From assembly GCF_000739575.1 (NCBI RefSeq), contig NZ_BBJO01000003.1:1-64000 (forward strand): a DNA stretch of 64,000 bases. Direction: 5' to 3'. The notes beneath the pieces were generated by a model. It saw nothing but the letters and a program-made list of their open reading frames with translations, searched no databases and was not told the DNA's origin. Each line of letters begins with the position of its first letter. Positions within the stretch are counted from its first letter, which is position 1. The position numbers were made by a program, and so were the translations under genes. Below are positions 1-64,000 of this stretch, one piece after another. Source of the DNA: Halobellus rufus (lineage in GTDB: Archaea > Halobacteriota > Halobacteria > Halobacteriales > Haloferacaceae).

Positions 1-7
1 TGGAAGG

Positions 8-81
8 TGGGCCAACGCGGATTTGAACCGCGGACCTCCCGGTTATCAGCCGAGCGCTCAACCTGACTGAGCTATTGGCCC
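8..81 (-). tRNA. tRNA-Ile (anticodon GAT)
   Basis: The reverse complement folds as a standard 74-nt tRNA. The acceptor arm GGGCCAA (81-75) pairs with TTGGCCC, followed by discriminator A at position 8. The T arm carries GGTTCAAATCC, and the anticodon GAT lies at 47-45 between CT and AA. It decodes ATC and ATT isoleucine codons. The CCA end is not encoded and no intron is visible. Confidence 0.96.
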
Positions 82-114
82 AGGTGAGCGCATCTATCCG
101 TTGTTCGATGAGTA

Positions 115-121
115 GTTTAAG
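115..121 (-). promoter_or_regulatory. Possible tRNA-Ile TATA element
   Basis: The minus-strand sequence CTTAAAC lies about 34 nt upstream of the mature tRNA 5' end. This fits a haloarchaeal TATA box followed by a short precursor leader. The only evidence is spacing and composition in otherwise GC-rich DNA. Confidence 0.35.
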
Positions 122-198
122 GGTTTCCTTTCGGCCGCAGTTGGGTACGCAGTGCCGGGGTTCGACTCGGGAGACGGCGGCTCGGAGGCCGCATGCGC

Positions 199-684
199 TC
201 AGGAGTTATCGTCGCCGGAGCGGCCGTACTCCTCGGGGTCGAGGTTGATCACGTCGTCGTCGCCGGGGAAGCCGCCGACCCAGACGTTACCGGAGACGAA
301 GCCGCCGGTCTGGCGGTCCAGATAGGGGCGGACCACGTAGCGCTTCAGCACCTCGCGGATCGGGTAGCGGGTCACCGGCAGCGCGAGAGCGAACCCGAGG
401 ACGTCGGTGACGATCCCGGGCGTGAGGAGGAACGCCCCGGCGGCGATCAGCAGACCGCCGTCGAGCAGTTCGTTCGTGGGTGCCTCGCCCGTCGCGGCCT
501 TCCGCTGGAGCTTCGCCAGCGTGTGTCGTCCCTCCGCGCGGACGAGGAGCATCCCGAGCAGCCCGGTGAGGACCACCAGGAGGACCGTCGGCACGAAGCC
601 GATCGCCTGCGCGACCGGGAGCAACAGCAGCGTGTCGGCCAGCGGGATCGCGAGCAGGATGGCGATGACCCAGCGCGTTCGCAT
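199..684 (-). CDS. FxsA family membrane protein
   Basis: This 161-residue protein starts at MRTRW. Hydrophobic segments lie near residues 5-25, 28-46 and 75-100, followed by a basic then acidic cytoplasmic tail. The order of a PLADTLLLLP-like first helix, a G-rich second helix and a LLTPGIVTD motif is that of FxsA (suppressor of F exclusion), a widespread inner-membrane family of unclear biochemical role. A longer reading upstream exists, but its extra residues are arginine-rich and unlike a membrane protein N-terminus, so the internal start was chosen. The gene stands alone between tRNA-Ile and a divergent gene. Confidence 0.85.
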   Translation of the reverse strand: MRTRWVIAILLAIPLADTLLLLPVAQAIGFVPTVLLVVLTGLLGMLLVRAEGRHTLAKLQRKAATGEAPTNELLDGGLLIAAGAFLLTPGIVTDVLGFALALPVTRYPIREVLKRYVVRPYLDRQTGGFVSGNVWVGGFPGDDDVINLDPEEYGRSGDDNS

Positions 685-985
685 ATCCCCTCGTTTGGGA
701 CCGCCGTTCATAGCCCTTGTGTCGCAGCGATACCGTTTGCGATGTGCGCTGGTCCGAAGTGGCACCTTACTCGGAGCAATGAGCAACGTGGAAGCCCCCG
801 GCCGCTTCCGTTCCCGATGGACGCGACGCGTCCATCGACGTCCCACTCGTTCCACTCGCAGGGTTCCCACCCACGGAGGTTGTGAAGTCGCAACCGCGTA
901 TCGAAAGCCGATCCGCCATCGACCGAAGTCGTCCGTGCTCGCCACGCCTCGAAGGGCTTACCCGCGGTCGCGTCCGAGCGCAGGT
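685..985. other. Divergent intergenic region, fxsA / YyaL-like gene
   Basis: This 301-nt stretch separates two divergent genes. It is less GC-rich than the flanking genes and presumably holds both promoters. I see no convincing TATA box, repeat, RNA gene or small ORF with haloarchaeal codon bias in it. Confidence 0.5.
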
Positions 986-2683
986 ATGACCGACGATCGG
1001 ACGCACGTCGAGTGGCGCGAGTGGGGCCCCGCGCCCTTCGAGGAGGCCCGCGCGGCCGACAGACCCGTGCTCCTCGCGCTCACCGCGACGTGGTGCGACA
1101 GCTGTCACGAGATGGACGCCGAGACGTACGCCGAGCCGCGGATCGCCGCCAACGTCAACGACGGATTCGTGCCGGTCCGCGTCGACGTCGACCGCCACCC
1201 GCGCGTCCGCGAACGCTACAATATGGGCGGGTTCCCCTCGACCGTCTTCTGCACGCCGTCGGGGAAGGTAATCACCGGCGCGACGTACCTCGCGCCGGAG
1301 GGGATGCGACAGGTGCTCAACTCCGTCCGCGACGTCTGGACCGACCGCGGCGAGGACGCCGGACGGATCCCGCGAGCGCTCGCGGGGAATCCGACGCCCG
1401 CGGGGCCCGTCGACGACCGGATCGAATCCCACCTGGCGGGGCAACTCGACGAGAAGTGGGACCCGCGTTTCGCCGGCTGGGGCACCGACGCGAAGTTCCC
1501 GCTGCCACGCACCATCGAGTTCGCGCTCAAGCGCGCCCGCGAGCAGGCGGTCGAGACGCTCGGCGTGATCGGCGAGTCTCTCTACGACGCCGAGGAGGGG
1601 GGATTCTACCGATACGCCGAAGGCCGCGACTGGACCGACCCGCACACCGAGAAGGTACTCGACGCCAACGCGGCACTCGTCCGCGCGTTCGCGAACGGCT
1701 ATCTTTACACCGGCGACGAGTCGCTGCTCGATCCCGCGTTCGGGACGCAGGAGTTCCTGATCGACCGACTCTGGAACGGCGCGGCCTTCGGTGGCAGCGT
1801 CGCCCCCGCCGGAGACGAGACCGACGCCGAAGGCGACGTTCCCGACGGCGAATCGTCGTTCGGTCCCCGCCGCGATCTGACGGCCTACGCGGGCGGGAAC
1901 GCGTTGGCCGCGGACGCGCTCTTGACGCTCGCGTCGTACACCGACGACGAGACCGCCCGAGAGTACGCGGCACGCGTCCTCGAGGCACTCGAAGCGAGCC
2001 ACGTCGCCGAGGACGGGACGGTCGCGCACGTCGATTCCGGCGAACCGAAGCTTCTCCTCGAAGATCACGCGCGCGTCGTCGCCGCGTTCACGCGGGGGCG
2101 ACAGGTCCTCGGCCCCGACGCGCTCGCCGCCGAACGGGGGCCGCTGGCGGTCGCGCGGGCCGTCGCCGACCGCGCGATCGACGCCCTGCAGGAACCCGAC
2201 GGCGCGTTCCGCGACGGCCCCGAGGAGGGCGTCGGCCTCCTCGACGAACCGCTGCGGCCGCTCGACGGCGGGGTCGAGATGGCGGAGGCCCTGCTCGATC
2301 TCGCCGCCGTCTGCGACGCGGTGGGGACCGACGGTAGCGACGGGGACGCGTCATCGACGCCCGCCGACTACACCGACGCGGCGCACGCGGGGATCGCGGC
2401 GTTCGCGGGCGCGTGGGATCGGATCGGGATTCAGGTCGCCGGCTACGGCTCGGTGGCCGCGCGGCTGACCCGCCCGGATCTCGTCGTGGCAGTCGGCGAG
2501 TCGGCGGGGAGCGACCTCCACCGCGCGGCGCTCCGCGTCGCCGACCACGAGGCCGCCGTCGTGCCCGACGCGCCCGACGTCGACGACGGGTTCGCGGTCG
2601 CGTCCCGCGGCGACGAGCGGCGGGAGGCCACCACGCCCGACGAACTGCTGGACGCGGTCGCCGCGCTCACGAGCGGCGAGTGA
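986..2683 (+). CDS. YyaL/SSP411-like thioredoxin-domain protein
   Basis: This 565-residue protein has an N-terminal thioredoxin-like domain (DUF255, residues about 1-115) with redox motif WCDSC (Cys37, Cys40). A long helical region resembling the (alpha/alpha)6 barrel of six-hairpin glycosidases follows. This is the architecture of the YyaL/spermatogenesis-associated protein 20 family, whose substrate is not established. Typical members are roughly 650-700 residues, so this one is shortened, mainly between the two domains. An acidic insert lies near residues 270-290. The start was placed at ATG 986 because the in-frame upstream extension is arginine-rich and overlaps fxsA. Confidence 0.85.
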   Translation: MTDDRTHVEWREWGPAPFEEARAADRPVLLALTATWCDSCHEMDAETYAEPRIAANVNDGFVPVRVDVDRHPRVRERYNMGGFPSTVFCTPSGKVITGATYLAPEGMRQVLNSVRDVWTDRGEDAGRIPRALAGNPTPAGPVDDRIESHLAGQLDEKWDPRFAGWGTDAKFPLPRTIEFALKRAREQAVETLGVIGESLYDAEEGGFYRYAEGRDWTDPHTEKVLDANAALVRAFANGYLYTGDESLLDPAFGTQEFLIDRLWNGAAFGGSVAPAGDETDAEGDVPDGESSFGPRRDLTAYAGGNALAADALLTLASYTDDETAREYAARVLEALEASHVAEDGTVAHVDSGEPKLLLEDHARVVAAFTRGRQVLGPDALAAERGPLAVARAVADRAIDALQEPDGAFRDGPEEGVGLLDEPLRPLDGGVEMAEALLDLAAVCDAVGTDGSDGDASSTPADYTDAAHAGIAAFAGAWDRIGIQVAGYGSVAARLTRPDLVVAVGESAGSDLHRAALRVADHEAAVVPDAPDVDDGFAVASRGDERREATTPDELLDAVAALTSGE

Positions 2684-2730
2684 GGGGAGAGGTTCGAAGA
2701 GAGCGTCGTCGCTCGTAAACCGTCGATTCG

Positions 2731-2738
2731 TTTTTATT
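2731..2738 (+). promoter_or_regulatory. TATA box of the trmB-like gene
   Basis: TTTTTATT lies 22-29 nt before ATG 2760, the usual spacing for a leaderless haloarchaeal transcript that starts at or next to the initiation codon. The preceding gene ends at 2683. Confidence 0.6.
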
Positions 2739-2759
2739 TGTGGGGCTGCAGCGTGAGGT

Positions 2760-3584
2760 ATGGCGAGCCTCAGGGATCTCGGGCTGTCGGAGTACGAAGC
2801 GCGTGCGTATCGGTCGCTGCTCAGAACCGGACCGACAACGGCGAAGGAGTTGTCCCGTGCGAGCGACGTCCCCATGGGTCGGATCTACGACGTGCTGAAC
2901 AGCCTCGAACAGCACAGCCTCGTCAGGAGCCAGGCGGCGAGCCGTCCGAAGAAGTACGTCGCCGTCGAGCCGGACACGGCGCTCGATCGGCTGTTGGAGA
3001 GCAAGCGGCGGGAACTCGAAGAGAAAGTCGAGCAGTACGAGGGCGTCGTCGACGAGCTCACGGCCGAGTTAGAGACCGCAGAGCCGGTCCAGAGCCAGTT
3101 CTGGACCGCGGCCGTCGGCGCCGAGGAGTGGGTGGAGCTCCTCGTCGAACGCCTCGCGGCGGCGGAAGACTCGCTGGTCGTCGTTTCGGGGGACATCTCA
3201 CCGCAGTTCGACCTCGGTGCGATCGGCGAGCGGGTGACCGAGGAACTCGCCGCCGCCTTAGACCGCGGCGTCGACGTCTCCGTGTTGATGTCGCCGGAGC
3301 TCGTGTCGTCGCTCCCCCCGACCGTCGGCGAGCGCTACTCCGACACGCTCGCGGATCACCCCTCCTTCTCGGTCCGGACCGCGTCGGACCTCTCGGGGAC
3401 GTTCGAGCTCATCGACGACGTCGAAGTCTGCATCGAGGTGCCGAACCCCCTCGACCCGGGGCAGGCGTTCGCGATGATCGATCTGAAAGACCCCGAGTTC
3501 GCCGCCGACGTCAGAGAACTGTTCGACCCGCGCTGGGAGTCCGCGGAGCCGCTGTCGCTGTCGGCGCTCGCAGCCGAAAAGTAG
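2760..3584 (+). CDS. TrmB family transcriptional regulator
   Basis: This 274-residue regulator has an N-terminal winged helix (residues about 5-75, containing LSEYEARAYRSLL and a recognition helix after ASDVPMGRIYDVL). A coiled-coil linker (about 80-112) and a C-terminal domain (about 115-265) of the PLD-like effector type of TrmB relatives follow. TrmB proteins in archaea mostly sense sugars or metabolites and repress or activate sugar transport and central metabolism. The effector here is unknown. The gene is monocistronic, 12 nt from the convergent mptA, with a TATA box giving a leaderless start. Confidence 0.88.
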   Translation: MASLRDLGLSEYEARAYRSLLRTGPTTAKELSRASDVPMGRIYDVLNSLEQHSLVRSQAASRPKKYVAVEPDTALDRLLESKRRELEEKVEQYEGVVDELTAELETAEPVQSQFWTAAVGAEEWVELLVERLAAAEDSLVVVSGDISPQFDLGAIGERVTEELAAALDRGVDVSVLMSPELVSSLPPTVGERYSDTLADHPSFSVRTASDLSGTFELIDDVEVCIEVPNPLDPGQAFAMIDLKDPEFAADVRELFDPRWESAEPLSLSALAAEK

Positions 3585-3595
3585 ACCTGCGAGAG

Positions 3596-4528
3596 TTACT
3601 CGTCGCCGTTCAACTCCGTGCGGAGCTGTTCGAGCGTGACCTCGCGCTCGGCGTGGGCGTTGTGCTGGTGGATCGACTCGTCGTTCGACTGCTTCATGTG
3701 GACGACGGTGTCGTCGCCGAGGTGACCGAACTCGTCGACGACCTGCTCGGCCATCGAGCGGACGCAGTCCTCGACGAACTTCGCGTCGGCGTGGGCGTGA
3801 TACGTCATGTAGTCCTCGTCGGGGCGCTTCGCGAGGTTGTAGATCCGCGCGGACATCGAGTCGCGGGCGACTTCGACGATGTCCATCAGGTCGACGTCGG
3901 GCGAGCCTTCCGTCGTGATCGTCAGCGTCGCGTGGCCGCGCTGGGAGTGTCCGGGCTGGGGGACCTGCTGGAGGAACTCCTCGATGGTCTCGTCGTCGAC
4001 CGCGAGATCCCGAAGGACGTCGCGTGCGCGGGAGGCCGACATCCCCTGCGAACACGGACAGACCGTCATTCCGACGACCTCCGCACCGATCTCTTCGCGG
4101 GTCCCCTCCTCGGTCGCCGTCGCGCTGGCGACGATCTTGATCGTGCTCTGGGTCGGGAGTTCGCTCGCGGGCGTGTCCTCGCGGACGACGAAGTCGGCGG
4201 TCATCCGGACCTCGGCCGTCGAGGTGTACTCGTGCTTCGCGAGCAGGCGCTCGGCGACGTCGCCGCAGAGGTCCTCGACTCGGTAAGCCGGCTCGGCGAC
4301 CGCCGATTCGAGCGTCTCGTCGATGACCTGCATATTCCGGCTCATATCGATGCCCTTGCGGCCGCTGGGCAGGTCGACGAACACCTCGAACTCCGCGGTC
4401 AGAATCAGCGGGCGCTTGCCGTCGCGGGCGAGTTTGACGAGTTTGTCGACGCCTGTAACACCGACCTGACTCAACCCGACGGAGACGTCCGGCTCGCTCG
4501 CCTGCACGTCGGGAAGTTGGTGACTCAT
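3596..4528 (-). CDS. mptA: GTP cyclohydrolase MptA (FolE2 type)
   Basis: This 310-residue protein matches the COG1469 GTP cyclohydrolase family. The conserved VCPCSQGMS segment, [12 protein letters not shown] and [15 protein letters not shown] motifs are visible. MptA is a metal-dependent enzyme that converts GTP to 7,8-dihydro-D-neopterin 2',3'-cyclic phosphate. In haloarchaea this first step feeds the folate-type pterin, and it also feeds 7-deazaguanine for archaeosine in tRNA. That ties it to the RaSEA gene at 32.6-33.7 kb. The start at MSHQ was chosen; an ATG two codons upstream is possible. Confidence 0.93.
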
Positions 4529-4651
4529 TGTCACTCGGGAAGGACGGAGTTCGATTAACGCTTTCGTTAGCCGAAGGCTGGGAAGGCGGCCGTTCGTGGG
4601 GTCCCGTGGTCGTTATCGACCGTGGGTCGGGGAAGCGACAGCGACCGCCGA

Positions 4652-5092
4652 TCAGGGCCAGTCGTCGCGCCCGCTCGACGCGAAGTGATCCTCGGGATCC
4701 GTGTCGCCGGCGATCGTCCACCCCGCGGCCTCCGCGGCCTGTTCGAGCGGGAGGTACTCCCAGCCCGCCGCCTCGGCGATGTCCTCGTCCTCTTCGGTCG
4801 TGCCGACGAAGACGTGCCGGTCGGTGTCGAACTGCCGCTTGACGTTCTCCAAACTGTCCTGCACCCCGCGGGGGCCGGAGAAGAAGTCCTGCCGGATGCG
4901 GTGTTTCCGCGTGAAGTTCGTGACGACGTACGTGGGCTTGTCGCTCAGGACGCCGACGTACTCGGTCCACTGCCGGGCGTCGCTGAACACCGCGTTCGGG
5001 TCCGCGAGCGCCTGCAGCGCCGACAGCTCGAACGCCAGCGTCATATCGGCGTCGCCGCCCGGACCGCCTGAAGACGAGGGCTCCTCGCTCAT
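4652..5092 (-). CDS. Conserved haloarchaeal protein, function unknown
   Basis: This 146-residue soluble acidic protein starts with a low-complexity SEEPSSSGGPGGDAD tail. A compact domain follows, in which TYVVTNFTRKHRIRQDFFSG and VFVGTTEEDEDIAEAAGWEY stand out. The tract looks like a conserved haloarchaeal family (possibly the one catalogued as DUF7124, from memory only). No catalytic motif is recognised. It lies 123 nt upstream of mptA on the same strand and could be co-transcribed with it. Confidence 0.8.
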   Translation of the reverse strand: MSEEPSSSGGPGGDADMTLAFELSALQALADPNAVFSDARQWTEYVGVLSDKPTYVVTNFTRKHRIRQDFFSGPRGVQDSLENVKRQFDTDRHVFVGTTEEDEDIAEAAGWEYLPLEQAAEAAGWTIAGDTDPEDHFASSGRDDWP

Positions 5093-5181
5093 ACCCGACT
5101 CTATCGGCTAGCCGCCGAAAACTGCATCGGTCCGGAGAAGTCCCACGTCTCGGAGGTGCGCCCGCGCCCGAGGGCCGGTGC

Positions 5182-5412
5182 CTACACGACGCGGTAGTAC
5201 TCGGTGAACTTGATCACGTCGCCGGGGGAAAGGTCGCTCGAGGCGATGCCGCGCGTCGAGCCGTCGACGGCGTCGAGGAACATTCGATGGGCCTCCGCCG
5301 AGAGCTGATCGAGGTCGCGGACGCGGTCGCCCGCGCTCAGTTCGGTCGGGTCACACTCCACGAGAGCTCGTGGCCCCCCGTGTCGACCCGAGTTGCTAAC
5401 CGATCGTGACAT
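5182..5412 (-). CDS. Small haloarchaeal protein (76 aa)
   Basis: The 76-residue protein starts at MSRSVSNSG and is rich in Asp and Ser, with a SPGDVIKFTEYYRVV C-terminus. The longer in-frame reading upstream is compositionally unlike a protein start, so ATG 5412 was chosen. An AT-rich segment, ACATTCGATCATAAAG, lies at the expected promoter position. No domain is recognised. It sits alone between the FAD oxidoreductase gene and the protein at 4.7-5.1 kb, all on the same strand. Confidence 0.7.
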   Translation of the reverse strand: MSRSVSNSGRHGGPRALVECDPTELSAGDRVRDLDQLSAEAHRMFLDAVDGSTRGIASSDLSPGDVIKFTEYYRVV

Positions 5413-5565
5413 ACGATACCAAACAACACATTCGATCATAAAGATTGGGGCGAACGGCTGGAAATCGAGAGACCGTGAGAGCGAAGAAGGAGATCGAAAC
5501 GCGACCGCGGGTCGAACTATAGCGGGCGAGGACGGAGCCACCGGTGTCGGAGTCGGCCTACGAAG

Positions 5566-6810
5566 CTACTCGGCGGGCGTCTCTTCGAGTTCGAGGTCGT
5601 CGATCTCGAAGCTCTGCTGCATCAGCACGTCCTTCTGATCGGAGACGACCCGCCGCTCGCGCATCAGCTGTTTGTACTTCGTCTGCGGGGACAGGTCGCC
5701 GATGAGGACGCCGCCGACGATGCGACCGTCCTTGAACGCCAGCCGCCGCCACTCTGTGTCGGAGTACTTCGCCTCGGCCTCGTCGTCACCGAGGGTCGGG
5801 TGGCCGAAGGAGAGGAACGGGAAGTCGAAGTGCGTGATCGAGTACGAGGAGACCCACTCGAAGGGCTCGGAGCCGTAGTCGACCATATTCTGCGCGGCGA
5901 TCGAGCCCTGCTCCTTCGCGGAGCCCCACGCGCCGTTCTGGGCACGCTCGCCGAGGATGAGGTCGTCGAATTCGGTGATGTCGCCCGCCGCGAAGACGTC
6001 GTCGTGGTTCGTCCGCATGTACTCGTCGACGACGATCCCCGTGTCCGTCTCGATCGGGGTGTCCTGCAGGATCTCGGTGTTGAAGTTCAGGCCGATCGCG
6101 ATGCCGACGAAGTCGGCGTCGTACTCGTCGCCGTTGGGATCGACCGCGGTCGTCACGCGGCCGTCGTCGTCGGTCACGAAGTGATCGACGCCGGAGTCGA
6201 ACACCGGCTCGACGTCCCGCTCGCGGAGCGCGTCGTGGATGATCTCCGCGCCCTCCTTCGAGAGCGCGTAGCGCCACCAGCGGTTCCCGCGCATCAGGTA
6301 CTTGCCCTCGACGTCCTGGGCGGCGGTGATCGCCGCGAGGTCGATGCCGAGCAGTCCCGCGCCGACGACGACGGAGCTGTCGGCCTCCTCGATGTGTGAC
6401 TTGATCGACCGCGCGTCCTGGAACGTCCAGAAGTGGTGGACGCCCTCGGCGTCGGAGTTGTCGACGGGGAGCTGCGTCGGCGTCCCGCCCATCGAGAGCA
6501 GGAGCTTGTCCCACGCGATCTCCTCGCCCTCGTGCGTCTCGACGGTGTGTCCGTCGACGTCGACGTCGACGACGAGCGTGTTGAGTCGGAGGTCGATGTC
6601 CCGCTCGTCGTACCACGATTCGTCGTGGATCGAGATCGGGGCCTCCGGGAGTTTCCCCTTGGCGAACTCCTTGATCAGGATCCGGTTGTAGAGGGCCTCA
6701 CCCTCGTCCGTGATGACGGTGATGTCGGCGTCGGGCTCCTCCTCGCGGAGGGTCTCGGCGGCGGAACTGCCGGCGACACCGTCGCCGATGATCACGTACG
6801 ACTGAGTCAT
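5566..6810 (-). CDS. FAD/NAD(P)-dependent oxidoreductase
   Basis: This 414-residue protein has the two-dinucleotide fold of the pyridine nucleotide-disulfide oxidoreductase superfamily. The FAD motif GDGVAG is at residues 9-14, the NAD(P) motif GAGLLG is near 150-155, and the second FAD motif is in VFAAGDITEF. There is no redox-active CxxxxC pair, so it resembles ferredoxin, rubredoxin or nitrite reductase flavin subunits rather than disulfide reductases. The electron acceptor is unknown and no ferredoxin gene adjoins it. The gene appears monocistronic. Confidence 0.88.
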   Translation of the reverse strand: MTQSYVIIGDGVAGSSAAETLREEEPDADITVITDEGEALYNRILIKEFAKGKLPEAPISIHDESWYDERDIDLRLNTLVVDVDVDGHTVETHEGEEIAWDKLLLSMGGTPTQLPVDNSDAEGVHHFWTFQDARSIKSHIEEADSSVVVGAGLLGIDLAAITAAQDVEGKYLMRGNRWWRYALSKEGAEIIHDALRERDVEPVFDSGVDHFVTDDDGRVTTAVDPNGDEYDADFVGIAIGLNFNTEILQDTPIETDTGIVVDEYMRTNHDDVFAAGDITEFDDLILGERAQNGAWGSAKEQGSIAAQNMVDYGSEPFEWVSSYSITHFDFPFLSFGHPTLGDDEAEAKYSDTEWRRLAFKDGRIVGGVLIGDLSPQTKYKQLMRERRVVSDQKDVLMQQSFEIDDLELEETPAE

Positions 6811-6952
6811 ATGCAGGCGGTTCGGCTTCGGGGTTAATGTGGATTGCTATCCGCTCGGCGGGACGTTTGGCAACGTTTGCCGCGGTTTTCGCATAGAAGT
6901 GTGAAGGATGCCCACTTATCGACGGTTCCGGTGGACGGAGACGGACCGTTCG

Positions 6953-7777
6953 TCACTCGAGTTTCCCGAGTGCCTCGAAGAAATCCGAGGCGGGGCCCGC
7001 CATCAGGACCGGCTGATCGGCGGTTTCGACGGTCACCTCTGCGGGGGGGTCGATCCGCTCTCTGATCCGTCCGTCGACGACGACGACGGCCTCCTCGGTG
7101 TCGCTGACTGAGACCGAAACCGCGGCGTCGCGGTCGACGACCAGCGGCGGCATCCCGTCGCTGGCGGCCATCTCGGTGACGATCAGCCCGGAGACGCCCG
7201 GGTGGACCAGCGGCCCGTCCTCGCTGAGGTTGTACGCGGTGCTACCCGTCGGCGTCGCGATCAGGACGCCGTCGGCGTGCCCGCTCGCGTAGGGAGACCC
7301 GTCGACCGAGACGTCGACCGACGCGCCGCCGCCGTGGCCGCGGTGAGAGCCTTGCACCACGATTTCGTTGACCGCAGGTGGGAGCGTCCAGCCCTCGCCA
7401 CGGGCTTCGAGCCGCGGCATCGACCGCGTCGGAAGCTCGGCGTCCTCGCGGAACCGCGTCACTTCGGCCATCACCGCGTCGACCGCGTCTTCGGGCTTGA
7501 CGGCGTTGAGAAAGCCGACCTCCCCGAGGTTCACCCCGAGAATGGGCGTCGCTCCCGCACCGTGGGCGGCGAAGAGGAACGTGCCGTCCCCGCCGATGCT
7601 CACGACGAGGTCCGCGGCGTCGAACTCGTCGACGTCGCGCCCGGGAACGCCGAGTTCGGCGGCCGTCGCCGCGTCGATCCACACCGTGACACCCGCTTCG
7701 ACCAACTGTTCGCGGATCTCGTCGGCCAGCGCGGCCGTCCGTTCGTTTCCCCACTGCGCGACGATGGCCACCTTCAT
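6953..7777 (-). CDS. nadK: NAD(+)/NADH kinase
   Basis: This 274-residue protein carries the kinase signature GGDGT (residues 62-66), the NE motif in AVNEIVV and the [12 protein letters not shown] substrate loop. It phosphorylates NAD to NADP using ATP or polyphosphate. The start at MKVAIV was chosen because it opens the Rossmann-like first strand. A 21-codon upstream extension is not typical. The gene is divergent from the KaiC-like ATPase across 172 nt. Confidence 0.94.
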
Positions 7778-7949
7778 CTCCACCGCTGCGTTCGACGCGA
7801 CGTCAAAAAAGGGCTCCGTCACGGCGCGCTCGGGCAACATTGATAGCCGCGCCGGCCGACGTGCGAACGACCGCGATGCACCGGAGCCACGAACGCGTCG
7901 GACGACCGCACCGACCGAACGGCGTCACCGCGCCCGGAGGAGCGCCGCC

Positions 7950-9095
7950 GTGAGCGACGAGGACGACTGGTTCGAGCAGGCGATCCGCGAGGACGAGGAG
8001 GACGAGCAGCGGCCGAACGACGACGAGAGGGGCCCGGACGACGACAGTACAGATCCGGAGAGCATCCAGGGGAAGCCAGCGGGAGAGGAGTCCGAAGCGG
8101 AGGTGAGCCCGGACAGCGACGACGAATCCGGCGTCGAAGCCGGGGTCGAAGCCGGTGAGCCCGAACCGGACAGCGACGGGGACGGAGCGAGCCCGTTCGA
8201 CCGGGACTTCGCGGACGCGTTCGAGAACGCGCCGTCGCCGGAGGGCGGCGGGGTTCCGGGAGCGAACGGCCCGTCACCGGCGAGCGGAACCGGTTTCGAC
8301 GGCTCACAGCCCGGAGCCGGCGAGCCACAGGCGGAGTTCGACGCCCAGCAGGGCGGCTTCGAGGAGGCGACGTTCGACGAGGAGTCCTTCGAATCGGATC
8401 TCGAACGGCTCGACATCGGCGTCGAGGGCCTCGACAACATGATCCTCGGCGGCGTCCCCCGCCGATCGCTGATGGTCGCGATCGGATCCGCGGGGACCGG
8501 CAAGACCACCTTCGGCCTGCAGTTTCTGAACCACGGCCTCGAGAACGGGGAGGCGGCCGTCTACATCACGCTCGAGGAGAGCTACGACCGGATCCTCGCG
8601 ACGGCGGCCGAGAAGGGATGGGACTTCGAGGGCTACGTCGACGACGACCGACTGGCCATCGTCGACATCGATCCCGTGGAGATGGCCAACAGCTTAGACA
8701 GCATCCAGAACGACCTCCCCGAGCTGATCGAGGAGTTCGGCGCGGACCGCCTGGTCTTGGACTCCGTCTCGCTGCTGGAGATGATGTACGAGCACACGCC
8801 GAAGCGACGCAGCCAGGTGTTCGGGTTCACCCGCGCGCTGAAACGGGCCGGGATCACGACGCTTCTGACCTCCGAGGCCAACGAGGAGAACGCCTTCGCC
8901 TCGCGGTTCGGGATCGTCGAGTACCTCGCCGACGCCGTGTTCGTCCTCCAGTACGTCCGCGGGACCGACTTCCGCGAGACCCGACTCGCCATCGAGATCC
9001 AGAAGATCCGCGATGCGAACCACTCGCGGGCGACGAAGCCCTACGAACTCACCGAGTCCGGAATCTCGGTGTACCGGCAGGCCAACCTCTTTTGA
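7950..9095 (+). CDS. KaiC-like RecA-fold ATPase with acidic N-terminus
   Basis: The 381-residue protein begins at GTG 7950. Residues 1-150 are a disordered, highly acidic, Ser/Gly/Pro-rich tail. Residues about 155-381 form one KaiC/RecA domain with Walker A GSAGTGKTT (179-187), a Walker B strand in DRLVLDSVSLL, and the KaiC-type opening LDIGVEGLDNMILGGVP. Archaeal single-domain KaiC homologues are often tied to signalling or motility, but no flagellar gene is adjacent and the role is unassigned. GTG was preferred because no in-frame ATG lies nearby. A longer reading would run into the divergent nadK. Confidence 0.88.
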   Translation: MSDEDDWFEQAIREDEEDEQRPNDDERGPDDDSTDPESIQGKPAGEESEAEVSPDSDDESGVEAGVEAGEPEPDSDGDGASPFDRDFADAFENAPSPEGGGVPGANGPSPASGTGFDGSQPGAGEPQAEFDAQQGGFEEATFDEESFESDLERLDIGVEGLDNMILGGVPRRSLMVAIGSAGTGKTTFGLQFLNHGLENGEAAVYITLEESYDRILATAAEKGWDFEGYVDDDRLAIVDIDPVEMANSLDSIQNDLPELIEEFGADRLVLDSVSLLEMMYEHTPKRRSQVFGFTRALKRAGITTLLTSEANEENAFASRFGIVEYLADAVFVLQYVRGTDFRETRLAIEIQKIRDANHSRATKPYELTESGISVYRQANLF

Positions 9096-9137
9096 CGGTC
9101 GGCGACGGAACGGCGTGAAAAGTGCGGCTCGCGGGCC

Positions 9138-9815
9138 TCAGTACAGCAGGCTCGCGTCGTCTTCGATCATGTACAGCGACCGCGCGGCGATGTTGACCGC
9201 GTGATCGCCGACGCGTTCGAGGTCCCGGACCGTGAGCAGGAGTCGGGAGATGTCCTGGAGGTACGCCTCCGCGTCGGCGTCGTCCTCGCCGAACGGGTCG
9301 TGTTCGATGAGGTCGCGAACGACGGTCGAACTCGCCGCCTCGCACATCGCGTCGAGGTCGTCGTCCCGCTCGGCGACCGCGTGGCACGCCTCCGGGTCCT
9401 CGTTCGCGTAGGCGGCCATCGCCGCTTCGAGCATATCGAGCGTCTCCGCGCCGATCTGCTGGACGTCGACCTCGGGGAAGACGTCGCGGTCGGCGTCCAT
9501 CGCGTACTGCGCGAGGTTCACCGCGAGGTCGCCGATGCGTTCGAGGTCGGTGATGATCTTGAACGACGCCGCGATGAAGCGGAGGTCGGAGGCGACGGGC
9601 TGCTGGAGCGCGATGAGATCGACGCACTCGCCCTCTAAGTCGAGGTACATCTGGTTCACCTCGTCGTCGCCGGAGACGACTTCCTCGGCCGTCGATCGGT
9701 CCTTCTGTTCGAGCGCGTCGAGCCCCAGTCGAAGCCGCTCGGCGACGACCTCGCTCATGTAGAGGACGTCCTCGCGGAGGTTCGAGAGGGACTCTTGGTA
9801 CTCTTGTCTGGGCAT
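9138..9815 (-). CDS. phoU: Phosphate signalling protein PhoU
   Basis: This 225-residue all-helical protein has two PhoU repeats, each with the DLERIGD/DLERVGDHAVNIA metal-binding signature (IITDLERIGDLAVNLA and TVRDLERVGDHAVNIA). PhoU modulates Pst transport and phosphate signalling at the membrane. It is the last gene of the pst operon, 105 nt downstream of pstB, and ends 42 nt from the convergent KaiC-like gene. Confidence 0.96.
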   Translation of the reverse strand: MPRQEYQESLSNLREDVLYMSEVVAERLRLGLDALEQKDRSTAEEVVSGDDEVNQMYLDLEGECVDLIALQQPVASDLRFIAASFKIITDLERIGDLAVNLAQYAMDADRDVFPEVDVQQIGAETLDMLEAAMAAYANEDPEACHAVAERDDDLDAMCEAASSTVVRDLIEHDPFGEDDADAEAYLQDISRLLLTVRDLERVGDHAVNIAARSLYMIEDDASLLY

Positions 9816-9920
9816 AGTTAGCGAATCACGTGAAGTCGGTTAATACTGTCGCGGCGGCGACCCCGCCGGAGCGATGCGGTCCGCGCTCCCCGACCGAACG
9901 GTGCGTCTCTCACCCACGGA

Positions 9921-10814
9921 TCACCCGAACTTCCCGGTGATGTAGTCCTCGACGCGCTGGCTCTCGGGGTTCTCGAAGATCTTCTGGGTGTCGTCGAACT
10001 CGACGAGTTCCCCGCCGGTGAGGAACACCGCGGTCTGATCGGAGATGCGCGCGGCCTGCTGCATATTGTGCGTCACGATGACGACCGTGTACTCCTGGGC
10101 GAGTTCCTCGATGAGGTCCTCGATCTGGGAGGTCGCGACCGGGTCCAGCGCCGACGCCGGCTCGTCCATCAACAGGACCTCCGGATCGGGTGCGATCGCT
10201 CGGGCGATGCAGAGCCGCTGTTGCTGCCCGCCGGAGAGCTCCAAACCCGACTCGTCGAGTTGGTCTTTCACCTCCTCCCACAGCGCCGCGCGCTTGAGCG
10301 ACTCCTCGACGATCTCGTCGTAGTCGCCGCCTTTGTCCTGGATCTTCAACCCGTACGTGACGTTCTCGCGGATCGATTTCGGGAACGGGTTCGGCTTCTG
10401 GAACACCATCCCGACCCGGCGGCGCAGCGCCACCGGGTCGACGTCGTCGTCGTAGACGTTCTTCCCGCGGAGGTAGAGGTCACCCTCGACGCGCGCGCTG
10501 TCGATCAGGTCGTTCATCCGGTTGATACACCGGAGGAACGTCGACTTCCCGCAGCCCGAGGGTCCCACCATCGCGGTGACGCTCTTCTCGGGGATGTCCA
10601 TCGAGATGTTCTGCAGCGCCTGGTCGTCGCCGTACCAGACGTTGATGTCCCTCGCGCTGACGACGGTGTCGCGGTCGAAGGACGCCCCCGTCCGTTCGAC
10701 GCTCTCGCTGACGTCCGTCTGGATCAGCATCTCGTCGTCGGTCGGATCCGGCGACCCCGCGTCGCCGGTTCGCTGTTCGTCTCGGTTCTGCTCGCTCATT
10801 GAGTTCTGACTCAT
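9921..10814 (-). CDS. pstB: Phosphate ABC transporter ATPase PstB
   Basis: This 297-residue ATPase carries Walker [10 protein letters not shown] (84-92), signature LSGGQQQR and Walker [14 protein letters not shown]. It energises phosphate import through PstA and PstC. The first ~45 residues are a polar acidic tail typical of haloarchaeal proteins. Its ATG overlaps the pstA stop codon by 4 nt (ATGA), indicating translational coupling. It was called PstB rather than another importer ATPase because of the INRMNDL and [13 protein letters not shown] segments and the operon. Confidence 0.97.
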
Positions 10815-12466
10815 CCTGTTCGTTCAAACTTGTTCCGGAGCACGATCGCGACCGAGTTCATCGCCAGTAGGACGGCGAGAAGCACTACGACACCCGCGGG
10901 GACCGCTTTCGTGTAGAAGTCCTCGCTCGCGAAGAGCCCGGACCACGCGTACACCTGCAGCGGCATCGCGCTCACCTTCGAGCCGAGCGTGTCCGGGAGG
11001 TTGAACACGACGTTCGGCGCGCCGATCATGATGAGCGGCGCGGTCTCGCCGATCGCGCGGCCGAGCGCGAGGATGGTTCCCGTGAGGATCCCCGGGAACG
11101 CCTCCGGGAGCACGACGTTCTTGACCGTCTGCCAGCGCGTCGCACCCATCCCGTAGGACGCCTGCCGCATGTCCGAGGGGACCGAACGGATCGCCTCCCG
11201 CGAGGAGATGATGACGATGGGGAGGATCAAGAGCGCGAGCGTCGCGCCGCCGACGAGGACCGTCCCCGCGGACTGCCCGAGGTACGTCACGAAGACGCCC
11301 AGCCCCAGCAGTCCGTAGACCACCGACGGAACGCCCGCCAGGTTCGAGATGTTGACGTCGACGAAACGGGTCAGCGCGTTGTCGGGGGCGTACTCCTCCA
11401 GGTACACGGCCGCGCCGACGCCGAGCGGGAACGACAGCGCCGCGACGGTCGCCATCAGGAGGATCGACCCGCCGATCGCCGGGTACAGCCCCGCGTTCTC
11501 GGCGGTCCCGCTGTGAGCGCTCGTCAGGAATCCCCAGTCGACCCACGACGCCGGCCCGGCGAACCCGAGTGCGTCGACCGCGAGCGCGCCGACGAGCGCG
11601 CCCCCGACGACCGTCGCCGCGAAGACCAGTCCGAGCGGCGAGCCCTCCTCCGCGAACCCGCCGCGCCAGGCGTACGCACCAGTCGGCACGAACGCGACCG
11701 CGGTGACGACGACCGCCGGGACGGCCCCGAGGCCGACAGCCGGACCGAGCGCCCCCGCGACGAGCGTCGCCGCGAAGGCCGCGGTCGCAGCGTAGAGGCC
11801 GGTCGTCCTGTCGCCGATACCCGCGGCGTACGCGCCGACCGCCGCCGCGGATCCCCCGCCGACGACGGCGGCGATCATCATCCAGTCGACGGGGATGACC
11901 GGAATCGACTGGATCGCTCCGACGAGGCTCGGGACGACCTGCGGGACGCCGAGGGCCCCGCCGACAGGCCCGGGGAGGCCGAACAGCGAGAGGTAAAACA
12001 GCGCCGTCGTCGCGGCCAGTCGCGGCGTGAACGAGATCCGGTGGGCCTGCCCGGTGAGCAGCACCGAGAGGCCGACGGGGACCGCGATCCCGATCGCGTA
12101 CGCCAGCGCGACCAGCGGCGGGACGACGTCGATGACGAGGAGCGCGACGCCCCCGCTGAACATCAGCGAGACGACGAGCATCCCGACGAGCAGCGTGCCG
12201 AAGTTGAACGCCTCGCTGTCGCGCCGGCGGACCGTCCAGCCGACGGCGGCGCTCGGGACGACGAGCGCGAGGAGGAAGACGAGATACCAGCCCGGATCGG
12301 CCGTCAGCGGGCGGATCGCGTCGTTGGCGACGTACAGCAGGAGGACGCCCAGCATCACGATGCCGAACATCGTCGCCGCCAGCAGCAGGTACCGGAAGAC
12401 GGTGCCGACCGTGCGGCTGACCTGTCCGAAGCCCTCGATCTCGCCGGAGTCGGATGTCGTCGCCAT
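10811..12466 (-). CDS. pstA: Phosphate ABC transporter permease PstA
   Basis: This 551-residue membrane protein is much longer than bacterial PstA (about 280-300). The C-terminal ~230 residues form the permease core, with the EAA-type loop after [20 protein letters not shown] and [10 protein letters not shown]. The first ~300 residues add roughly eight further hydrophobic segments absent from the bacterial protein. With PstC it forms the phosphate channel in the cytoplasmic membrane. It begins 1 nt after the pstC stop and overlaps pstB. Confidence 0.94.
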
Positions 12467-12467
12467 C

Positions 12468-13427
12468 TCAGTACTCCTCCCGGTACCGCTGCGCGACGAA
12501 GTCGCTGATGACGTTCATAATCAGAGTGATGACGAAGAGCACGAGCCCGATGGCGAACAGGCTGCGGTAGGCGAGCCCCCCGCCGGTGATGTCGCCGAGG
12601 AGCAACTGCACCATCGCGGCCGTCATCGGGAGCGATCCCTCGAGGAACGACGCGGGGTTGAGCGGGTTGAGGAACTGCGCGCGCGACCCCGCGGCGATCG
12701 TCACGGCCATCGTCTCACCGATCGCCCGCGAGAGCGCGAGGATGAACGAGGAGAAGATCCCCGACAGCGCCGCCGGGACGACGATGCCGGTCGCGACGTC
12801 GAACTTCGTCGCGCCCATCCCGTAGCCCGCCTGTCTGAGCTCGTCGGGCACCGCCGACATCGCGTCCTCGCTGATGGAGGCGACCATCGGGATGATCATC
12901 ACGCCGACGACGACGCTCGCAGACAGCATATTGAACGTCCCGATGCTCGGGAAGACGACCGAGAGCGCGGGCGTGATGTAGATGAGCGCGAAGAACCCGT
13001 AGACGACCGTCGGGACGCCGGCGAGAATTTCGAGGGCCGGCTTCAGCACCGACCGCGCTCGCTTGCTCGCGTACTCGCTCAGGTAGATCGCCGTCGCGAC
13101 GCCGAGCGGGATCGCGATGACCGCCGATCCGAGCGTGATCATCACCGTCGCCGACACGAGCGTGAGGACGCCGAACTCCCCGCTGTTGATCTGCCACGTC
13201 GTCCCCGTGAGGAAGTCGACCAGCGAGGCGGTCTCGCCGGTGACGCCCATCAGCGGTGCGGTGATCGTGAAGAACTTCGCGGCCTCGGTCACCAGGAGGA
13301 CGACGATGCTGATCGTCGTCACGATGGAGAGGCCCGCACACAGGAAGAAGAACGTCCGCGTCAGCAACTCGCGCGGCGAGTTCTCCGTCTGTTTCGAGAT
13401 GTCCGTCGCCAGATCGTCCGTGCTCAT
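12468..13427 (-). CDS. pstC: Phosphate ABC transporter permease PstC
   Basis: This 319-residue permease has six predicted membrane helices. The conserved EAA loop is near GYGMGATKFDVATGIVVPAA, followed by LSRAIGETMAVTIAAG. It pairs with PstA for phosphate import. A first hydrophobic segment (about residues 25-55) follows a short polar N-terminus. It lies 57 nt downstream of pstS, within the operon pstS-pstC-pstA-pstB-phoU. Confidence 0.96.
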   Translation of the reverse strand: MSTDDLATDISKQTENSPRELLTRTFFFLCAGLSIVTTISIVVLLVTEAAKFFTITAPLMGVTGETASLVDFLTGTTWQINSGEFGVLTLVSATVMITLGSAVIAIPLGVATAIYLSEYASKRARSVLKPALEILAGVPTVVYGFFALIYITPALSVVFPSIGTFNMLSASVVVGVMIIPMVASISEDAMSAVPDELRQAGYGMGATKFDVATGIVVPAALSGIFSSFILALSRAIGETMAVTIAAGSRAQFLNPLNPASFLEGSLPMTAAMVQLLLGDITGGGLAYRSLFAIGLVLFVITLIMNVISDFVAQRYREEY

Positions 13428-13484
13428 AACATAAATGGAATGTGAACGTGTGTGGTCCGAGAGCGGTGCTCCCGTCAGATCGGC

Positions 13485-14549
13485 TCAGTCGGAGCCGCCC
13501 GCGGCCTCGTCGATCCGGCCGAGCATCTCCTCGCGCTCGTCCTCGCTGAGCGGGACGTAGCCGACCTCGTCGGCGACGATCGCCTCGTCCGTCGAGTTCT
13601 CGATCCAGAAGCGGGCGAACTCACCTATGTGCTCTTCCTGGAGGGCAGCGACCTTCGGGTACGTGAAAAGCGGCCGCGAGAGCGGAGTGTACTCGCCCGA
13701 GAGCGCGGTGTCGAGCGACGGCTCGACGTACTCGTCGTCCCCGTCGCTGATCGACACGGCCTGTACCGTGTCCTGGTTCTGGCTGTAGTACGCGAAGCCC
13801 AGATAGCCCATCGCGAACTCCGAACCGCTCACGCCCTGGATGATCGTCCGGTCCTGCTCTGTCGGCGAGTAGTCCTGGCGGTGCTCGCCCTCCTCGCCGA
13901 TGATCGTCTCGTTGAAGTAGTCGTACGTCCCCGACGCGTCGGAGGGACCGTACAGTTCCAGCGGCTCGTCGGGCCACTCGGAGTTCACGTCGGCCCACGT
14001 CTCCGGAGCCGACTCCGCCGACCAGATCGCCTCTAACTCCTCGACGGTGAGGCCCTCGCCGATGAAACTGTTGTCGTTGTTGACGATCACCGTCAGCGCG
14101 TCGGTGGCGACCTTGAGTTCGACGGGTTCGACGTCGTTGTCCGCGCACTGCTCTTCCTCCTCGGGCTGGATCGGCCGCGAGGCGTTGTTGAAATCGGTCT
14201 GTCCGGTGCAGAAGTAGTTCGCGAATCCGCCACCGGATCCCGTCGACTGGAGGCTGATGCTGACGCCGCTGTGCTGCTCCTCGAAGCGCTCGCCCATCGC
14301 CGTCGCGAGCGGAAACACCGTCGAGGAGCCGGCGATGTCGATGTCGCCCGAGAGCGTCTGCGAGCCGCCGTCTCCGGATCCGTCCGAACTATCACCGTCG
14401 GAATCGGCCGCCGTCGGTTCGGCGGTAGCGTCACCGCCCGTATTCTGCTGCGTGCAGCCAGCCAGACCAGCGGCCCCTAGGCCGCCGACGGCGGTGAGCA
14501 GTTTCCGGCGTGAAACACGACTATTGCGCTCGGGTTCGCGCGTCATCAC
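13485..14549 (-). CDS. pstS: Phosphate-binding lipoprotein PstS
   Basis: This 354-residue solute-binding protein has a twin-arginine signal (SRRKLL near residues 13-18) ending in lipobox LAGC with Cys32. That predicts Tat export and lipid anchoring outside the cell. An acidic Ser/Asp-rich linker follows. The binding domain begins at DIDIAGSSTVFPLA, the PstS phosphate-loop signature. It is the first gene of the pst operon. A second Met at the next codon is an alternative start, and a TATA box about 20 nt upstream implies a leaderless transcript. Confidence 0.96.
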   Translation of the reverse strand: MMTREPERNSRVSRRKLLTAVGGLGAAGLAGCTQQNTGGDATAEPTAADSDGDSSDGSGDGGSQTLSGDIDIAGSSTVFPLATAMGERFEEQHSGVSISLQSTGSGGGFANYFCTGQTDFNNASRPIQPEEEEQCADNDVEPVELKVATDALTVIVNNDNSFIGEGLTVEELEAIWSAESAPETWADVNSEWPDEPLELYGPSDASGTYDYFNETIIGEEGEHRQDYSPTEQDRTIIQGVSGSEFAMGYLGFAYYSQNQDTVQAVSISDGDDEYVEPSLDTALSGEYTPLSRPLFTYPKVAALQEEHIGEFARFWIENSTDEAIVADEVGYVPLSEDEREEMLGRIDEAAGGSD

Positions 14550-14565
14550 TTCGCCGTAGCCGTAG

Positions 14566-14576
14566 ATAAAATAAAA
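14566..14576 (-). promoter_or_regulatory. TATA box of the pst operon
   Basis: On the minus strand TTTTATTTTAT lies 17-27 nt before the pstS ATG, consistent with leaderless transcription of the operon. A palindromic element sits 15 nt further upstream. Confidence 0.65.
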
Positions 14577-14590
14577 CCGCTGCTAATATG

Positions 14591-14604
14591 ACTATATAGA
14601 AAAA
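14591..14604. promoter_or_regulatory. Palindromic element CTATATAG, pst side
   Basis: ACTATATAGAAAAA contains the perfect palindrome CTATATAG at 14592-14599. Its first 13 bases are repeated exactly at 14851-14863. It lies 15 nt upstream of the pstS TATA box, where an archaeal activator would bind. Reported phosphate-dependent promoters of haloarchaeal pst operons make a role in phosphate control plausible, but this particular sequence is not one I can match to a published box. Confidence 0.5.
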
Positions 14605-14850
14605 ATAGTATTCCATACGCACCAGTAGACCGAGCGTCCGTGGGTCCGCATACGGCGTGAAACTTGGTTACAGCGGACGAGAACCCGATCCGAGATCGTG
14701 GTAGAACACACTACGCGCATCCGAGTACACTGTTATCGTCAGTTCGACGCCAACTCCGAACCCCGGGTCGGGGGGACCCCGACAGGGGACCGCTCCGTAT
14801 TCGCTCCCGCGGCCCCCGTACCCAGTATCACACCCATCCACTACAGAGCA

Positions 14851-14864
14851 ACTATATAGAAAAG
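14851..14864. promoter_or_regulatory. Palindromic element CTATATAG, abrB-phoU side
   Basis: This is the second copy of the 13-nt repeat ACTATATAGAAAA, with its palindrome at 14852-14859. It lies 10 nt upstream of the TATA box of the divergent AbrB-PhoU gene. The same short element next to both divergent promoters suggests common control. Between the two copies (14605-14850) I see no gene. Confidence 0.5.
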
Positions 14865-14869
14865 AGTAC

Positions 14870-14878
14870 TTTTATATT
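14870..14878 (+). promoter_or_regulatory. TATA box of the AbrB-PhoU gene
   Basis: TTTTATATT ends 21 nt before ATG 14900, the spacing expected for a leaderless haloarchaeal mRNA. Confidence 0.65.
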
Positions 14879-14899
14879 CGACTGATCGCTACGCACCCT

Positions 14900-15901
14900 A
14901 TGGTCGAAACGCGGAAGGTGCAGGTCACGGGCGGGTCGACGTTCACGGTGTCGATTCCGAAAGACTGGGCGACGGAAAACGACGTTTCGGCGGGGAGCGT
15001 CGTGGAGTTCTACCCGGAGGGCGACTCGCTGTTCTTGGCCCCGACGAACGGCGAGGAGCGGACGGAGGGGACGCTGGACGTGACCGACCTCTCGGGCGAC
15101 GAACTCACGCGCGCGGTCATGACGATGTACGTCAGCGGCTTCGACATCATCACCCTCGAGGGATCGCGGATCACGACCGACCAGCGGCGGACGATCAGGC
15201 AGGCCACGCAGAGTCTCGTCGGACTGGAAGTCCTAGAGGAGACGCGCGATACGGTCGTCATCCGGGACCTCCTCGACTCCGCGGAGCTGTCGATCCACAC
15301 CGCCGTCCGTCGGATGCGGCTGATCTCGCTGTCGATGCTCGAAGACGCCGTCGACGCGCTCGCGGAACTCGACACCGACATGGCGCGGGACGTGATCCAG
15401 CGCGACGACGACGTCGACCGGCTGTGGATGGTGGTCTCCCGCATCTTCCGCGCGACGCTGCGAACCCCGAAGGCCGCCGAGGAACTCGGGCTGCCCCGGG
15501 AGGTCTGCTTCGATTACCAGTCGGCCGCGCGGCAGCTCGAACGCGTCGCCGACCACGCGACGAAGATCGCGCACCTGACGCTCGAGTTCGAGAAGCCGAT
15601 CCCCGAGGACGTCGTCGACGCCCTCGACGAACTCCACGCGGAGGCCAGATCGATCATCGACGACGGGATGCAGGCGCTCTTGGCCGACGACAGCGACGAG
15701 GCGACCCGGCTGGCGAACGAGGCGCGCGAGTCCGTCCAGGTGATCGACGAGCGGGCCCGGAAGATCGACGAACTGCTCCGCGACCTCGATCCGGCCCGCG
15801 CACAGCTCCTGGGGCTGATCGTCGACTCGGTGTCGCGGAGCGCGGACTACGGCGGGAACATCGCCGAAACCGCACTGCAGAAAGCTGCGCCGACGCCGTA
15901 G
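14900..15901 (+). CDS. AbrB/SpoVT-PhoU fusion, candidate phosphate regulator
   Basis: This 333-residue protein joins a SpoVT/AbrB-type DNA-binding domain (residues about 1-45, VQVTGGSTFTVSIPKDWA) to two PhoU-like helical bundles (about 110-325). The signatures RQLERVADHATKIAHL and the final RSADYGGNIAE are visible. Bacterial PhoU lacks DNA-binding parts, so this fusion could itself read phosphate status and act on promoters. It is transcribed divergently from the pst operon and shares a palindromic repeat with it, supporting a role as the local regulator. This is inference and no experiment is implied. Confidence 0.92.
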   Translation: MVETRKVQVTGGSTFTVSIPKDWATENDVSAGSVVEFYPEGDSLFLAPTNGEERTEGTLDVTDLSGDELTRAVMTMYVSGFDIITLEGSRITTDQRRTIRQATQSLVGLEVLEETRDTVVIRDLLDSAELSIHTAVRRMRLISLSMLEDAVDALAELDTDMARDVIQRDDDVDRLWMVVSRIFRATLRTPKAAEELGLPREVCFDYQSAARQLERVADHATKIAHLTLEFEKPIPEDVVDALDELHAEARSIIDDGMQALLADDSDEATRLANEARESVQVIDERARKIDELLRDLDPARAQLLGLIVDSVSRSADYGGNIAETALQKAAPTP

Positions 15902-15923
15902 GGCGTCCGCGCGAAGAGCGGCG

Positions 15924-16298
15924 TTACTCCTCGAGGAGAACGGCGTTGACCTGGCCGCTCTGGCCGGGTCGGGACGTCACGCGGGCGCGGCCCTCGCTCG
16001 TCTCGATGATGGCGCCCTTCGTGATGATGTTCCGGCGGACGTAGTTGACGTTCGCGGGGTTCTCGACGACGTTCTCGATCGTCGCCTCGGTGACCTCGCC
16101 GTCGGTGGCGACCTGCGCGGTGTTCGCCGAGAGCGCGCGGACCTTCTCGTTGTTGCCGCGGGAGTCGATGATCTGGAACCGGGGCTCGCCGACGGTGGTC
16201 TCGGCGGGCTGGCGACCCAGCTGGTGTCGGGTCTTCTTGTGCGAGCGCCGGCGTCGACCGCCGGTGCGCTTCCGCTTGGAACGTCCTTGGTCCTGCAT
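15924..16298 (-). CDS. rps8e: Ribosomal protein S8e
   Basis: This 124-residue basic protein begins MQDQGRSKRKRTGGRRR and has the archaeal/eukaryotic S8e pattern, including SRGNNEKVRAL, NPANVNYVRRNIITKGA and a conserved C-terminus. It is a structural component of the small subunit. The longer upstream reading is compositionally non-coding. Its basicity contrasts with the acidic neighbours and is normal for ribosomal proteins. Confidence 0.97.
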   Translation of the reverse strand: MQDQGRSKRKRTGGRRRRSHKKTRHQLGRQPAETTVGEPRFQIIDSRGNNEKVRALSANTAQVATDGEVTEATIENVVENPANVNYVRRNIITKGAIIETSEGRARVTSRPGQSGQVNAVLLEE

Positions 16299-16669
16299 AC
16301 GGAACACCTGTCCGGGCGAGTACTTCAATGACTCGAATCGACGTTCGAGACCGCTCACGCCGACGAAGCACGGCACGCCTGCGGATCGACGCCGCCGACG
16401 CTCTCCGTCGTGGATCGCGGAAAAGGGAGCAGCCGTCCGGGAACGGCCCGGACGGCCGCTACCGCCCTGAATTGGTCCCCGCTGACGCTTCGGCCCTCCA
16501 GACGAAGCGTCACTTTGGCGATTGGCAGGGATCCACTTAAACGTGCCGCACTCGGAGCGAATTTCCGGTCCTCGCCGCCGTACCCGGCGGGTCGCCCGCG
16601 ATCGCACCGTCCCCGCTGCGAGACGTTTTAGTCGCCCGAGCCCCTCCGTGCGACAATGAGTGAGTGCAG
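16299..16669. other. Divergent intergenic region upstream of rps8e
   Basis: This 371-nt stretch lies between two divergent genes. ACTTAAAC at about 16535-16542 and TTTTAG near 16626 are TATA-like. No RNA gene, repeat or ORF with haloarchaeal codon bias is evident. The reading frames that cross it are Arg/Ser-rich and lack support. Confidence 0.4.
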
Positions 16670-17182
16670 ATGAGCGGATCCGACGCGGTCGAACGCGCCC
16701 GGCGCGCCGCCGACGCCGAAGAGGAACTCGAGGAGACGGCGGCGGGGGAGTACGCGATCACGACGACCGTCTTCGACGCGACGGTCTCGGTGGCGAGCGA
16801 CGGGGCGGAATCGACCTTCGACGTCACCGTCCGCGTGCCGATGCTCGATTCGGTGACCGCCGACCGGGTCGCACCGGTCGTCGAGGACGGCTGGTTCGAC
16901 ACGTTCGCGCTCCGGATGGCGGACGTTGACGGCGCGCTCCGCGGCGGCGACGAGACCGACGTCGACGTCGAACGCGAGGGCGACGAGGCCGTCGTCCGCG
17001 TCGAACTCGCGGACCTCGACGCGACGCGCGGGGCCGCGGACGCGGTGGCCGTCGCCGAGTACGCCGAGGGGACGTACGTCGAGGGGATCATTCCCGGATA
17101 CGAGTACACGGAACCGGTGACGCACCTGATCCAGCAGGCGACCGACGCCGCCGGCGGCAGTCAGGGCGGCACGCCGCTGTAG
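16670..17182 (+). CDS. Conserved haloarchaeal protein, unknown function
   Basis: This 170-residue acidic soluble protein has an N-terminal helix (AVERARRAADAEEELEETA) and then alternating predicted strands, with a conserved-looking C-terminus GIIPGYEYTEPVTHLIQQAT. It may belong to the family catalogued as DUF5813, but that is from memory. The start is ATG 16670; a GTG two codons upstream is the only alternative. It converges on the small RAM-domain gene. Confidence 0.75.
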   Translation: MSGSDAVERARRAADAEEELEETAAGEYAITTTVFDATVSVASDGAESTFDVTVRVPMLDSVTADRVAPVVEDGWFDTFALRMADVDGALRGGDETDVDVEREGDEAVVRVELADLDATRGAADAVAVAEYAEGTYVEGIIPGYEYTEPVTHLIQQATDAAGGSQGGTPL

Positions 17183-17196
17183 CCGTTCCGAAAGAA

Positions 17197-17427
17197 TCAG
17201 TCCATCGCGATGTACGTCTGCGTGTTCTCGATGCCGGGCATCTCGTGGATCGCCGTGGCGATCTCCTTGACGTCCTCGGGGCCGTCGACGGTGACTTTCA
17301 CGATGTAGTCGACGTCGCCGGCGACGACGCTGACGCTGTCGAGCCCGTCGTCGAGCGCGAGCATGTCCGACTTCAGGCGGTCGACGTCGCCGGTGGACGC
17401 CTTGACCATCACGTAGGCGGTGACCAT
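17197..17427 (-). CDS. Stand-alone Lrp/AsnC effector (RAM) domain protein
   Basis: This 76-residue protein consists only of the alpha/beta ligand-sensing domain of Lrp/AsnC regulators (RAM domain), with no helix-turn-helix. Start AYVMVKASTGDVDRL and end GIENTQTYIAMD are typical. Such domains oligomerise and bind amino acids or related small molecules. Its ATG overlaps the trkA stop by one base, so the two are co-translated. It probably modulates potassium uptake rather than transcription. This is inferred from context. Confidence 0.9.
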   Translation of the reverse strand: MVTAYVMVKASTGDVDRLKSDMLALDDGLDSVSVVAGDVDYIVKVTVDGPEDVKEIATAIHEMPGIENTQTYIAMD

Positions 17428-18110
17428 CAGGCGACACCCCCCTCGGGAGCGAGCCGCTCGCCGACGATCAACTGCCTGACCTCCTCGAGGACCTCGAAGT
17501 CCGAGAGCACCGCGAGGCGGTCGCCGACCTCCAGCGAGTCGTCGGCGAGCGGCAGCCCCATCGGCTTATCGGCCTTGCCGAACGCGACGATCCGCGAGTT
17601 GGCGGGGAGGGCGACCTCTTCGATCGTGTACCCGCGCATCGGCGACTGTTCGGTGACGGTCATCAACACGACCTGGAGGTTCTGTGCGACGTCCGCGATG
17701 GCGCGGATCGACCCGCCGAGCAGCGCGTTCTTCGCGCCGATCGCGCCCAGCCGTTCGGGGTAGACGACCTCGTCGACCTCGTCGGCGTACTTCTCGTAGA
17801 CCTCCTCTCGATAGTCCTCGTCGACGCGGAGAACCGTCCACGTCCGGTAGTGCTTGGCGATCGAACACCCCGCGAAGTTGGTGTTCAGGTCGCTCGTGAG
17901 CGCGCCGAACCCGTCGGCCGCCTCGATACCGGCGTCCAACAGCACGTCCTCCAGCGACCCGTCGCCCTCGACGACCTCGAAGCCGTCGTCGCGGGCGTGC
18001 TCGGCCCGATCCCGGTCCCGTTCGACGAGCGTGATCTGGTGTCCCTCCTCTCTGAGAACGCGGGCGGTCCGGAGTCCGACCCGCCCGGCACCAATGATAA
18101 CAAACCGCAT
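17427..18110 (-). CDS. trkA: Trk potassium uptake regulatory subunit TrkA
   Basis: This 227-residue protein has an RCK_N Rossmann domain with GAGRVG (residues 7-12) and acidic ribose-binding Glu/Asp after strand 2, followed by an RCK_C domain (about 140-220). TrkA binds NAD(H) or nucleotides on the cytoplasmic face of a TrkH-type K+ channel. No trkH gene is visible in the window. Downstream it is coupled to a RAM-domain gene, and a second RAM gene is divergent from it. Potassium accumulation is central to salt-in halophiles. Confidence 0.94.
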   Translation of the reverse strand: MRFVIIGAGRVGLRTARVLREEGHQITLVERDRDRAEHARDDGFEVVEGDGSLEDVLLDAGIEAADGFGALTSDLNTNFAGCSIAKHYRTWTVLRVDEDYREEVYEKYADEVDEVVYPERLGAIGAKNALLGGSIRAIADVAQNLQVVLMTVTEQSPMRGYTIEEVALPANSRIVAFGKADKPMGLPLADDSLEVGDRLAVLSDFEVLEEVRQLIVGERLAPEGGVA

Positions 18111-18221
18111 ACGGTTCCCTACGCCGTCTCCCGTCAATAATGTTTCTCCGAGCGCCCCACTCCGCCCGGCGTCGTTCGACGACCGTCGTCGCCGCACGCG
18201 CGGCGGCACAAACGCTTTGAG

Positions 18222-18238
18222 ACGGTACCACGTACCGT
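18222..18238. promoter_or_regulatory. Inverted repeat upstream of RAM-domain gene
   Basis: ACGGTAC-CAC-GTACCGT is a perfect 7-bp inverted repeat with a 3-nt spacer, ending 7 nt before ATG 18245 and 112 nt from the divergent trkA start. The position at the likely transcription start suggests an operator or autoregulatory site. The binding protein is unknown. Confidence 0.45.
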
Positions 18239-18244
18239 GGTAGT

Positions 18245-18475
18245 ATGGTACACGCGTTCATTATGGTGAAGACCGGCCCGGGGACGTCCGAGCAGATCGT
18301 CGAATCGATCCGCGGGCTCGCGAACGTCGCGGAGGCCCACATCGTCGCGGGCGCGTACGACATCATCGTCGAGGCGGACGCGGAGGCGGTCTACGAGATT
18401 CTGAACGCCGCCTCGAACGAGATTCAGGGCCTGACCGGCGTTACCGAGACGAAGACGTACATCGCGATGGAGTGA
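18245..18475 (+). CDS. Stand-alone Lrp/AsnC effector (RAM) domain protein
   Basis: This second 76-residue RAM-domain protein (AFIMVKTGPGTSEQI to ETKTYIAME) also lacks a DNA-binding part. It is divergent from trkA and is preceded by a perfect inverted repeat. It resembles the small protein at 17197-17427 in length and fold but differs in sequence, so it is a paralogue, not a recent copy. It may form homo- or hetero-oligomers with it. Function is inferred only. Confidence 0.9.
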   Translation: MVHAFIMVKTGPGTSEQIVESIRGLANVAEAHIVAGAYDIIVEADAEAVYEILNAASNEIQGLTGVTETKTYIAME

Positions 18476-18570
18476 GGCCGGTCGTCCGCCTCCGCGGGGG
18501 GCCGCGTCCGACGAGCGTCGGCGTCTCCCGAAGCCGAATCCGTAAAGTCGGCCGCGCACCTACCGCCTGT

Positions 18571-18891
18571 ATGGTGTCCGTCGTCGGGCTCGTCCTGTTC
18601 GCAGCAGTACTCGCGGCCCACACGCTGTTCGCGGCGGTGTTGACCCGCTTCTTCCGCCTGCGGTTGAACACGCAGTGGGGGTACGTGATCTACTCGTTCA
18701 CCGTCACCCCGGTCGTCCTGCTCGTGACGACGCTCGTCTTCTTCGGCATCTTCCCCATCGGCGCGGGGTTGAACCTCGGTGCGACTGCCCTGCTCGGCGC
18801 GGCTGTCGGCCTCCCGCTCGCGCTCGGGTTCACCATCGATACGCTGTACGTCCCGTCGCCCGAAGAGATGGACCTCCCCCAGCAGCGCTGA
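18571..18891 (+). CDS. Small haloarchaeal membrane protein
   Basis: This 106-residue protein has three predicted membrane helices (about 3-24, 43-63 and 68-92), then a short soluble tail PSPEEMDLPQQR. It belongs to no family I can name with confidence. The start is ATG 18571, shortly after a stretch that continues from the RAM gene. The earlier in-frame start inside that gene is unlikely. Confidence 0.75.
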   Translation: MVSVVGLVLFAAVLAAHTLFAAVLTRFFRLRLNTQWGYVIYSFTVTPVVLLVTTLVFFGIFPIGAGLNLGATALLGAAVGLPLALGFTIDTLYVPSPEEMDLPQQR

Positions 18892-18947
18892 AAGGGGATC
18901 GGTGTCGAAGCGAGTAGGGAGCAGGGTTACCGGCCCCGCGAGCGGCG

Positions 18948-19547
18948 TTACTGACGCTCCAGCAGGTCCTCGAAACCGGATCGCACGTCGTCGAGAACGT
19001 CCTCGAGCGGCTGCCCCGCGTCGACGCGGACGAACCGCTCGGGATCGGCGTCGATGAGTCGCTCGTAGTTCTCGCGGACCCGTTCGAGGTATGCCGCGCG
19101 CTCGAACTTGTTGGTCGCGCCCGCGCGTTCGGCTGCCGTCTCGGGGTCGACGTCGAGGTAAATCGTCCCGTCGGGCGGGTGCGTGAACGCCTCGTGGACC
19201 TCTTGGATGTACGTCAGCGGATCTCGCCCGCCGGCGAGGTACGACTCCGAGAGCGACGCGGCCTGGTAGGCGTACCGGGAGTCGGTGTACCGGTCGGTCA
19301 CGACGAGAGAGCCCTCCGACAGCGCCGGTCGGACGACCCGCGAGAGGTGGTCGGCGTGATCGGCCGTGAACAAGAAGAGTTCGGCGAGGGGGTCGGCGTC
19401 GTCGTCGCCCATCGACCGGGCGACGGCGTCGCCGTACCACGAGTCGGTCGGCTCGCGGGTGAACACCGCGTCCGGGTACTCCGCTCGCAACGCCTCCCAC
19501 GCGGTGCTTTTGCCGCTGCCGTCCAGTCCCTCCAGCGTGAGCAGCAT
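18948..19547 (-). CDS. tmk: Thymidylate kinase
   Basis: This 199-residue kinase has P-loop GLDGSGKST (residues 7-15), the [10 protein letters not shown] segment and the [11 protein letters not shown] motif of dTMP kinases. It phosphorylates dTMP to dTDP for DNA synthesis. It lies 46 nt downstream of znuB on the same strand and may share the metal-transport transcript, although its function is unrelated. Confidence 0.95.
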
Positions 19548-19593
19548 ACGTCGAGGTGGCGGCGAGCAGCGTTAAAACTCCTCGGAGTCGGAA

Positions 19594-20574
19594 TCAGTCG
19601 TCGCGAGTCGCTCGGTCAACCCGCCGGTGAGCCGCCCACGATCCGGTTCGCGACAGCGCGTACACCCCGATCGCGACGAGGACGATCGTTCCGCCCGCGG
19701 CGACGTCGAACCAGTACGAAAGGGTCACGCCGAGGACCGTCGCGAGCAGTCCCGCCGCGACCGCGGCGACGATCGATCGCGGGAAGCCGCGGACGGGGGC
19801 CGCAGCCGCGACCGGGATCACGAGCATCGCGGCGACGAGGATGACGCCCATAATCTGCATCGCCGCGACGACGACGACGGCCGTCAGCACCGCGATCAGC
19901 TGCGAGTAGCGCGTCACGTCGAGACCGACGGCGCGCGCGCCCACCTCGTCGAACGTGACGTAGACGAGCGGGCGGTACGCGACCGCGACGACCGCGCTCA
20001 CGACGACGCTCATCGCCAGCAAGACGGCGGCGTTGGCCCGTGTGACCGTCGCGAGCGACCCGAAGAGGTACGCGTTGATGCCGACGGCGATCCCCCCGTC
20101 GGTCGCGGTCACGAGCACGCTCCCGACGGCGAACGAGCCGGTCAGGACGATCGCGAGCGACGTGTCGCGGTACGCCCCGGCGTAGTCGATGAGCGCCTGC
20201 ACCGCCAGCGCGGCGGCGGCGGCCACGACGAGGGCGGTGAGAAGCGGGGAGACCGTCACGGGGAGTACGGCGTTCACGAACAGCCCGGCCGCCACCCCCG
20301 CGAACGCCGAGTGCGCCAGCGTGTCGCCGATCATCGCCATCTCGCGGTGGACCAAGAAGCTCCCGACGAGCGGCCCGATGATCGCGACGCAGACCGCCGC
20401 AAGGTACGCGCGCTGCATGAACGGGAGCGCGAGGATCTCGAACCCGGTCAGCGCCGCGAGCAGGTCGAACGCCGTTCCCCAGAGGTCGTCGAGGATCACG
20501 TCGGTCGCGGCGTCGACGAGGCCGATCCCGGAACTGGCGAACCCGACGGCAGCGGGCGTCTGTGTCGCGATCAT
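19594..20574 (-). CDS. znuB: Zinc/manganese-type ABC transporter permease
   Basis: This 326-residue integral membrane protein has about nine hydrophobic segments and the ABC-3 family signatures GDTLAHSAFAGVA and ARAVGLDVTRYSQL. It moves a divalent metal across the membrane with ZnuA and ZnuC. The N-terminal ~45 residues extend beyond typical homologues. It sits 49 nt downstream of znuC. Zinc is the likeliest substrate, but manganese or iron transporters of the same family cannot be excluded from sequence. Confidence 0.9.
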   Translation of the reverse strand: MIATQTPAAVGFASSGIGLVDAATDVILDDLWGTAFDLLAALTGFEILALPFMQRAYLAAVCVAIIGPLVGSFLVHREMAMIGDTLAHSAFAGVAAGLFVNAVLPVTVSPLLTALVVAAAAALAVQALIDYAGAYRDTSLAIVLTGSFAVGSVLVTATDGGIAVGINAYLFGSLATVTRANAAVLLAMSVVVSAVVAVAYRPLVYVTFDEVGARAVGLDVTRYSQLIAVLTAVVVVAAMQIMGVILVAAMLVIPVAAAAPVRGFPRSIVAAVAAGLLATVLGVTLSYWFDVAAGGTIVLVAIGVYALSRTGSWAAHRRVDRATRDD

Positions 20575-20623
20575 ACGGAACTCCGCCTGTCTCTCGTCAT
20601 CGGTGGTCGTGGCTGGTGATTCA

Positions 20624-21361
20624 TCAGTGGTCGTGCTGAACGACGTGCTGTCTCTCCCCGTAGGCTGCCGCGAGGGCGTCGGTCTCGACGAACGCCTCCG
20701 GGCTGCCGTGGAAGTACAACTCCCGGTTGAGGCAGGCGACCTCGGTCGCGTGGGTCGTGACGACGCCGATGTCGTGCTCGATGAGGACGACGGTCAGGCC
20801 CTCGTCGTTCAGTTCGTGCAGGAGGTCGTAGAACGACTCCCGGGACTCGGCGTCGACGCCGGTCGTCGGCTCGTCGAGCGCCAGCAGATCGGCCTCGCCG
20901 GCCAGCGCACGCGCGATGAACACCCGTTGTCGCTGTCCGCCAGAGAGGCGGCCGACGCGGCGGTCCGCGAGGTCAGCGATCCCGACGCGCTCCATCGCGT
21001 TCGCGACCGCCCGGCGGTCGTCCTCGGAGAACCGGCCGAGGAGTCGGTGCGGATAGCGCCCCATCCGAACGACCTCGGCAACCGTGATCGGCATCTCCCC
21101 GTTGGCACTCCCGACGTCCTGCGGGACGTAGCCGATCCGCTCGCCGTGCGGGAAGTCGGTCGCCGGCTCGCCGAACAGCGAGACCGAGCCGCTATCGGGG
21201 CGTCGGAGCCCGATCAACAGCTCCAGAAGCGTCGTCTTCCCCGACCCGTTGGGCCCGACGAGCCCCAGGAACGCGCCCTCCTCGACCGTGAGTGAGACGT
21301 TCTCTAAGACCGGCTCGTCGCCGTAGGCGAACGTGACGTCCCGGGCTTCGATGGCGTTCAT
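20624..21361 (-). CDS. znuC: Zinc/manganese-type ABC transporter ATPase
   Basis: This 245-residue ATPase has Walker A GPNGSGKTT (36-44), signature LSGGQRQR and Walker B LLALDEPTTGVD. The start MNAIEARDV was chosen because its ATG overlaps the znuA stop (ATGA) and opens the ATPase domain. The longer reading would lie inside znuA. It powers uptake by ZnuA and ZnuB. Confidence 0.94.
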   Translation of the reverse strand: MNAIEARDVTFAYGDEPVLENVSLTVEEGAFLGLVGPNGSGKTTLLELLIGLRRPDSGSVSLFGEPATDFPHGERIGYVPQDVGSANGEMPITVAEVVRMGRYPHRLLGRFSEDDRRAVANAMERVGIADLADRRVGRLSGGQRQRVFIARALAGEADLLALDEPTTGVDAESRESFYDLLHELNDEGLTVVLIEHDIGVVTTHATEVACLNRELYFHGSPEAFVETDALAAAYGERQHVVQHDH

Positions 21362-22419
21362 TCGTCCGTCAACGCCCGTTCGATCGTGGGGAGGTTCACG
21401 TTTCGCATCACGTCCACGTACCCCCACCCCTCCGCCTCCCACTCGTCGGTCAGCCCCGGCATCGACGTGAGGGGGAGGACCCCCTCGGCGTCGGTCTCCT
21501 CGACGAGTTGCTCGGCCGCGCGCTGTGACTCCAACGGGTCCGCACAGATGTACCGCAGGCCGTGCCGGTCGATCACCGCCTGCGCCCGCTCGATGTCCCG
21601 CGCCGTCGGCTGGTCGTCCGGCGAAACGTCGGTGAGCGCCTCGATCCCGACGCCGTACCGGTCGCCGAAGTACCGCAGCGAGTTGTGTCCGGCGACCAAC
21701 AGCACGTCGCGTTCGGCGTCTGAAACCGCTGACTCGACGCGTCCGTGGAGGTCGTCCAGTTCGGCTCGGAACGACGCCGCGTTCGACTCGTACGCGTCGG
21801 CGTGGTCGGCGTCGAACTCGGTCAACGCGTCGCGAACGACGCGCACCGAGTCGGCGAGGCGGAGCGGGTCCATCCAGAAGTGCGGATCCATCGCAGCGCC
21901 ATCTTCGCCCTCGTGGTCGTCCGCGTGGCCGTCGTCGGGGTCGTCATCCGCGTGCGTTTCCTCGTGGTCGTGATCTTCGGCGTGGGCTTCGTCCTCGTGA
22001 TCGTCCGCGCCGTGATCGTGACCGCCGTCCGCAGCGAGCAGGTCGACTCCGGAACTGGCGTCGACTGTCCGTACGCCCGCGTCGTCGGCTTCGAGGTCGA
22101 CGAGGATGTCGTCGACCCACGGCTGGAAGCCCTCCATCCCGTGGACGAGAAGCGACGCCTCGGAGATGGCTTCGCGGACGCGCGGGCCGGGTTCCCAGCC
22201 GTGACCGTGCTGTCCGATCGGAACGAGCAGGTCGGTACTCGCGGCGTCGCCCGCGACCGTGCGAGCGACGTCACCGAACACGAAGAACGACGACTGGACG
22301 GTCGGTTCGTCGGCGGTGTTCGATCCGGTACCGGAGGTCCCGCCGACGCAACCGGCGACTGTTCCGAGCGTTGCCATCCCCGCCGCCGATGCGAGCAGTC
22401 GGCGTCTGGTCGTCTTCAT
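21358..22419 (-). CDS. znuA: Metal-binding lipoprotein (ZnuA-type)
   Basis: This 353-residue cluster A-I solute-binding protein carries a twin-arginine (TRRRLL) signal ending in a lipobox at Cys24. A long His/Asp-rich loop (about residues 131-172, many HDH and DDH runs) is typical of zinc-binding ZnuA, which uses it to capture or buffer metal. Conserved ligands include the His in QHGHGWEPG, DPHFWMDP and the GHNSLRYFGDRY segment. The start was placed at MKTTRRR, because the upstream in-frame reading lacks a signal peptide. It is first in the operon znuA-znuC-znuB-(tmk). Confidence 0.93.
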   Translation of the reverse strand: MKTTRRRLLASAAGMATLGTVAGCVGGTSGTGSNTADEPTVQSSFFVFGDVARTVAGDAASTDLLVPIGQHGHGWEPGPRVREAISEASLLVHGMEGFQPWVDDILVDLEADDAGVRTVDASSGVDLLAADGGHDHGADDHEDEAHAEDHDHEETHADDDPDDGHADDHEGEDGAAMDPHFWMDPLRLADSVRVVRDALTEFDADHADAYESNAASFRAELDDLHGRVESAVSDAERDVLLVAGHNSLRYFGDRYGVGIEALTDVSPDDQPTARDIERAQAVIDRHGLRYICADPLESQRAAEQLVEETDAEGVLPLTSMPGLTDEWEAEGWGYVDVMRNVNLPTIERALTDE

Positions 22420-22552
22420 CTGTTTAATAATATGGTGCCTAGATATAATAAATTTACCATCGTAGATGCGAGTATGATAATAATTCGCACCGGCCGGTCG
22501 TGTGACGGAATCGGCAGTTACCTTTACGGCAAAACGGAGAGATATCACGGGT
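22420..22552. promoter_or_regulatory. AT-rich divergent promoter, znuA / epimerase
   Basis: This region is strikingly AT-rich compared with its neighbours. On the minus strand TTTATTATA at about 22442-22450 is a TATA box for znuA, some 23-31 nt from its ATG. A metal-responsive repressor site is expected here, but no convincing inverted repeat was found. On the plus strand CCTTTAC at 22521-22527 may be the TATA box of the epimerase gene. Confidence 0.5.
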
Positions 22553-23478
22553 ATGAAAGTACTCGTGGTCGGCGGCAGCGGATTCATCGGAAGCACGCTC
22601 TGCCGAGAGCTGAAGAGTCGGGGACACGAGGTGACAGCCCTCTCACGGAGTCCGAGCAGCGAGGACCTCCCGAAAGGCGTGAACAAGGTGATGGGCAACG
22701 TCACCGACTACGACTCCATCCGCGGTGCGTTCGAGGGGATGGACGCCGTCTACAACCTCGTGGCGCTCTCGCCGCTGTTCAAACCGAGCGGCGGCGACAA
22801 GATGCACGACCAGATCCACAGAAAGGGGACCGAACACGTCGTCCGCGCGGCCGAGAAGCACGAGGTCGGCCGCCTCGTCCAGATGAGCGCGCTCGGTGCC
22901 GACCCCGACGGACAGACAGCGTACATCCGATCGAAGGGCGAAGCGAGGAGATCGTCACCGAGTCCGTCCTCGATTACACGATCTTCCGACCGTCGGTCGT
23001 CTTCGGCGACGGCGGCGAGTTCGTCTCGTTCACGAAACTGCTCGCGCCGCCGTACGTCAGCGCCCTCCCCGGCGGCGGGAAGACGCGCTTCCAGCCGATC
23101 TGGGTTGGCGACCTCGTGCCGATACTCGCCGACGCGATAGAGGACGAGAAACACGTCGGCCAGATCTACGAGATCGGCGGTCCCGACAAGCTCACGCTCG
23201 CGGAGATCGCGCGGCTGATCCACGAGTCCGACGGGCGGTCTACGACCGTGGTCCCGGTCCCGATGGGCCTCGCGAAGATCGGCCTCAGTATCGGCGATCT
23301 GGTCCCGGGGTTCCCGATGGGCAAAGACCAGTACCGATCGCTGCAGTTCGACAACGTCACCGACGACAACGACGTCGGTGCGTTCGGCGTGAGCGTCGGA
23401 GAACTCACCACGCTGAAGGCGTACCTGAACGGTCGCTCCGGTGAACCCAGCGAACCGGCTACGGCGACCGCCGAGTGA
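22553..23478 (+). pseudogene. NAD-dependent epimerase/NDUFA9-like SDR protein, frameshifted
   Basis: The first ~130 codons read GGSGFIGSTL (Rossmann NAD motif) through SALGADPDG and TAYIRSKGEA. The frame then moves back by one base near 22944, and the rest (EIVTESVLDYTIFRPSVVFG onward, ending 23478) continues in another frame. Restoring one G (gcgag to gcggag) yields an intact ~308-residue atypical SDR of the complex-I NDUFA9-like type. The conserved Tyr and Lys of the active site lie just before the break. Two further genes in the window show the same one-base loss, so a sequence error is more likely than a true pseudogene. Confidence 0.8.
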
Positions 23479-23654
23479 GGAGCCCCTCCGCTCTCTGTAT
23501 ACCGAGCGGCGGAACCGGGCGCGCCTAAATATAAATCCTGAGAAATAGGTGCTTAGGTCACACTGACGGAGTTGTAACGACCGATTAACATCCCGTCGCA
23601 GTCTGCCGATTTCCGGGATATTGCGATCCTACCGCGGATTTCACACCATCACAA

Positions 23655-23662
23655 GGTTTATG
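23655..23662 (+). promoter_or_regulatory. TATA-like element upstream of cetZ1
   Basis: GGTTTATG lies about 47 nt before ATG 23709, implying a short leader of roughly 20 nt. A purine-rich GAGGGG stretch at 23693-23698 could act as a weak ribosome-binding site. Confidence 0.4.
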
Positions 23663-23708
23663 TCCGCGTTTGCACTGGGTTACACGCAATGGCGAGGGGA
23701 CCGGACAA

Positions 23709-24890
23709 ATGAAGCTTGCAATGATCGGTTTCGGGCAGGCCGGGGGAAAGATCGTCGACAAGTTCGTCGAATACGACAAGCGCCACAACTCGGGGATCGT
23801 CCGCGCGGCGGTCGCCGTCAACACCGCGAAAGCCGACCTGATGGGACTGGAACACATCCCGAAGGACCAGCGGGTGCTCATCGGGCAGTCGCGGGTGAAG
23901 GGCCACGGTGTCGGCGCTGACAACGAACTCGGCGCAGAAGTCGCCGAGGAGGACATCGACGAAGTCCAGGGTGCGATCGACAGCATCCCGGTCCACGAGA
24001 TCGACGCCTTCCTCGTCGTCGCCGGCCTCGGCGGCGGCACCGGCAGCGGCGGTTCGCCCGTGCTCGCGAAACACCTCCAGCGGATCTACACGGAACCGGT
24101 CTACGGCTTGGGGGTCCTGCCCGGCAGCGACGAGGGCGGAATCTACACCCTCAACGCCGCTCGATCGTTCCAGACGTTCGTCCGCGAGGTCGACAACCTG
24201 CTCGTCTTCGACAACGACGCCTGGCGGAAGACCGGCGAGTCCGTGCAGGGCGGCTACGACGAGATCAACGAGGAGATCGTCACCCGCTTCGGCGTCCTCT
24301 TCGGTGCCGGCGAGATCGGTCAGGGCGGCGAGGTCGCAGAGAGCGTCGTCGACTCCTCGGAGATCATCAACACGCTCGCCGGCGGCGGCGTCTCTACCGT
24401 CGGCTACGCGTCCGAAACCGTCGAGAACGACTCCTCCGGCGGCGGGCTGCTCTCGCGGATCACCGGCAGCAAAGAGGAGGACGAACTCGACACTGCCCAC
24501 ACCACCAACCGGATCACCTCGCTGGTTCGGAAGGCCGCGCTCGGTCGGCTCACGCTCCCCTGTGAGATCGAAGGGACCGAGCGCGCCCTGCTCGTGATGG
24601 CCGGTCCCTCCCAGCACCTCAACCGGAAGGGAATAGAGCGCGGTCGCAAGTGGATCGAAGAGCAGACCGGAAGTATGGAAGTCCGCGGCGGTGACTACCC
24701 GATTCGGGACTCCGGCAAAGTCGCGTCCGTCATTCTCCTCTCCGGCGTGACGAACGTCCCCCGGATCAAGGAGTTACAGCAGGTCGCGATCGAGGCGCAG
24801 GACAACATCGACGACATCCGAGAGGAGAGCGAAGACAATCTGGAGAACCTCATCAACGATGACGAAGACGAGCTGGAGTCGCTTTTCTAG
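23709..24890 (+). CDS. cetZ1: CetZ1 tubulin-like cytoskeletal protein
   Basis: This 393-residue protein has the tubulin/FtsZ GTPase fold with the T4 signature GGGTGSG (residues 108-114) and the opening MKLAMIGFGQAGGK of archaeal CetZ proteins. CetZ1 assembles GTP-dependent filaments and controls cell shape, notably rod formation and motility, in Haloferax volcanii. The C-terminal tail is acidic (EDELESLF). The start at MKLAM matches the family. The first ATG upstream, in frame, would add 13 residues not seen in homologues. The gene overlaps the next by 32 nt. Confidence 0.95.
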   Translation: MKLAMIGFGQAGGKIVDKFVEYDKRHNSGIVRAAVAVNTAKADLMGLEHIPKDQRVLIGQSRVKGHGVGADNELGAEVAEEDIDEVQGAIDSIPVHEIDAFLVVAGLGGGTGSGGSPVLAKHLQRIYTEPVYGLGVLPGSDEGGIYTLNAARSFQTFVREVDNLLVFDNDAWRKTGESVQGGYDEINEEIVTRFGVLFGAGEIGQGGEVAESVVDSSEIINTLAGGGVSTVGYASETVENDSSGGGLLSRITGSKEEDELDTAHTTNRITSLVRKAALGRLTLPCEIEGTERALLVMAGPSQHLNRKGIERGRKWIEEQTGSMEVRGGDYPIRDSGKVASVILLSGVTNVPRIKELQQVAIEAQDNIDDIREESEDNLENLINDDEDELESLF

Positions 24891-25644
24891 ACTCGCGCTG
24901 GCCTGTCTCTTCGTCCTCTCCGTCGCAACGGTCCCGGTCGCCGCCGTCTCGGTCGGCGACTCGGCCGTCCCCAGCGACGAGGAGGTCGGCACGGAGGTCA
25001 CCGCAACAGCCACGCTGACCGAGTTGTATCAGAACCCCTCGCTGGAGTCGTGGACGCTCGCGGGGAGCACCGAACTGACCGAAGTGACGTGGACCGTCGA
25101 GTACTACGACCAGACCGGTGCGAAGGTCGATCAGCAGTCCTTCGACGGGCAGTCGTTCTCCGGCGCGCAGGTGAACGCTGACGACGGCACGAGCCGGGTC
25201 GAAGTCCGGGTCACCGGGACGGTCCCCGAGGTCGGCGATTACACGTACGATCCCGCCCAGTCGTTCACCGTGATGGGGCTCGAACAGACCCGTGAGGGCG
25301 GTTCGACGAACGAGATCGAGACGTGGACGGCGACCCACTACACCGAGGAGAGCCGCGAGGCTCGCGACGCGATCGACGAGGCGTCCACCGCCGTCGAGGA
25401 AGTCGACGACGACGAGGCCGAACGCCGGCTTCAGAACGCGATCGAGGCCTACGACGGCGAGGAGTTCAACCTCGCGGCCGACCTCGCCGGACAGGCGCAA
25501 GAGCGCGCCGAGCAGACACGGCAGTCGAACCAGCGGATGCAGCTCGCGCTCTACGGCGTGGGCGGACTCGTCGTGATCGGCCTGCTCGTCGGTGGGTTCC
25601 TCTACTGGCGCTCCCAGCAGTCGGGCCACGACAAGCTCGGCTGA
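24859..25644 (+). CDS. Membrane-anchored exported protein downstream of cetZ1
   Basis: This 261-residue protein has a signal peptide or first membrane helix at residues about 11-30 (LALACLFVLSVATVPVAAVS), an extracellular beta-rich domain (about 35-155), a helical segment (about 165-225) and a C-terminal transmembrane helix (about 230-250) followed by a short basic tail. It starts 32 nt inside cetZ1, so both are translated from one mRNA. The helical part ALDEASTAVEEVDDDEAERRL is coiled-coil-like. It is a candidate envelope partner of CetZ1. No domain is recognised. Confidence 0.82.
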   Translation: MTKTSWSRFSRLALACLFVLSVATVPVAAVSVGDSAVPSDEEVGTEVTATATLTELYQNPSLESWTLAGSTELTEVTWTVEYYDQTGAKVDQQSFDGQSFSGAQVNADDGTSRVEVRVTGTVPEVGDYTYDPAQSFTVMGLEQTREGGSTNEIETWTATHYTEESREARDAIDEASTAVEEVDDDEAERRLQNAIEAYDGEEFNLAADLAGQAQERAEQTRQSNQRMQLALYGVGGLVVIGLLVGGFLYWRSQQSGHDKLG

Positions 25645-25665
25645 TCGCCGACGACCCGTTTTCCG

Positions 25666-26349
25666 ATGCGCGTTCTCGTTCCGTACGCGACCCGCGATCC
25701 GAAGAGCCGACTCTCCCCGGTGCTCACCGACCGCGAGCGGCGGGAGTTCGCGCTGGCGATGCTCTGTGACGTCGTCGACGCCGTTCGAGCCGTCGGCTAC
25801 GAGGCCGAACTGCTCGTGCCCGAACGAGTAGACCCCGCGAGCGACGTCAACGGGGAAACGCAGTCGACGGCGGCCGCCGTCGAGGACGCCGCCGACGTCC
25901 TCGGTGCGCTCCCGCAGGTAGTCGACGATCGGCCGCTGAGCGTCGCGGTGAACGCCGCGCTTGACGGCGGAGACGCGCCCGAACAGGCGGTCGTGATGGC
26001 AGACCTCGCGCTCGCGACGCCGACGGCTCTCCGGCGACTGTTCGGCGTCGGCGGCGACGTCGCGGTCGCCCCCGGCCGCGGCGGCGGGACCAACGCGCTC
26101 GTCGTCCGCGACCCCGATTTCTCGGTCGACTACCACGGCGCGTCCTACCGCGACCACCGCCGGATCGCGGCGGCGGCGGGGCTCTCGGTGGGCGTCGTCG
26201 ACTCGATGCGGCTGGCGACGGACGTCGACGACCCCGCGGACCTCGCGGAGGTGCTACTCCACGGCGACGGGCGGGCGGCGGCGTGGCTCGTCGACGCCGG
26301 CTTCTCGATCGACGCCGACGACGGGCGGGTCGGCGTCGAACGCGTCTGA
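25666..26349 (+). CDS. cofC: 2-phospho-L-lactate guanylyltransferase CofC
   Basis: This 227-residue nucleotidyltransferase has the CofC pattern: VPYATRDPKSRLSPVL at the start, MADLALATP, and APGRGGGTNALVV near residue 135. CofC activates 2-phospholactate (or phosphoenolpyruvate) with GTP as a donor of the side chain of coenzyme F420. It lies 21 nt after the cetZ-linked membrane protein and upstream of cofG and cofH. Confidence 0.94.
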   Translation: MRVLVPYATRDPKSRLSPVLTDRERREFALAMLCDVVDAVRAVGYEAELLVPERVDPASDVNGETQSTAAAVEDAADVLGALPQVVDDRPLSVAVNAALDGGDAPEQAVVMADLALATPTALRRLFGVGGDVAVAPGRGGGTNALVVRDPDFSVDYHGASYRDHRRIAAAAGLSVGVVDSMRLATDVDDPADLAEVLLHGDGRAAAWLVDAGFSIDADDGRVGVERV

Positions 26350-26504
26350 GCGTGCGGACGGCGGGCGGCTCGCTCGGACCGATGGCGAACAGCTGGCACT
26401 CGCGCGCGACGGAGTTCCGTCGCACCGTCCCGCGCCGACGTGCCAGACAACCGCGGCCCGACGCGGGGTTTCGTCTACCTCACAGCGCGGGTGGCCGCGC
26501 GTTC

Positions 26505-26514
26505 GGATATAAAC
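26505..26514 (+). promoter_or_regulatory. TATA box of cofG
   Basis: GGATATAAAC lies 61-70 nt before ATG 26575, suggesting that cofG has its own promoter with a leader of about 35 nt. A second T-rich patch (TGTTTTTGTG) follows at 26541-26550. Confidence 0.5.
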
Positions 26515-26574
26515 GCTCGGCGAAGTGGCCGGAAGCCGACTGTTTTTGTGCGTCGGTTTCGAAGTCCGGCCAGG

Positions 26575-27741
26575 ATGGTCCTCGCCGACGGCGTCGACGT
26601 CGACATCGACGAAGCCGACGTCGAGCGGTTGCGTTCAGTGACGCCCGCGGACGTCTCCGCGGCGGACGAACTCACCTTCTCGCGGAACGTGTTCGTCCCG
26701 CTGACGACCGCCTGCCGGTACACCTGCACGTACTGCACCTACTACGACGCGCCCGGCGAGGCGACGCTCCTCTCGCCGGAGGAGGTCCGCGAGCGACTCC
26801 GCGTCGGTGCCGACGCCGGCTGCACCGAGGCCCTGTTCACGTTCGGGGACGAGCCCGACGAGCGCTACGCGGAGATCCACGAACGGCTGGCGGAGTGGGG
26901 CTACGACGACATCCTCGCGTACCTCCGGGAGTGCTGTGAGATCGCGCTAGAGGAGGGACTGCTCCCGCACTCGAACCCGGGTGATTTGACCGAGAGCGAG
27001 TTCGAGCGGCTCGCGCCGGTCAACGCCAGTATGGGCGTGATGCTGGAGACGACCGCGGACGTGCGGGCGCACTCGGGGGCGCGGCGGAAGACGCCCGCCC
27101 AGCGGATCGAGACGATCCGGGCGGCCGGGCGAGTCGGCGTGCCGTTCACGACCGGAATCCTGGTCGGCATCGGCGAGACGTGGCGCGACCGCGCCGAGAG
27201 CCTGCTCGCGATCGCCGCGCTCCACGAGCGCTACGACCACGTCCAGGAGGTGATCGTCCAGAACGTCGTGCCGAACGACCGCTCGGACTTCGAGCGCCCC
27301 TCGGTCGCGACGATGCGCCGAGTCGTCGCGATGGCGCGCGCTGCGCTCCCGGAGAGCGTGTCCGTGCAGGTGCCGCCGAACCTCTCGCCGACCCGGGAGC
27401 TGTTGGACTGCGGCGTCGACGACCTCGGCGGCGTCTCGCCGGTCACGGACGACTACATCAACCCGGCGTACGAGTGGCCGGCGCTCGGGGAGTTGACGGA
27501 ACTGGCTGACGACGCCGAGGTGCCGCTGTACGAGCGCCTCCCGGTGTACGATCGATACCTCCCGAAATGTCTGCGCCGGGACGACTTCGCGGGGCGTCCG
27601 GCGGCGGGGACGTGGCTCGGGCGGCCGGTCAGGCGGGCGCTCGACGATCCGGGCGTCCACGGGCGTCGGTACCGCGGCGTCGCGCAGCGAGACGGGCCGC
27701 TCGACGTCGAATCGCCGCGAACAGCCGAGGCCGACGACTGA
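26575..27741 (+). CDS. cofG: FO synthase subunit 1 CofG
   Basis: This 388-residue radical SAM enzyme has the iron-sulfur motif CRYTCTYC (Cys47, Cys51, Cys54) and a TIM-barrel with LRECCEIALEEGLLPHSNPG. With CofH it builds the deazaflavin chromophore FO of F420 from the tyrosine/uracil-derived precursor. The start follows a cluster of in-frame upstream codons rich in Arg and was placed at MVLADG. The C-terminus carries a short Arg/Asp-rich tail. Confidence 0.94.
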   Translation: MVLADGVDVDIDEADVERLRSVTPADVSAADELTFSRNVFVPLTTACRYTCTYCTYYDAPGEATLLSPEEVRERLRVGADAGCTEALFTFGDEPDERYAEIHERLAEWGYDDILAYLRECCEIALEEGLLPHSNPGDLTESEFERLAPVNASMGVMLETTADVRAHSGARRKTPAQRIETIRAAGRVGVPFTTGILVGIGETWRDRAESLLAIAALHERYDHVQEVIVQNVVPNDRSDFERPSVATMRRVVAMARAALPESVSVQVPPNLSPTRELLDCGVDDLGGVSPVTDDYINPAYEWPALGELTELADDAEVPLYERLPVYDRYLPKCLRRDDFAGRPAAGTWLGRPVRRALDDPGVHGRRYRGVAQRDGPLDVESPRTAEADD

Positions 27742-27768
27742 CTCCGTCGACGGACGCACCGACAGCGG

Positions 27769-28317
27769 TCAGATGCCGAGCCAGTCCGGGACGCGTTTTC
27801 TGAAGAGCGTGTAGGCGGCCGCGATGACGACACCGCCGACTACGAGTCCGCGGAGCCAGCCGTCGAAAGTCGCGGCTGCGGGGACCGCAAGAACGACCGT
27901 GAGCAGGAGGTCCTCGGGCGCGCCGTCGTAGCGGACGAGGTAGCGCGGCCGCAGCCAGCGGCGACGAGGGTGCAGGTAGACCGCCCGATCGGACGTCCGC
28001 TCCCACGGCCTGAGTTCCTCTCCCGCACCGAACCAGTCCGAGATCGAGTGAAGCCCGGCCGCGAGGAAGCCGAGGGCGATAGCGACCGTCAGCGGACCCG
28101 GTGCGGCGACGGCGAAGACGCCGGTGAAGACGCCGAGCACGGAGTAGTAGACCGGAAAGTGCAGCGTCTTGCGGTGGACGCCAATAAAGAGGTCGACGTC
28201 GGGGAGGATCCCGCCGAGGACCGCCCCGACCGCGGCGGGGAGCGCGAGCGCGGGCGCGGCCGCCGCCACCGGGACGGCGAGCAGGAGTCCCGAGGCGACG
28301 TGCGTGGTGACCATCAT
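27769..28317 (-). CDS. YdjM-type membrane metal-dependent hydrolase
   Basis: This 182-residue membrane protein has four or five helices and conserved polar residues characteristic of the YdjM/DUF457 family: TTHVASG near the N-terminus, GILPDVDLF, VHRKTLHFPVYY and LHSISDWFG. These residues form a putative metal centre and the reaction is unknown. It is encoded on the opposite strand to cofG, 27 nt from its end, and upstream of cofH on the cofH strand. A start one codon later (MVTTHV) is equally possible. Confidence 0.85.
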   Translation of the reverse strand: MMVTTHVASGLLLAVPVAAAAPALALPAAVGAVLGGILPDVDLFIGVHRKTLHFPVYYSVLGVFTGVFAVAAPGPLTVAIALGFLAAGLHSISDWFGAGEELRPWERTSDRAVYLHPRRRWLRPRYLVRYDGAPEDLLLTVVLAVPAAATFDGWLRGLVVGGVVIAAAYTLFRKRVPDWLGI

Positions 28318-28396
28318 CGGTGGAAGGAACGAACGCGACGGACTTGAGGCTGCGGGCGCACCGCGTGGAAGCCCGCGGTGTCGAGGTCCGAAGACG

Positions 28397-29794
28397 CTAG
28401 TCGTCGGCGTAGGCTGGACCCGTCCGCTCGCCTCCTGGGCGGTCGAGCAGCGGCGACCCGTCCGCACGCGGGCCGAGCCGCGGCCCGTGAACCGCGGCGT
28501 CGACGTCGATCGGCCGCCGCGTCCGGTAGTCCGTCGAGCGCTCGACGGGGCGTCGACCGATCGCCGAGACCATCTCGACGTACTCGGAAAACGAGCGGAA
28601 CTCGCCGTAGGAGCCGCCCGCCCGCGTCGTGATCTCCTCGGAGAGGATCGTCCCCATAAAGTCGTTCGCGCCGCAGTTGAGCAGTTTCAGGCCCTTCGCG
28701 TTGCCGTACTTCACCCACGAAGACTGGACGTTCTCGACGTTGTCGAGAAAGAGCCGGGCGACGGCGACGAGCAGTTCATCCTCGGCGTCCGTCGCGCCGC
28801 CGGCGACGACGCCGCGCTCGAACAGCGGCGTGTTCTCGTGGACGAACGACAGCGGGACGAACTCGGTGATCGCCCCGGTCCGGTCCTGGAGGTCGCGGAG
28901 CACCTTCAGGTGGTGCACGCGGTGGGCCTCGTTCTCGACGTGGCCGTACATCATCGTCGAGGTGACGTCGAGGCCGGCGTCGACCGCGCCCTCGATCGCC
29001 GCGACCCACTCGTCGGTGGAGATCTTCCCCGGACAGATGACCTCTCGGACCTCCTCGACGAGAATCTCCGCGGCGGTGCCGGGCGCGGAGTCGAGCCCCG
29101 CCGACCGGAGCGTCCGGTACACGTCCTCGTAAGACCACTCCGTCCCGCGGCGGGCGTGCTGGGCCTCCTCCGGCGTCATCGAGTGCAGGTGGACGCCGCC
29201 GACAGACATCGCGCGCAGCTGCTCGACGTACGTTCCCGGATCGGTCTCGTACGCCTCCGGCGGTTTGTAATCGACCGTGCTTGCGGGATCCTCGTGGGCC
29301 GCGAGGATCTCGCGGTGCTCCGCGTCCAGCGCGAACGCCGGGTGCAGTCCCGACACCGACGTCACCTCGTAGATCCCCATATCGAGCGCGTCCTCGACGA
29401 TCGCGCGCGACTCCGCCGGGGTCTTGGTGAAACCGGCGTGTTCGCCGTCGTAGTCGGCCTCGAACTGGTGGGCGGTGTCCTTGAAGTTGCAGAACAGACA
29501 GCCGGTGTTGCACGCGGTCGTGACGTTGTTGTTCAGGTTCGCGACGAACGTCACGTCCTCGCCGACGACCGCCGCGCGCCGCCTGTCGGCCGCTTCGAGG
29601 ACCTGCTCCTTGCGGACCGGGTCGATCTCCGCCCGCTCGGTGCCCGTGGTGATGAGTTCGACCCCGTCGTCGACCGAGAGGCGCTCGCCCGACCGGGCCT
29701 TCGCCAGCGCGTTCTCGAACGACTGGTCCGTCTCCGGGACGATCTCGAAGTCGAAGCCGGACGAGTCGTTCCCCGTTGGCGCTGGCTCGCGCAT
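28397..29794 (-). CDS. cofH: FO synthase subunit 2 CofH
   Basis: This 465-residue radical SAM enzyme has motif CNTGCLFC (Cys95, Cys99, Cys102) inside LNNNVTTACNTGCLFCNF. CofH joins tyrosine to 5-amino-6-ribitylaminouracil, the step before CofG. The C-terminal ~50 residues are Arg-rich and exceed the typical length. The start was placed at MREPAPTG because the upstream reading overlaps the divergent purC. The gene is separated from purC by 180 nt. Confidence 0.94.
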   Translation of the reverse strand: MREPAPTGNDSSGFDFEIVPETDQSFENALAKARSGERLSVDDGVELITTGTERAEIDPVRKEQVLEAADRRRAAVVGEDVTFVANLNNNVTTACNTGCLFCNFKDTAHQFEADYDGEHAGFTKTPAESRAIVEDALDMGIYEVTSVSGLHPAFALDAEHREILAAHEDPASTVDYKPPEAYETDPGTYVEQLRAMSVGGVHLHSMTPEEAQHARRGTEWSYEDVYRTLRSAGLDSAPGTAAEILVEEVREVICPGKISTDEWVAAIEGAVDAGLDVTSTMMYGHVENEAHRVHHLKVLRDLQDRTGAITEFVPLSFVHENTPLFERGVVAGGATDAEDELLVAVARLFLDNVENVQSSWVKYGNAKGLKLLNCGANDFMGTILSEEITTRAGGSYGEFRSFSEYVEMVSAIGRRPVERSTDYRTRRPIDVDAAVHGPRLGPRADGSPLLDRPGGERTGPAYADD

Positions 29795-29974
29795 ACTCGG
29801 TAGGGGAGGGCGGTGCCCAAAAAACTGGGCCCCTCGGCGACGCTGGTCGGCCGCGGGCGGGATCGATCGGCGGCCGCAGAGATATCCGAGAACGTGAATA
29901 GGTCGTGTCGATCTCGTTCGGAAGTGCGCACGAGAGTGGAAGGATTCTTGTGCGCTCCCGCGCCAGTTCGGCGT

Positions 29975-31024
29975 ATGACGAGCGTCAAGGAGTTCCGCGT
30001 CGAGTCGGAGCCGACCGCGACGGACCTCGGCCGCGGCCGGTTCGTCTTCACCGACCAGTACTCCGTCTTCGACTGGGGGGAGATGCCCGATCACGTCCCG
30101 AAGAAGGGTGCCTCGCTCTGTACGATGGGCGCGTACAACTTCGAGTTGCTGGCCGAGCACGGCGTCCCGACGCACTACGCGGGCGTGTACGACGCGGCTG
30201 GGAACGGCCCCGTCGCGCTTGGCGAGTGCGAGGAACCGCCGACCGAGATGGCGATCGAACTCACGCAGGTCCCGGACCTGCCGTTCCTCGGCGACGGCGA
30301 GTACGACTACGACGCCTACCACGACGCCGCGGGCGAGAACTACCTGATCCCGCTGGAGGTCGTCTTTCGGAACACGGTCCCGATCGGGTCGAGCCTCCGC
30401 TCTCGCGCGTCGCCGGCCGACTACGGCGTCGACGTCGACGGGGCCGACCTCGACGCCCACGGGTGGCCCGACGAGGTCGTCGACCTCCCCGAACCCGTCG
30501 TCGAGTTCTCCACGAAGTACGAGGAGCAGGACCGGTATCTCTCCCGCGCGGAGGCCGACCGCATCGCGGGGGTCGCCGAACTCGACGCCCTGGAGTCGGT
30601 CGCGCTCGCGGTGAACGACGTGCTCAACCGCCGCGCCGAGGAGCGGGGCTTCGTCCACGAGGACGGCAAGATCGAGTGTCTCTACCACGGCGGCGAGATC
30701 AGCGTCGCCGACGTCGTCGGCACGTTCGACGAGAACCGCTTCTCCTACGAGGGCCAGGAGCTCTCGAAGGAGGTCGTCCGCCAGTACTACAAGCGGACCG
30801 ACCCCGAGTGGGTCGCGGCCGTCTCCGAGGCGAAATCGAGCGCCCGCGAGGAAGGCATCGCCGACTGGAAGACGCTCTGTGAGCACTCGCCGGAGCCGCT
30901 CCCGGCGGACGTCCTCGAGGGCGTCTCGAACCTCTACGCGTCGGGGACGAACGCCTACACGGGGAGGGAGTGGTTCGACGCCCCGGCGATCGAGGACGCG
31001 GTCGACGCCGTTCGGGACCTGTAG
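29975..31024 (+). CDS. purC: SAICAR synthetase PurC
   Basis: This 349-residue protein resembles phosphoribosylaminoimidazole-succinocarboxamide synthase. Conserved segments are [32 protein letters not shown] and [13 protein letters not shown]. It is longer than the ~240-residue bacterial enzyme, as expected for the haloarchaeal form. It ligates aspartate to CAIR in the purine pathway. It begins 180 nt from the divergent cofH and precedes purS and purQ. Confidence 0.92.
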
Positions 31025-31078
31025 CGTCCCGCCTCCCCGACCACCACGTTCGTGTATATCCGAATCACTCCAAAACGT

Positions 31079-31087
31079 CTTTTACAC
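31079..31087 (+). promoter_or_regulatory. TATA box of purS
   Basis: TCTTTTACA lies 22-30 nt before ATG 31109, predicting a leaderless purS-purQ mRNA separate from purC. A second AT-rich word (GTATATC) precedes it at 31053-31059. Confidence 0.5.
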
Positions 31088-31108
31088 ACGACCGCGCACT
31101 ACCAAGCG

Positions 31109-31360
31109 ATGACGACGTACACCGCGACGGTGACGGTTCGCCTCAAGCGGGGCGTGTTGGACCCCGAAGCCGAGACGACGAAGCGCGCGCTCGAACGCCT
31201 CGGCTTCGAGCTGTCGGCCCTCCGCTCGGCCGACCAGTTCGAGATCGACCTCGACGCCGACTCCGCCTCGGCGGCGGCAGACCGCGCCGACGAGATGGCC
31301 GAGCGCCTGCTCGCGAACCCGACGATCCACGACTACGACGTCGAGGTGGACGAAGCCTGA
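31109..31360 (+). CDS. purS: Phosphoribosylformylglycinamidine synthase subunit PurS
   Basis: This 83-residue protein matches PurS: TATVTVRLKRGVLDPEAET, RLGFE, and IHDYDVEVDEA at the end. It is the small scaffold subunit of the three-part FGAM synthase (PurS-PurQ-PurL), which converts FGAR to FGAM. Its stop overlaps the purQ start (TGATG). No purL gene lies in the window. Confidence 0.95.
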   Translation: MTTYTATVTVRLKRGVLDPEAETTKRALERLGFELSALRSADQFEIDLDADSASAAADRADEMAERLLANPTIHDYDVEVDEA

Positions 31361-32037
31361 TGACGGTCGCAGTGGTCCAATTCGGCGGCTCGAACTGCGA
31401 CCGCGACGCCGTCCGCGCGCTCGGACACGTCGGGGTCGACGCCGAGCGCGTCTGGCACGAGGACGGCCTGCCCGCCGACGTCGACGGCGTCGTCCTCCCC
31501 GGCGGCTTCTCCTACGGCGACTACCTCCGGGCGGGCGCGATGGCCGCGCACTCCCCGATTATGAACGAGGTTCGCGACGCCGCCGAGGATGGGACTCCGG
31601 TACTCGGCGTCTGCAACGGCGCGCAGATCGGCTGCGAATCGAAGCTGACGCCCGGCGCGTTCACGACGAACGCCAGCGCGCGCTTCCAGTGTGAGTCGGT
31701 CCACCTCCGCGTCGAGAACGCGGACACGCCCTGGACCGCCGCCTACGACGCCGGCGACGTGATAGAGATCCCGATCGCCCACGGCGAGGGCCGCTTCGAG
31801 ATCGGCGAGGAGCGCTACGAGGAACTCGTCGCCGACGATCGGATCGTCTTCCGCTACTGCGACGCCGCCGGGAACATAACTGAAAAGGCGAACCCCAACG
31901 GCTCCCGCGGCAACGTCGCCGGCATCCTCGGCGAGTGCGAAACCGTCGCCGTGATGATGCCGCACCCCGAGCGCGCGACGCTCCCGGATCTCGGCCGGAG
32001 CGTCGACGGGCAGGGGGTCCTGTCGGCGTTCGTCTGA
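31360..32037 (+). CDS. purQ: FGAM synthase glutaminase subunit PurQ
   Basis: This 225-residue class-I glutamine amidotransferase has nucleophile Cys85 in VLGVCNGAQIG and the catalytic His/Glu in MMPHPER. It supplies ammonia to PurL for FGAM formation. It overlaps purS by one base, so translation is coupled. The start ATG is fixed by that junction. Confidence 0.96.
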   Translation: MTVAVVQFGGSNCDRDAVRALGHVGVDAERVWHEDGLPADVDGVVLPGGFSYGDYLRAGAMAAHSPIMNEVRDAAEDGTPVLGVCNGAQIGCESKLTPGAFTTNASARFQCESVHLRVENADTPWTAAYDAGDVIEIPIAHGEGRFEIGEERYEELVADDRIVFRYCDAAGNITEKANPNGSRGNVAGILGECETVAVMMPHPERATLPDLGRSVDGQGVLSAFV

Positions 32038-32123
32038 GCGGGCCGGCAGTCGTCGCTCCGGTGGCGACGCGGGGGGCGAGTCGTCGCCGGACCAATTATG
32101 TCGGCGGCGACGGACATTCCACT

Positions 32124-32636
32124 ATGGCGTCCCTCCAGACGAAACTCCGCCGACTGCCCGGAGAGCGACCGCTCCTCGCGCTCGCGCTCTCGATTCTGGT
32201 CGTCGAGGTCGTCGGCGCGTCGGGGTCGATCTTCACCGTCCAGGGGCTCGGCGAGTGGTACGACTCGCTCGTCCGGCCCGCCGTCGCGCCGCCGAACTGG
32301 GTGTTCGGGCCCGTCTGGACCACGCTGTTCGCGCTGATGGGCACGGGGCTGTGGCTCGTCTGGAAGCGCGCGGGCGACGCGCCGAGAGCGGTCCGCCTCG
32401 CCGTCGCCGTCTTCGCCGTCCACTTCCTCTTCAATCTGGGCTGGTCGGCCGCGTTCTTCGGGCTGCGCGAGATCGGTCTGGGTCTCGCGGTCATCGCCGT
32501 CCTCTGGGTACTGATCGTCGCGACGATGTGGGTGTTCGCCCGCGTGGACCGGCGCGCGGCGCTGTTGCTGGTGCCGTATCTCCTGTGGGTAACCTTCGCG
32601 GCCTACCTCAACTACCGCTTTTGGGTGCTGAACTGA
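32124..32636 (+). CDS. tspO: TspO/MBR family protein
   Basis: This 170-residue protein has five predicted membrane helices and the family signatures VAPPNWVFGPVW and NLGWSAAFFG. TspO proteins bind porphyrins, sterols or other tetrapyrroles and act in tetrapyrrole handling or stress. Proximity to haem genes about 6 kb away is suggestive but not close. The start at MASLQTK fits the leading amphipathic segment. Confidence 0.9.
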   Translation: MASLQTKLRRLPGERPLLALALSILVVEVVGASGSIFTVQGLGEWYDSLVRPAVAPPNWVFGPVWTTLFALMGTGLWLVWKRAGDAPRAVRLAVAVFAVHFLFNLGWSAAFFGLREIGLGLAVIAVLWVLIVATMWVFARVDRRAALLLVPYLLWVTFAAYLNYRFWVLN

Positions 32637-32645
32637 GAGACCGGG

Positions 32646-33742
32646 TTACCGGACCAGCGGCATCCCGTAGCTCGTCTCCGCCTCGACGACGTACTCCCAA
32701 GTGTCCTCGCAGTCGCAGGAGACCTGCGAGAACACCGAGGGGTCCTGCCGCTTGTCGAATCCTTGATCGCCTTCTGCACTCTGTCGTCGCACTCGCCACA
32801 GTTGTGCGGGCCGCGGTCGGAGCCGTGGCCGACGGGGTCGGAGACGACGATGGCGTCGACGTCGGCCGTCTGTTCGAGCACCTCGGCGACCGACCAGAGC
32901 CACGGCGGGCGGTAGCCGCCGCGGAAGAACAGTTCGTCGACCATCGTGTACCGCTGGACGTTCGTCGGGTTCATCGAGACGGTGTGACAGCCGTCGACCG
33001 CGGCGCACTTCCGAACTGAGGAGATCATGTCCTCGATCGCCTCCGACTCCGAGAGGAACGGCGGCTTCATCAGGAGGTACGCCTTCACGCCCGCCGAGAC
33101 CCCGTCGGCGTCGATGTCGGCGTCGCGGGCCTCCGCGCAGGCGGCCTCGAAGTCGGCGAAGTCGAAGTACTTGTTCACGCAGTCGTGACGGACGCGGTCG
33201 GTCGCGGTTTCGAGGCCGATCGCGACGTCGGTGGAGAGGCCGACGTCGGTGAACTCGGCGATCTTCTCGCGGTCGACGAAGTCCGGCAGCGACTCGACGA
33301 CGATCCGCTCGCGGTCGGCGAACGTCTCCGCGATGGCGCGTCTCGTCTCCGCGCCGACCTCGCGCTCGTCGAGGAACGACCCGGAGGTGTAGATCTTGAT
33401 CAGGTCTGCGGGTTCCTCGGCGTTCTCCGCCTCGTGTTCCAGACAGACGTCGATCTGGTCCATCAGGGCGTCGTGGGCGACGCTGCCGCCCTCGACGCTC
33501 TCGGCGACGTAGCCGCACATCGTGCACCCGCCGGCCCGCGCCCACCGGCAGCCGCCCGTGTTGAGGATGATCGTCAGCGACGTGACGACGCCGTCGGGCG
33601 TGTTGTCCTCGTCGAGCCAGACCCGCGTCGGCTCGTGCGGATCGTAGTGTTTTTCCTTTTCGCTACGGATCTCCCGCATCACCTGGTTGTGGGCGTCCAT
33701 CCCCTTCCCGCGCTCGTAGACCTCGGGGCTCGATTGACTCAT
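32646..33742 (-). pseudogene. Archaeosine synthase radical SAM subunit RaSEA, frameshifted near C-terminus
   Basis: The ~365-residue protein carries a radical SAM motif CRWARAGGCTMC (C-x7-C-x2-C spacing) and the CGECDDRVQKAIKD zinc-ribbon-like segment. RaSEA helps convert preQ0-tRNA intermediates to archaeosine at G15 of archaeal tRNAs. The last ~40 residues (FDKRQDPSVFSQVSCDCED to SYGMPLVR, ending 32646) read in a different frame from the first ~325. A missing T near 32760 (TTT read as TT) explains this, so sequence error is likely and the gene is probably intact. It links functionally with mptA at 3.6-4.5 kb. Confidence 0.82.
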
Positions 33743-33912
33743 TGGAGTCCGGTACTCGGCGGGCCGGTAAATCTCCGTCGTCTGTGCGACATCGCCAGTG
33801 GTGTCCGACCGCAGGCGACACGAAGTCCGAACGGTGGAGTAACCGGTTTCGATTACTCGGGAGCGGTAACGACTAACAGATTACGGGCCCTACTAATTAA
33901 TGGACATTAACT

Positions 33913-35850
33913 ATGAGTAATTTGGGAGGATTCAACGACCACGTCGCCCGCATCGACCTCACGAGCGGCGACGTCGGCTACGAGGGAATCGACGAAGAGG
34001 ACGCGCGCAAGTACATCGGCGGGCGCGGCCTCGGCGTGAAGTACGTGTTCGATCAGGGCCCCGACGTGGACCCGGAGGGGCCCGAGAACCTGCTCGCGCT
34101 GATGACCGGCCCGCTCACGGGGACGCAAGCGCCGATGAGCGGTCGGATCGCCGTCTGTACGAAATCGCCGCTTACCGGCACCGTGACCGACTCTCACCAC
34201 GGCGGGTGGTCCGGCGCTCGACTCAAGTGGTCGGGCTTCGACGGCCTGCTCTTCGAGGGGCAGGCCGACGAACCGGTCTACGCCTACATCGAAGACGGCG
34301 AGGTGGAACTCCGTGACGCCTCGGAGATGTGGGGTCTGGGCGTCCACGACACGATGGAGAAGATCGAGGCCGACCACGACGGCCAGTTCGGCAAGAACCT
34401 CTCGGCGATGGCGATCGGGCCGGGCGGCGAGAACGGGACGAAGTTCGCCTGCATCATGAACGAGGACGACCGCGCCTCGGGCCGGGGCGGCACCGGCTGC
34501 GTGATGGGGTCGAAGAACCTGAAGGCCGTCGTTATCAAGTCTGGCACGAAGATGCCCAAGCCCGAGAAGCCGGAGACGTTCACCGAGGGCTACCAGCAGG
34601 CGATGCAGCTCATCACCGAGTCCGACGTCACCGCGCCGAACGAGGGCGGGCTGTCGATGTACGGCACGAACGTCCTGATGAACCTCACCGAGGAGCTAGA
34701 CGGGCTGCCGACCAGAAACGGGCGGTACACCTCGACGCACTCGGAGGCCGAGGCGGACCCCAGCGAACCGAACATCGACTCGGAGAACGTCTCCGGGGAG
34801 AACGTCCGCGAGAACATCCTCGTCGACGAGCCGACGTGTCACTCCTGCCCGGTCGCCTGCAAGAAGGAGACCGAGGTCACCTACGAGCGGAAGGGCGAGG
34901 AGCTGAACGTCCGCGGCGAGTCCTACGAGTACGAGTCCGCGTACGCGCTGGGTCCGAACTCGATGAACGACGACCGCGACAGCATCGCCGTGATGATCAA
35001 CATGTGCAACGACCTCGGGATCGACACCATCGAGGCCGGAAACATGCTCGCGATGGGGATGGAGATGACCGAGCAGGGCAAGCTCGACGACCTCGGCGAC
35101 GGGGTCGAGTGGGGCGACGTCGAACACATGATGGACCTCCTCGAGGAGATGGCCCACCACTCCTCGGACCTCGGGAAGCTCCTCGCGAAGGGCCCCCGCC
35201 GCGTCGCCGACGAGCGCGACGCCCACGACAACTCGCTGGCCGTCAAGGGCCAGACGATCGCCGCCTACGACCCCCGCGCGATGAAGGGGATGGGCATCGG
35301 CTACGCGACCTCGAACCGCGGCGCGTGTCACCTCCGCGGGTACACGCCGTCGGCGGAGATCCTCGGCATCCCCGAGAAGGTCGACCCGACCGAGTGGGAG
35401 GGTAAGGGCGAGCTCTGTGCGCTCTTCCAGGACCTCCACGCCATCTCGGACTCCTTCGACATCTGCAAGTTCAACGCCTTCGCGGAGGGCATCGACGAGT
35501 ACGTCGCCCAGTACAACGGGATGACCGGCCGCGACGTCACCGAGGACGAGCTGATGGAGGCGGGCGACCGCATCTACACGCTCGAGCGCTACTACAACAA
35601 CCTCGTCGGCTTCGACGGCGACGACGACTCGCTGCCGGGCCGGTTCGTCGAGGGCGAGGAGGCGATCCCCGGCCAGGGCGCGGCCGAGGGCGAACTCTGT
35701 GAGCTCGACAAGATGAAAGAGGAGTACTACGAGCGCCGCCAGTGGGTCGACGGCGTCGTCCCCGACGAGCGCCTCGAAGAACTGGAGATCGACGTCGGAC
35801 CCGGCACGGGCGTCTCCCGCGGCGACAGCCCGGCACCGGCCGACGACTGA
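33913..35850 (+). CDS. Tungsten-containing aldehyde ferredoxin oxidoreductase
   Basis: This 645-residue protein matches the AOR family. The N-terminal domain has GGRGLGVKYVFD and the SGRIAVCTKSPLTGT pterin-binding loop. The [4Fe-4S] ligands CHSCPVAC (Cys309, Cys312, Cys316) are present, with a further conserved Cys in FDICKFNAF. The family binds a bis-tungstopterin and oxidises aldehydes with ferredoxin. Substrate cannot be told from sequence. The C-terminal tail is Asp/Pro-rich. Two moeA genes lie about 7 kb away, and no ferredoxin is adjacent. Confidence 0.92.
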   Translation: MSNLGGFNDHVARIDLTSGDVGYEGIDEEDARKYIGGRGLGVKYVFDQGPDVDPEGPENLLALMTGPLTGTQAPMSGRIAVCTKSPLTGTVTDSHHGGWSGARLKWSGFDGLLFEGQADEPVYAYIEDGEVELRDASEMWGLGVHDTMEKIEADHDGQFGKNLSAMAIGPGGENGTKFACIMNEDDRASGRGGTGCVMGSKNLKAVVIKSGTKMPKPEKPETFTEGYQQAMQLITESDVTAPNEGGLSMYGTNVLMNLTEELDGLPTRNGRYTSTHSEAEADPSEPNIDSENVSGENVRENILVDEPTCHSCPVACKKETEVTYERKGEELNVRGESYEYESAYALGPNSMNDDRDSIAVMINMCNDLGIDTIEAGNMLAMGMEMTEQGKLDDLGDGVEWGDVEHMMDLLEEMAHHSSDLGKLLAKGPRRVADERDAHDNSLAVKGQTIAAYDPRAMKGMGIGYATSNRGACHLRGYTPSAEILGIPEKVDPTEWEGKGELCALFQDLHAISDSFDICKFNAFAEGIDEYVAQYNGMTGRDVTEDELMEAGDRIYTLERYYNNLVGFDGDDDSLPGRFVEGEEAIPGQGAAEGELCELDKMKEEYYERRQWVDGVVPDERLEELEIDVGPGTGVSRGDSPAPADD

Positions 35851-35908
35851 TCGCGGTTTCGGCGGACTGACGAGCGACCAACGGGCGGGATCGAACCACG
35901 CGAACCCG

Positions 35909-35914
35909 TTTTTT
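35909..35914 (+). terminator. T-run at AOR/MBL convergence
   Basis: TTTTTT in an otherwise GC-rich 68-nt gap lies between the convergent AOR and MBL genes. Archaeal termination uses T-runs without hairpins, so this is a plausible plus-strand terminator. Support is positional only. Confidence 0.4.
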
Positions 35915-35918
35915 CCGG

Positions 35919-36827
35919 CTACTCCGACCGCTTGTCGAGCGCCGCGAGCACCCCGCGAACGTTCAACTCCTCCTCGGCGCGGGCCTTCCGCTCGCCCCAC
36001 ACGGGCACCATCTCGGTGTGTTCCCGGAAGTGCTCGATGACGGCCTCGTCGTCCTCGAGTTCGTCGCGCTTCTGTCGCACGGACTCGAACCACTCGACGA
36101 GCGTCCGTTTGTAGTCCGCCATCAGTTCCGGCTCGTACTCTCGCGGGCCGAAGTGACCGAAGCAGAGCGTCGCGGGGGCGAGTTCGTCGATCCGCCGAAC
36201 GTCCTGGAGGCACTGTTCCAGATCGAACTGCGGCGGCGGCGTCGTCGGGTTCACCACGTCGCGGTCCGGGACGTAGATCCCCGCGGCGTCCCCGGTGAAG
36301 CACAGGTCGGCCGTGGCGTCGTGGAAGACCATCTGGTGGGGCGCGTGTCCCGGTGCTTCGACGGTCGAAAGCCGCCGGTCGCCGAGGTCGATCTCGTCGC
36401 CGTCTGTGAGCTCCTGAATCCGGTCTTCGGGTACGGGCTTCGGGTCGGCGTAGAACTCCCACATGTCGCCGACCGCCTCCTTGGTCCCCGCGACGAGGCG
36501 CTCGGGGTCGACCAGGTGAGGCGCGCCGATCTCGTGGGTCCACACGGTCGCGTTCGGACACGCTTCGGCGAGGTAGCCCGCGCCCCCCGCGTGATCCAAG
36601 TGCACGTGCGTCACAAGAACGTGCCCGACCGCCGCTCGGTCGATATCGAGTTCGTCGAGCGCCTCCAAGAGGTACTCGCGGTTGCGGCCGAGCCCGGTGT
36701 CGACGAACGTGGGCTCGTCCGCGTCGATGAGATAGACCGAGCCGTACTGCGGGACCCCGTGCGCGCCGACGTCGACGTAGTAGACGTCGTCGGCGTCGTC
36801 GACGGAGAACAGGTCGCCGATTGCCAT
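35919..36827 (-). CDS. MBL-fold metallo-hydrolase
   Basis: This 302-residue protein has the metallo-beta-lactamase signature THVHLDHAGG (His74, His76, Asp78, His79) with later ligands in APGHAPHQMVF, CFTGDAAG and a C-terminal FGHFGPREY segment. It probably hydrolyses a thioester or ester, as in glyoxalase II-like enzymes, but the substrate is not known. The start at MAIGDLF was chosen because the upstream codons are Arg-rich. Confidence 0.9.
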   Translation of the reverse strand: MAIGDLFSVDDADDVYYVDVGAHGVPQYGSVYLIDADEPTFVDTGLGRNREYLLEALDELDIDRAAVGHVLVTHVHLDHAGGAGYLAEACPNATVWTHEIGAPHLVDPERLVAGTKEAVGDMWEFYADPKPVPEDRIQELTDGDEIDLGDRRLSTVEAPGHAPHQMVFHDATADLCFTGDAAGIYVPDRDVVNPTTPPPQFDLEQCLQDVRRIDELAPATLCFGHFGPREYEPELMADYKRTLVEWFESVRQKRDELEDDEAVIEHFREHTEMVPVWGERKARAEEELNVRGVLAALDKRSE

Positions 36828-36906
36828 AGTGGATCGGCGATCCGCGACGAAAAAAGCGTTCCGTCGGAATCGCCACCCGTTTATTCCGCGCCGCCGACTC
36901 ACGGGT

Positions 36907-37305
36907 ATGAGCGAGACGATCGACGACGACCTCTATCAGCGCACCCTCGCACTCATCGAACCCGGCGAGATCGAACTCGTCGGGGCGATCGTGCACACCG
37001 ACCTCGGCGGGCAGGAGGACTTAGAGATGCACGAACTCACCGTCGAGATCAACGACGTCCTCACCGCCCACGCCGAGAAGGGCGAGACGTACATCTACGC
37101 CGGCAACGACACCGACGAGTTCGCCTCGAACCAGTTCCAGGGGCTCACACTGGAGGACGAGTCGTTCGTCTGGGAGTGCCAGCAACTGCTGCGCGAGGGG
37201 ACGTTCGACCTCGTCTTCTACTACGAGGCCGGCCCCGAGCAGGCGGCGCTCGTCGACGAACTGGAGGCCCTCGACCACATCGATCGCGTGACGCCCGTCC
37301 CCTGA
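36907..37305 (+). CDS. Conserved haloarchaeal protein (132 aa)
   Basis: This 132-residue acidic soluble protein has no recognised catalytic motif. Segments FVWECQQLLREGTFDLVFYYEA and VGAIVHTDLGGQEDLEMHEL look conserved. It may belong to the family catalogued as DUF5778, recalled from memory. It is divergent from the MBL gene across 79 nt. The start at MSETIDDD is a clear first Met. Confidence 0.75.
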   Translation: MSETIDDDLYQRTLALIEPGEIELVGAIVHTDLGGQEDLEMHELTVEINDVLTAHAEKGETYIYAGNDTDEFASNQFQGLTLEDESFVWECQQLLREGTFDLVFYYEAGPEQAALVDELEALDHIDRVTPVP

Positions 37306-37418
37306 CCAGCGTCCCGACTCTCGGCTCCGAAACGGCGGCTACCGACCGGTATCCCGCGTATCAAACCTAATACTCGCGGGGTCGCACTTATTTCGGTGGC
37401 CAGCCAGCGTGTTCGTAG

Positions 37419-38342
37419 ATGTCAACACAGCACACACGAGAGGCGGCCCGGGATACGCAGGACACGGTCGACGTCGCGCAATCGCAGGGGGACGACGACA
37501 TCGAAGAGGCGGCGCACGCGCTCGTCGAACTCCACAGCGCGTCCGACGACATCGCCACGCGGACGGAGGGCATCGCGACGCTCGCGCGCGAACAGGCCGA
37601 GGGGATGGACGAGGTCCAGAGCGAGGTGGCCGACATGAGCGCGGCCGTCGAGGAGATCGCCTCCTCCGCCGAGGAGGTCGCGAGCGAGAGCGAACAGGTG
37701 AACCAACTCGCCTCCGAGGGGCGCGCCTCCGCCCGCGACACCCGGAACGCGATGCAACGGATCGACGCCGCCTCCACCGAGGTCGGCGGACGCGTCCGCC
37801 GCATCGACGACAGCGTCTCGGAGATCGACGAGATGGTCGCGGTGATCAACAACATCGCCGACCAGACCAACCTGCTCGCGCTGAACGCCTCCATCGAGGC
37901 CGCGCGGGCGGGCGAGGCCGGGGCGGGGTTCGCCGTCGTCGCCGAGGAGATCAAGGCGCTGGCGGAGAAGTCCCAGCGACAGGCGACCGAGATCGAGGAG
38001 TTGGTCGATCGGGTGCAGGCCAACACCGAACAGGCCGTCGACGGGCTGGCGGACAACGAGGAGGCCGTCGAAGACGGCATCGACGAGGTGGAGTCGACCC
38101 TGTCGCGGCTGGAAGACATCGACGACTCCATCGAGGAGTTAAACGGCGGCGTCGAGGAAGTCGCGTACGCGACCGACGAGCAGGCCGCCAGCACCGAGGA
38201 GATCGCCTCAATGGTTGATCAGACCGCCGCCAACGCCGAGAGCATCAGCGACGACACCGACGCGATCAGCGCCGCCGTCGAGGAGCAGGCCGCGATGGTC
38301 TCGGAGGTCAATGACGGCTTCCAAGCATTCCTCGAGGAGTGA
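37419..38342 (+). CDS. Soluble methyl-accepting chemotaxis transducer
   Basis: This 307-residue protein is almost entirely the MCP signalling coiled coil, with the conserved hairpin tip [24 protein letters not shown] near residues 140-165 (only its centre is listed here) and Glu/Gln-rich methylation helices. There is no transmembrane segment and no HAMP or sensory domain, so it is a cytoplasmic transducer of Htr type. It would signal to CheA/CheW, none of which is nearby. The start at MSTQHTREA is the first in-frame ATG of the frame. Confidence 0.9.
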
Positions 38343-38389
38343 GACTCCCGTTCGAGACGCTTATCCTTCCGGCACCCTCACGATAGCGT

Positions 38390-39460
38390 ATGAGCGAGGC
38401 AGACGCTGCGGGACCGGAGCTTTCGGCCCTGGACCGGGCCGTCATCAACGCCTTCCAGGGGGGATTTCCCGTCGTCGAACGGCCGTTCGAACCGGCCGCG
38501 GCCGCGCTGCGCGAGCGCGGCGTCGACGTGACCGCCGGGGAACTGCTCGAACGGGTCCGCGAACTCGACGAGTCGGGGACGCTGAGTCGGTTCGGCGCGC
38601 TGGTGAACGCCGAGGAGATCGGCGGCACGGCGACGCTGGTCGCGATCCACGCCCCCGAGGACCGGTTCGAGGAGGTCGCCGAGGCGGTCAACGGTCACCG
38701 GGAGGTCGCGCACAACTACGAGCGCGAACACCCCTACCTGAATATGTGGTTCGTCGTCAGCGTCGCCGACGAGGACCGCGTCGCGGAGGTGCTCGCCGAG
38801 ATCGAAGCCGAGACCGGCGAGGAGACGTACAACATGCCCAAACGGCGGGAGTTCCGCGTCGAGGCGAAGTTCCTCGTCGACGGCCCCATCCCCGAGGGCG
38901 ACGTCGACCTCTCGGATCTCGGTCCCGACGTGACGCCGACGGACCGGCGTGCGCTGACGCCCGAGGAACGTGACCTCGTCGTCGAGATCCAGGGCGGGCT
39001 TCCGATCAGCGAGACCCCATACGCGGACGTCGCCGACGCGATCGACGCCGACACCGCGTGGGTCGTCGAGACGATCAAGCGCTTCGAGCGCGAGGGGAAG
39101 GTCCGACGGGTCGGCGTCGTCCCGAACCACTACGCGCTCGGGTACACGGAGAACGGGATGACCGTCTGGAACGTCCCCGACGAGGTCGTCGAGGAGGTCG
39201 GTCCCGCGGTCGCGTCACTTCCCTTCGTTACACACTGCTATCGGCGACCGCGCCACGGAGACGTGTGGCCGTACAACTTCTTCGCGATGACGCACGGGCG
39301 CTCGGAGGCGGAGAGCGACCGCCGGATCGAGCAGGTGCGCGAGACGATGGCCGAGTACTGGGACGTCGCCGACGACGACTGGGACTCGCTGTTCTCGACG
39401 CAGATCCTGAAGAAGACCGGAATCAGACTGGAAGAGCGCGCCGCGGCGAACACCGAGTGA
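38390..39460 (+). CDS. ahbAB: Siroheme decarboxylase, fused AhbA-AhbB type
   Basis: This 356-residue protein repeats an Lrp/AsnC-like unit twice (about residues 1-175 and 185-350). That is the pattern of fused siroheme decarboxylase subunits AhbA/AhbB. Segments YNMPKRREFRVEAKFLVDGP and PRHGDVWPYNFFAMTHGRS are typical. It removes two acetate side chains of siroheme to give 12,18-didecarboxysiroheme in the siroheme-dependent haem pathway. It is the first gene of the haem cluster, 28 nt before the precorrin-2 dehydrogenase gene. Confidence 0.88.
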   Translation: MSEADAAGPELSALDRAVINAFQGGFPVVERPFEPAAAALRERGVDVTAGELLERVRELDESGTLSRFGALVNAEEIGGTATLVAIHAPEDRFEEVAEAVNGHREVAHNYEREHPYLNMWFVVSVADEDRVAEVLAEIEAETGEETYNMPKRREFRVEAKFLVDGPIPEGDVDLSDLGPDVTPTDRRALTPEERDLVVEIQGGLPISETPYADVADAIDADTAWVVETIKRFEREGKVRRVGVVPNHYALGYTENGMTVWNVPDEVVEEVGPAVASLPFVTHCYRRPRHGDVWPYNFFAMTHGRSEAESDRRIEQVRETMAEYWDVADDDWDSLFSTQILKKTGIRLEERAAANTE

Positions 39461-39488
39461 CCCGAGCGAATCCGGGAGCCAGAGCACG

Positions 39489-40253
39489 ATGATCCCGCTG
39501 TACCACGACTTCACCGACCGGACCGTGCTGATCTTCGGCGGCGGCCCCGTCGGCGCGCGGAAGGCCCGCCGATTCGCCGCGGAGGCGCGCGTCGTCGTCG
39601 TCAGCCCCGACTTCGGCGAGCGCGACTTCGGCGGTGAGAGATCCGACGCCGACGTCGAACTGGTGCGTGCGCGACCGAGGCCGGAAGACGTCGCCGCCTG
39701 GCTCGACCGGACCGACCCGGCGCTCGTCGTGGCCGCGACCGACGACGGCGATGTGAACGAGGCGGTCGCGGTCGCGGGTCGCGACCGCGGAGTGCTCGTG
39801 AACCGGGCGGATCGGAGCGCCGCGTCCGGTGGTTCCGACGAGGGCGAATCGACCGACGGCGATGGGGCGGCTGACGACGGTAGATCGACAGACAGCGATG
39901 ACCGATCGGACGACCGAGCGGCGGACGTCGTCGTCCCGGCGACCGTCGCCGACGGGGACGTTCGGGTCGCCATCTCGACCGGCGGGCGGAGCCCCGCGCT
40001 GGCGAAGTACCTGCGCGAGCGGATCGAATCCGAGATCGAGGGGGCCGAGGAGATGGCGGCGTTGACCGCGGAGCTTCGGGCCGAACTGCGGGACGCAGAG
40101 GTCGATCCGTCGGCGCGTCGTGATGCGATACGGGCGGTCGTTCGAGACCCGCTGGTTTGGAAGACTTTACGTACGGGGGCGTCCAATCCCCGTCGAGAGG
40201 CGACACGCGTGATACGGAACACGATCGGGGGTGACCGATGGACGCGGGAGTGA
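39489..40253 (+). CDS. Precorrin-2 dehydrogenase/sirohydrochlorin ferrochelatase
   Basis: This 254-residue protein opens with the NAD(P) Rossmann motif GGGPVGARKA (residues 18-27) of the CysG N-terminal module and has the conserved ISTGGRSPALAKYLRERIE segment. It makes sirohydrochlorin and inserts iron to give siroheme. It has an acidic Ser/Asp/Gly-rich insertion around residues 107-140, absent from bacterial homologues. Its end overlaps hemA by 16 nt, so the two are co-translated. Confidence 0.9.
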   Translation: MIPLYHDFTDRTVLIFGGGPVGARKARRFAAEARVVVVSPDFGERDFGGERSDADVELVRARPRPEDVAAWLDRTDPALVVAATDDGDVNEAVAVAGRDRGVLVNRADRSAASGGSDEGESTDGDGAADDGRSTDSDDRSDDRAADVVVPATVADGDVRVAISTGGRSPALAKYLRERIESEIEGAEEMAALTAELRAELRDAEVDPSARRDAIRAVVRDPLVWKTLRTGASNPRREATRVIRNTIGGDRWTRE

Positions 40254-41611
40254 TCTGTGGGTCCCGTGTGTCGCACGAGCGAGCCTGCGTCGAGGACATC
40301 GAAGACGCCGCTGGCGAGGACGTCCGCGCCGTCATCGAGACGCTGCTCGACGCCGACGGCGTCAGCGAGGCGTTCGCAATCCAGACGTGCAACCGCGCGG
40401 AGGCGTACGTCGTCGCCGACGGCGTCGACCTCGGGAAGCGGGCGCTCGAACGCGTCCACGGGTCCGCACGCGAGGAGGCACGCGTCGAGATGGGACACGA
40501 GGAGAGCCTCCGGCACCTGATCAGAGTCGCCGCGGGGCTCGAGTCGCTCGTCCTCGGCGAGGACCAGATCCTCGGGCAGTTCAAGCGCGCGATCGACGTC
40601 GCGCGGAACGCCGGCGCGCTCGGTCCGACGTTCGAGACCGGTCTCACGAAGGCCGTCCACGTCGGCGAGCGCGCGCGGACGGAGACGGCGATCAACGAGG
40701 GCGCGACGTCGATCGGCTCGGCCGCCGCGCGCCTCGCGGAGACGGAAGTGGACCTCGACGGCGAGACGGCGCTCGTCGTCGGGGCCGGCGAGATGGGCAA
40801 ACTCGCCGCGGAGGCGTTGGCCGACGCGGGGGTCGCCGAACTCGTCGTCGCGAACCGGACGATTCCGCACGCCGAGCACGTCGCGAAGAGCGTCGACGTG
40901 CCCGCGCGGGCGGTGGGTCTCGACGCGGTGACCGAGGCCGTCTCGGACGCCGGCGTCGTCGTCACCGCGACGAGCACCTCGGAGTACCTGCTGGGGTCCG
41001 ACGACGTCGACGACGCCGGCGAGACGCTCGTGATCGACCTCGCGCAGCCGCGCGACGTCCACCCGGAGGCGGCGACCGTCGACGAGGTCGTCGTCCACGA
41101 CATCGACGCCCTCGAGTCGGTCACAGAGCAGACGAGGGCCGCCCGCGAGAGCGCCGCCGAGGAGGTCGAAGCGATGATCGACGCGGAGTTCGACCGGTTG
41201 CTCGACGCCTACAAGCGGCGGCAGGCGGACGCGGCGATCAGCACGATGTACGAGGCCGCAGAGCAGGTGAAAGCCCGCGAGGTCGACACCGCGCTCACCC
41301 GGCTGGAATCCCAGGGCGAGCTGACCGACGAGCAGCGCGAGACCGTCGAGGCGATGGCGGACGCGCTCGTCGGCCAGTTGCTCTCGGTGCCGACGAAGAG
41401 CCTCCGGGACGCCGCGATCGAGGACGACTGGTCGACGATCCAGACCGCGATGGCGCTTTTCGACCCCGACTTCGGCTCGTCGCGCTCGTCGGTCTCGGGC
41501 CAGCGCGAATCCGCCCCGGCGAACGCGGAGGCGGGCTCCGAGGCGGACGCGCCGGAACGCTCCGAGGGGGACGTGCCGCAGTACGTGCTCGAAAGCGTCT
41601 CCGACGACTGA
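40238..41611 (+). CDS. hemA: Glutamyl-tRNA reductase HemA
   Basis: This 457-residue enzyme has nucleophile Cys51 in FAIQTCNRAEAY, the NADPH-binding GAGEMG motif and the dimerisation helix region. It reduces glutamyl-tRNA to glutamate-1-semialdehyde, the first committed step of tetrapyrrole synthesis. The C-terminus carries an extra ~60-residue acidic/Ala/Ser tail. It overlaps the previous gene by 16 nt, and the pterin dehydratase gene follows. Confidence 0.96.
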   Translation: MDAGVICGSRVSHERACVEDIEDAAGEDVRAVIETLLDADGVSEAFAIQTCNRAEAYVVADGVDLGKRALERVHGSAREEARVEMGHEESLRHLIRVAAGLESLVLGEDQILGQFKRAIDVARNAGALGPTFETGLTKAVHVGERARTETAINEGATSIGSAAARLAETEVDLDGETALVVGAGEMGKLAAEALADAGVAELVVANRTIPHAEHVAKSVDVPARAVGLDAVTEAVSDAGVVVTATSTSEYLLGSDDVDDAGETLVIDLAQPRDVHPEAATVDEVVVHDIDALESVTEQTRAARESAAEEVEAMIDAEFDRLLDAYKRRQADAAISTMYEAAEQVKAREVDTALTRLESQGELTDEQRETVEAMADALVGQLLSVPTKSLRDAAIEDDWSTIQTAMALFDPDFGSSRSSVSGQRESAPANAEAGSEADAPERSEGDVPQYVLESVSDD

Positions 41612-41691
41612 GCGCCGCCCGGCCCTCGGTGGGCGGTCTGCGGCCCCGAGTCGGGAGAAACGTTATCCGCCCAGCGGGAGACGTAGTCGGT

Positions 41692-41967
41692 ATGGCCGAA
41701 CTACTCGACGACGAGGACATCGAAACGCAGCTCCCCGACGGCTGGGAGCGCGACGGCGACGAGATCGCGCGGACGTACGCGTTCGACGACTACCTCGCCG
41801 GGATCGCCTTCGTGACGCAGGTGGGCGAAGTCGCCGAAGAGGAGTTCCACCACCCCGAGATCCGCGTGGGATACGAGGAGGTCGAAGTGCGGCTCACCAG
41901 CCACGAGGAGGGCGGCATCACCGAGAAGGACATCCGGCTGGCGAACCTCTTCGATGCCGAGTACTGA
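41692..41967 (+). CDS. Pterin-4a-carbinolamine dehydratase
   Basis: This 91-residue protein has the conserved EEFHHPEIRVGYEEVEV motif, with active-site His53 and His54 adjacent to Pro55, and SHEEGGITEKDIRLA. It dehydrates 4a-hydroxytetrahydropterins. It may serve aromatic amino-acid hydroxylation or pterin recycling. It lies 80 nt after hemA and 11 nt before the next gene, so it is probably co-transcribed. Confidence 0.93.
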   Translation: MAELLDDEDIETQLPDGWERDGDEIARTYAFDDYLAGIAFVTQVGEVAEEEFHHPEIRVGYEEVEVRLTSHEEGGITEKDIRLANLFDAEY

Positions 41968-41978
41968 CGCGTCCGACG

Positions 41979-42350
41979 ATGGACGCCGCCTACGTCTTCC
42001 GCGTGACCGTCCGCTTCGGCCCCGCCCCGGGCGTCACGGTCTCGCCGGAGACGGTCGAGACGGTCGTCGAGGTCGCCGCCGACCCGCCGGGCGAGGGCGA
42101 GTGGCTGTTCTTCCGCGACGCGCTCTGGCGCGGGAACGTCGCCGACGAGCGCCACGCCCGCGAACTCGCGGAGTCGTGGCTGTCTGTGCCCGTCGACGAC
42201 GTACAGTTCAGCGAACTGCGACTCGATCCGGCCTACCGCGAGGCGCTGGCGGAGGCGATCGAGTCGACGCCGGCGGCGTTCGACGGCGACGACCCGCGCG
42301 ACGTCCTGCACCGACATCTCGGGTCCAGCATCCGGGTCGTCGAGGAGTGA
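41979..42350 (+). CDS. LWR-salt family protein
   Basis: This 123-residue haloarchaeal protein contains FFRDALWRGNVADERHARELAE, the LWR motif that names the family. The function is not established. It directly follows the pterin dehydratase gene with an 11-nt gap and ends 75 nt before the HAD gene, suggesting an operon position rather than a defined pathway. Confidence 0.75.
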   Translation: MDAAYVFRVTVRFGPAPGVTVSPETVETVVEVAADPPGEGEWLFFRDALWRGNVADERHARELAESWLSVPVDDVQFSELRLDPAYREALAEAIESTPAAFDGDDPRDVLHRHLGSSIRVVEE

Positions 42351-42425
42351 GGTGACGGGTCGGCGAGGGCGGGGAGAGTCGAACCGACGAAATGCACTTA
42401 CGGCGGAGCGACGTAGTCACCGCCG

Positions 42426-43133
42426 ATGACCGCCGACGCCGACCCACTCGATTACGACTTCTGGCTGTTCGACCTCGACGGGACGCTCGTCGACGCCGAG
42501 TGGTCCTACACCCGCGAGGTGTTCGACCGCGTCGGCGACCGGCTGGGCCGGGAGTTCACCGACCGGGAGGCCGAAGTCCTCTGGCACGGACTCGGCGGCG
42601 CGCGGGACCCGCAACTCCGCGCGTGGGGGATCGACCCCGACACGTTCTGGCCGGTCTTCCACGACGTCGAGGACCCGGCCGCCCGCGCGGAGGCGACGTA
42701 CCTCCACGACGACGCCGCGGCGCTCGTCGCCGACCTCCTCGCCGCGGACGTGCCGATCGGCGTCGTGACCCACTGTCAGGAGTTCCTCGCGGAGCCGGTC
42801 GTCGAGCACCTCGACGTCGGCGACTGGTTCGACTCGTTCGTCTCCTGCACCACGGACCTCGGCTGGAAACCCGACCCCGCGCCCGTCTATCACGCGATCG
42901 AGCGGCTCGGGCGGGACCCCGACAGCCCCGGTCGCGGCGTCCTCGCCGGAGACGGCGCGAGCGACGTCGGCGCGGCGTGGAACGCCGGGCTCGACGGGAT
43001 CCACGTCGAGCGACACCCGCCGGAGCGCCGCGGGCGCTGCGTCCTCGCGGACCACCGCGTCGGCTCGTTCGACGAGCTCTCGGTGACCGCTCGCGGTCGC
43101 GACGTCGCCGCCGACGGCGGCTACGAGCGGTAG
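42426..43133 (+). CDS. HAD-superfamily hydrolase
   Basis: This 235-residue HAD phosphatase has the nucleophile motif DLDGTLVDAE (Asp near residue 16), a cap region and a C-terminal GDGASDVGAAWNAG motif. It is of the phosphoglycolate-phosphatase/YjjG-like type and its substrate is not assigned. The start at MTADAD was chosen as the first in-frame ATG. The gene converges on moeA2. Confidence 0.88.
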   Translation: MTADADPLDYDFWLFDLDGTLVDAEWSYTREVFDRVGDRLGREFTDREAEVLWHGLGGARDPQLRAWGIDPDTFWPVFHDVEDPAARAEATYLHDDAAALVADLLAADVPIGVVTHCQEFLAEPVVEHLDVGDWFDSFVSCTTDLGWKPDPAPVYHAIERLGRDPDSPGRGVLAGDGASDVGAAWNAGLDGIHVERHPPERRGRCVLADHRVGSFDELSVTARGRDVAADGGYER

Positions 43134-43183
43134 TCGGGGCGAACGGGCGGCTGTGAACGCGTGAAAAACAGGCGACAGAGCCC

Positions 43184-45115
43184 TCAGTCGGACTCGTATC
43201 CCGCTAGCGACGCGAAGACGTCGTCGGCGGCCGCCAGCCGCGACCGAAGCTCCTCGACGCCCGGTTTCTCGGTTCGGGCCGGATTGGCGCGGACGCGAAC
43301 CGACTCGGTCCCGAGCGGGACGAACCCGAGGCCGAGCCGGTCAGCCGTCGCGCGGAGCCCGAGTCCGGCGTCGGCGTCGCCGCGGGCGACGGCGCGTGCG
43401 GGGCTCTCGACGCCCTTCGTGCTGACCTCGTAGCCGCGGATCGACTCGGTGACCTCCCGTCGGGAGCCGTCGCTCTCGCCGCGCGCGTCGACGAGGTCGT
43501 CGACGGCGGCGTCGAGGCTCGCGCGGAGGCCGGCGTCGCGGTTGCGGTTGACGAACGCGAGGTCGCGGTCGACGAGGTCCGCGAGTCCCTCGATCTCTGC
43601 GGGATTGTCGTCCGCCACGACGAGCCCCCACTCGCGCGTCCAGCCGCCGAGGTCGACGCTCTCGACGTCGCGCTCGACCGGGCCGGCGACGACCGCGACG
43701 TCGGGGACGCCGCCGCCGAGGCGTCGGAGCCCCTCGCGGCTCCCGACCGGGAGGAAGCGCGGCCGTTCGAGCCGGTCGAGCAGCCGCGAGAGCGCCGGGT
43801 CCGCCTCGCCGACGGCGAACAGCGTGGGCGCGAGCACGTCCGGCGAGAACAGTTGCACGTCGACGGTCTCGCCCGCGGCGAGGTACTCCGTGTCGGGGTC
43901 GACCGCGACGACCCCGTCGGCCTCGACGAGCGACGTCGTCGCGCCCGATCCCTTGTCGACGGGGTAGACGAGCGTCTCGCCCGCCTCGTCGGTGACGAGC
44001 CCGACCGGCATCAGTCGGAGCCGCCCCTCCGCGTAGCGCTCGCGGAGGGCCATCTTCCCGCGGACGGTCGCGGTCTGCGGTTCCGGGAGCCCCGCGGCGT
44101 CGCGGATGACGGGCGCGACGAACGTCTGGAAGATCGTGAGCGCCGAGACCGGGTAGCCCGGGAGGCCGACGTAGGCGCTCTCGCCGACTTCGCCGACGAG
44201 CATCGGCTTGCCGGGCTTGACCGCGACGCCGTGAAGTAAGAGGTCGCCGCGCTCCTCGATGACGTCGTAGATGACGTCGACCGCCGAGGCCGACGTCGAC
44301 CCCGAGGAGAGCACGAGATCGCACTCGGCGGCCGCCTCGACGAGCAGCCGCTCCATCTCGTCGTAGTCGTCGCCCGCGTGGGGGTAGAGCGTCGCCTCCC
44401 CGCCGGCCTCCTCGACGCCCGCGGCGATCGTGTAGCTGTTGACGTCGTAGATCTGGCCGCGCTCGCTGTGGAGTTCCTCGCCCGGACGGACGAGTTCGTC
44501 GCCCGTCGAGACGATGCCGACCGTGGGCTTCCCGCGGACGGGGACCTCGTCGACGCCGAGCGCCGAGAGGAGGCCGACGTCGCGCGCCGTCAGCCGCGTG
44601 CCGGGGCCGAGCGCCCGCGCGCCGGCGGCGATGTCGGAGCCGGCCACCATCACGTTGTCGCCGGGGGCGACGGCCTTCCGGACGGCCACAGCCGACGGCT
44701 CCCCGTCGGGATCGCCGTCGGAGCGTCGCTCCGCGGTCTGCTCGACCATCACGACGGCGTCCGCGCCGTCGGGCATCACCGCGCCGGTGGAGATCTCGGC
44801 GGCCTCTCCCTCGCCGACGACGACGTCGGGTTCGACACCCGCGTGGACGGCACCGACGAGATCGAGTTCGACTGGGTCGGCCTCGTCCGCCCCGAAGGTG
44901 TCGCGGCCGCGGACGGCGTACCCGTCCATCGTCGCGCGGTCGAACCCCGGCACGTCGAGGCCGGCGTCGAGTCGCTCGGCGAGCACGCGACCGCGGGCCT
45001 CGTCGAGCGGGACGGATTCGGGCTCGGGGTCGAGGTTCAGCGACTCGATCGTCTCGTGGGCGACCGCGGGGTCGACGAGGTCGTGGAACTCTCTGCGGTC
45101 GCTCACGGCGACCAC
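43184..45115 (-). CDS. MoeA-PBP fusion, molybdopterin biosynthesis
   Basis: This 643-residue protein has an N-terminal MoeA part (residues about 1-410; motifs ATMDGYAV, STGDELV, GLPGYPVSALTIFQ) and a C-terminal periplasmic-binding-protein-like domain (about 420-643, LysR/PBP type). The usual MoeA TTGGVSVG segment reads SSGSTSASAVD, so the catalytic loop is altered. MoeA inserts molybdate or tungstate into MPT-AMP. The PBP part may sense oxyanions. It overlaps moeA1 by 13 nt. The family is known in archaea. Confidence 0.9.
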   Translation of the reverse strand: MVAVSDRREFHDLVDPAVAHETIESLNLDPEPESVPLDEARGRVLAERLDAGLDVPGFDRATMDGYAVRGRDTFGADEADPVELDLVGAVHAGVEPDVVVGEGEAAEISTGAVMPDGADAVVMVEQTAERRSDGDPDGEPSAVAVRKAVAPGDNVMVAGSDIAAGARALGPGTRLTARDVGLLSALGVDEVPVRGKPTVGIVSTGDELVRPGEELHSERGQIYDVNSYTIAAGVEEAGGEATLYPHAGDDYDEMERLLVEAAAECDLVLSSGSTSASAVDVIYDVIEERGDLLLHGVAVKPGKPMLVGEVGESAYVGLPGYPVSALTIFQTFVAPVIRDAAGLPEPQTATVRGKMALRERYAEGRLRLMPVGLVTDEAGETLVYPVDKGSGATTSLVEADGVVAVDPDTEYLAAGETVDVQLFSPDVLAPTLFAVGEADPALSRLLDRLERPRFLPVGSREGLRRLGGGVPDVAVVAGPVERDVESVDLGGWTREWGLVVADDNPAEIEGLADLVDRDLAFVNRNRDAGLRASLDAAVDDLVDARGESDGSRREVTESIRGYEVSTKGVESPARAVARGDADAGLGLRATADRLGLGFVPLGTESVRVRANPARTEKPGVEELRSRLAAADDVFASLAGYESD

Positions 45116-46407
45116 TCCCAGTGTTCCACAGTCACGGTCTCGCCCTCGTCGTAGCCCTCTCGGCCCTCAGGCACGGCGACCCAGCCGTCCGCCAGCGCCA
45201 CGGAGGAGAGGACGCCCGAGCCGGACGCGCGCGTCGGCGTCGCGGTCGCGGCGTCTCCATCGTCGGCGTCCTCTCCCGCGTCGTCCTCCAGCCGAACCCG
45301 CGCGAACGTCCGCACGCCGGGTTCGCTCGGGATCTTGCGCGCCAGGGTCGCTCGCGTGGTCGGCGGCTTCGCGTCCGGCAGGTGTCCGACGTGCTTGAGC
45401 AACGGGCGCAGGAACTGCACGGCGTTGATGATCGCGGCCACGGGGTACCCCGGAAGCATAATCACGGGCGTGTCCTCGACGATCCCGAGTGCGACGGGGT
45501 GGCCCGGCTTGAGCGCGACGCCGTGGACGAGCACCTCGCCGAGGTCGTCGACGACTTCGGGAATGAGGTCGCGCTCGCCGACGGAGGAGCCGCCGGTCGT
45601 CACGACGATATCCTTCGTGAGGTCGCGCTGGATCGCCGCCCGCAGCGCGGCCTCGTCGTCGGTGACGACGTTCCGGTACGTGGGGTCGCCGCCCCAGCGC
45701 TCGACCAGCCGCGAGACGGTGAGGCCGTTCGTCTCGATGACCTCTCCGGGGCCGGGGTCCTCCTGAACGAGTTCCTCGCCCGTCGGGATCACGCCGACGG
45801 TCGGCCGCTCGTATACGCGCACGGTGTCGACGCCGACGGACTTCAACAGGCCCAGATCCGACGGGCGGAGGCGGTGGCCGGGCTCGAACAGTTGTTGGCC
45901 CTCGGCGACGTCCTCGCCGACGGGCGCGACGTTCTCCCCCTCGGTGACCGCGTCGAACACTTCGAGGTCGTCGCCGACGCGGTCGGCGTGTTCGATCATC
46001 ACCACGGCGTCCGCGCCGTCGGGGAGTTCGCTGCCCGTGTGGACGCGAACGGCCGACTCGGGGGCGACCTCGCGTTCGGGGACCGAGTGGGGTTCCCCGT
46101 CGGCCACGCGGAGGACGCCCGGCGAGCGGTCGGAGGCCCCGAAGGTGTCTCTGGCGCGGACCGCCCAGCCGTCCATCGCCGCGCGTTCGTAGTCGGGGAC
46201 CGCCCGCGGCGAGGAGACGGGTTCGGCGAGCGCCCGGTCGTCGGCGGGGACGAGCGCGAGCCGTTCGGTTCTCTCGTGCGGCGTCGCCGCTTCGAGCAGC
46301 GTGCGGCGGGCCTCGTCGATCCGAGTTCGGTGTTTGAACCCGGCCGAGCGCCGCTCGGGCGGCGCGTCGTCGCCGCCGGAGGTCTCGTCGGAATCCGCAG
46401 AATCCAT
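45103..46407 (-). CDS. moeA: Molybdopterin molybdenumtransferase MoeA
   Basis: This 434-residue MoeA has ERAAMDGWAVRARDTFG, the canonical TTGGSSVGERD loop and LPGYPVAAIINAVQF. It inserts Mo or W into adenylated molybdopterin. It precedes the MoeA-PBP fusion, with a 13-nt overlap. Its start was placed at MDSADSDE because the upstream in-frame codons are Arg-rich. Nearby tungsten-dependent AOR (33.9 kb) would use its product. Confidence 0.94.
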   Translation of the reverse strand: MDSADSDETSGGDDAPPERRSAGFKHRTRIDEARRTLLEAATPHERTERLALVPADDRALAEPVSSPRAVPDYERAAMDGWAVRARDTFGASDRSPGVLRVADGEPHSVPEREVAPESAVRVHTGSELPDGADAVVMIEHADRVGDDLEVFDAVTEGENVAPVGEDVAEGQQLFEPGHRLRPSDLGLLKSVGVDTVRVYERPTVGVIPTGEELVQEDPGPGEVIETNGLTVSRLVERWGGDPTYRNVVTDDEAALRAAIQRDLTKDIVVTTGGSSVGERDLIPEVVDDLGEVLVHGVALKPGHPVALGIVEDTPVIMLPGYPVAAIINAVQFLRPLLKHVGHLPDAKPPTTRATLARKIPSEPGVRTFARVRLEDDAGEDADDGDAATATPTRASGSGVLSSVALADGWVAVPEGREGYDEGETVTVEHWEWSP

Positions 46408-46636
46408 ACCCGCCGTAGGGCCGGGAGTACAAAAAGAGCCGCGGCACGCGCTCGGATGCCGGACCGAGGCGAAGTACCGTCGCGTCTGCACGTCCCCACG
46501 CACTCGGATGTACGTCGTCGTGCGATCGGGCGAGGGACGCCGTCGTGCGATCGGGCGAGCAACCTGCTGCACCCGCTGCGTTCGTCGCGTTCCGGAAAGA
46601 GTCGCGCTCGCAGCCGTTGATAGCTCTTGTGGCCGA

Positions 46637-46646
46637 TTTCGCGAAA
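46637..46646. promoter_or_regulatory. TTTCGCGAAA palindrome upstream of hsp20
   Basis: The palindrome TTTCGCGAAA lies 44-53 nt before the Hsp20 ATG and includes CGAA, a word reported to matter for haloarchaeal heat-shock promoters of the cct genes. A CTTTTT patch at 46659-46664 may be the TATA element. A role in stress control of hsp20 is inferred. Confidence 0.4.
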
Positions 46647-46689
46647 CCCAACCGCGGCCTTTTTCGACCCGCCATCCCTAGATGGTGGT

Positions 46690-47058
46690 ATGACTGCACT
46701 GCGGGACGCGCTCCGAGAACTGCCGGAGTCGGTGTTCGCCGATCTGTTGGAGTCCGACGACGCCTACCGGATCGTGCTCGACCTCCCCGGAGTGACGGCC
46801 GAGACGGCTGAACTGCGCGTGGAACGCGGCCGACTCGTGGTGGAGGCGAGACGAGAGAAGGCCGTCCCCGCGGAGTTCAGCTACCTCGAGGAGGAGCGGT
46901 CGCTGTTCGTCGACGCCGAACTGCCGCTGCCGCCGGACGCGACCGGCGCGGGGGCGTCCGCCGAAGCCGACCGCGGCGTCTTCACGGTCACGCTGCCGAA
47001 GCGGGACGCCGCCCCGGAGCGAACGATTCCGATCACGTCGACCGGAGACGACGCGTAA
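46690..47058 (+). CDS. Small heat-shock protein (Hsp20 family)
   Basis: This 122-residue protein is a compact alpha-crystallin domain: YRIVLDLPGVTAETAELRVERGRLVVEARRE fits the core strands, and GVFTVTLPKRD the conserved C-terminal strand. Hsp20 proteins hold unfolded proteins. The N-terminal arm is short. The start is ATG 46690. It is directly followed, 7 nt later, by the UbiB kinase gene. Confidence 0.9.
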   Translation: MTALRDALRELPESVFADLLESDDAYRIVLDLPGVTAETAELRVERGRLVVEARREKAVPAEFSYLEEERSLFVDAELPLPPDATGAGASAEADRGVFTVTLPKRDAAPERTIPITSTGDDA

Positions 47059-47065
47059 CCGCCGG

Positions 47066-48748
47066 GTGGTCACGCTGGTGAACCTCCGCGCGTACTGGCG
47101 GTTTCTCGTCGTCGTCAGGCAGTTCTTCCCGCTGATCGTCGCCTACACCAGAGACCGGCGGCGGTACGTACTCTTCGGCGGGCGTCGGGCGGTCGACGAG
47201 GAGACGCGGGTCCGGCGGGCCGAGATCCTGCTCGACTCGCTGCTGACGCTCGGGCCCACGTTCATCAAGCTCGGACAGCTCCTGTCGACGCGGCCGGACA
47301 TCCTCCCGAAGGAGTACATCGACGTGCTGTCGAGCCTCCAAGACGACGTCCCGCCCGCACCGTGGGCGGAGTCCAAACAGGTTCTCGAAGCGGAACTCGG
47401 CCCCGTCGACGACGCGTTCGACGACTTCGACCGCGACCCGATCAGCGGGGCGAGCCTCGGGCAGGTCTACACCGCCCGGTACGACGGCGACCCCGTCGCG
47501 GTGAAGGTCCGGCGGCCGGGGATCGAGGAACTCGTCGAGGCCGACCTCCGGGTGCTGCGGTGGTCGATCCCGATCATCCGTCGGTTCATCGGACAGGGGC
47601 GAGCGTTCTCGCTGGAGAACCTCACCGACGAGTTCGCGAAGACGATCCGACAGGAGATGGACTACAGTCGGGAAAAGCGGATCCTCGAAGAGATCAAGGG
47701 CAACTTCGCCGAGAACCCGACGGTCAGGATCCCACAGCCGATCGAAGCGCGGTCGGGGCCGCGGGTGCTGACGATGGAGTACCTCCCGGGGACGAAGATC
47801 AACGACGTCGACGCGCTGGACGAGAAGGGGATCGACCGGACGGAACTGGCGACGACCCTCCAGCGCGTCTACCTGCAGATGATCGTCGACGACGGCGTCT
47901 TCCACGCCGACCCGCACCCGGGGAACCTGGCCGTCACCGACGGCGGGGAGATCATCTTCTACGACTTCGGGATGTCGGGGACGGTGGAGCCGTTCATCCA
48001 GGAGAAGATCATCGACTTCTACGTCGCCGTCGCCAACCAGGACATCGACGCCATCCTCGACACGCTCATCGAGATGGGGACGCTCTCGCCGGAGGCCGAC
48101 CGGCAGGTGATGGGCGACGTGATGGAACTGGCCATCGCGGACGCCCGCGGGGAGGACATCGAACAGTACCGCGTCCAGCAGATCATCGAACAGGTGGAGT
48201 CGACGATCTACGAGTTCCCGCTGCGACTCCCGCGCGATCTCGCCTTGGTGCTCCGCGTCGCGACGGTCGTCGAGGGCGTCTGCGTGACGCTCGATCCGGA
48301 CTTCGACTTCATCTCGGTGGCGACCGACTACCTCCAAGAGGAGGGCTACTACGAGGAGACCGCCCGACAGCTGATCGAAGAGGGCGGAAAGCAGATCCAA
48401 GAGACCTCGCGGGCGCTCTTCGAGGTCCCGCCGAAGCTGAACCGCGCGCTCGACCGCGTCGAGAACGAGAACCTCGCCGTCAACGTGCGGCTCGAGGACG
48501 AGAACGACGTGCTCGACCGCCTCGCCCGGCGGATCGTCTACGGCCTGTTCGTCGCCGTCGGCGCGCTCTCGACGTCGATCCTCTACGCGTTCGAGCCAGC
48601 GAGCGCTCTTCCGGCGGCGGTCGCGGCGGTGTTGACGGTACCCCCGCTCGTCGCCCTGTACCGATCGTTCCGGGCGAAGAAAGGGATTCGGGCGAAGCCG
48701 CAATTCACCCGACAGAGTATGCGCCAGCGACGCGATCGGGAGCGGTAG
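47066..48748 (+). CDS. UbiB/ABC1-family atypical kinase
   Basis: This 560-residue protein carries the UbiB signatures KLGQLLSTRPDILPKEY, the Ala-rich SGASLGQVYTA loop, VKVRRPG, FHADPHPGNLAV and YDFGMSG (metal-binding). Two membrane helices near residues 495-540 follow. The family supports quinone synthesis or lipid homeostasis in membranes. The archaeal role is uncertain. The GTG start at 47066 was used; a GTG at 47078 is an alternative. Confidence 0.92.
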   Translation: MVTLVNLRAYWRFLVVVRQFFPLIVAYTRDRRRYVLFGGRRAVDEETRVRRAEILLDSLLTLGPTFIKLGQLLSTRPDILPKEYIDVLSSLQDDVPPAPWAESKQVLEAELGPVDDAFDDFDRDPISGASLGQVYTARYDGDPVAVKVRRPGIEELVEADLRVLRWSIPIIRRFIGQGRAFSLENLTDEFAKTIRQEMDYSREKRILEEIKGNFAENPTVRIPQPIEARSGPRVLTMEYLPGTKINDVDALDEKGIDRTELATTLQRVYLQMIVDDGVFHADPHPGNLAVTDGGEIIFYDFGMSGTVEPFIQEKIIDFYVAVANQDIDAILDTLIEMGTLSPEADRQVMGDVMELAIADARGEDIEQYRVQQIIEQVESTIYEFPLRLPRDLALVLRVATVVEGVCVTLDPDFDFISVATDYLQEEGYYEETARQLIEEGGKQIQETSRALFEVPPKLNRALDRVENENLAVNVRLEDENDVLDRLARRIVYGLFVAVGALSTSILYAFEPASALPAAVAAVLTVPPLVALYRSFRAKKGIRAKPQFTRQSMRQRRDRER

Positions 48749-48804
48749 GCGAGGACGTCGCAGTCGCTGGGGCCGACCACGGCCGCGACGCCGGACCCAC
48801 GCTC

Positions 48805-48819
48805 GGGGGGCCGCCCCCC
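48805..48819. repeat. GC hairpin after the UbiB gene
   Basis: Six G at 48805-48810 and six C at 48814-48819 form a perfect 6-bp stem with a CCG loop, 57 nt downstream of the stop. It has no T-run. It may be a weak terminator or chance in GC-rich DNA. Confidence 0.4.
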
Positions 48820-48880
48820 ACGTTATCAGTGGTGAGTATTTGACACGTAGGTTTATCCGCGGGTACCTGAATCTCCACGC

Positions 48881-49348
48881 ATGACGCGGTGGCGCGCCGT
48901 TGCCGGCGGATTCGCACTCGCGGCCTGTAGCGAGGCACTCGTCTTCGCGGTGACGGGGCGCGTGACGCTCGTCGGCGGGTTGGCGGGGAGCGCGCTGGCG
49001 GGCTACCTCGCCGGCGAGGAGCTGTCCGACGGCGCGTGGCACGGCCTCCTGACCGCGATGGCGTGGGGGATCGTCCTCATCCCGGGGCTGGTCGCGCTGT
49101 CGGTCGTCACCGACGCGCCGCTTCCCTTCCCGATCGAGTTCCTCCTCCCGCTGCTCGATACGCCCGGAGAGGCGACCACCACGATCCTCCTGAGCGCGAG
49201 TCTGCCGAACGTCGCCGCGGGGGTACTCGGGAGCCTCACCAGGCGGCAGGACGACGGCTCGACGGGCCAGTCGAGCGACCGATCGGGCGAGCAATCGACC
49301 GCGCGGCCGACGGCCCGACCGGTCGAGACCGAGACCGACGAGGGCTGA
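48881..49348 (+). CDS. DUF5518-like membrane protein
   Basis: This 155-residue protein has four hydrophobic segments (about residues 7-27, 29-46, 53-75 and 92-113), including GGLAGSALAGYLAGEE, then a polar Ser/Thr/Arg-rich tail. It looks like the DUF5518 family seen in haloarchaea. A TATA-like GGTTTATCC lies at 48850-48858, 23-31 nt from the ATG, suggesting a leaderless start. Confidence 0.75.
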   Translation: MTRWRAVAGGFALAACSEALVFAVTGRVTLVGGLAGSALAGYLAGEELSDGAWHGLLTAMAWGIVLIPGLVALSVVTDAPLPFPIEFLLPLLDTPGEATTTILLSASLPNVAAGVLGSLTRRQDDGSTGQSSDRSGEQSTARPTARPVETETDEG

Positions 49349-49446
49349 CTGTCCGGCGACTGAGAGCGCGGGCGGGGGCCGGAGCGAACTCCCCGGTCGA
49401 TCGCGTGGGATCGGCGTCTCACCGACCCTCGCGGCGTTTCCAAACC

Positions 49447-49454
49447 GTTTATAC
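49447..49454 (+). promoter_or_regulatory. TATA box of aIF5A
   Basis: GTTTATAC lies 24-31 nt before ATG 49478, a textbook leaderless spacing for a highly expressed archaeal gene. Confidence 0.65.
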
Positions 49455-49477
49455 CGACCACACGTCAATCCCGACGT

Positions 49478-49852
49478 ATGCCGAAAGAGCAGAAGCAGGT
49501 CCGCGAACTGCAGGAAGGCAGCTACGTGATGATGGACGACTCGCCGTGTAAGATCAACGCCTACAGCACCGCGAAGCCCGGAAAACACGGGAGCGCGAAG
49601 GCACGGATCGAGGGTCGCGGCGTCTTCGACGGCAAGAAGCGCTCGCTGAGCCAGCCCGTCGACGCGAAGGTGTGGGTCCCGATCATCGAGCGAAAGCAGG
49701 GCCAGGTCGTCTCCGTCACCGACGGCGACGCCCAGATCATGGACCTCGAGACCTACCAGACGTTCACGATGCGCATCCCCGAGGACGAGGACCTCAACCC
49801 CGACGACGAGATCGAATACCTCGACTACGAGGGCCAGCGGAAGATCATCTGA
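49478..49852 (+). CDS. eif5A: Translation initiation factor aIF5A
   Basis: This 124-residue factor has Lys36 in [14 protein letters not shown], the site modified to deoxyhypusine/hypusine, and the C-terminal OB domain. It promotes elongation at difficult peptide bonds. It is followed by agmatinase (6-nt gap), a Nif3 protein and deoxyhypusine synthase, so the modifier sits beside its substrate. Confidence 0.97.
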
Positions 49853-49858
49853 TCGGAG

Positions 49859-50686
49859 ATGTTCCCAGGGGCGACCGCATCACGGACCGACGCCGCGTAC
49901 GTCGTCGTGGGCGCGCCGCTGGATGTCTCGACTTCGTTTCGACCCGGGACCCGCTTCGGTCCCGAGAGAATCCGGCGGTTCGCCCGGCCGTTCGACGACT
50001 ACGACCGGCGAACCGACCTGCGTTTTTCGGACTGTTCCGTCCACGACCACGGCGACGTCCGCGCGTGGGACGACGCCCCCGAGTACCTCGCGTGGCTCGC
50101 GGGCGAACTCCGCGACGTCGTCGCCGACGACGCCGTCCCGCTCGTCCTCGGCGGGGAACACACCGTGACCGCCGCCGGCGTCGAGGCCGTCGACCCCGAC
50201 GTGTTCGTCTGCCTCGACGCGCACCTCGACCTCCGGGAGGCCTACGACGGCAACGAGTACAGCCACGCGACCGTCACCCGACGGGTCCTAGAAGCTCACG
50301 CCGACGTCGACGTCGAGGAGGCGATTATCCTCGGCGCGCGAACCGGCTCGCCGGAGGAGTGGGAACGGGCGGAGGAGGGGGACGTGACTGCCGTCGCGCC
50401 CGAAGACGTCTCCGACTTCGACCTCGAATCGCACCTCGACGGCCGGAGCGCGTACCTGAGCGTCGACGTCGACGCCGCCGATCCCGGGTTCGCGCCGGGG
50501 ACCGGCACGCCGGAGCCGTTCGGTCTCGACCCGCGGGAGATGCGCGACGTCGTCCGGACGGTCGCGCCCCAAGCCGCGGGCTTCGACGTCGTAGAGGTCA
50601 ACGACCGTGACGACGGGCAGGCGGCGTCGCTGGCGGCGAAGATCGCCCGGGAGTTCGTGTTCTCGCACGCCGGCGCGGCAGAGTGA
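49859..50686 (+). CDS. speB: Agmatinase/ureohydrolase family protein
   Basis: This 275-residue ureohydrolase has metal ligands in LGGEHTVT (His101), DAHLDLR (Asp120, His122, Asp124) and SVDVDAADPGFAPGTGTPEP. It hydrolyses agmatine or an aminopropyl-agmatine derivative to supply polyamine for deoxyhypusine. Work on haloarchaeal aIF5A has proposed such a route. The substrate in this organism is inferred from the neighbours aIF5A and dys. Confidence 0.92.
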   Translation: MFPGATASRTDAAYVVVGAPLDVSTSFRPGTRFGPERIRRFARPFDDYDRRTDLRFSDCSVHDHGDVRAWDDAPEYLAWLAGELRDVVADDAVPLVLGGEHTVTAAGVEAVDPDVFVCLDAHLDLREAYDGNEYSHATVTRRVLEAHADVDVEEAIILGARTGSPEEWERAEEGDVTAVAPEDVSDFDLESHLDGRSAYLSVDVDAADPGFAPGTGTPEPFGLDPREMRDVVRTVAPQAAGFDVVEVNDRDDGQAASLAAKIAREFVFSHAGAAE

Positions 50687-50722
50687 TACAGATACAAGCG
50701 GCCGGGGGCCCTCCGCCGACGT

Positions 50723-51493
50723 ATGCAACTCTCAGCGCTCGCCGATCGACTCGACGAGAGACTCGAGATCGACGCGTACGCCGACGTCGACGCCAGCCCG
50801 AACGGCCTGCAGATCGGCCCCGACGAGGGGGCGATCGAACGCGTCGCGTTCGCGGTCGACGCCGCCGCCGCGACGATTGAGGACGCCGCGGCGGCCGGCG
50901 CTGACGTCCTCGTCGTCCACCACGGCCTCGTCTGGGGGGGCTTGGATCGGGTGACCGGGCGAGAGTACGAGAACATCTCGGCGCTCGTCGAGAACGACCT
51001 CGCGCTCTACGTGTCGCACCTGCCGCTCGACGGCCACCAAGAGTTGGGCAACGCCGCGGGACTCGCCGACCACCTCGGACTCGACGCCGACTCGAGAGCC
51101 CCGTTCGGAGAACTAGGGCCCGTGACGATCGGCCAACGAGGGGCGTTCTCGACGCCCCGGTCGGTCGACGAGATCGGCGACCGCCTCGCGGAACTCGACA
51201 CCGGCGGGCGAGCGCCGCAGGTGCTCGACTTCGGTCCCGACGAGGTCGAGGACGTCGCCGTCGTCACCGGGTCCGGTGTCGACTGGCTCGCGGAGGCCGT
51301 CGACGCCGGTGCGGACGCGTTGGTCACGGGCGAGGGGAAACAGCAGGTGTACCACGAGGCCCGCGAGGCGGGCGTCAACGTCTTCCTCGCCGGCCACTAC
51401 GCGACCGAGACCTTCGGCGTCGAGGCCCTCGCCGACCTCGTTTCCGAGTGGGGACTGGAGACGACCGTGCTCGAACACCCGACGGGGCTGTGA
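50723..51493 (+). CDS. Nif3-like dinuclear metal centre protein
   Basis: This 256-residue protein matches the Nif3/YbgI family. Its metal ligands appear in DVLVVHHGLVWGG (His pair), LPLDGHQELGNAAG and the C-terminal VFLAGHYATETFGV. It forms toroidal hexamers with a two-metal site, and its biochemical role is not settled. It sits between speB and dys, perhaps just by operon position. Confidence 0.88.
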   Translation: MQLSALADRLDERLEIDAYADVDASPNGLQIGPDEGAIERVAFAVDAAAATIEDAAAAGADVLVVHHGLVWGGLDRVTGREYENISALVENDLALYVSHLPLDGHQELGNAAGLADHLGLDADSRAPFGELGPVTIGQRGAFSTPRSVDEIGDRLAELDTGGRAPQVLDFGPDEVEDVAVVTGSGVDWLAEAVDAGADALVTGEGKQQVYHEAREAGVNVFLAGHYATETFGVEALADLVSEWGLETTVLEHPTGL

Positions 51494-51573
51494 GGTTGGG
51501 GCGGCCCGTCGGATCGGCGCTCTGAGACCGGAGAACCGCGACACATAACCGATCGCATCGCACAGGACGCAGT

Positions 51574-52692
51574 ATGAGCGACGACGCGGAGCACGACGCC
51601 GAGGACGAACACGGAGCCGACAACGCGGACGAACACGGAGCCGACAACGCGGACGAGGGACACGCGCCGCACCGCGAGGAGTTCCACGAGGCCCCGATCG
51701 GCCACGCGCGGGTCCGCGGCGGAATGACCGTCGGCGAACTGGCCGAGGAGTACGGCAAGGCGGGGATCGGCGCGGCGAGCGTCGACCGCGCCGTCGACGT
51801 GTACGCGGAGATGCTCGCCGACGAGGACGTGCGAAACTTCTTCGGTCTCGCGGGCGCGATGGTGCCGACCGGGATGCGGCAGATCGTCGTCGACCTCATC
51901 CGCGACGGCCACATCGACGGCCTCGTGACGACCGGCGCGAACCTGACGCACGACGCCATCGAGGCGATCGGCGGCAAGCACCACCACGGCCGCGCGGAGC
52001 CGCACGACCCCCACCCGGCCGCGCCGGACGCCGAGCCGACCGGCGAGACGGCCCGCGAGCACGACGAGTCGCTCCGCGACGAGGGGGTCGACCGGATCTA
52101 CAACGTCTACCTCCCCCAGGAGCACTTCGCGCTCTTCGAGTCGCACCTCCGGGAGAACGTCTTTCCGAACGTCGAGCGACGGGTGTCGATCCAGGAGTTC
52201 ACCGCCGAGTTGGGACGAGCGAACGCCGAGCAGAACCGCGAGCGCGACGTCGACGAGGACGCCGGCATCGCCGCGGCGGCGTACGAGAACGACGTACCGA
52301 TCTACTGCCCGGCGATTCAGGACTCGGTGTTGGGAATCCAAGCGTGGGTGTACTCTCAGACGTCCGACTTCGGACTGGACGCGCTGGGCGATATGACGCA
52401 CCTCTCGGATCTCGCCTTCGACGCCGAGAAGGCGGGCGCGATGGTCGTCGGCGGTGGCGTCCCGAAGAACTACGTGCTGCAGACGATGCTGACGATCCCC
52501 GACGCCTACGACTACGCGGTCCAGCTGACGATGGACCCCGACCACACCGGCGGGCTCTCCGGAGCGACGCTCGACGAGGCGCGCTCGTGGGGGAAGCTCG
52601 AAAAGTCAGCGCGGAACGTCACCGTCGTCGGCGACGCGACCGTCACCCTGCCGCTGGTCGTCGCCGCGGCGAGGGAGCGCGCGGGCGAGTAA
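51574..52692 (+). CDS. dys: Deoxyhypusine synthase
   Basis: This 372-residue protein matches deoxyhypusine synthase, with NAD-binding GAMVPTGMRQIVVDL, DYAVQLTMDPDHTGGLSGATLDEA and the catalytic Lys341 in SWGKLEKSARNV. It transfers an aminobutyl group from spermidine to the aIF5A lysine. The polar N-terminal tail (about 40 residues, Asp/Glu/His-rich) contains a perfect duplication. It is the last gene of the aIF5A-speB-nif3-dys group. Confidence 0.95.
   Translation: MSDDAEHDAEDEHGADNADEHGADNADEGHAPHREEFHEAPIGHARVRGGMTVGELAEEYGKAGIGAASVDRAVDVYAEMLADEDVRNFFGLAGAMVPTGMRQIVVDLIRDGHIDGLVTTGANLTHDAIEAIGGKHHHGRAEPHDPHPAAPDAEPTGETAREHDESLRDEGVDRIYNVYLPQEHFALFESHLRENVFPNVERRVSIQEFTAELGRANAEQNRERDVDEDAGIAAAAYENDVPIYCPAIQDSVLGIQAWVYSQTSDFGLDALGDMTHLSDLAFDAEKAGAMVVGGGVPKNYVLQTMLTIPDAYDYAVQLTMDPDHTGGLSGATLDEARSWGKLEKSARNVTVVGDATVTLPLVVAAARERAGE
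51604..51651 (+). repeat. Perfect 24-nt tandem duplication in dys N-terminus
   Basis: Two identical 24-nt units (51604-51627 and 51628-51651) encode DEHGADNA twice, followed by a partial third (DEGHA). They fall in a disordered acidic tail outside the catalytic domain, so length change should be tolerated. Recent slippage is the simplest origin. Confidence 0.85.
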
Positions 52693-52701
52693 CAACACTA
52701 A

Positions 52702-52710
52702 CTTTTATTA
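52702..52710 (+). promoter_or_regulatory. TATA box before the 8-codon mini-ORF
   Basis: CTTTTATTA lies 24-32 nt upstream of ATG 52734, so any transcript from it should begin at or beside that ATG. Confidence 0.5.
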
Positions 52711-52733
52711 TAGATACGCGCGACCGTCTCGGT

Positions 52734-52760
52734 ATGTCGCTCGTACGCGTACGCTGTTGA
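52734..52760 (+). CDS. Leaderless 8-codon mini-ORF, possible leader peptide
   Basis: The 8-codon frame MSLVRVRC is followed by TGA at 52758-52760. The ATG stands at the expected transcription start of a promoter with a clear TATA box, which is the leaderless pattern seen at real genes here. The next gene begins 54 nt later at GTG 52815. It may be a regulatory leader peptide or a chance ATG. Coding evidence is otherwise absent because it is so short. Confidence 0.3.
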   Translation: MSLVRVRC

Positions 52761-52814
52761 CCCGTTTTCCGCCGACGCGTACCGCCGTACGACCACCACG
52801 CGACTTCGACACCA

Positions 52815-53054
52815 GTGAGCACGAACGTCAGACACGCACGCCCGACACGCACCGACCCGCAGACCGACGATGGTCCGGACGAGAGCGGCTCCCGACAGAC
52901 GACCGAGTCGACGCCGGAGCGCCCCGACCGTCGTGAGACCGCCGACGCCTGGATCGACTGCTGCCAGCGGCAGTTCGATCCCGCGGCGTCCGACCGCCTG
53001 CGGAACCTCGTCGACGAGGCGAACCTCGTGGTGATCTCGCCCGGTTCGGAGTGA
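52815..53054 (+). CDS. Small haloarchaeal protein with GTG start
   Basis: This 79-residue reading begins at GTG 52815. Its first ~45 residues are polar and disordered. The last 35 (ADAWIDCCQRQFDPAASD and onward) look folded, with a Cys-Cys pair. No domain is recognised. It would be expressed from the promoter at 52.70 kb behind the mini-ORF. Support is codon composition and operon position only. Confidence 0.5.
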   Translation: MSTNVRHARPTRTDPQTDDGPDESGSRQTTESTPERPDRRETADAWIDCCQRQFDPAASDRLRNLVDEANLVVISPGSE

Positions 53055-53126
53055 ACGCTTCGAGAGCCGGGCCCCCGCGACAGCGCCGGTAGTGCCCGTT
53101 CGCGCGACAACGCGACACACGGAACG

Positions 53127-53134
53127 GCTTTACC
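53127..53134 (+). promoter_or_regulatory. TATA box of aIF2-beta
   Basis: GCTTTACC lies 22-29 nt before ATG 53156. The GGAGGT directly before the ATG is too close to function as a normal Shine-Dalgarno site, consistent with a leaderless mRNA. Confidence 0.55.
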
Positions 53135-53155
53135 GTCCCGTCCATTCTTGGAGGT

Positions 53156-53764
53156 ATGAACTACGCAGACTCACTCGACAGGGCACTCGATGCCCTCCCG
53201 GAGCGAAACGAGGAGCAGTCCCGACTCAGCATTCCCGACCCGCAGGGGGAGACCGACGGCGCGTTCACCCGACTGACCAACCTCGGGGACATCGCCGACG
53301 CGCTCGGTCGCGACGTCGAGCACGTCCACCGGAACATCCAGCGCGAACTCGGGACGAACGGCCAGCTTGAGGACGACCGCGCCCGCTACAACGGCTCGTT
53401 CACCGTCGCGGACTTCGAGGACGCCATCGACGAGTACGTCGCCGAGTACGTCACCTGTACGGAGTGTGGCCTCCCCGACACCCGCCTCGTCACAGAGGAC
53501 GGCGTGGACATGCTCCGCTGTGAGGCCTGCGGGGCCTTCCGCCCGGTCGCGAAGCGCGCGGCGAAGACACAGACCCAGTCGGGCCCGGCCGTCGAGGAGG
53601 GCCAGACCTACGAACTGGAGATCACCGGCACGGGTCGGAAGGGCGACGGCGTCGCAGAGAAGGGCAAGTTCACCATCTTCGTCTCCGGCGCGCAGGAGGG
53701 CCAGACCGTTCGCGCGATCATCGAGCGCACGAGCGGGACGCTCGCGTTCGCCCGCGTCGTCTAA
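53156..53764 (+). CDS. Translation initiation factor aIF2-beta with TRAM domain
   Basis: This 202-residue protein has the IF2-beta N-terminal helix and core (about residues 1-105), a zinc ribbon with CTEC and CEAC pairs (about 100-125) and a C-terminal TRAM domain (about 140-202, YELEITGTGRKGDGVAEKGKF). The beta subunit belongs to the trimeric aIF2 that brings initiator tRNA. The TRAM extension is common in haloarchaea, with the standard archaeal protein near 138 residues. Confidence 0.95.
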   Translation: MNYADSLDRALDALPERNEEQSRLSIPDPQGETDGAFTRLTNLGDIADALGRDVEHVHRNIQRELGTNGQLEDDRARYNGSFTVADFEDAIDEYVAEYVTCTECGLPDTRLVTEDGVDMLRCEACGAFRPVAKRAAKTQTQSGPAVEEGQTYELEITGTGRKGDGVAEKGKFTIFVSGAQEGQTVRAIIERTSGTLAFARVV

Positions 53765-53779
53765 GCGACTTTCGCGTCT

Positions 53780-54082
53780 TTATCGACCGTCGACGATCGT
53801 TTCCGGAGCGACGGCGATAGCGACGAGCAGCGAGAGCAACACGAGGACCGCGGCGATGCGGAGGGCACCCGCCGCCCGCCGCCGATCCGGCGGAAGCGAC
53901 TCCGCGACCCCGGAGAGCGCGGAGCCGAGCATCAGAGCGAGTCCGCCGACGAAGGCGGACCTGCCGACGACCCAGTTGTAGGCGTACAGCGCCGCGAAAG
54001 CGAGCGACCCGGCGAACATCACCGCCGCGGCGCGTCGGCCGGACGGCTCACTGAACAGCGCGTCGCGGATTCTGGAGGGCAT
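53780..54082 (-). CDS. Small haloarchaeal membrane protein
   Basis: This 100-residue protein has three predicted helices (about 18-38, 42-63 and 70-92) with short loops and no known domain. It converges on aIF2-beta with a 15-nt gap. The start is the first ATG; no better alternative is visible. Confidence 0.65.
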   Translation of the reverse strand: MPSRIRDALFSEPSGRRAAAVMFAGSLAFAALYAYNWVVGRSAFVGGLALMLGSALSGVAESLPPDRRRAAGALRIAAVLVLLSLLVAIAVAPETIVDGR

Positions 54083-54741
54083 CGGCGGAACGATTCTTTC
54101 GACAACTCAAATAGGTGACCGTCCGATCGGTCGTCGCCGCCGCCTCGCAACGCTCTTTGAACTCCCCTCGCTACAGTCGATCGGCCGATGACGACGGCAC
54201 CGTTCCGAGCCGGGGTGGCGCTCGGCGACGACGAACCCTATGAGTGCCGAGGCCAGTTCTCTATCCACACACTTTCGAGGAGGAGTGCACGAACGTCATC
54301 CTTCGAACTCGAAGATGTCGCGCAGCTCGTGCTGAATGGGGCCGGCACACGCGTCGAGACGGCGTCGAACGTCGCCCCGTCGCTGGGCAGGTCCCATTCG
54401 CGTTCCGCCACGTCGTCGGGTACAACACGACGCACGACTCACCGAGAAAGCAGGCGCTCCGGAACGGCGTTTCGTCGACGGTCGCCATCTTTGGGAGAGC
54501 GAAACGTACGCCGTCTCCAGTTCCGCGGAGTAGTGGACGAACTTCTCCTCGAACTTCGCGGAGTCGAACTAGATGATGGAGCGTTCGAGCGCGGGAAGTG
54601 GGAGAAGGGCTCTTATGGCCGCCCGTCGCCAGCGCTCGACGACGAAGGCATCGTACACAGGTGCGACTCTGACAGCGGCTCGGAGGGAGTGCCGACGCAT
54701 ACCGTCGACGACAGGCCCGCCAGATTGGTCGAATGCACGCT
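54083..54741. other. Decayed coding region, no intact gene
   Basis: This 659-nt region has no intact ORF with haloarchaeal codon use. On the minus strand several frames in turn look protein-like: FDSAKFEEKFVHYSAELETA, then CFLGESCVVLYP, then VAEREWDLPSDGATFDA, then IQHELRDIFEFEG. They run over about 54570-54300 and are linked by frame changes and stops. This suggests a degraded gene of unknown identity. No transposase motif or terminal inverted repeat was recognised. Confidence 0.4.
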
Positions 54742-55119
54742 CTAGCGGAGGCGATCCACCGTGGCGACGGCCCCGGCCCAGAGCGCCGAGAGGACCCCGG
54801 TGGGTCTGAGTTCGACCGGGTCGATACCCAACTGTCGTGCGAGCGGGCCGCTTCTGGTTCCGGCGCCGAGCGCGACGAGGGTGCGGTTTCGGGCCCGAAT
54901 CTCCAGTGTGAGATCCGCCGTCGTCAGCATCGAATGCAGACGCCTGTGCTCGGTCGGCGGCAGACTGCGGAGCGCCTGCACCGCCGAGACGACTGACGGG
55001 AACTCGATGAACAGTCGCTCCCCAGTCGAGCGGAGCGCCGCGTCCGTCCCATCGACCGTCAGAGTGAGGTCGGTCGTGACCGTGAGTGGAACCGACTCGG
55101 GGTCGCTGCCGTCAGTCAC
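54742..55119 (-). CDS. Haloarchaeal protein, unknown function
   Basis: This protein is about 125 residues when started at GTG 55119, which overlaps the upstream gene end by 8 nt. An ATG at 55182 would overlap by 71 nt and is less likely. It begins VTDGSDPESVPLTVTTDLTL and has alternating predicted strands and helices and no known domain. It pairs with the 73-residue gene upstream. Confidence 0.6.
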   Translation of the reverse strand: MTDGSDPESVPLTVTTDLTLTVDGTDAALRSTGERLFIEFPSVVSAVQALRSLPPTEHRRLHSMLTTADLTLEIRARNRTLVALGAGTRSGPLARQLGIDPVELRPTGVLSALWAGAVATVDRLR

Positions 55120-55333
55120 GCTTTCGGGTCGTGATCCGAACCGTACCGTCGAGTCGCCAGTGGGCGTGGTCGGCGTCGTCACCGACTTTGCTGGGAACCT
55201 CGACCGCCATATCCTCGAACTCGTAGATTATCTCGGCATCACGGCCGGTCAACCTGTCGTAGAGACCGATAGCCAACTCGGGCCACGTTGCCGTTTCGTC
55301 GATTCGTTCCTCCGCGACTGGTGATTCAGCCAT
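55112..55333 (-). CDS. Small haloarchaeal protein (73 aa)
   Basis: This 73-residue acidic protein (MAESPVAEERIDETATWPEL, then IIYEFEDMAVEVPS and TVRITTRKRD) has no recognised domain. It is on the same strand as, and 234 nt downstream of, the halorhodopsin gene, and it overlaps the next gene by 8 nt. Codon use looks coding. Confidence 0.65.
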   Translation of the reverse strand: MAESPVAEERIDETATWPELAIGLYDRLTGRDAEIIYEFEDMAVEVPSKVGDDADHAHWRLDGTVRITTRKRD

Positions 55334-55567
55334 ACAGTATCATCCGGGAGACAGCTGAAAAACAGTGTTTTCCAGGTACATACAGGTCGATGCGCGTTGC
55401 GTACCGATAGTCGTCGTTTGGTACTCAGTCGGTTACCGCTGCGTTCGCGTTTCGTGAATCGGCATCAAGTGAGCGATGGAGCCCTCGTCTTGTCCTCGGA
55501 CGGGACGGCCGCTACGGGCCTCTAAAACGGAGGACCTCGGCTCCGTGCGCGTTACCGGAACCCGAGA

Positions 55568-56404
55568 TCAGTCCTGTGTTGCCGAGACGTCACCGCGTGC
55601 CGCACCGAGCGCGCCGCCCACCACCGTCTCCTCGTTGCTGGCCACCCAGCCGAGGAGCAGGTACGCGAAGACGTACTTCGATCCGATGTCGAGTACCGAG
55701 TAGCCCCAGGAGGTAAGCGCCGTCGAGTCGACGAGCGCGAGGCCCTCGACGCCCAGCGCCCAGACGACCGGGTAGCCGATCCACAGCACCACGGTCAAGG
55801 TCCGCAGCGTGTCGAATATCTCGTCCGTGCCGGCGGCCACCGCCGAGCCGGGCCACCGGGCCAGGAGCGCGTACAGCACCACGAGGAAGAACGCCGAACT
55901 GACGCCGTAGAACGCCCACCGAAAGGCGTACGACGAGACAGTCAGGGCTGCGGCGAGGCCGGTCACGCACATCGCGACGTCGGCCGCGATCACGGCAGCC
56001 AGGTCCACCGGGTCGGCATCTGCCAGCAGTCCCAGCGCGAGCAGGATGAGCGGCGTCGAGAGCGTCCAAGTGAGGTAGCGGCCCCACTGGACGAGCACCT
56101 GTTCGCCGGCGAGTGTGTGCCCGGCCGGCATCTGGAGGAGACCGGCCGTCAGCCCCGACACCAGGCCGAGATAGCTCGACAGCGACACCAGCGGGATGAA
56201 GATCGTCGCCGCGAAGATGAGGCGAGCACGCTGGCTTCGCACGTCGCGGGCCATATAGAGGAACAGCAGTACCGAGAGTCCGGCCAGTGCAACGTTGGTC
56301 CACAGTGACGCGCTCAACAGGAGGTCGTCACGGATGCGGGCCAGCACCGCACGCTGTCCTAGTTGCAGTGGGAGCAGCATTGCCCCCGATAACGGTGAGA
56401 CCAT
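55568..56404 (-). CDS. hop: Halorhodopsin, light-driven chloride pump
   Basis: This 278-residue seven-helix retinal protein matches halorhodopsin throughout. The key third-helix motif is RYLTWTLSTPLILLA. Thr112 stands where bacteriorhodopsin has Asp85, Ser116 at the Thr89 position and Ala123 at the Asp96 position, i.e. the chloride-pump pattern. The Schiff-base lysine is Lys243 in DIGSKYVFAYLL, and the WVASNE motif follows. It imports chloride using light. No retinal-synthesis genes (brp, crt) are adjacent. Confidence 0.95.
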   Translation of the reverse strand: MVSPLSGAMLLPLQLGQRAVLARIRDDLLLSASLWTNVALAGLSVLLFLYMARDVRSQRARLIFAATIFIPLVSLSSYLGLVSGLTAGLLQMPAGHTLAGEQVLVQWGRYLTWTLSTPLILLALGLLADADPVDLAAVIAADVAMCVTGLAAALTVSSYAFRWAFYGVSSAFFLVVLYALLARWPGSAVAAGTDEIFDTLRTLTVVLWIGYPVVWALGVEGLALVDSTALTSWGYSVLDIGSKYVFAYLLLGWVASNEETVVGGALGAARGDVSATQD

Positions 56405-56917
56405 ACTGACCGGAGCGATCGGACGAGGAAAGTAAGCGGCACGCTACCGACGGCCGGTGCGCGGTGGTCGGGCCGGTCACCGGCGACCGTCCGGCTGTGG
56501 AAGATGACAGGTGTGTGGAGACTGTCCCGAATCGTTTCTCGAGTGCGACCGGGGTTCGCTCCATACACTCGCAGAGATGTGGTGAACGGCAGTGACGGGT
56601 TGAGCGATCCCGACAGAGCCGCTAAACACATTCTCTGTGGGTGGATTGTGAGTGCCGAGGCCGTTCCAGTTGCATAGAGGGTCTCTCTGAGCGAAGTTAC
56701 GTCACTCCAGATGAACAGACCACTCCGGGTCCCGCGAGAGGGACAGACGCGGGTGTATGAACGTCGCCGGGCGCTCTGTGCGGTGTCGTCCTCGCGCAGT
56801 CCTCGACGGAGAGCGCAACACGAAGCGCATCGAGCGGGCAGACGAAAGTCCAGCGAGCGGAACGAGAGCGTGAAATCGTCGAAGAGGAGACCGACTAGGC
56901 CCAGTCGTCGTGGACGG
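56405..56917. other. Intergenic region upstream of hop
   Basis: This 513-nt gap has no supported gene. Short frames such as MNVAGRSVRCRPRAVLDGER on the plus strand are not convincingly coding. A plausible hop promoter on the minus strand should be near 56430-56460 but I see no clear TATA box. No repeat pair or RNA gene is evident. Confidence 0.4.
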
Positions 56918-57151
56918 TCACAGGAGTATCGAAACCAAAGCCAAGACCAGGAAGATGATGACGAACCACTTCGCGACGGTCATCGTGACTCCGGCGACCC
57001 CGCGTGCGCCGACGACTGCTGCGACGATCGCGATGATGAAAAAGATCACCGCCCACTCGAGGAACTCGCCCGAGAACTGTAGCGGTAGGGAGTTTCCAAC
57101 CCCGGACGACGCCTGGTGACCGACCGCCGTTGCGATTGCACTGCTGTCCAT
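56918..57151 (-). CDS. DUF1328-type small membrane protein
   Basis: This 77-residue protein has two helices (about residues 32-52 and 58-77). The VAAVVGARGVAG and FFIIAIV segments match the DUF1328/UPF0391 family of two-helix membrane proteins of unknown function. The N-terminus is polar. The start is the first ATG. Confidence 0.85.
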   Translation of the reverse strand: MDSSAIATAVGHQASSGVGNSLPLQFSGEFLEWAVIFFIIAIVAAVVGARGVAGVTMTVAKWFVIIFLVLALVSILL

Positions 57152-57369
57152 ACGGGTAGTGGCAACGGCGCTCCATTAGTTATGGAGTACCAAAACTTGC
57201 CTCCGCTGGGGGCGCCGGTTACCCAGATCAGACACCGGTAGATTACCGCTCAGAAAGCAGCGATAATCCGGCCTTTCGTCGCCTTCGGATAGCTGTTGGG
57301 GTCTCGTGTCCCGTCGGTAGCGTAGTCGTCGACGAGCGTCGCTGCCGCGGTCTCGGAGTCGCGAACTGA

Positions 57370-58653
57370 TCACTCGTCGGCATCGTACCGCTGCGTCTCG
57401 ACGAACTCGACTCTGACGTTCACCTCCCTACCAGTGGCGTCCGCGATCGCGGCACCCAGATCTGCTGCGAGTCGCGGAGAGGGTTGGTCGACCGGGCGTT
57501 GAACCACGACTCGGACGTCCGGTGGGGCCGATCCGGGGACGACGACGAACCCGGCGCTGGTCTGAACCAGTTCGAGGTCGTCGTAGGCGTCGTCCTCGAG
57601 GACGTCGCCGACGGCCGAGTTGACGTCGTTCTCGAAGGAGGACTGCGCGGTGAACAGCGCGCCCGAGCCGAGCACCGCGACGACGAGTGCGAGCGCGACG
57701 AGCGCGGGGCCGAGCGTCGACTCCGACGAGGTGTCCGCGTCCGTCGGTCGGTACCCGAACGCGCGGAGCGTCGCGAACCCGGCGACGTTGACCGAGACGA
57801 GGTTCGCGACGAGCAGGACGGCCGCGCCGATAGCGACGCCCGGTTCGCTCCACGCGAGGCCGATGCCGACCGCGGCCGCCGCCGGGATGAGCGCGGCGGC
57901 GATCATCACGCCGACGATCGAGACGGGGAGCGCGGTGGCGAGACCCACAGCGCCGGCGACTCCCGCCGCGAGGCCGACAGCCAGCGTGAGCAGTCCCGGG
58001 GCGGTCCGCTCGCCGACCTGTGCGATGGTCTCTACGTCGACCGTCGGGGAGACGAACCCCGAAAGCTGCAGCGCGATTCCGAACGCCGCGGCACCGAGAA
58101 TGGCCAGCGAGAGGCTGAGTACCTGCGCGCGGACGCCGCTTTCGAGCATCTCCCACTCGCCGATCGTCGCACCGACGCTCGCGGTGAGCGCGGAGCCGAC
58201 CTGCGGCGCGATGACCATCGCGCCCACGACGAGCGCCGCCGAATCGACCAGCAGGCCCGCGACGGCGACGAGCGCGCTGACGACGGTCATCGAGTAGTAC
58301 GGAACCGGATCGGGATGGAGGCTTAACGCCGTCGTTCGGAGCTCCTCCGGCGAGATACTGTCGCCCGCCTCCGTCCCGGTGATGAAGCGATCTTCGAGTT
58401 CCGCGAACCGGGTTGTCCGTGCGGATTCCGCCGTGAGCGTGACCACGTAGCGCTGTTCGATCCCCGCCTCGTCGAGTCGCTCTTCGACGTACTCGACGGC
58501 CTGGTCGGGGAGCGGAAACTCGACGAGCACGTCGCGGGCCCCGGAGCCGACGCCGGCGGTCTCGAAGGCGAGGTAGTCGATCTCTTCCTCGTCGAGCATC
58601 GACAGAATCGGCTCGCGCTCGTCGGCGGCCAAGAGCAACTGGACCAGTCGCAT
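57370..58653 (-). CDS. DUF389 (TIGR00341) membrane protein
   Basis: This 427-residue protein has an N-terminal soluble domain (about residues 1-115), then the DUF389 membrane unit (about 125-330, YYSMTVVSALVAVAGLLVDS and GAMVIAPQ) and a C-terminal soluble tail (from about 350). The family is widespread but of unknown function. The start was placed at MRLVQLLLAA because the upstream codons are Arg-rich. It is divergent from the CNNM-like gene. Confidence 0.88.
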   Translation of the reverse strand: MRLVQLLLAADEREPILSMLDEEEIDYLAFETAGVGSGARDVLVEFPLPDQAVEYVEERLDEAGIEQRYVVTLTAESARTTRFAELEDRFITGTEAGDSISPEELRTTALSLHPDPVPYYSMTVVSALVAVAGLLVDSAALVVGAMVIAPQVGSALTASVGATIGEWEMLESGVRAQVLSLSLAILGAAAFGIALQLSGFVSPTVDVETIAQVGERTAPGLLTLAVGLAAGVAGAVGLATALPVSIVGVMIAAALIPAAAAVGIGLAWSEPGVAIGAAVLLVANLVSVNVAGFATLRAFGYRPTDADTSSESTLGPALVALALVVAVLGSGALFTAQSSFENDVNSAVGDVLEDDAYDDLELVQTSAGFVVVPGSAPPDVRVVVQRPVDQPSPRLAADLGAAIADATGREVNVRVEFVETQRYDADE

Positions 58654-58891
58654 AACCCCGCTGAGACGCGGCGACGTATTGCTATGCGGCGTGTAACCGG
58701 GGGTAACTCCCGGATTCGGTTCAACCGCACGGACGCGCGATTCAGACGACCCGAACCGGGGGCGATTCCCCGAGAGCCAGCCGGCGCGAGTTCCATCGGA
58801 TCGGGGTACTGTCCACGTTTTTAGTAGGTGGGCCGTGAGGGTGAGATATGACTGTACCACGACCGAAAAGCGGCATCTCTCGGCGCTACCG

Positions 58892-60250
58892 ATGGTGAAC
58901 GTCGCGCTCTCCGTCGGGCAAATTCTGGTGGCGCTGTTTCTCGTCGTTCTGAACGGGTTCTTCGTCGCCGCGGAGTTCGCCTTCGTCCGCGTCCGCGGGA
59001 CGTCGGTCGAACAGCTCGTCGACGAGGGGCGCGCCGGCTCGAAGTCGCTGCAGGGCGTGATGACGGACCTGGACAACTACCTCGCGGTGACGCAACTGGG
59101 GATCACACTGGCCTCGCTGGGGCTCGGGTGGGTCGGCGAACCCGCCGTGGCGTCGCTCATCGAACCGGTGCTGGAGCCGATCCTTCCGGCCGGCCTCATC
59201 CACCTCGTCGCGTTCGCGATCGGGTTCAGCATCATCACGTTCCTCCACGTCGTCTTCGGAGAGCTCGCGCCGAAGACGCTCGCGATCGCCCAGACGGAGA
59301 AGCTCTCGCTGTTTCTCGCCCCGCCGATGAGGCTCTTCTATTACCTCTTTTACCCGGGGATCGTCGTCTTCAACGGCACGGCCAACGCGTTCACGAAGCT
59401 GATCGGCGTGCCGCCCGCTTCGGAGTCCGACGAGACGCTCGGCGAGCAGGAGATCCGCCGGGTGCTCGCCCAGTCCGGCGAAGAGGGCGCCATCGACGTT
59501 CGGGAGGTCGCGATGATCGAGCGGGTGTTCGACCTCGACGACACCCTCGTGCGGGAGGTGATGGTGCCGCGGCCGGACGTGGTGAGCGTCCCCGCCGACG
59601 CCACGCTGGCGGAGATCCGATCGCTCGTCTTCGAGACGGGCCACACGCGGTATCCGGTGCTCGACGCCGACGACAGCGATCAGGTCGTCGGGTTCATCGA
59701 CGTGAAGGACGTGCTCCGCGCGAGCGAGGAAGAGAACGCGGAGGCGGCCGCGCCCTCCGGGGGGGAGGCGGTGACCGCCGGCGACATCGCCCGGGAGGTG
59801 CTCGTGGTACCGGAGACGACGGCAGCCAGCGACCTCTTGGTGCAGTTCGGTGAGGAGAACCGACAGATGGCGGCCGTCATCGACGAGTGGGGCTCCTTCG
59901 AGGGGCTCGCGACCGTCGAAGACGTCGTCGAGGCCGTCGTCGGCAACCTCCGAGACCGGTTCGACGTCGAGCGGGCGGAGGCGTCGATCCGGGAGCGCGG
60001 CGACGGTGGATACGACGTCGACGGCGGAGTGTCGATCTCGGAGATCAACGACGCGCTGGCGACGAACTTCGAGAGCGACGAGGTCGGGACGATCGGCGGC
60101 CTGGTACTCAGCCGCCTCGACCGCGCGCCAGAAGTCGGCGACGCCATCGCGGTCGGTGGCCACGCGATCGAGGTGACGGGGGTCGAGGGGACGCGGATCT
60201 CGACGGTGTGGATCCACGAGAGCGAGAGCGACGACGCCGGGACGGACTAA
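58892..60250 (+). CDS. CNNM/CorC-type membrane protein with CBS domains
   Basis: This 452-residue protein has a DUF21 membrane domain (about residues 1-190, NGFFVAAEFAFVRVRGTSVEQL and HVVFGELAPKT), two CBS domains (about 200-345, DTLVREVMVPRPDVV) and a CorC_HlyC C-terminal domain (about 360-440). The family transports or senses Mg2+/Co2+. The start at MVNVALSVG was chosen because it opens the first helix. A 19-residue upstream extension in frame is possible. Confidence 0.93.
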   Translation: MVNVALSVGQILVALFLVVLNGFFVAAEFAFVRVRGTSVEQLVDEGRAGSKSLQGVMTDLDNYLAVTQLGITLASLGLGWVGEPAVASLIEPVLEPILPAGLIHLVAFAIGFSIITFLHVVFGELAPKTLAIAQTEKLSLFLAPPMRLFYYLFYPGIVVFNGTANAFTKLIGVPPASESDETLGEQEIRRVLAQSGEEGAIDVREVAMIERVFDLDDTLVREVMVPRPDVVSVPADATLAEIRSLVFETGHTRYPVLDADDSDQVVGFIDVKDVLRASEEENAEAAAPSGGEAVTAGDIAREVLVVPETTAASDLLVQFGEENRQMAAVIDEWGSFEGLATVEDVVEAVVGNLRDRFDVERAEASIRERGDGGYDVDGGVSISEINDALATNFESDEVGTIGGLVLSRLDRAPEVGDAIAVGGHAIEVTGVEGTRISTVWIHESESDDAGTD

Positions 60251-60295
60251 CCGACCCCCCGACAGACCTTTACACGGAGTCGGCAACCGTCGAGT

Positions 60296-61686
60296 ATGCC
60301 CGAGGACTGCGACTTTCTCACGGATCTTCACCTCTCGGCGGATCAGTTCTCTTTCGATCCCGAAACGCGCGAGGAGTTCGACGCCGACTTCGGCACGCCA
60401 CCCGGCGCCGAGCGTGCACCGGACGCCGTCGTCTGGCCGGAGGGGACCGACGACGTCGCGGCGGTGTTGCGTGCCGCCGACGAACGCGGCGTGCCGGTCA
60501 CGCCGTACGCCGCGGGGAGCGGAATGCAGCGGGCGGCAGTCCCCGTCAGCGGCGGAATCACGCTCGCGACGACTCGGATGAACGAGATCCGCGACGTCCG
60601 GCCTCGGATATGCAAGTCGACGTCGAACCCGGGGTCGTCGGCGACGACCTGAACGAGGAACTCGCCGACCGTGGGCTTCACTTCCCGTCGTTCCCCCAGT
60701 CGGCGGCGTTCTCGACGATCGGCGGGATGCTCGCCACCGACGCCAGCGGGACGAAGACGGTCAAGTACGGCGAAGTCGGCGATTGGGTGCTGGGACTCGA
60801 AGTCGTCCGCGCCGACGGGTCAGTCGTCGAAACCGGAACGAGAGCGCGGAAGAGCTCCGCTGGCTACAACCTCACGGAACTGTTCGTCGGCAGCGAGGGG
60901 ACGCTGGGCGTGATCACGCGGGCGACGCTCGATCTCACGGCGCTACCCGCCGAGACCGTGGGCGGCCGCGCGACCTTCGCGACGCTGGACGCCGCGACCG
61001 ACGCGATCACCGACGTCGTGCGGTCGGGCATCGACGTGGCGACCCTCGAACTGATCGACCCGCTAACCGCGGAGATGGCCAACGCGTACACCGGCTCGGA
61101 CCTCCCGGCGACGCCGGCGGTCTTCTTCGAGATCCACGGGCGAGGCGCGGCGGCCGAACTCGACGCGGTGACGGAGCGGTTCGAGGCCCACGACGCCACT
61201 CGAATCGAGAGCACGGCCAACGAGGAGGAGATGGCCGAACTGTGGCGCGCCCGCCGGGAGATCGGCCACGCGCTCAAGGAGTGGGACCCGGATCGAGCGC
61301 TGGAAGTCGTCGGGGACGTCACCGTCCCCATCGGATCCTACCCGTCGATCGTCGCCTTCATCGGCGAGGTAAGCGAGGAGTACGGGCTCCCGATCCCGGC
61401 GTTCGGCCACGCGGGGGACGGCAACGCCCACTACGCACTCCTCTGTGATCCCGGTGATCCCGAGGAGCGAACGCGCGCCCACGCGGCCTCCGAGCGGATC
61501 ATCGAGCGGGCGATCGATCTCGGCGGCACCTGTACCGGCGAGCACGGAATCGGTGCCGACAAGCGATCACAACTGCGCGCGGAGGCCGGTGACGAAGCGG
61601 TTCGGACGATGCGGGACGTCAAGGAGGCGCTCGACCCCAACGGTATCCTCAACCCCGGAACGGTCCTCGACGACGTCGACGGGTAG
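60296..61686 (+). pseudogene. FAD-linked oxidase (GlcD/D-lactate type), frameshifted
   Basis: The N-terminal ~105 codons (from MPEDCDFLT, FAD-binding APDAVVWPEGTDDVAAVLR and YAAGSGMQRAAVPVSGG) and the remaining ~360 (DMQVDVEPGVVGDDLNEEL to the end at 61686, with GHAGDGNAHYALLCDPGDP and TGEHGIGADK) lie in adjacent frames. The join is near 60605, where cggcctcgg would be intact with one more C (ccctcg). The intact protein would be ~463 residues, of the FAD_binding_4 plus FAD-oxidase_C type for glycolate or D-lactate. Sequence error is more likely than inactivation. Confidence 0.85.
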
Positions 61687-61759
61687 GGAGACGAACGGGC
61701 CGGCGGCCGTGCTCACGGACTCCCGTGGGAGACGGCCGTCACGGCGGACGGGGTAACCG

Positions 61760-62929
61760 TCACCAGACGCGGAACAGCACCGAGAACGCGACGTAGGCAC
61801 CGACGGTCGAGATGATCGGGACGACGTTTTGCATCACGATCACGCGACCGGTCGTCGTCGGGTCGAAGAGGTCCGACGCCGCCGGGATCGTATCCTCGTC
61901 TTCCTCGCCGATCGGCGGGACCTCCTCGCCGGGTTCTTCGGCCGCGAGCGCGCCGACGGAGACGTTCGGCGACCGCTCGCCGCTGACGACCTCGCTCAGG
62001 GTTGCCGTCCGGGTCGCCCGCCCCCACCCGAGACCGACGATCGAGGTCGTCGCGATGATGACGAACGAGGCGGGGATCCCGATCGCGGACAGTCCCACGA
62101 CGATCACCGAGGAGACGATCGCGACGATGATCGCGGCCGTGAGCGGGAGTTCCGTGATGTCGTTTCCGAGCGTGTCGAGCGTTCGGCGCGCGATGGTGAA
62201 CGCGCCGACGGCGACCGCGGTACAGCCGAGCAGGATCAGGAGGTCGATGTCGACGCCGACGCCGACGAGCGGCGCGATGGCGTTCGCGATGTTCGAGGTC
62301 CCCGAGGAGAACGCCATCAGGCAGCCGATCGCGACGACGACGACCGCGCCGCCGAACTCCCGGCGCGTGGTGTTCGGCCCCAGTCTGGGGCGGGGGATCG
62401 TTCCGGATCGGTCCAGTTCAGTCAGCGGGCCGGGCGTACTGACGATCGCGACCCAGCGGTTGATCCGCGGGTAGAGGTATCGGCCGATCATCCCGGAGGT
62501 CCAGAACCCGACGATGGGGGCGACGATCCACCAGATCGCGATCTCTCCCATCACGGCCCAGTCGAGTTCGCCGCTCGCGACGCCCAGTCCGGCGATGGCG
62601 CCGACGGCCGTCATCGACGTCGACGCCGGGACGCCGTAGTAGTTGCCGACGAACAGCGCGCCGCCGATGAAGAAGAGCACGACGATGCTCGATTCGATGC
62701 TGAACACGCCCGGGTCGGTGACGAGTTCCGTCCCCAGCGTGTCCACGACTCGCCGACCGATAGTCCACGCGCCGACGAAAAAGAACAGGGACATCAACGC
62801 CGCCGCACCCGTCTTCGAGATCGCGTCGGAGCCGACTGCCGGTCCGAACGCCGGCCCCGTCGTCGCACCGCCGATGTTGAACCCGACGAACAGCGCGACG
62901 GCCAACCCCACGAGAAGAAGTAGTTCCAC
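61760..62929 (-). CDS. PiT-family anion permease (phosphate transporter-like)
   Basis: This 389-residue membrane protein has about eleven helices in two inverted halves. The places of the PiT signature GANDVANA read GFNIGGAT (N-half) and SSGTSNIAN (C-half), lacking the Asp in both. Na+/phosphate or H+/phosphate transport is therefore likely by family but not certain; sulfate or another anion is possible. An acidic loop lies near residues 315-350. The gene stands alone. Confidence 0.85.
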   Translation of the reverse strand: MELLLLVGLAVALFVGFNIGGATTGPAFGPAVGSDAISKTGAAALMSLFFFVGAWTIGRRVVDTLGTELVTDPGVFSIESSIVVLFFIGGALFVGNYYGVPASTSMTAVGAIAGLGVASGELDWAVMGEIAIWWIVAPIVGFWTSGMIGRYLYPRINRWVAIVSTPGPLTELDRSGTIPRPRLGPNTTRREFGGAVVVVAIGCLMAFSSGTSNIANAIAPLVGVGVDIDLLILLGCTAVAVGAFTIARRTLDTLGNDITELPLTAAIIVAIVSSVIVVGLSAIGIPASFVIIATTSIVGLGWGRATRTATLSEVVSGERSPNVSVGALAAEEPGEEVPPIGEEDEDTIPAASDLFDPTTTGRVIVMQNVVPIISTVGAYVAFSVLFRVW

Positions 62930-63181
62930 GATACCGGGTGGACGAGCCCCAGTCGGTTAAGCGGTCGGAACCTCGAACGGACCCGACTCCTCGGACGTGG
63001 CGGGATCGATAGAGCGGTTGTAACTGAGTACGCACCTGACCGCACGCTCGTCCGATCGCGTAAGTGAGGACAGACAACTGCTACGATACAGCGGTCTCCG
63101 ACAGTGTATTGCCTCTCGGTCCCCGATTACGGGTGTGAACACACAGAACGGACGAGCGAACGCGGTCGAGGGCCGGAGCCG

Positions 63182-63745
63182 ATGAAGCCGGCCCGCATCG
63201 ATTTCGTCACCGATCTCGCCTACGGCGTAACGATCTTCGTCGCGATCGGGATCATCCTCCTCATCGGAACGGGGATCGGAATCGCGTTCGGACTGGGTGT
63301 GCTGCTCTCCTACGTGATCCACATCGGGTGGAAGATGTCCCGGTTCGATCCCGATTGGATGACCCGGGAGGTGGCAGACCGACTCGAAGACACCGTCAGC
63401 GAAGAAGTCGAGAAGACTGTCGGCGATACGGTGAGCAAGGAAGTCGAGAAGACCGTTGGCGATACGGTGAGCAAGGAGGTAGAGAAGACTGTCGGGGATA
63501 CAGTGAGCAAAGAAGTCGAGAAGACCGTCGAAGAAGTGGAAAAAACCGTCGAAGACACGGTGAGTAAGAAGGTCGAGAAGACCGTCGAGGAGACAGTGAG
63601 TAAAGAGGTCGACGAAGTCGCCGAAAAGGTCGGCGAGACGGTCACCGAGGAAGTGACCGAGAAAGTCGAACAGACGGTCAGTGAGGAAATCGAGGGGGCG
63701 ATAGACGAGGACGGGAAGAACGCGGAGCCGACTGAGGAGTCCTGA
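63182..63745 (+). CDS. Membrane-anchored protein with 12-residue repeats
   Basis: This 187-residue protein has a hydrophobic segment (about residues 14-45) that may cross the membrane once or twice, then a long, highly charged helical tail. In the tail the motif DTVSKEVEKTVG repeats about four times exactly or nearly so (residues about 70-117) and then degenerates (EEVEKTVE, ETVSKEVDEV, VTEEVTEKVEQ). The Val residues recur every 4 positions, so it is predicted as an amphipathic or LEA-like helix. Function is unknown. The start is ATG 63182; a GTG further upstream is less likely. Confidence 0.75.
   Translation: MKPARIDFVTDLAYGVTIFVAIGIILLIGTGIGIAFGLGVLLSYVIHIGWKMSRFDPDWMTREVADRLEDTVSEEVEKTVGDTVSKEVEKTVGDTVSKEVEKTVGDTVSKEVEKTVEEVEKTVEDTVSKKVEKTVEETVSKEVDEVAEKVGETVTEEVTEKVEQTVSEEIEGAIDEDGKNAEPTEES
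63389..63532 (+). repeat. Four 36-nt tandem repeats
   Basis: Four contiguous 36-nt units (starting at 63389, 63425, 63461, 63497) encode the 12-residue motif. Units 2-4 differ mainly at third positions (tcgagaagac, tagagaagact), so purifying selection on the protein is indicated. The pattern continues less exactly to about 63680. Confidence 0.85.
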
Positions 63746-63881
63746 CCTCGAACTCGCCCGAGCCTGTCGTGGACCGGCGGCAGAGTGGACTCCGTTCCCT
63801 AATATAACTAAAGAGAATATTTGAAGTCCAGATAGTAACCAGAAATCATATTAATGGCGGCGTGGATGCTACGAGTACCGA

Positions 63882-64000
63882 ATGACTCGCGATCACATCT
63901 CCACGACACACATCGGAAGCCTCCCGCGGACGCCGGAACTGCTCGACCTTCTGACGCGCAAGCAGGACGGCGACGACGTCGACGAGGACGAGTGGCACGA
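63882..64000 (+). CDS. Methionine synthase II (MetE-like), 5' end only
   Basis: The first 39 codons read MTRDHISTTHIGSLPRTPEL and then DLLTRKQDGDDVDEDEWH, the opening of the cobalamin-independent methionine synthase family and related epoxyalkane:CoM transferase-like proteins. The conserved IGSLPR motif is visible. The gene runs off the window. A TATA-like CATATTAAT lies 24-32 nt before the ATG, predicting a leaderless mRNA. Confidence 0.85.
   Translation, partial: MTRDHISTTHIGSLPRTPELLDLLTRKQDGDDVDEDEWH

Follow-up and report, generated by a model that had tools for sequence, protein, structure and literature searches.

In the window, a stretch of 64,000 nt from Halobellus rufus, the phosphate transport operon pst and a gene for a protein fusing an AbrB DNA-binding domain to PhoU lie divergently. 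The region between them probably carries a pair of pho-boxes (P-boxes) to which the AbrB-PhoU protein would bind through its AbrB domain, so that this protein would control pst as well as itself. This reading is based on sequence comparison, and the features involved are collected in Table 1.

Table 1. Features of the pst and AbrB-PhoU region in the window (nucleotide positions of the window)
Feature	Position	Strand	Evidence or remark
Canonical phoU, without DNA-binding domain	9138..9815	-	TIGR02135, 172.3 bits (above cut-off); PF01895
pstB, ATPase	9921..10814	-	ORF, gene order
pstA, permease	10811..12466	-	ORF, gene order
pstC, permease	12468..13427	-	ORF, synteny with relatives
pstS, phosphate-binding lipoprotein	13485..14546	-	TIGR02136, 241 bits; alternative GTG start at 14549
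Putative pstS TATA box, TTTTAT	14571..14576	-	Sequence and column conservation; start codon about 22-27 nt downstream
Whole conserved pst promoter element	14572..14599	-	CTATATAG TCATA TTAGCAG CG GTTTTA
CTATATAG core, pst-side copy	14592..14599		Distal half of the pst P-box
CTATATAG core, regulator-side copy	14852..14859		
TTTTATAT, putative AbrB-PhoU TATA box	14870..14877	+	10 nt downstream of the core; ATG follows after about 25 nt
Candidate regulator gene, AbrB-PhoU fusion (333 aa)	14900..15901	+	Pfam, alignment of 27 orthologues, AlphaFold, Foldseek
AbrB/MazE-type (SpoVT/AbrB) domain, residues 8-51	14921..15052	+	PF04014, alignment
PhoU part, residues ~131-324, two three-helix bundles as in bacterial PhoU	15290..15871	+	PF01895, Foldseek

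The operon is encoded on the minus strand in the order pstS-pstC-pstA-pstB-phoU, with pstS as its first gene and the canonical phoU as its last. NCBIfam and Pfam were used to check pstS and phoU, and pstC, pstA, and pstB were assigned from their ORFs, gene order, and matches in relatives. From the position of the putative TATA boxes, the transcripts of both pstS and the AbrB-PhoU gene are predicted to be nearly leaderless.

The initial annotation had reported one 13-nt word upstream of both divergent TATA boxes, and this is exactly what the sequence holds. The word, ACTATATAGAAAA, is found at 14591-14603 and 14851-14863 as a direct repeat on the plus strand, each copy upstream of the TATA-like box of the adjoining divergent gene, and a whole-genome search which allowed one mismatch retrieved no further copy from the 3.85 Mb genome. 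When the 350-bp intergenic region was subjected to dinucleotide shuffling, a repeated 13-mer arose in one of 2000 shuffles and two copies of the palindrome CTATATAG in none of 2000; the window has two of these palindromes against an expectation of 0.00.

As a shared site, the word stands in part. On the AbrB-PhoU side, its AAAA tail follows the core and points to the TATA box; on the pst side, it precedes the core and points away from the TATA box. In relatives, the two sides do not share this AAAA. Because the AAAA is placed on opposite sides of the core, the identity over 13 nt is partly incidental. The literal word was therefore discarded as a motif, since relatives keep only CTATATAG together with gene-specific downstream sequence; judged by the alignments, the palindromic core and not the 13-mer is the part common to both sides. 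From this core, conserved sequence extends downstream to the TATA box of each gene, and its layout differs: core and TATA box are separated by about 14 nt at pst and by 10-11 nt at the regulator gene, and the spacing of the ATAG and AG elements is not the same either. Such different layouts would allow opposite or unequal outcomes at the two promoters.

Two other repeats were noticed in the same intergenic region, a GC-rich inverted repeat in its middle (CCCGGGTCGGGG/CCCCGACAGGGG, 14762-14788) and TACGCACC, which is repeated at 14616 and 14890. The region of these repeats gave no match to Rfam or to a terminator, and no bacterial promoter, bacterial terminator, or Rfam element was detected in the intergenic region.

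For comparison, 80 AbrB-PhoU loci were fetched from named haloarchaeal genomes. The pst strand carried CTATATAGnnnTnATAGnAGnGTAYTTA or a close variant in 48 sequences (window included), with the pstS start codon about 52-53 nt from the first base of the element; the TATA box and the ATG form conspicuous columns in this comparison, though the template does not include all of them. Within 620 bp upstream of the regulator the template matched 46 times in the 80 loci, and in the remaining approximately 2 million scanned positions it matched five times, three of these ahead of another PstS-type gene. In the 350 bp upstream of the regulator, the heptamer TATATAG occurs at about 108 times the density measured over the remainder of the loci.

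An order-wide search with TATATAGnnnTnATAGnAGnGTAYTTA, allowing up to two mismatches, matched the element in 100 of 146 genomes, as compared to a single match of the reversed-pattern control. The H. rufus genome is not among the 100, because it departs from the order consensus (CTATATAGnnnTnATAGnAGnGTAYTTA) at three positions. An AbrB-PhoU orthologue is encoded in 142 of the 146 genomes, and at least 81 of the 109 sites are divergent from an AbrB-PhoU start and no more than 700 bp away from it; these counts of species and loci, like the others given here, are nominal, since related species enter them as independent cases. All 30 loci from the pattern search have abrB-phoU, and the downstream ORF is a PstS-type lipoprotein in about 29 of the 30 sampled (a strict regular expression accepts 23, and another six are evident on inspection), with its start typically 49-52 nt on. 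The core also precedes pstS genes far from the regulator: all 13 non-adjacent sites that were checked lie ahead of a PstS-type gene, including L223, for which the ORF finder took another frame while the leader and the PstS match are at the same place. The count of 81 divergent sites is a lower bound; L127, for example, adjoins a second copy.

The initial annotation had suggested that divergent regions of haloarchaeal relatives be compared, and had held that absence of the word near their pst or abrB-phoU genes would speak against a shared site. The comparison revealed the core to be kept across the order, at fixed spacing and before both genes. This conservation supports a shared regulator site, for which AbrB-PhoU appears, from the sequence data, to be the best candidate binder.

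On the regulator side, a TATATA or CTATAG box is present at -62 to -28 of abrB-phoU in 68 of 79 species, compared to 7 of 350 control genes (3 of the 34 controls which have a TATA-like box). A box is thus common to the regulator's own promoter across species, as autoregulation would demand. In loci L062, L064-L068, L071, L072, and L074, a Halorubrum-type palindrome, GTATATATTTTGATCAAAATTAAGG, replaces TATATAG upstream of 6001; it is highly conserved and located before the TATA box, and pst no longer adjoins.

That the adjoining gene fuses AbrB to PhoU, as initially annotated, was confirmed with Pfam. The match to PF04014 (36.4 bits, cut-off 24.7, residues 8-51) places the N-terminus in the SpoVT-AbrB/MazE family, and that to PF01895 (76.8 bits) assigns the protein to the PhoU family, in accordance with its fold: Foldseek retrieved the PhoU structures 4q25, 1t8b, and 1t72 with TM-scores, normalized by target, of 0.72-0.81. 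A sequence search against solved structures returned canonical PhoU proteins only. The protein scores 56.8 bits against the TIGR02135 equivalog, for which the cut-off is 130.25; on these scores it is a fusion relative and not a canonical PhoU. An alpha/beta segment (residues 56-123) connects the AbrB and PhoU parts. In the AlphaFold model, the PhoU part is predicted with high confidence and the AbrB part with low confidence (pLDDT ~35-65); the model is a monomer, in which the swapped dimer of AbrB cannot appear.

Among 27 orthologues (71-94% identical), residues 3-14 are invariant and so are most of residues 16-24. This N-terminal segment is expected to be the part of AbrB that faces the DNA. 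An invariant segment thus matches an invariant box, which we count in favor of AbrB-PhoU as the binder. Of 148 genomes taken from across the phylum, 139 encode relatives.

In the H. rufus genome, a second AbrB-PhoU paralogue (contig C51, ~9404-10260; L101) has a different AbrB recognition segment, KVQRLGPSTLAMTLPAEW, and CTATATAG was not found upstream of it. Another PhoU relative, encoded on contig C58 (~48796-50240; L102), has two PhoU-like domains with extra domains between them, which are possibly of the TrkA-C type.

The box was also analysed with respect to its linkage to the regulator. In the family of the window, with up to four mismatches allowed and two pst types considered, it is present in 28 of 29 cases where pst is located beside abrB-phoU and in 1 of 24 where it is not. 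For operons of the pst2 type, four of five located beside abrB-phoU have the box, and none was found in those located elsewhere, the second pst operon of H. rufus included. Family f5 has the canonical phoU divergent from the regulator, which has its own TATATA box, and the distant pstS keeps a P-box. Strict co-occurrence of box and adjacent regulator thus holds within the family of the window and fails order-wide, due to family f5. With pst and abrB-phoU apart and both of them boxed, family f5 fits a factor acting in trans; the persistence of its pst box without an adjoining regulator also means that linkage alone does not identify the binder.

In Halorubrum-like genomes, where pst is separated from the regulator, the pst promoter keeps CATAGCA and loses TATATAG. 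The two halves of the box may therefore be read by different factors. Distant pst promoters that keep the proximal CATAGCA/AATAGTAG element without the distal TATATAG were seen in L159, L160, L149, L162, and L163, a hint that the roles of the halves are separate. Separately, a reduction of the pst genes was observed in L004, L017, L022, L039, L054, L069, and G060 (L196), where pstSCA or all pst genes are gone beside the regulator and the canonical phoU or pstB-phoU is left divergent from abrB-phoU; a P-box is kept before pstB in L039, L054, and L069.

A wide P-box regulon in H. rufus was considered and rejected, as no further convincing site was found in this genome and matches with two to three mismatches do not exceed the reversed-pattern controls in frequency. 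The second pst operon (contig C47; pstS2 and pstC2 at ~23324-24530, L106:2325-3531) was likewise dismissed as a member, having no properly placed box and a CCTATTATAAACCG-type promoter; a degenerate CTATATACTGCTATTAGCTG is located 130 nt upstream of pstS2. On contig C77 (15897-15925; L103:5898-5926), an array-like CTATATAGGCTACATAGAGAAAATAGTAG with ATAG units at a period of about 10 nt lies upstream of the gene for a 421-aa membrane protein, which we take to be MgtC/DUF4010-like.

We propose that the two copies of CTATATAG would serve as cores of a P-box pair, one for each of the divergent and nearly leaderless promoters. The AbrB domain, which probably acts as a dimer or a larger oligomer, would bind the core just upstream of BRE/TATA, so that the targets of AbrB-PhoU would be the promoter of pstSCAB-phoU and that of its own gene. 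The PhoU part would report on Pst or, alternatively, on the canonical PhoU or on intracellular phosphate. When phosphate is scarce, pst would be induced, and the regulator would set its own level via its own box. Points against this proposal are the unlike layouts of the two promoters, the low confidence of the AbrB model, the changes in Halorubrum, the pst box of family f5, and the canonical PhoU encoded in the operon, which may itself be what reports phosphate.

The element could also be a true phosphate-response element that is bound by a factor encoded elsewhere, with AbrB-PhoU as a co-regulated target or modulator. We consider this unlikely, but it is the alternative which we take most seriously, given that the pst element is found apart from abrB-phoU in some lineages, that loss of the distal half has left the proximal ATAGnAG half in place, and that the H. 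rufus genome codes for a second AbrB-PhoU paralogue. What makes us favor AbrB-PhoU nevertheless is that nearly every orthologue has a box in its own promoter, that within one family pst is boxed almost only beside abrB-phoU, and that the AbrB domain is a DNA-binding fold.

It is far less probable that CTATATAG is not an operator but a second TATA box which provides an alternative start for each gene. The palindrome is TATA-like and located in a promoter, and tandem TATA boxes are possible. However, a conserved ordinary TATA box is already present at the standard leaderless distance, TATATA is rare at this position in control haloarchaeal genes (see the counts above), and neither an exact palindrome nor ATAGnAG at fixed spacing is a core-promoter feature. 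A chance repeat, to which AT-rich promoter DNA around both copies and the AAAA flank that differs between the sides might point, can practically be dismissed; it is refuted by the shuffle tests, the uniqueness in the genome, and the order-wide conservation.

The P-box of Halobacterium salinarum was reportedly described by Furtwangler et al. in 2010 (Mol Microbiol 76:378). For this species, a pho-box/P-box at the pst1 and pst2 promoters is described as required for up-regulation upon phosphate starvation, with PhoU regulators credited (PMC6560208). As in H. salinarum, the element described here is a cis element that precedes the TATA box of a haloarchaeal pst operon; the likeness is one of position. 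Unlike in that report, the element is defined here across an order and is also found at the regulator's own promoter. In Haloferax volcanii, PhoU2 (HVO_2374) adjoins pst1 and is described as a predicted DNA-binding regulator of phosphate uptake (PMC6267482). The Haloferax loci in our set show this arrangement together with the boxes, and in contrast to PhoU2 as described in PMC6267482, a target box is proposed here. The Halobacterium pho-box and a DNA-binding PhoU2 beside Haloferax pst1 are thus already reported, according to what these two articles state (PMC6560208, PMC6267482). Beyond this, our analysis gives the sequence and spacing that the element has throughout the order and shows that it is also present at the promoter of the regulator itself and persists in trans.

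With the bacterial PhoU-Pst-PhoR/PhoB system, the locus shares the PhoU fold, the adjoining Pst transporter, and, as proposed here, a phosphate-controlled pst promoter. It differs from PhoR/PhoB in that PhoU is fused to a DNA-binding domain, and the simplest model has neither a histidine kinase nor a response regulator. The box has no known relation in sequence to the bacterial Pho box. AbrB/MazE factors have the N-terminal PF04014 domain and its beta-beta-alpha-beta-beta layout in common with the protein; they differ in that a C-terminal PhoU sensor and the extra alpha/beta linker are present here.

Whether haloarchaea, and perhaps the phylum at large, generally use AbrB-PhoU as their one-component phosphate regulator is in our view evenly balanced. 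As such it would replace PhoR-PhoB, the state of the transporter being passed to a DNA-binding PhoU which, through two layouts, would drive pst and set its own level. The results bear on how archaea without PhoR-PhoB convert the phosphate level to gene expression. They yield a precise conserved candidate operator and a single candidate protein, with natural variants at hand in those species which have lost a half of the box, the pst genes, or the linkage.
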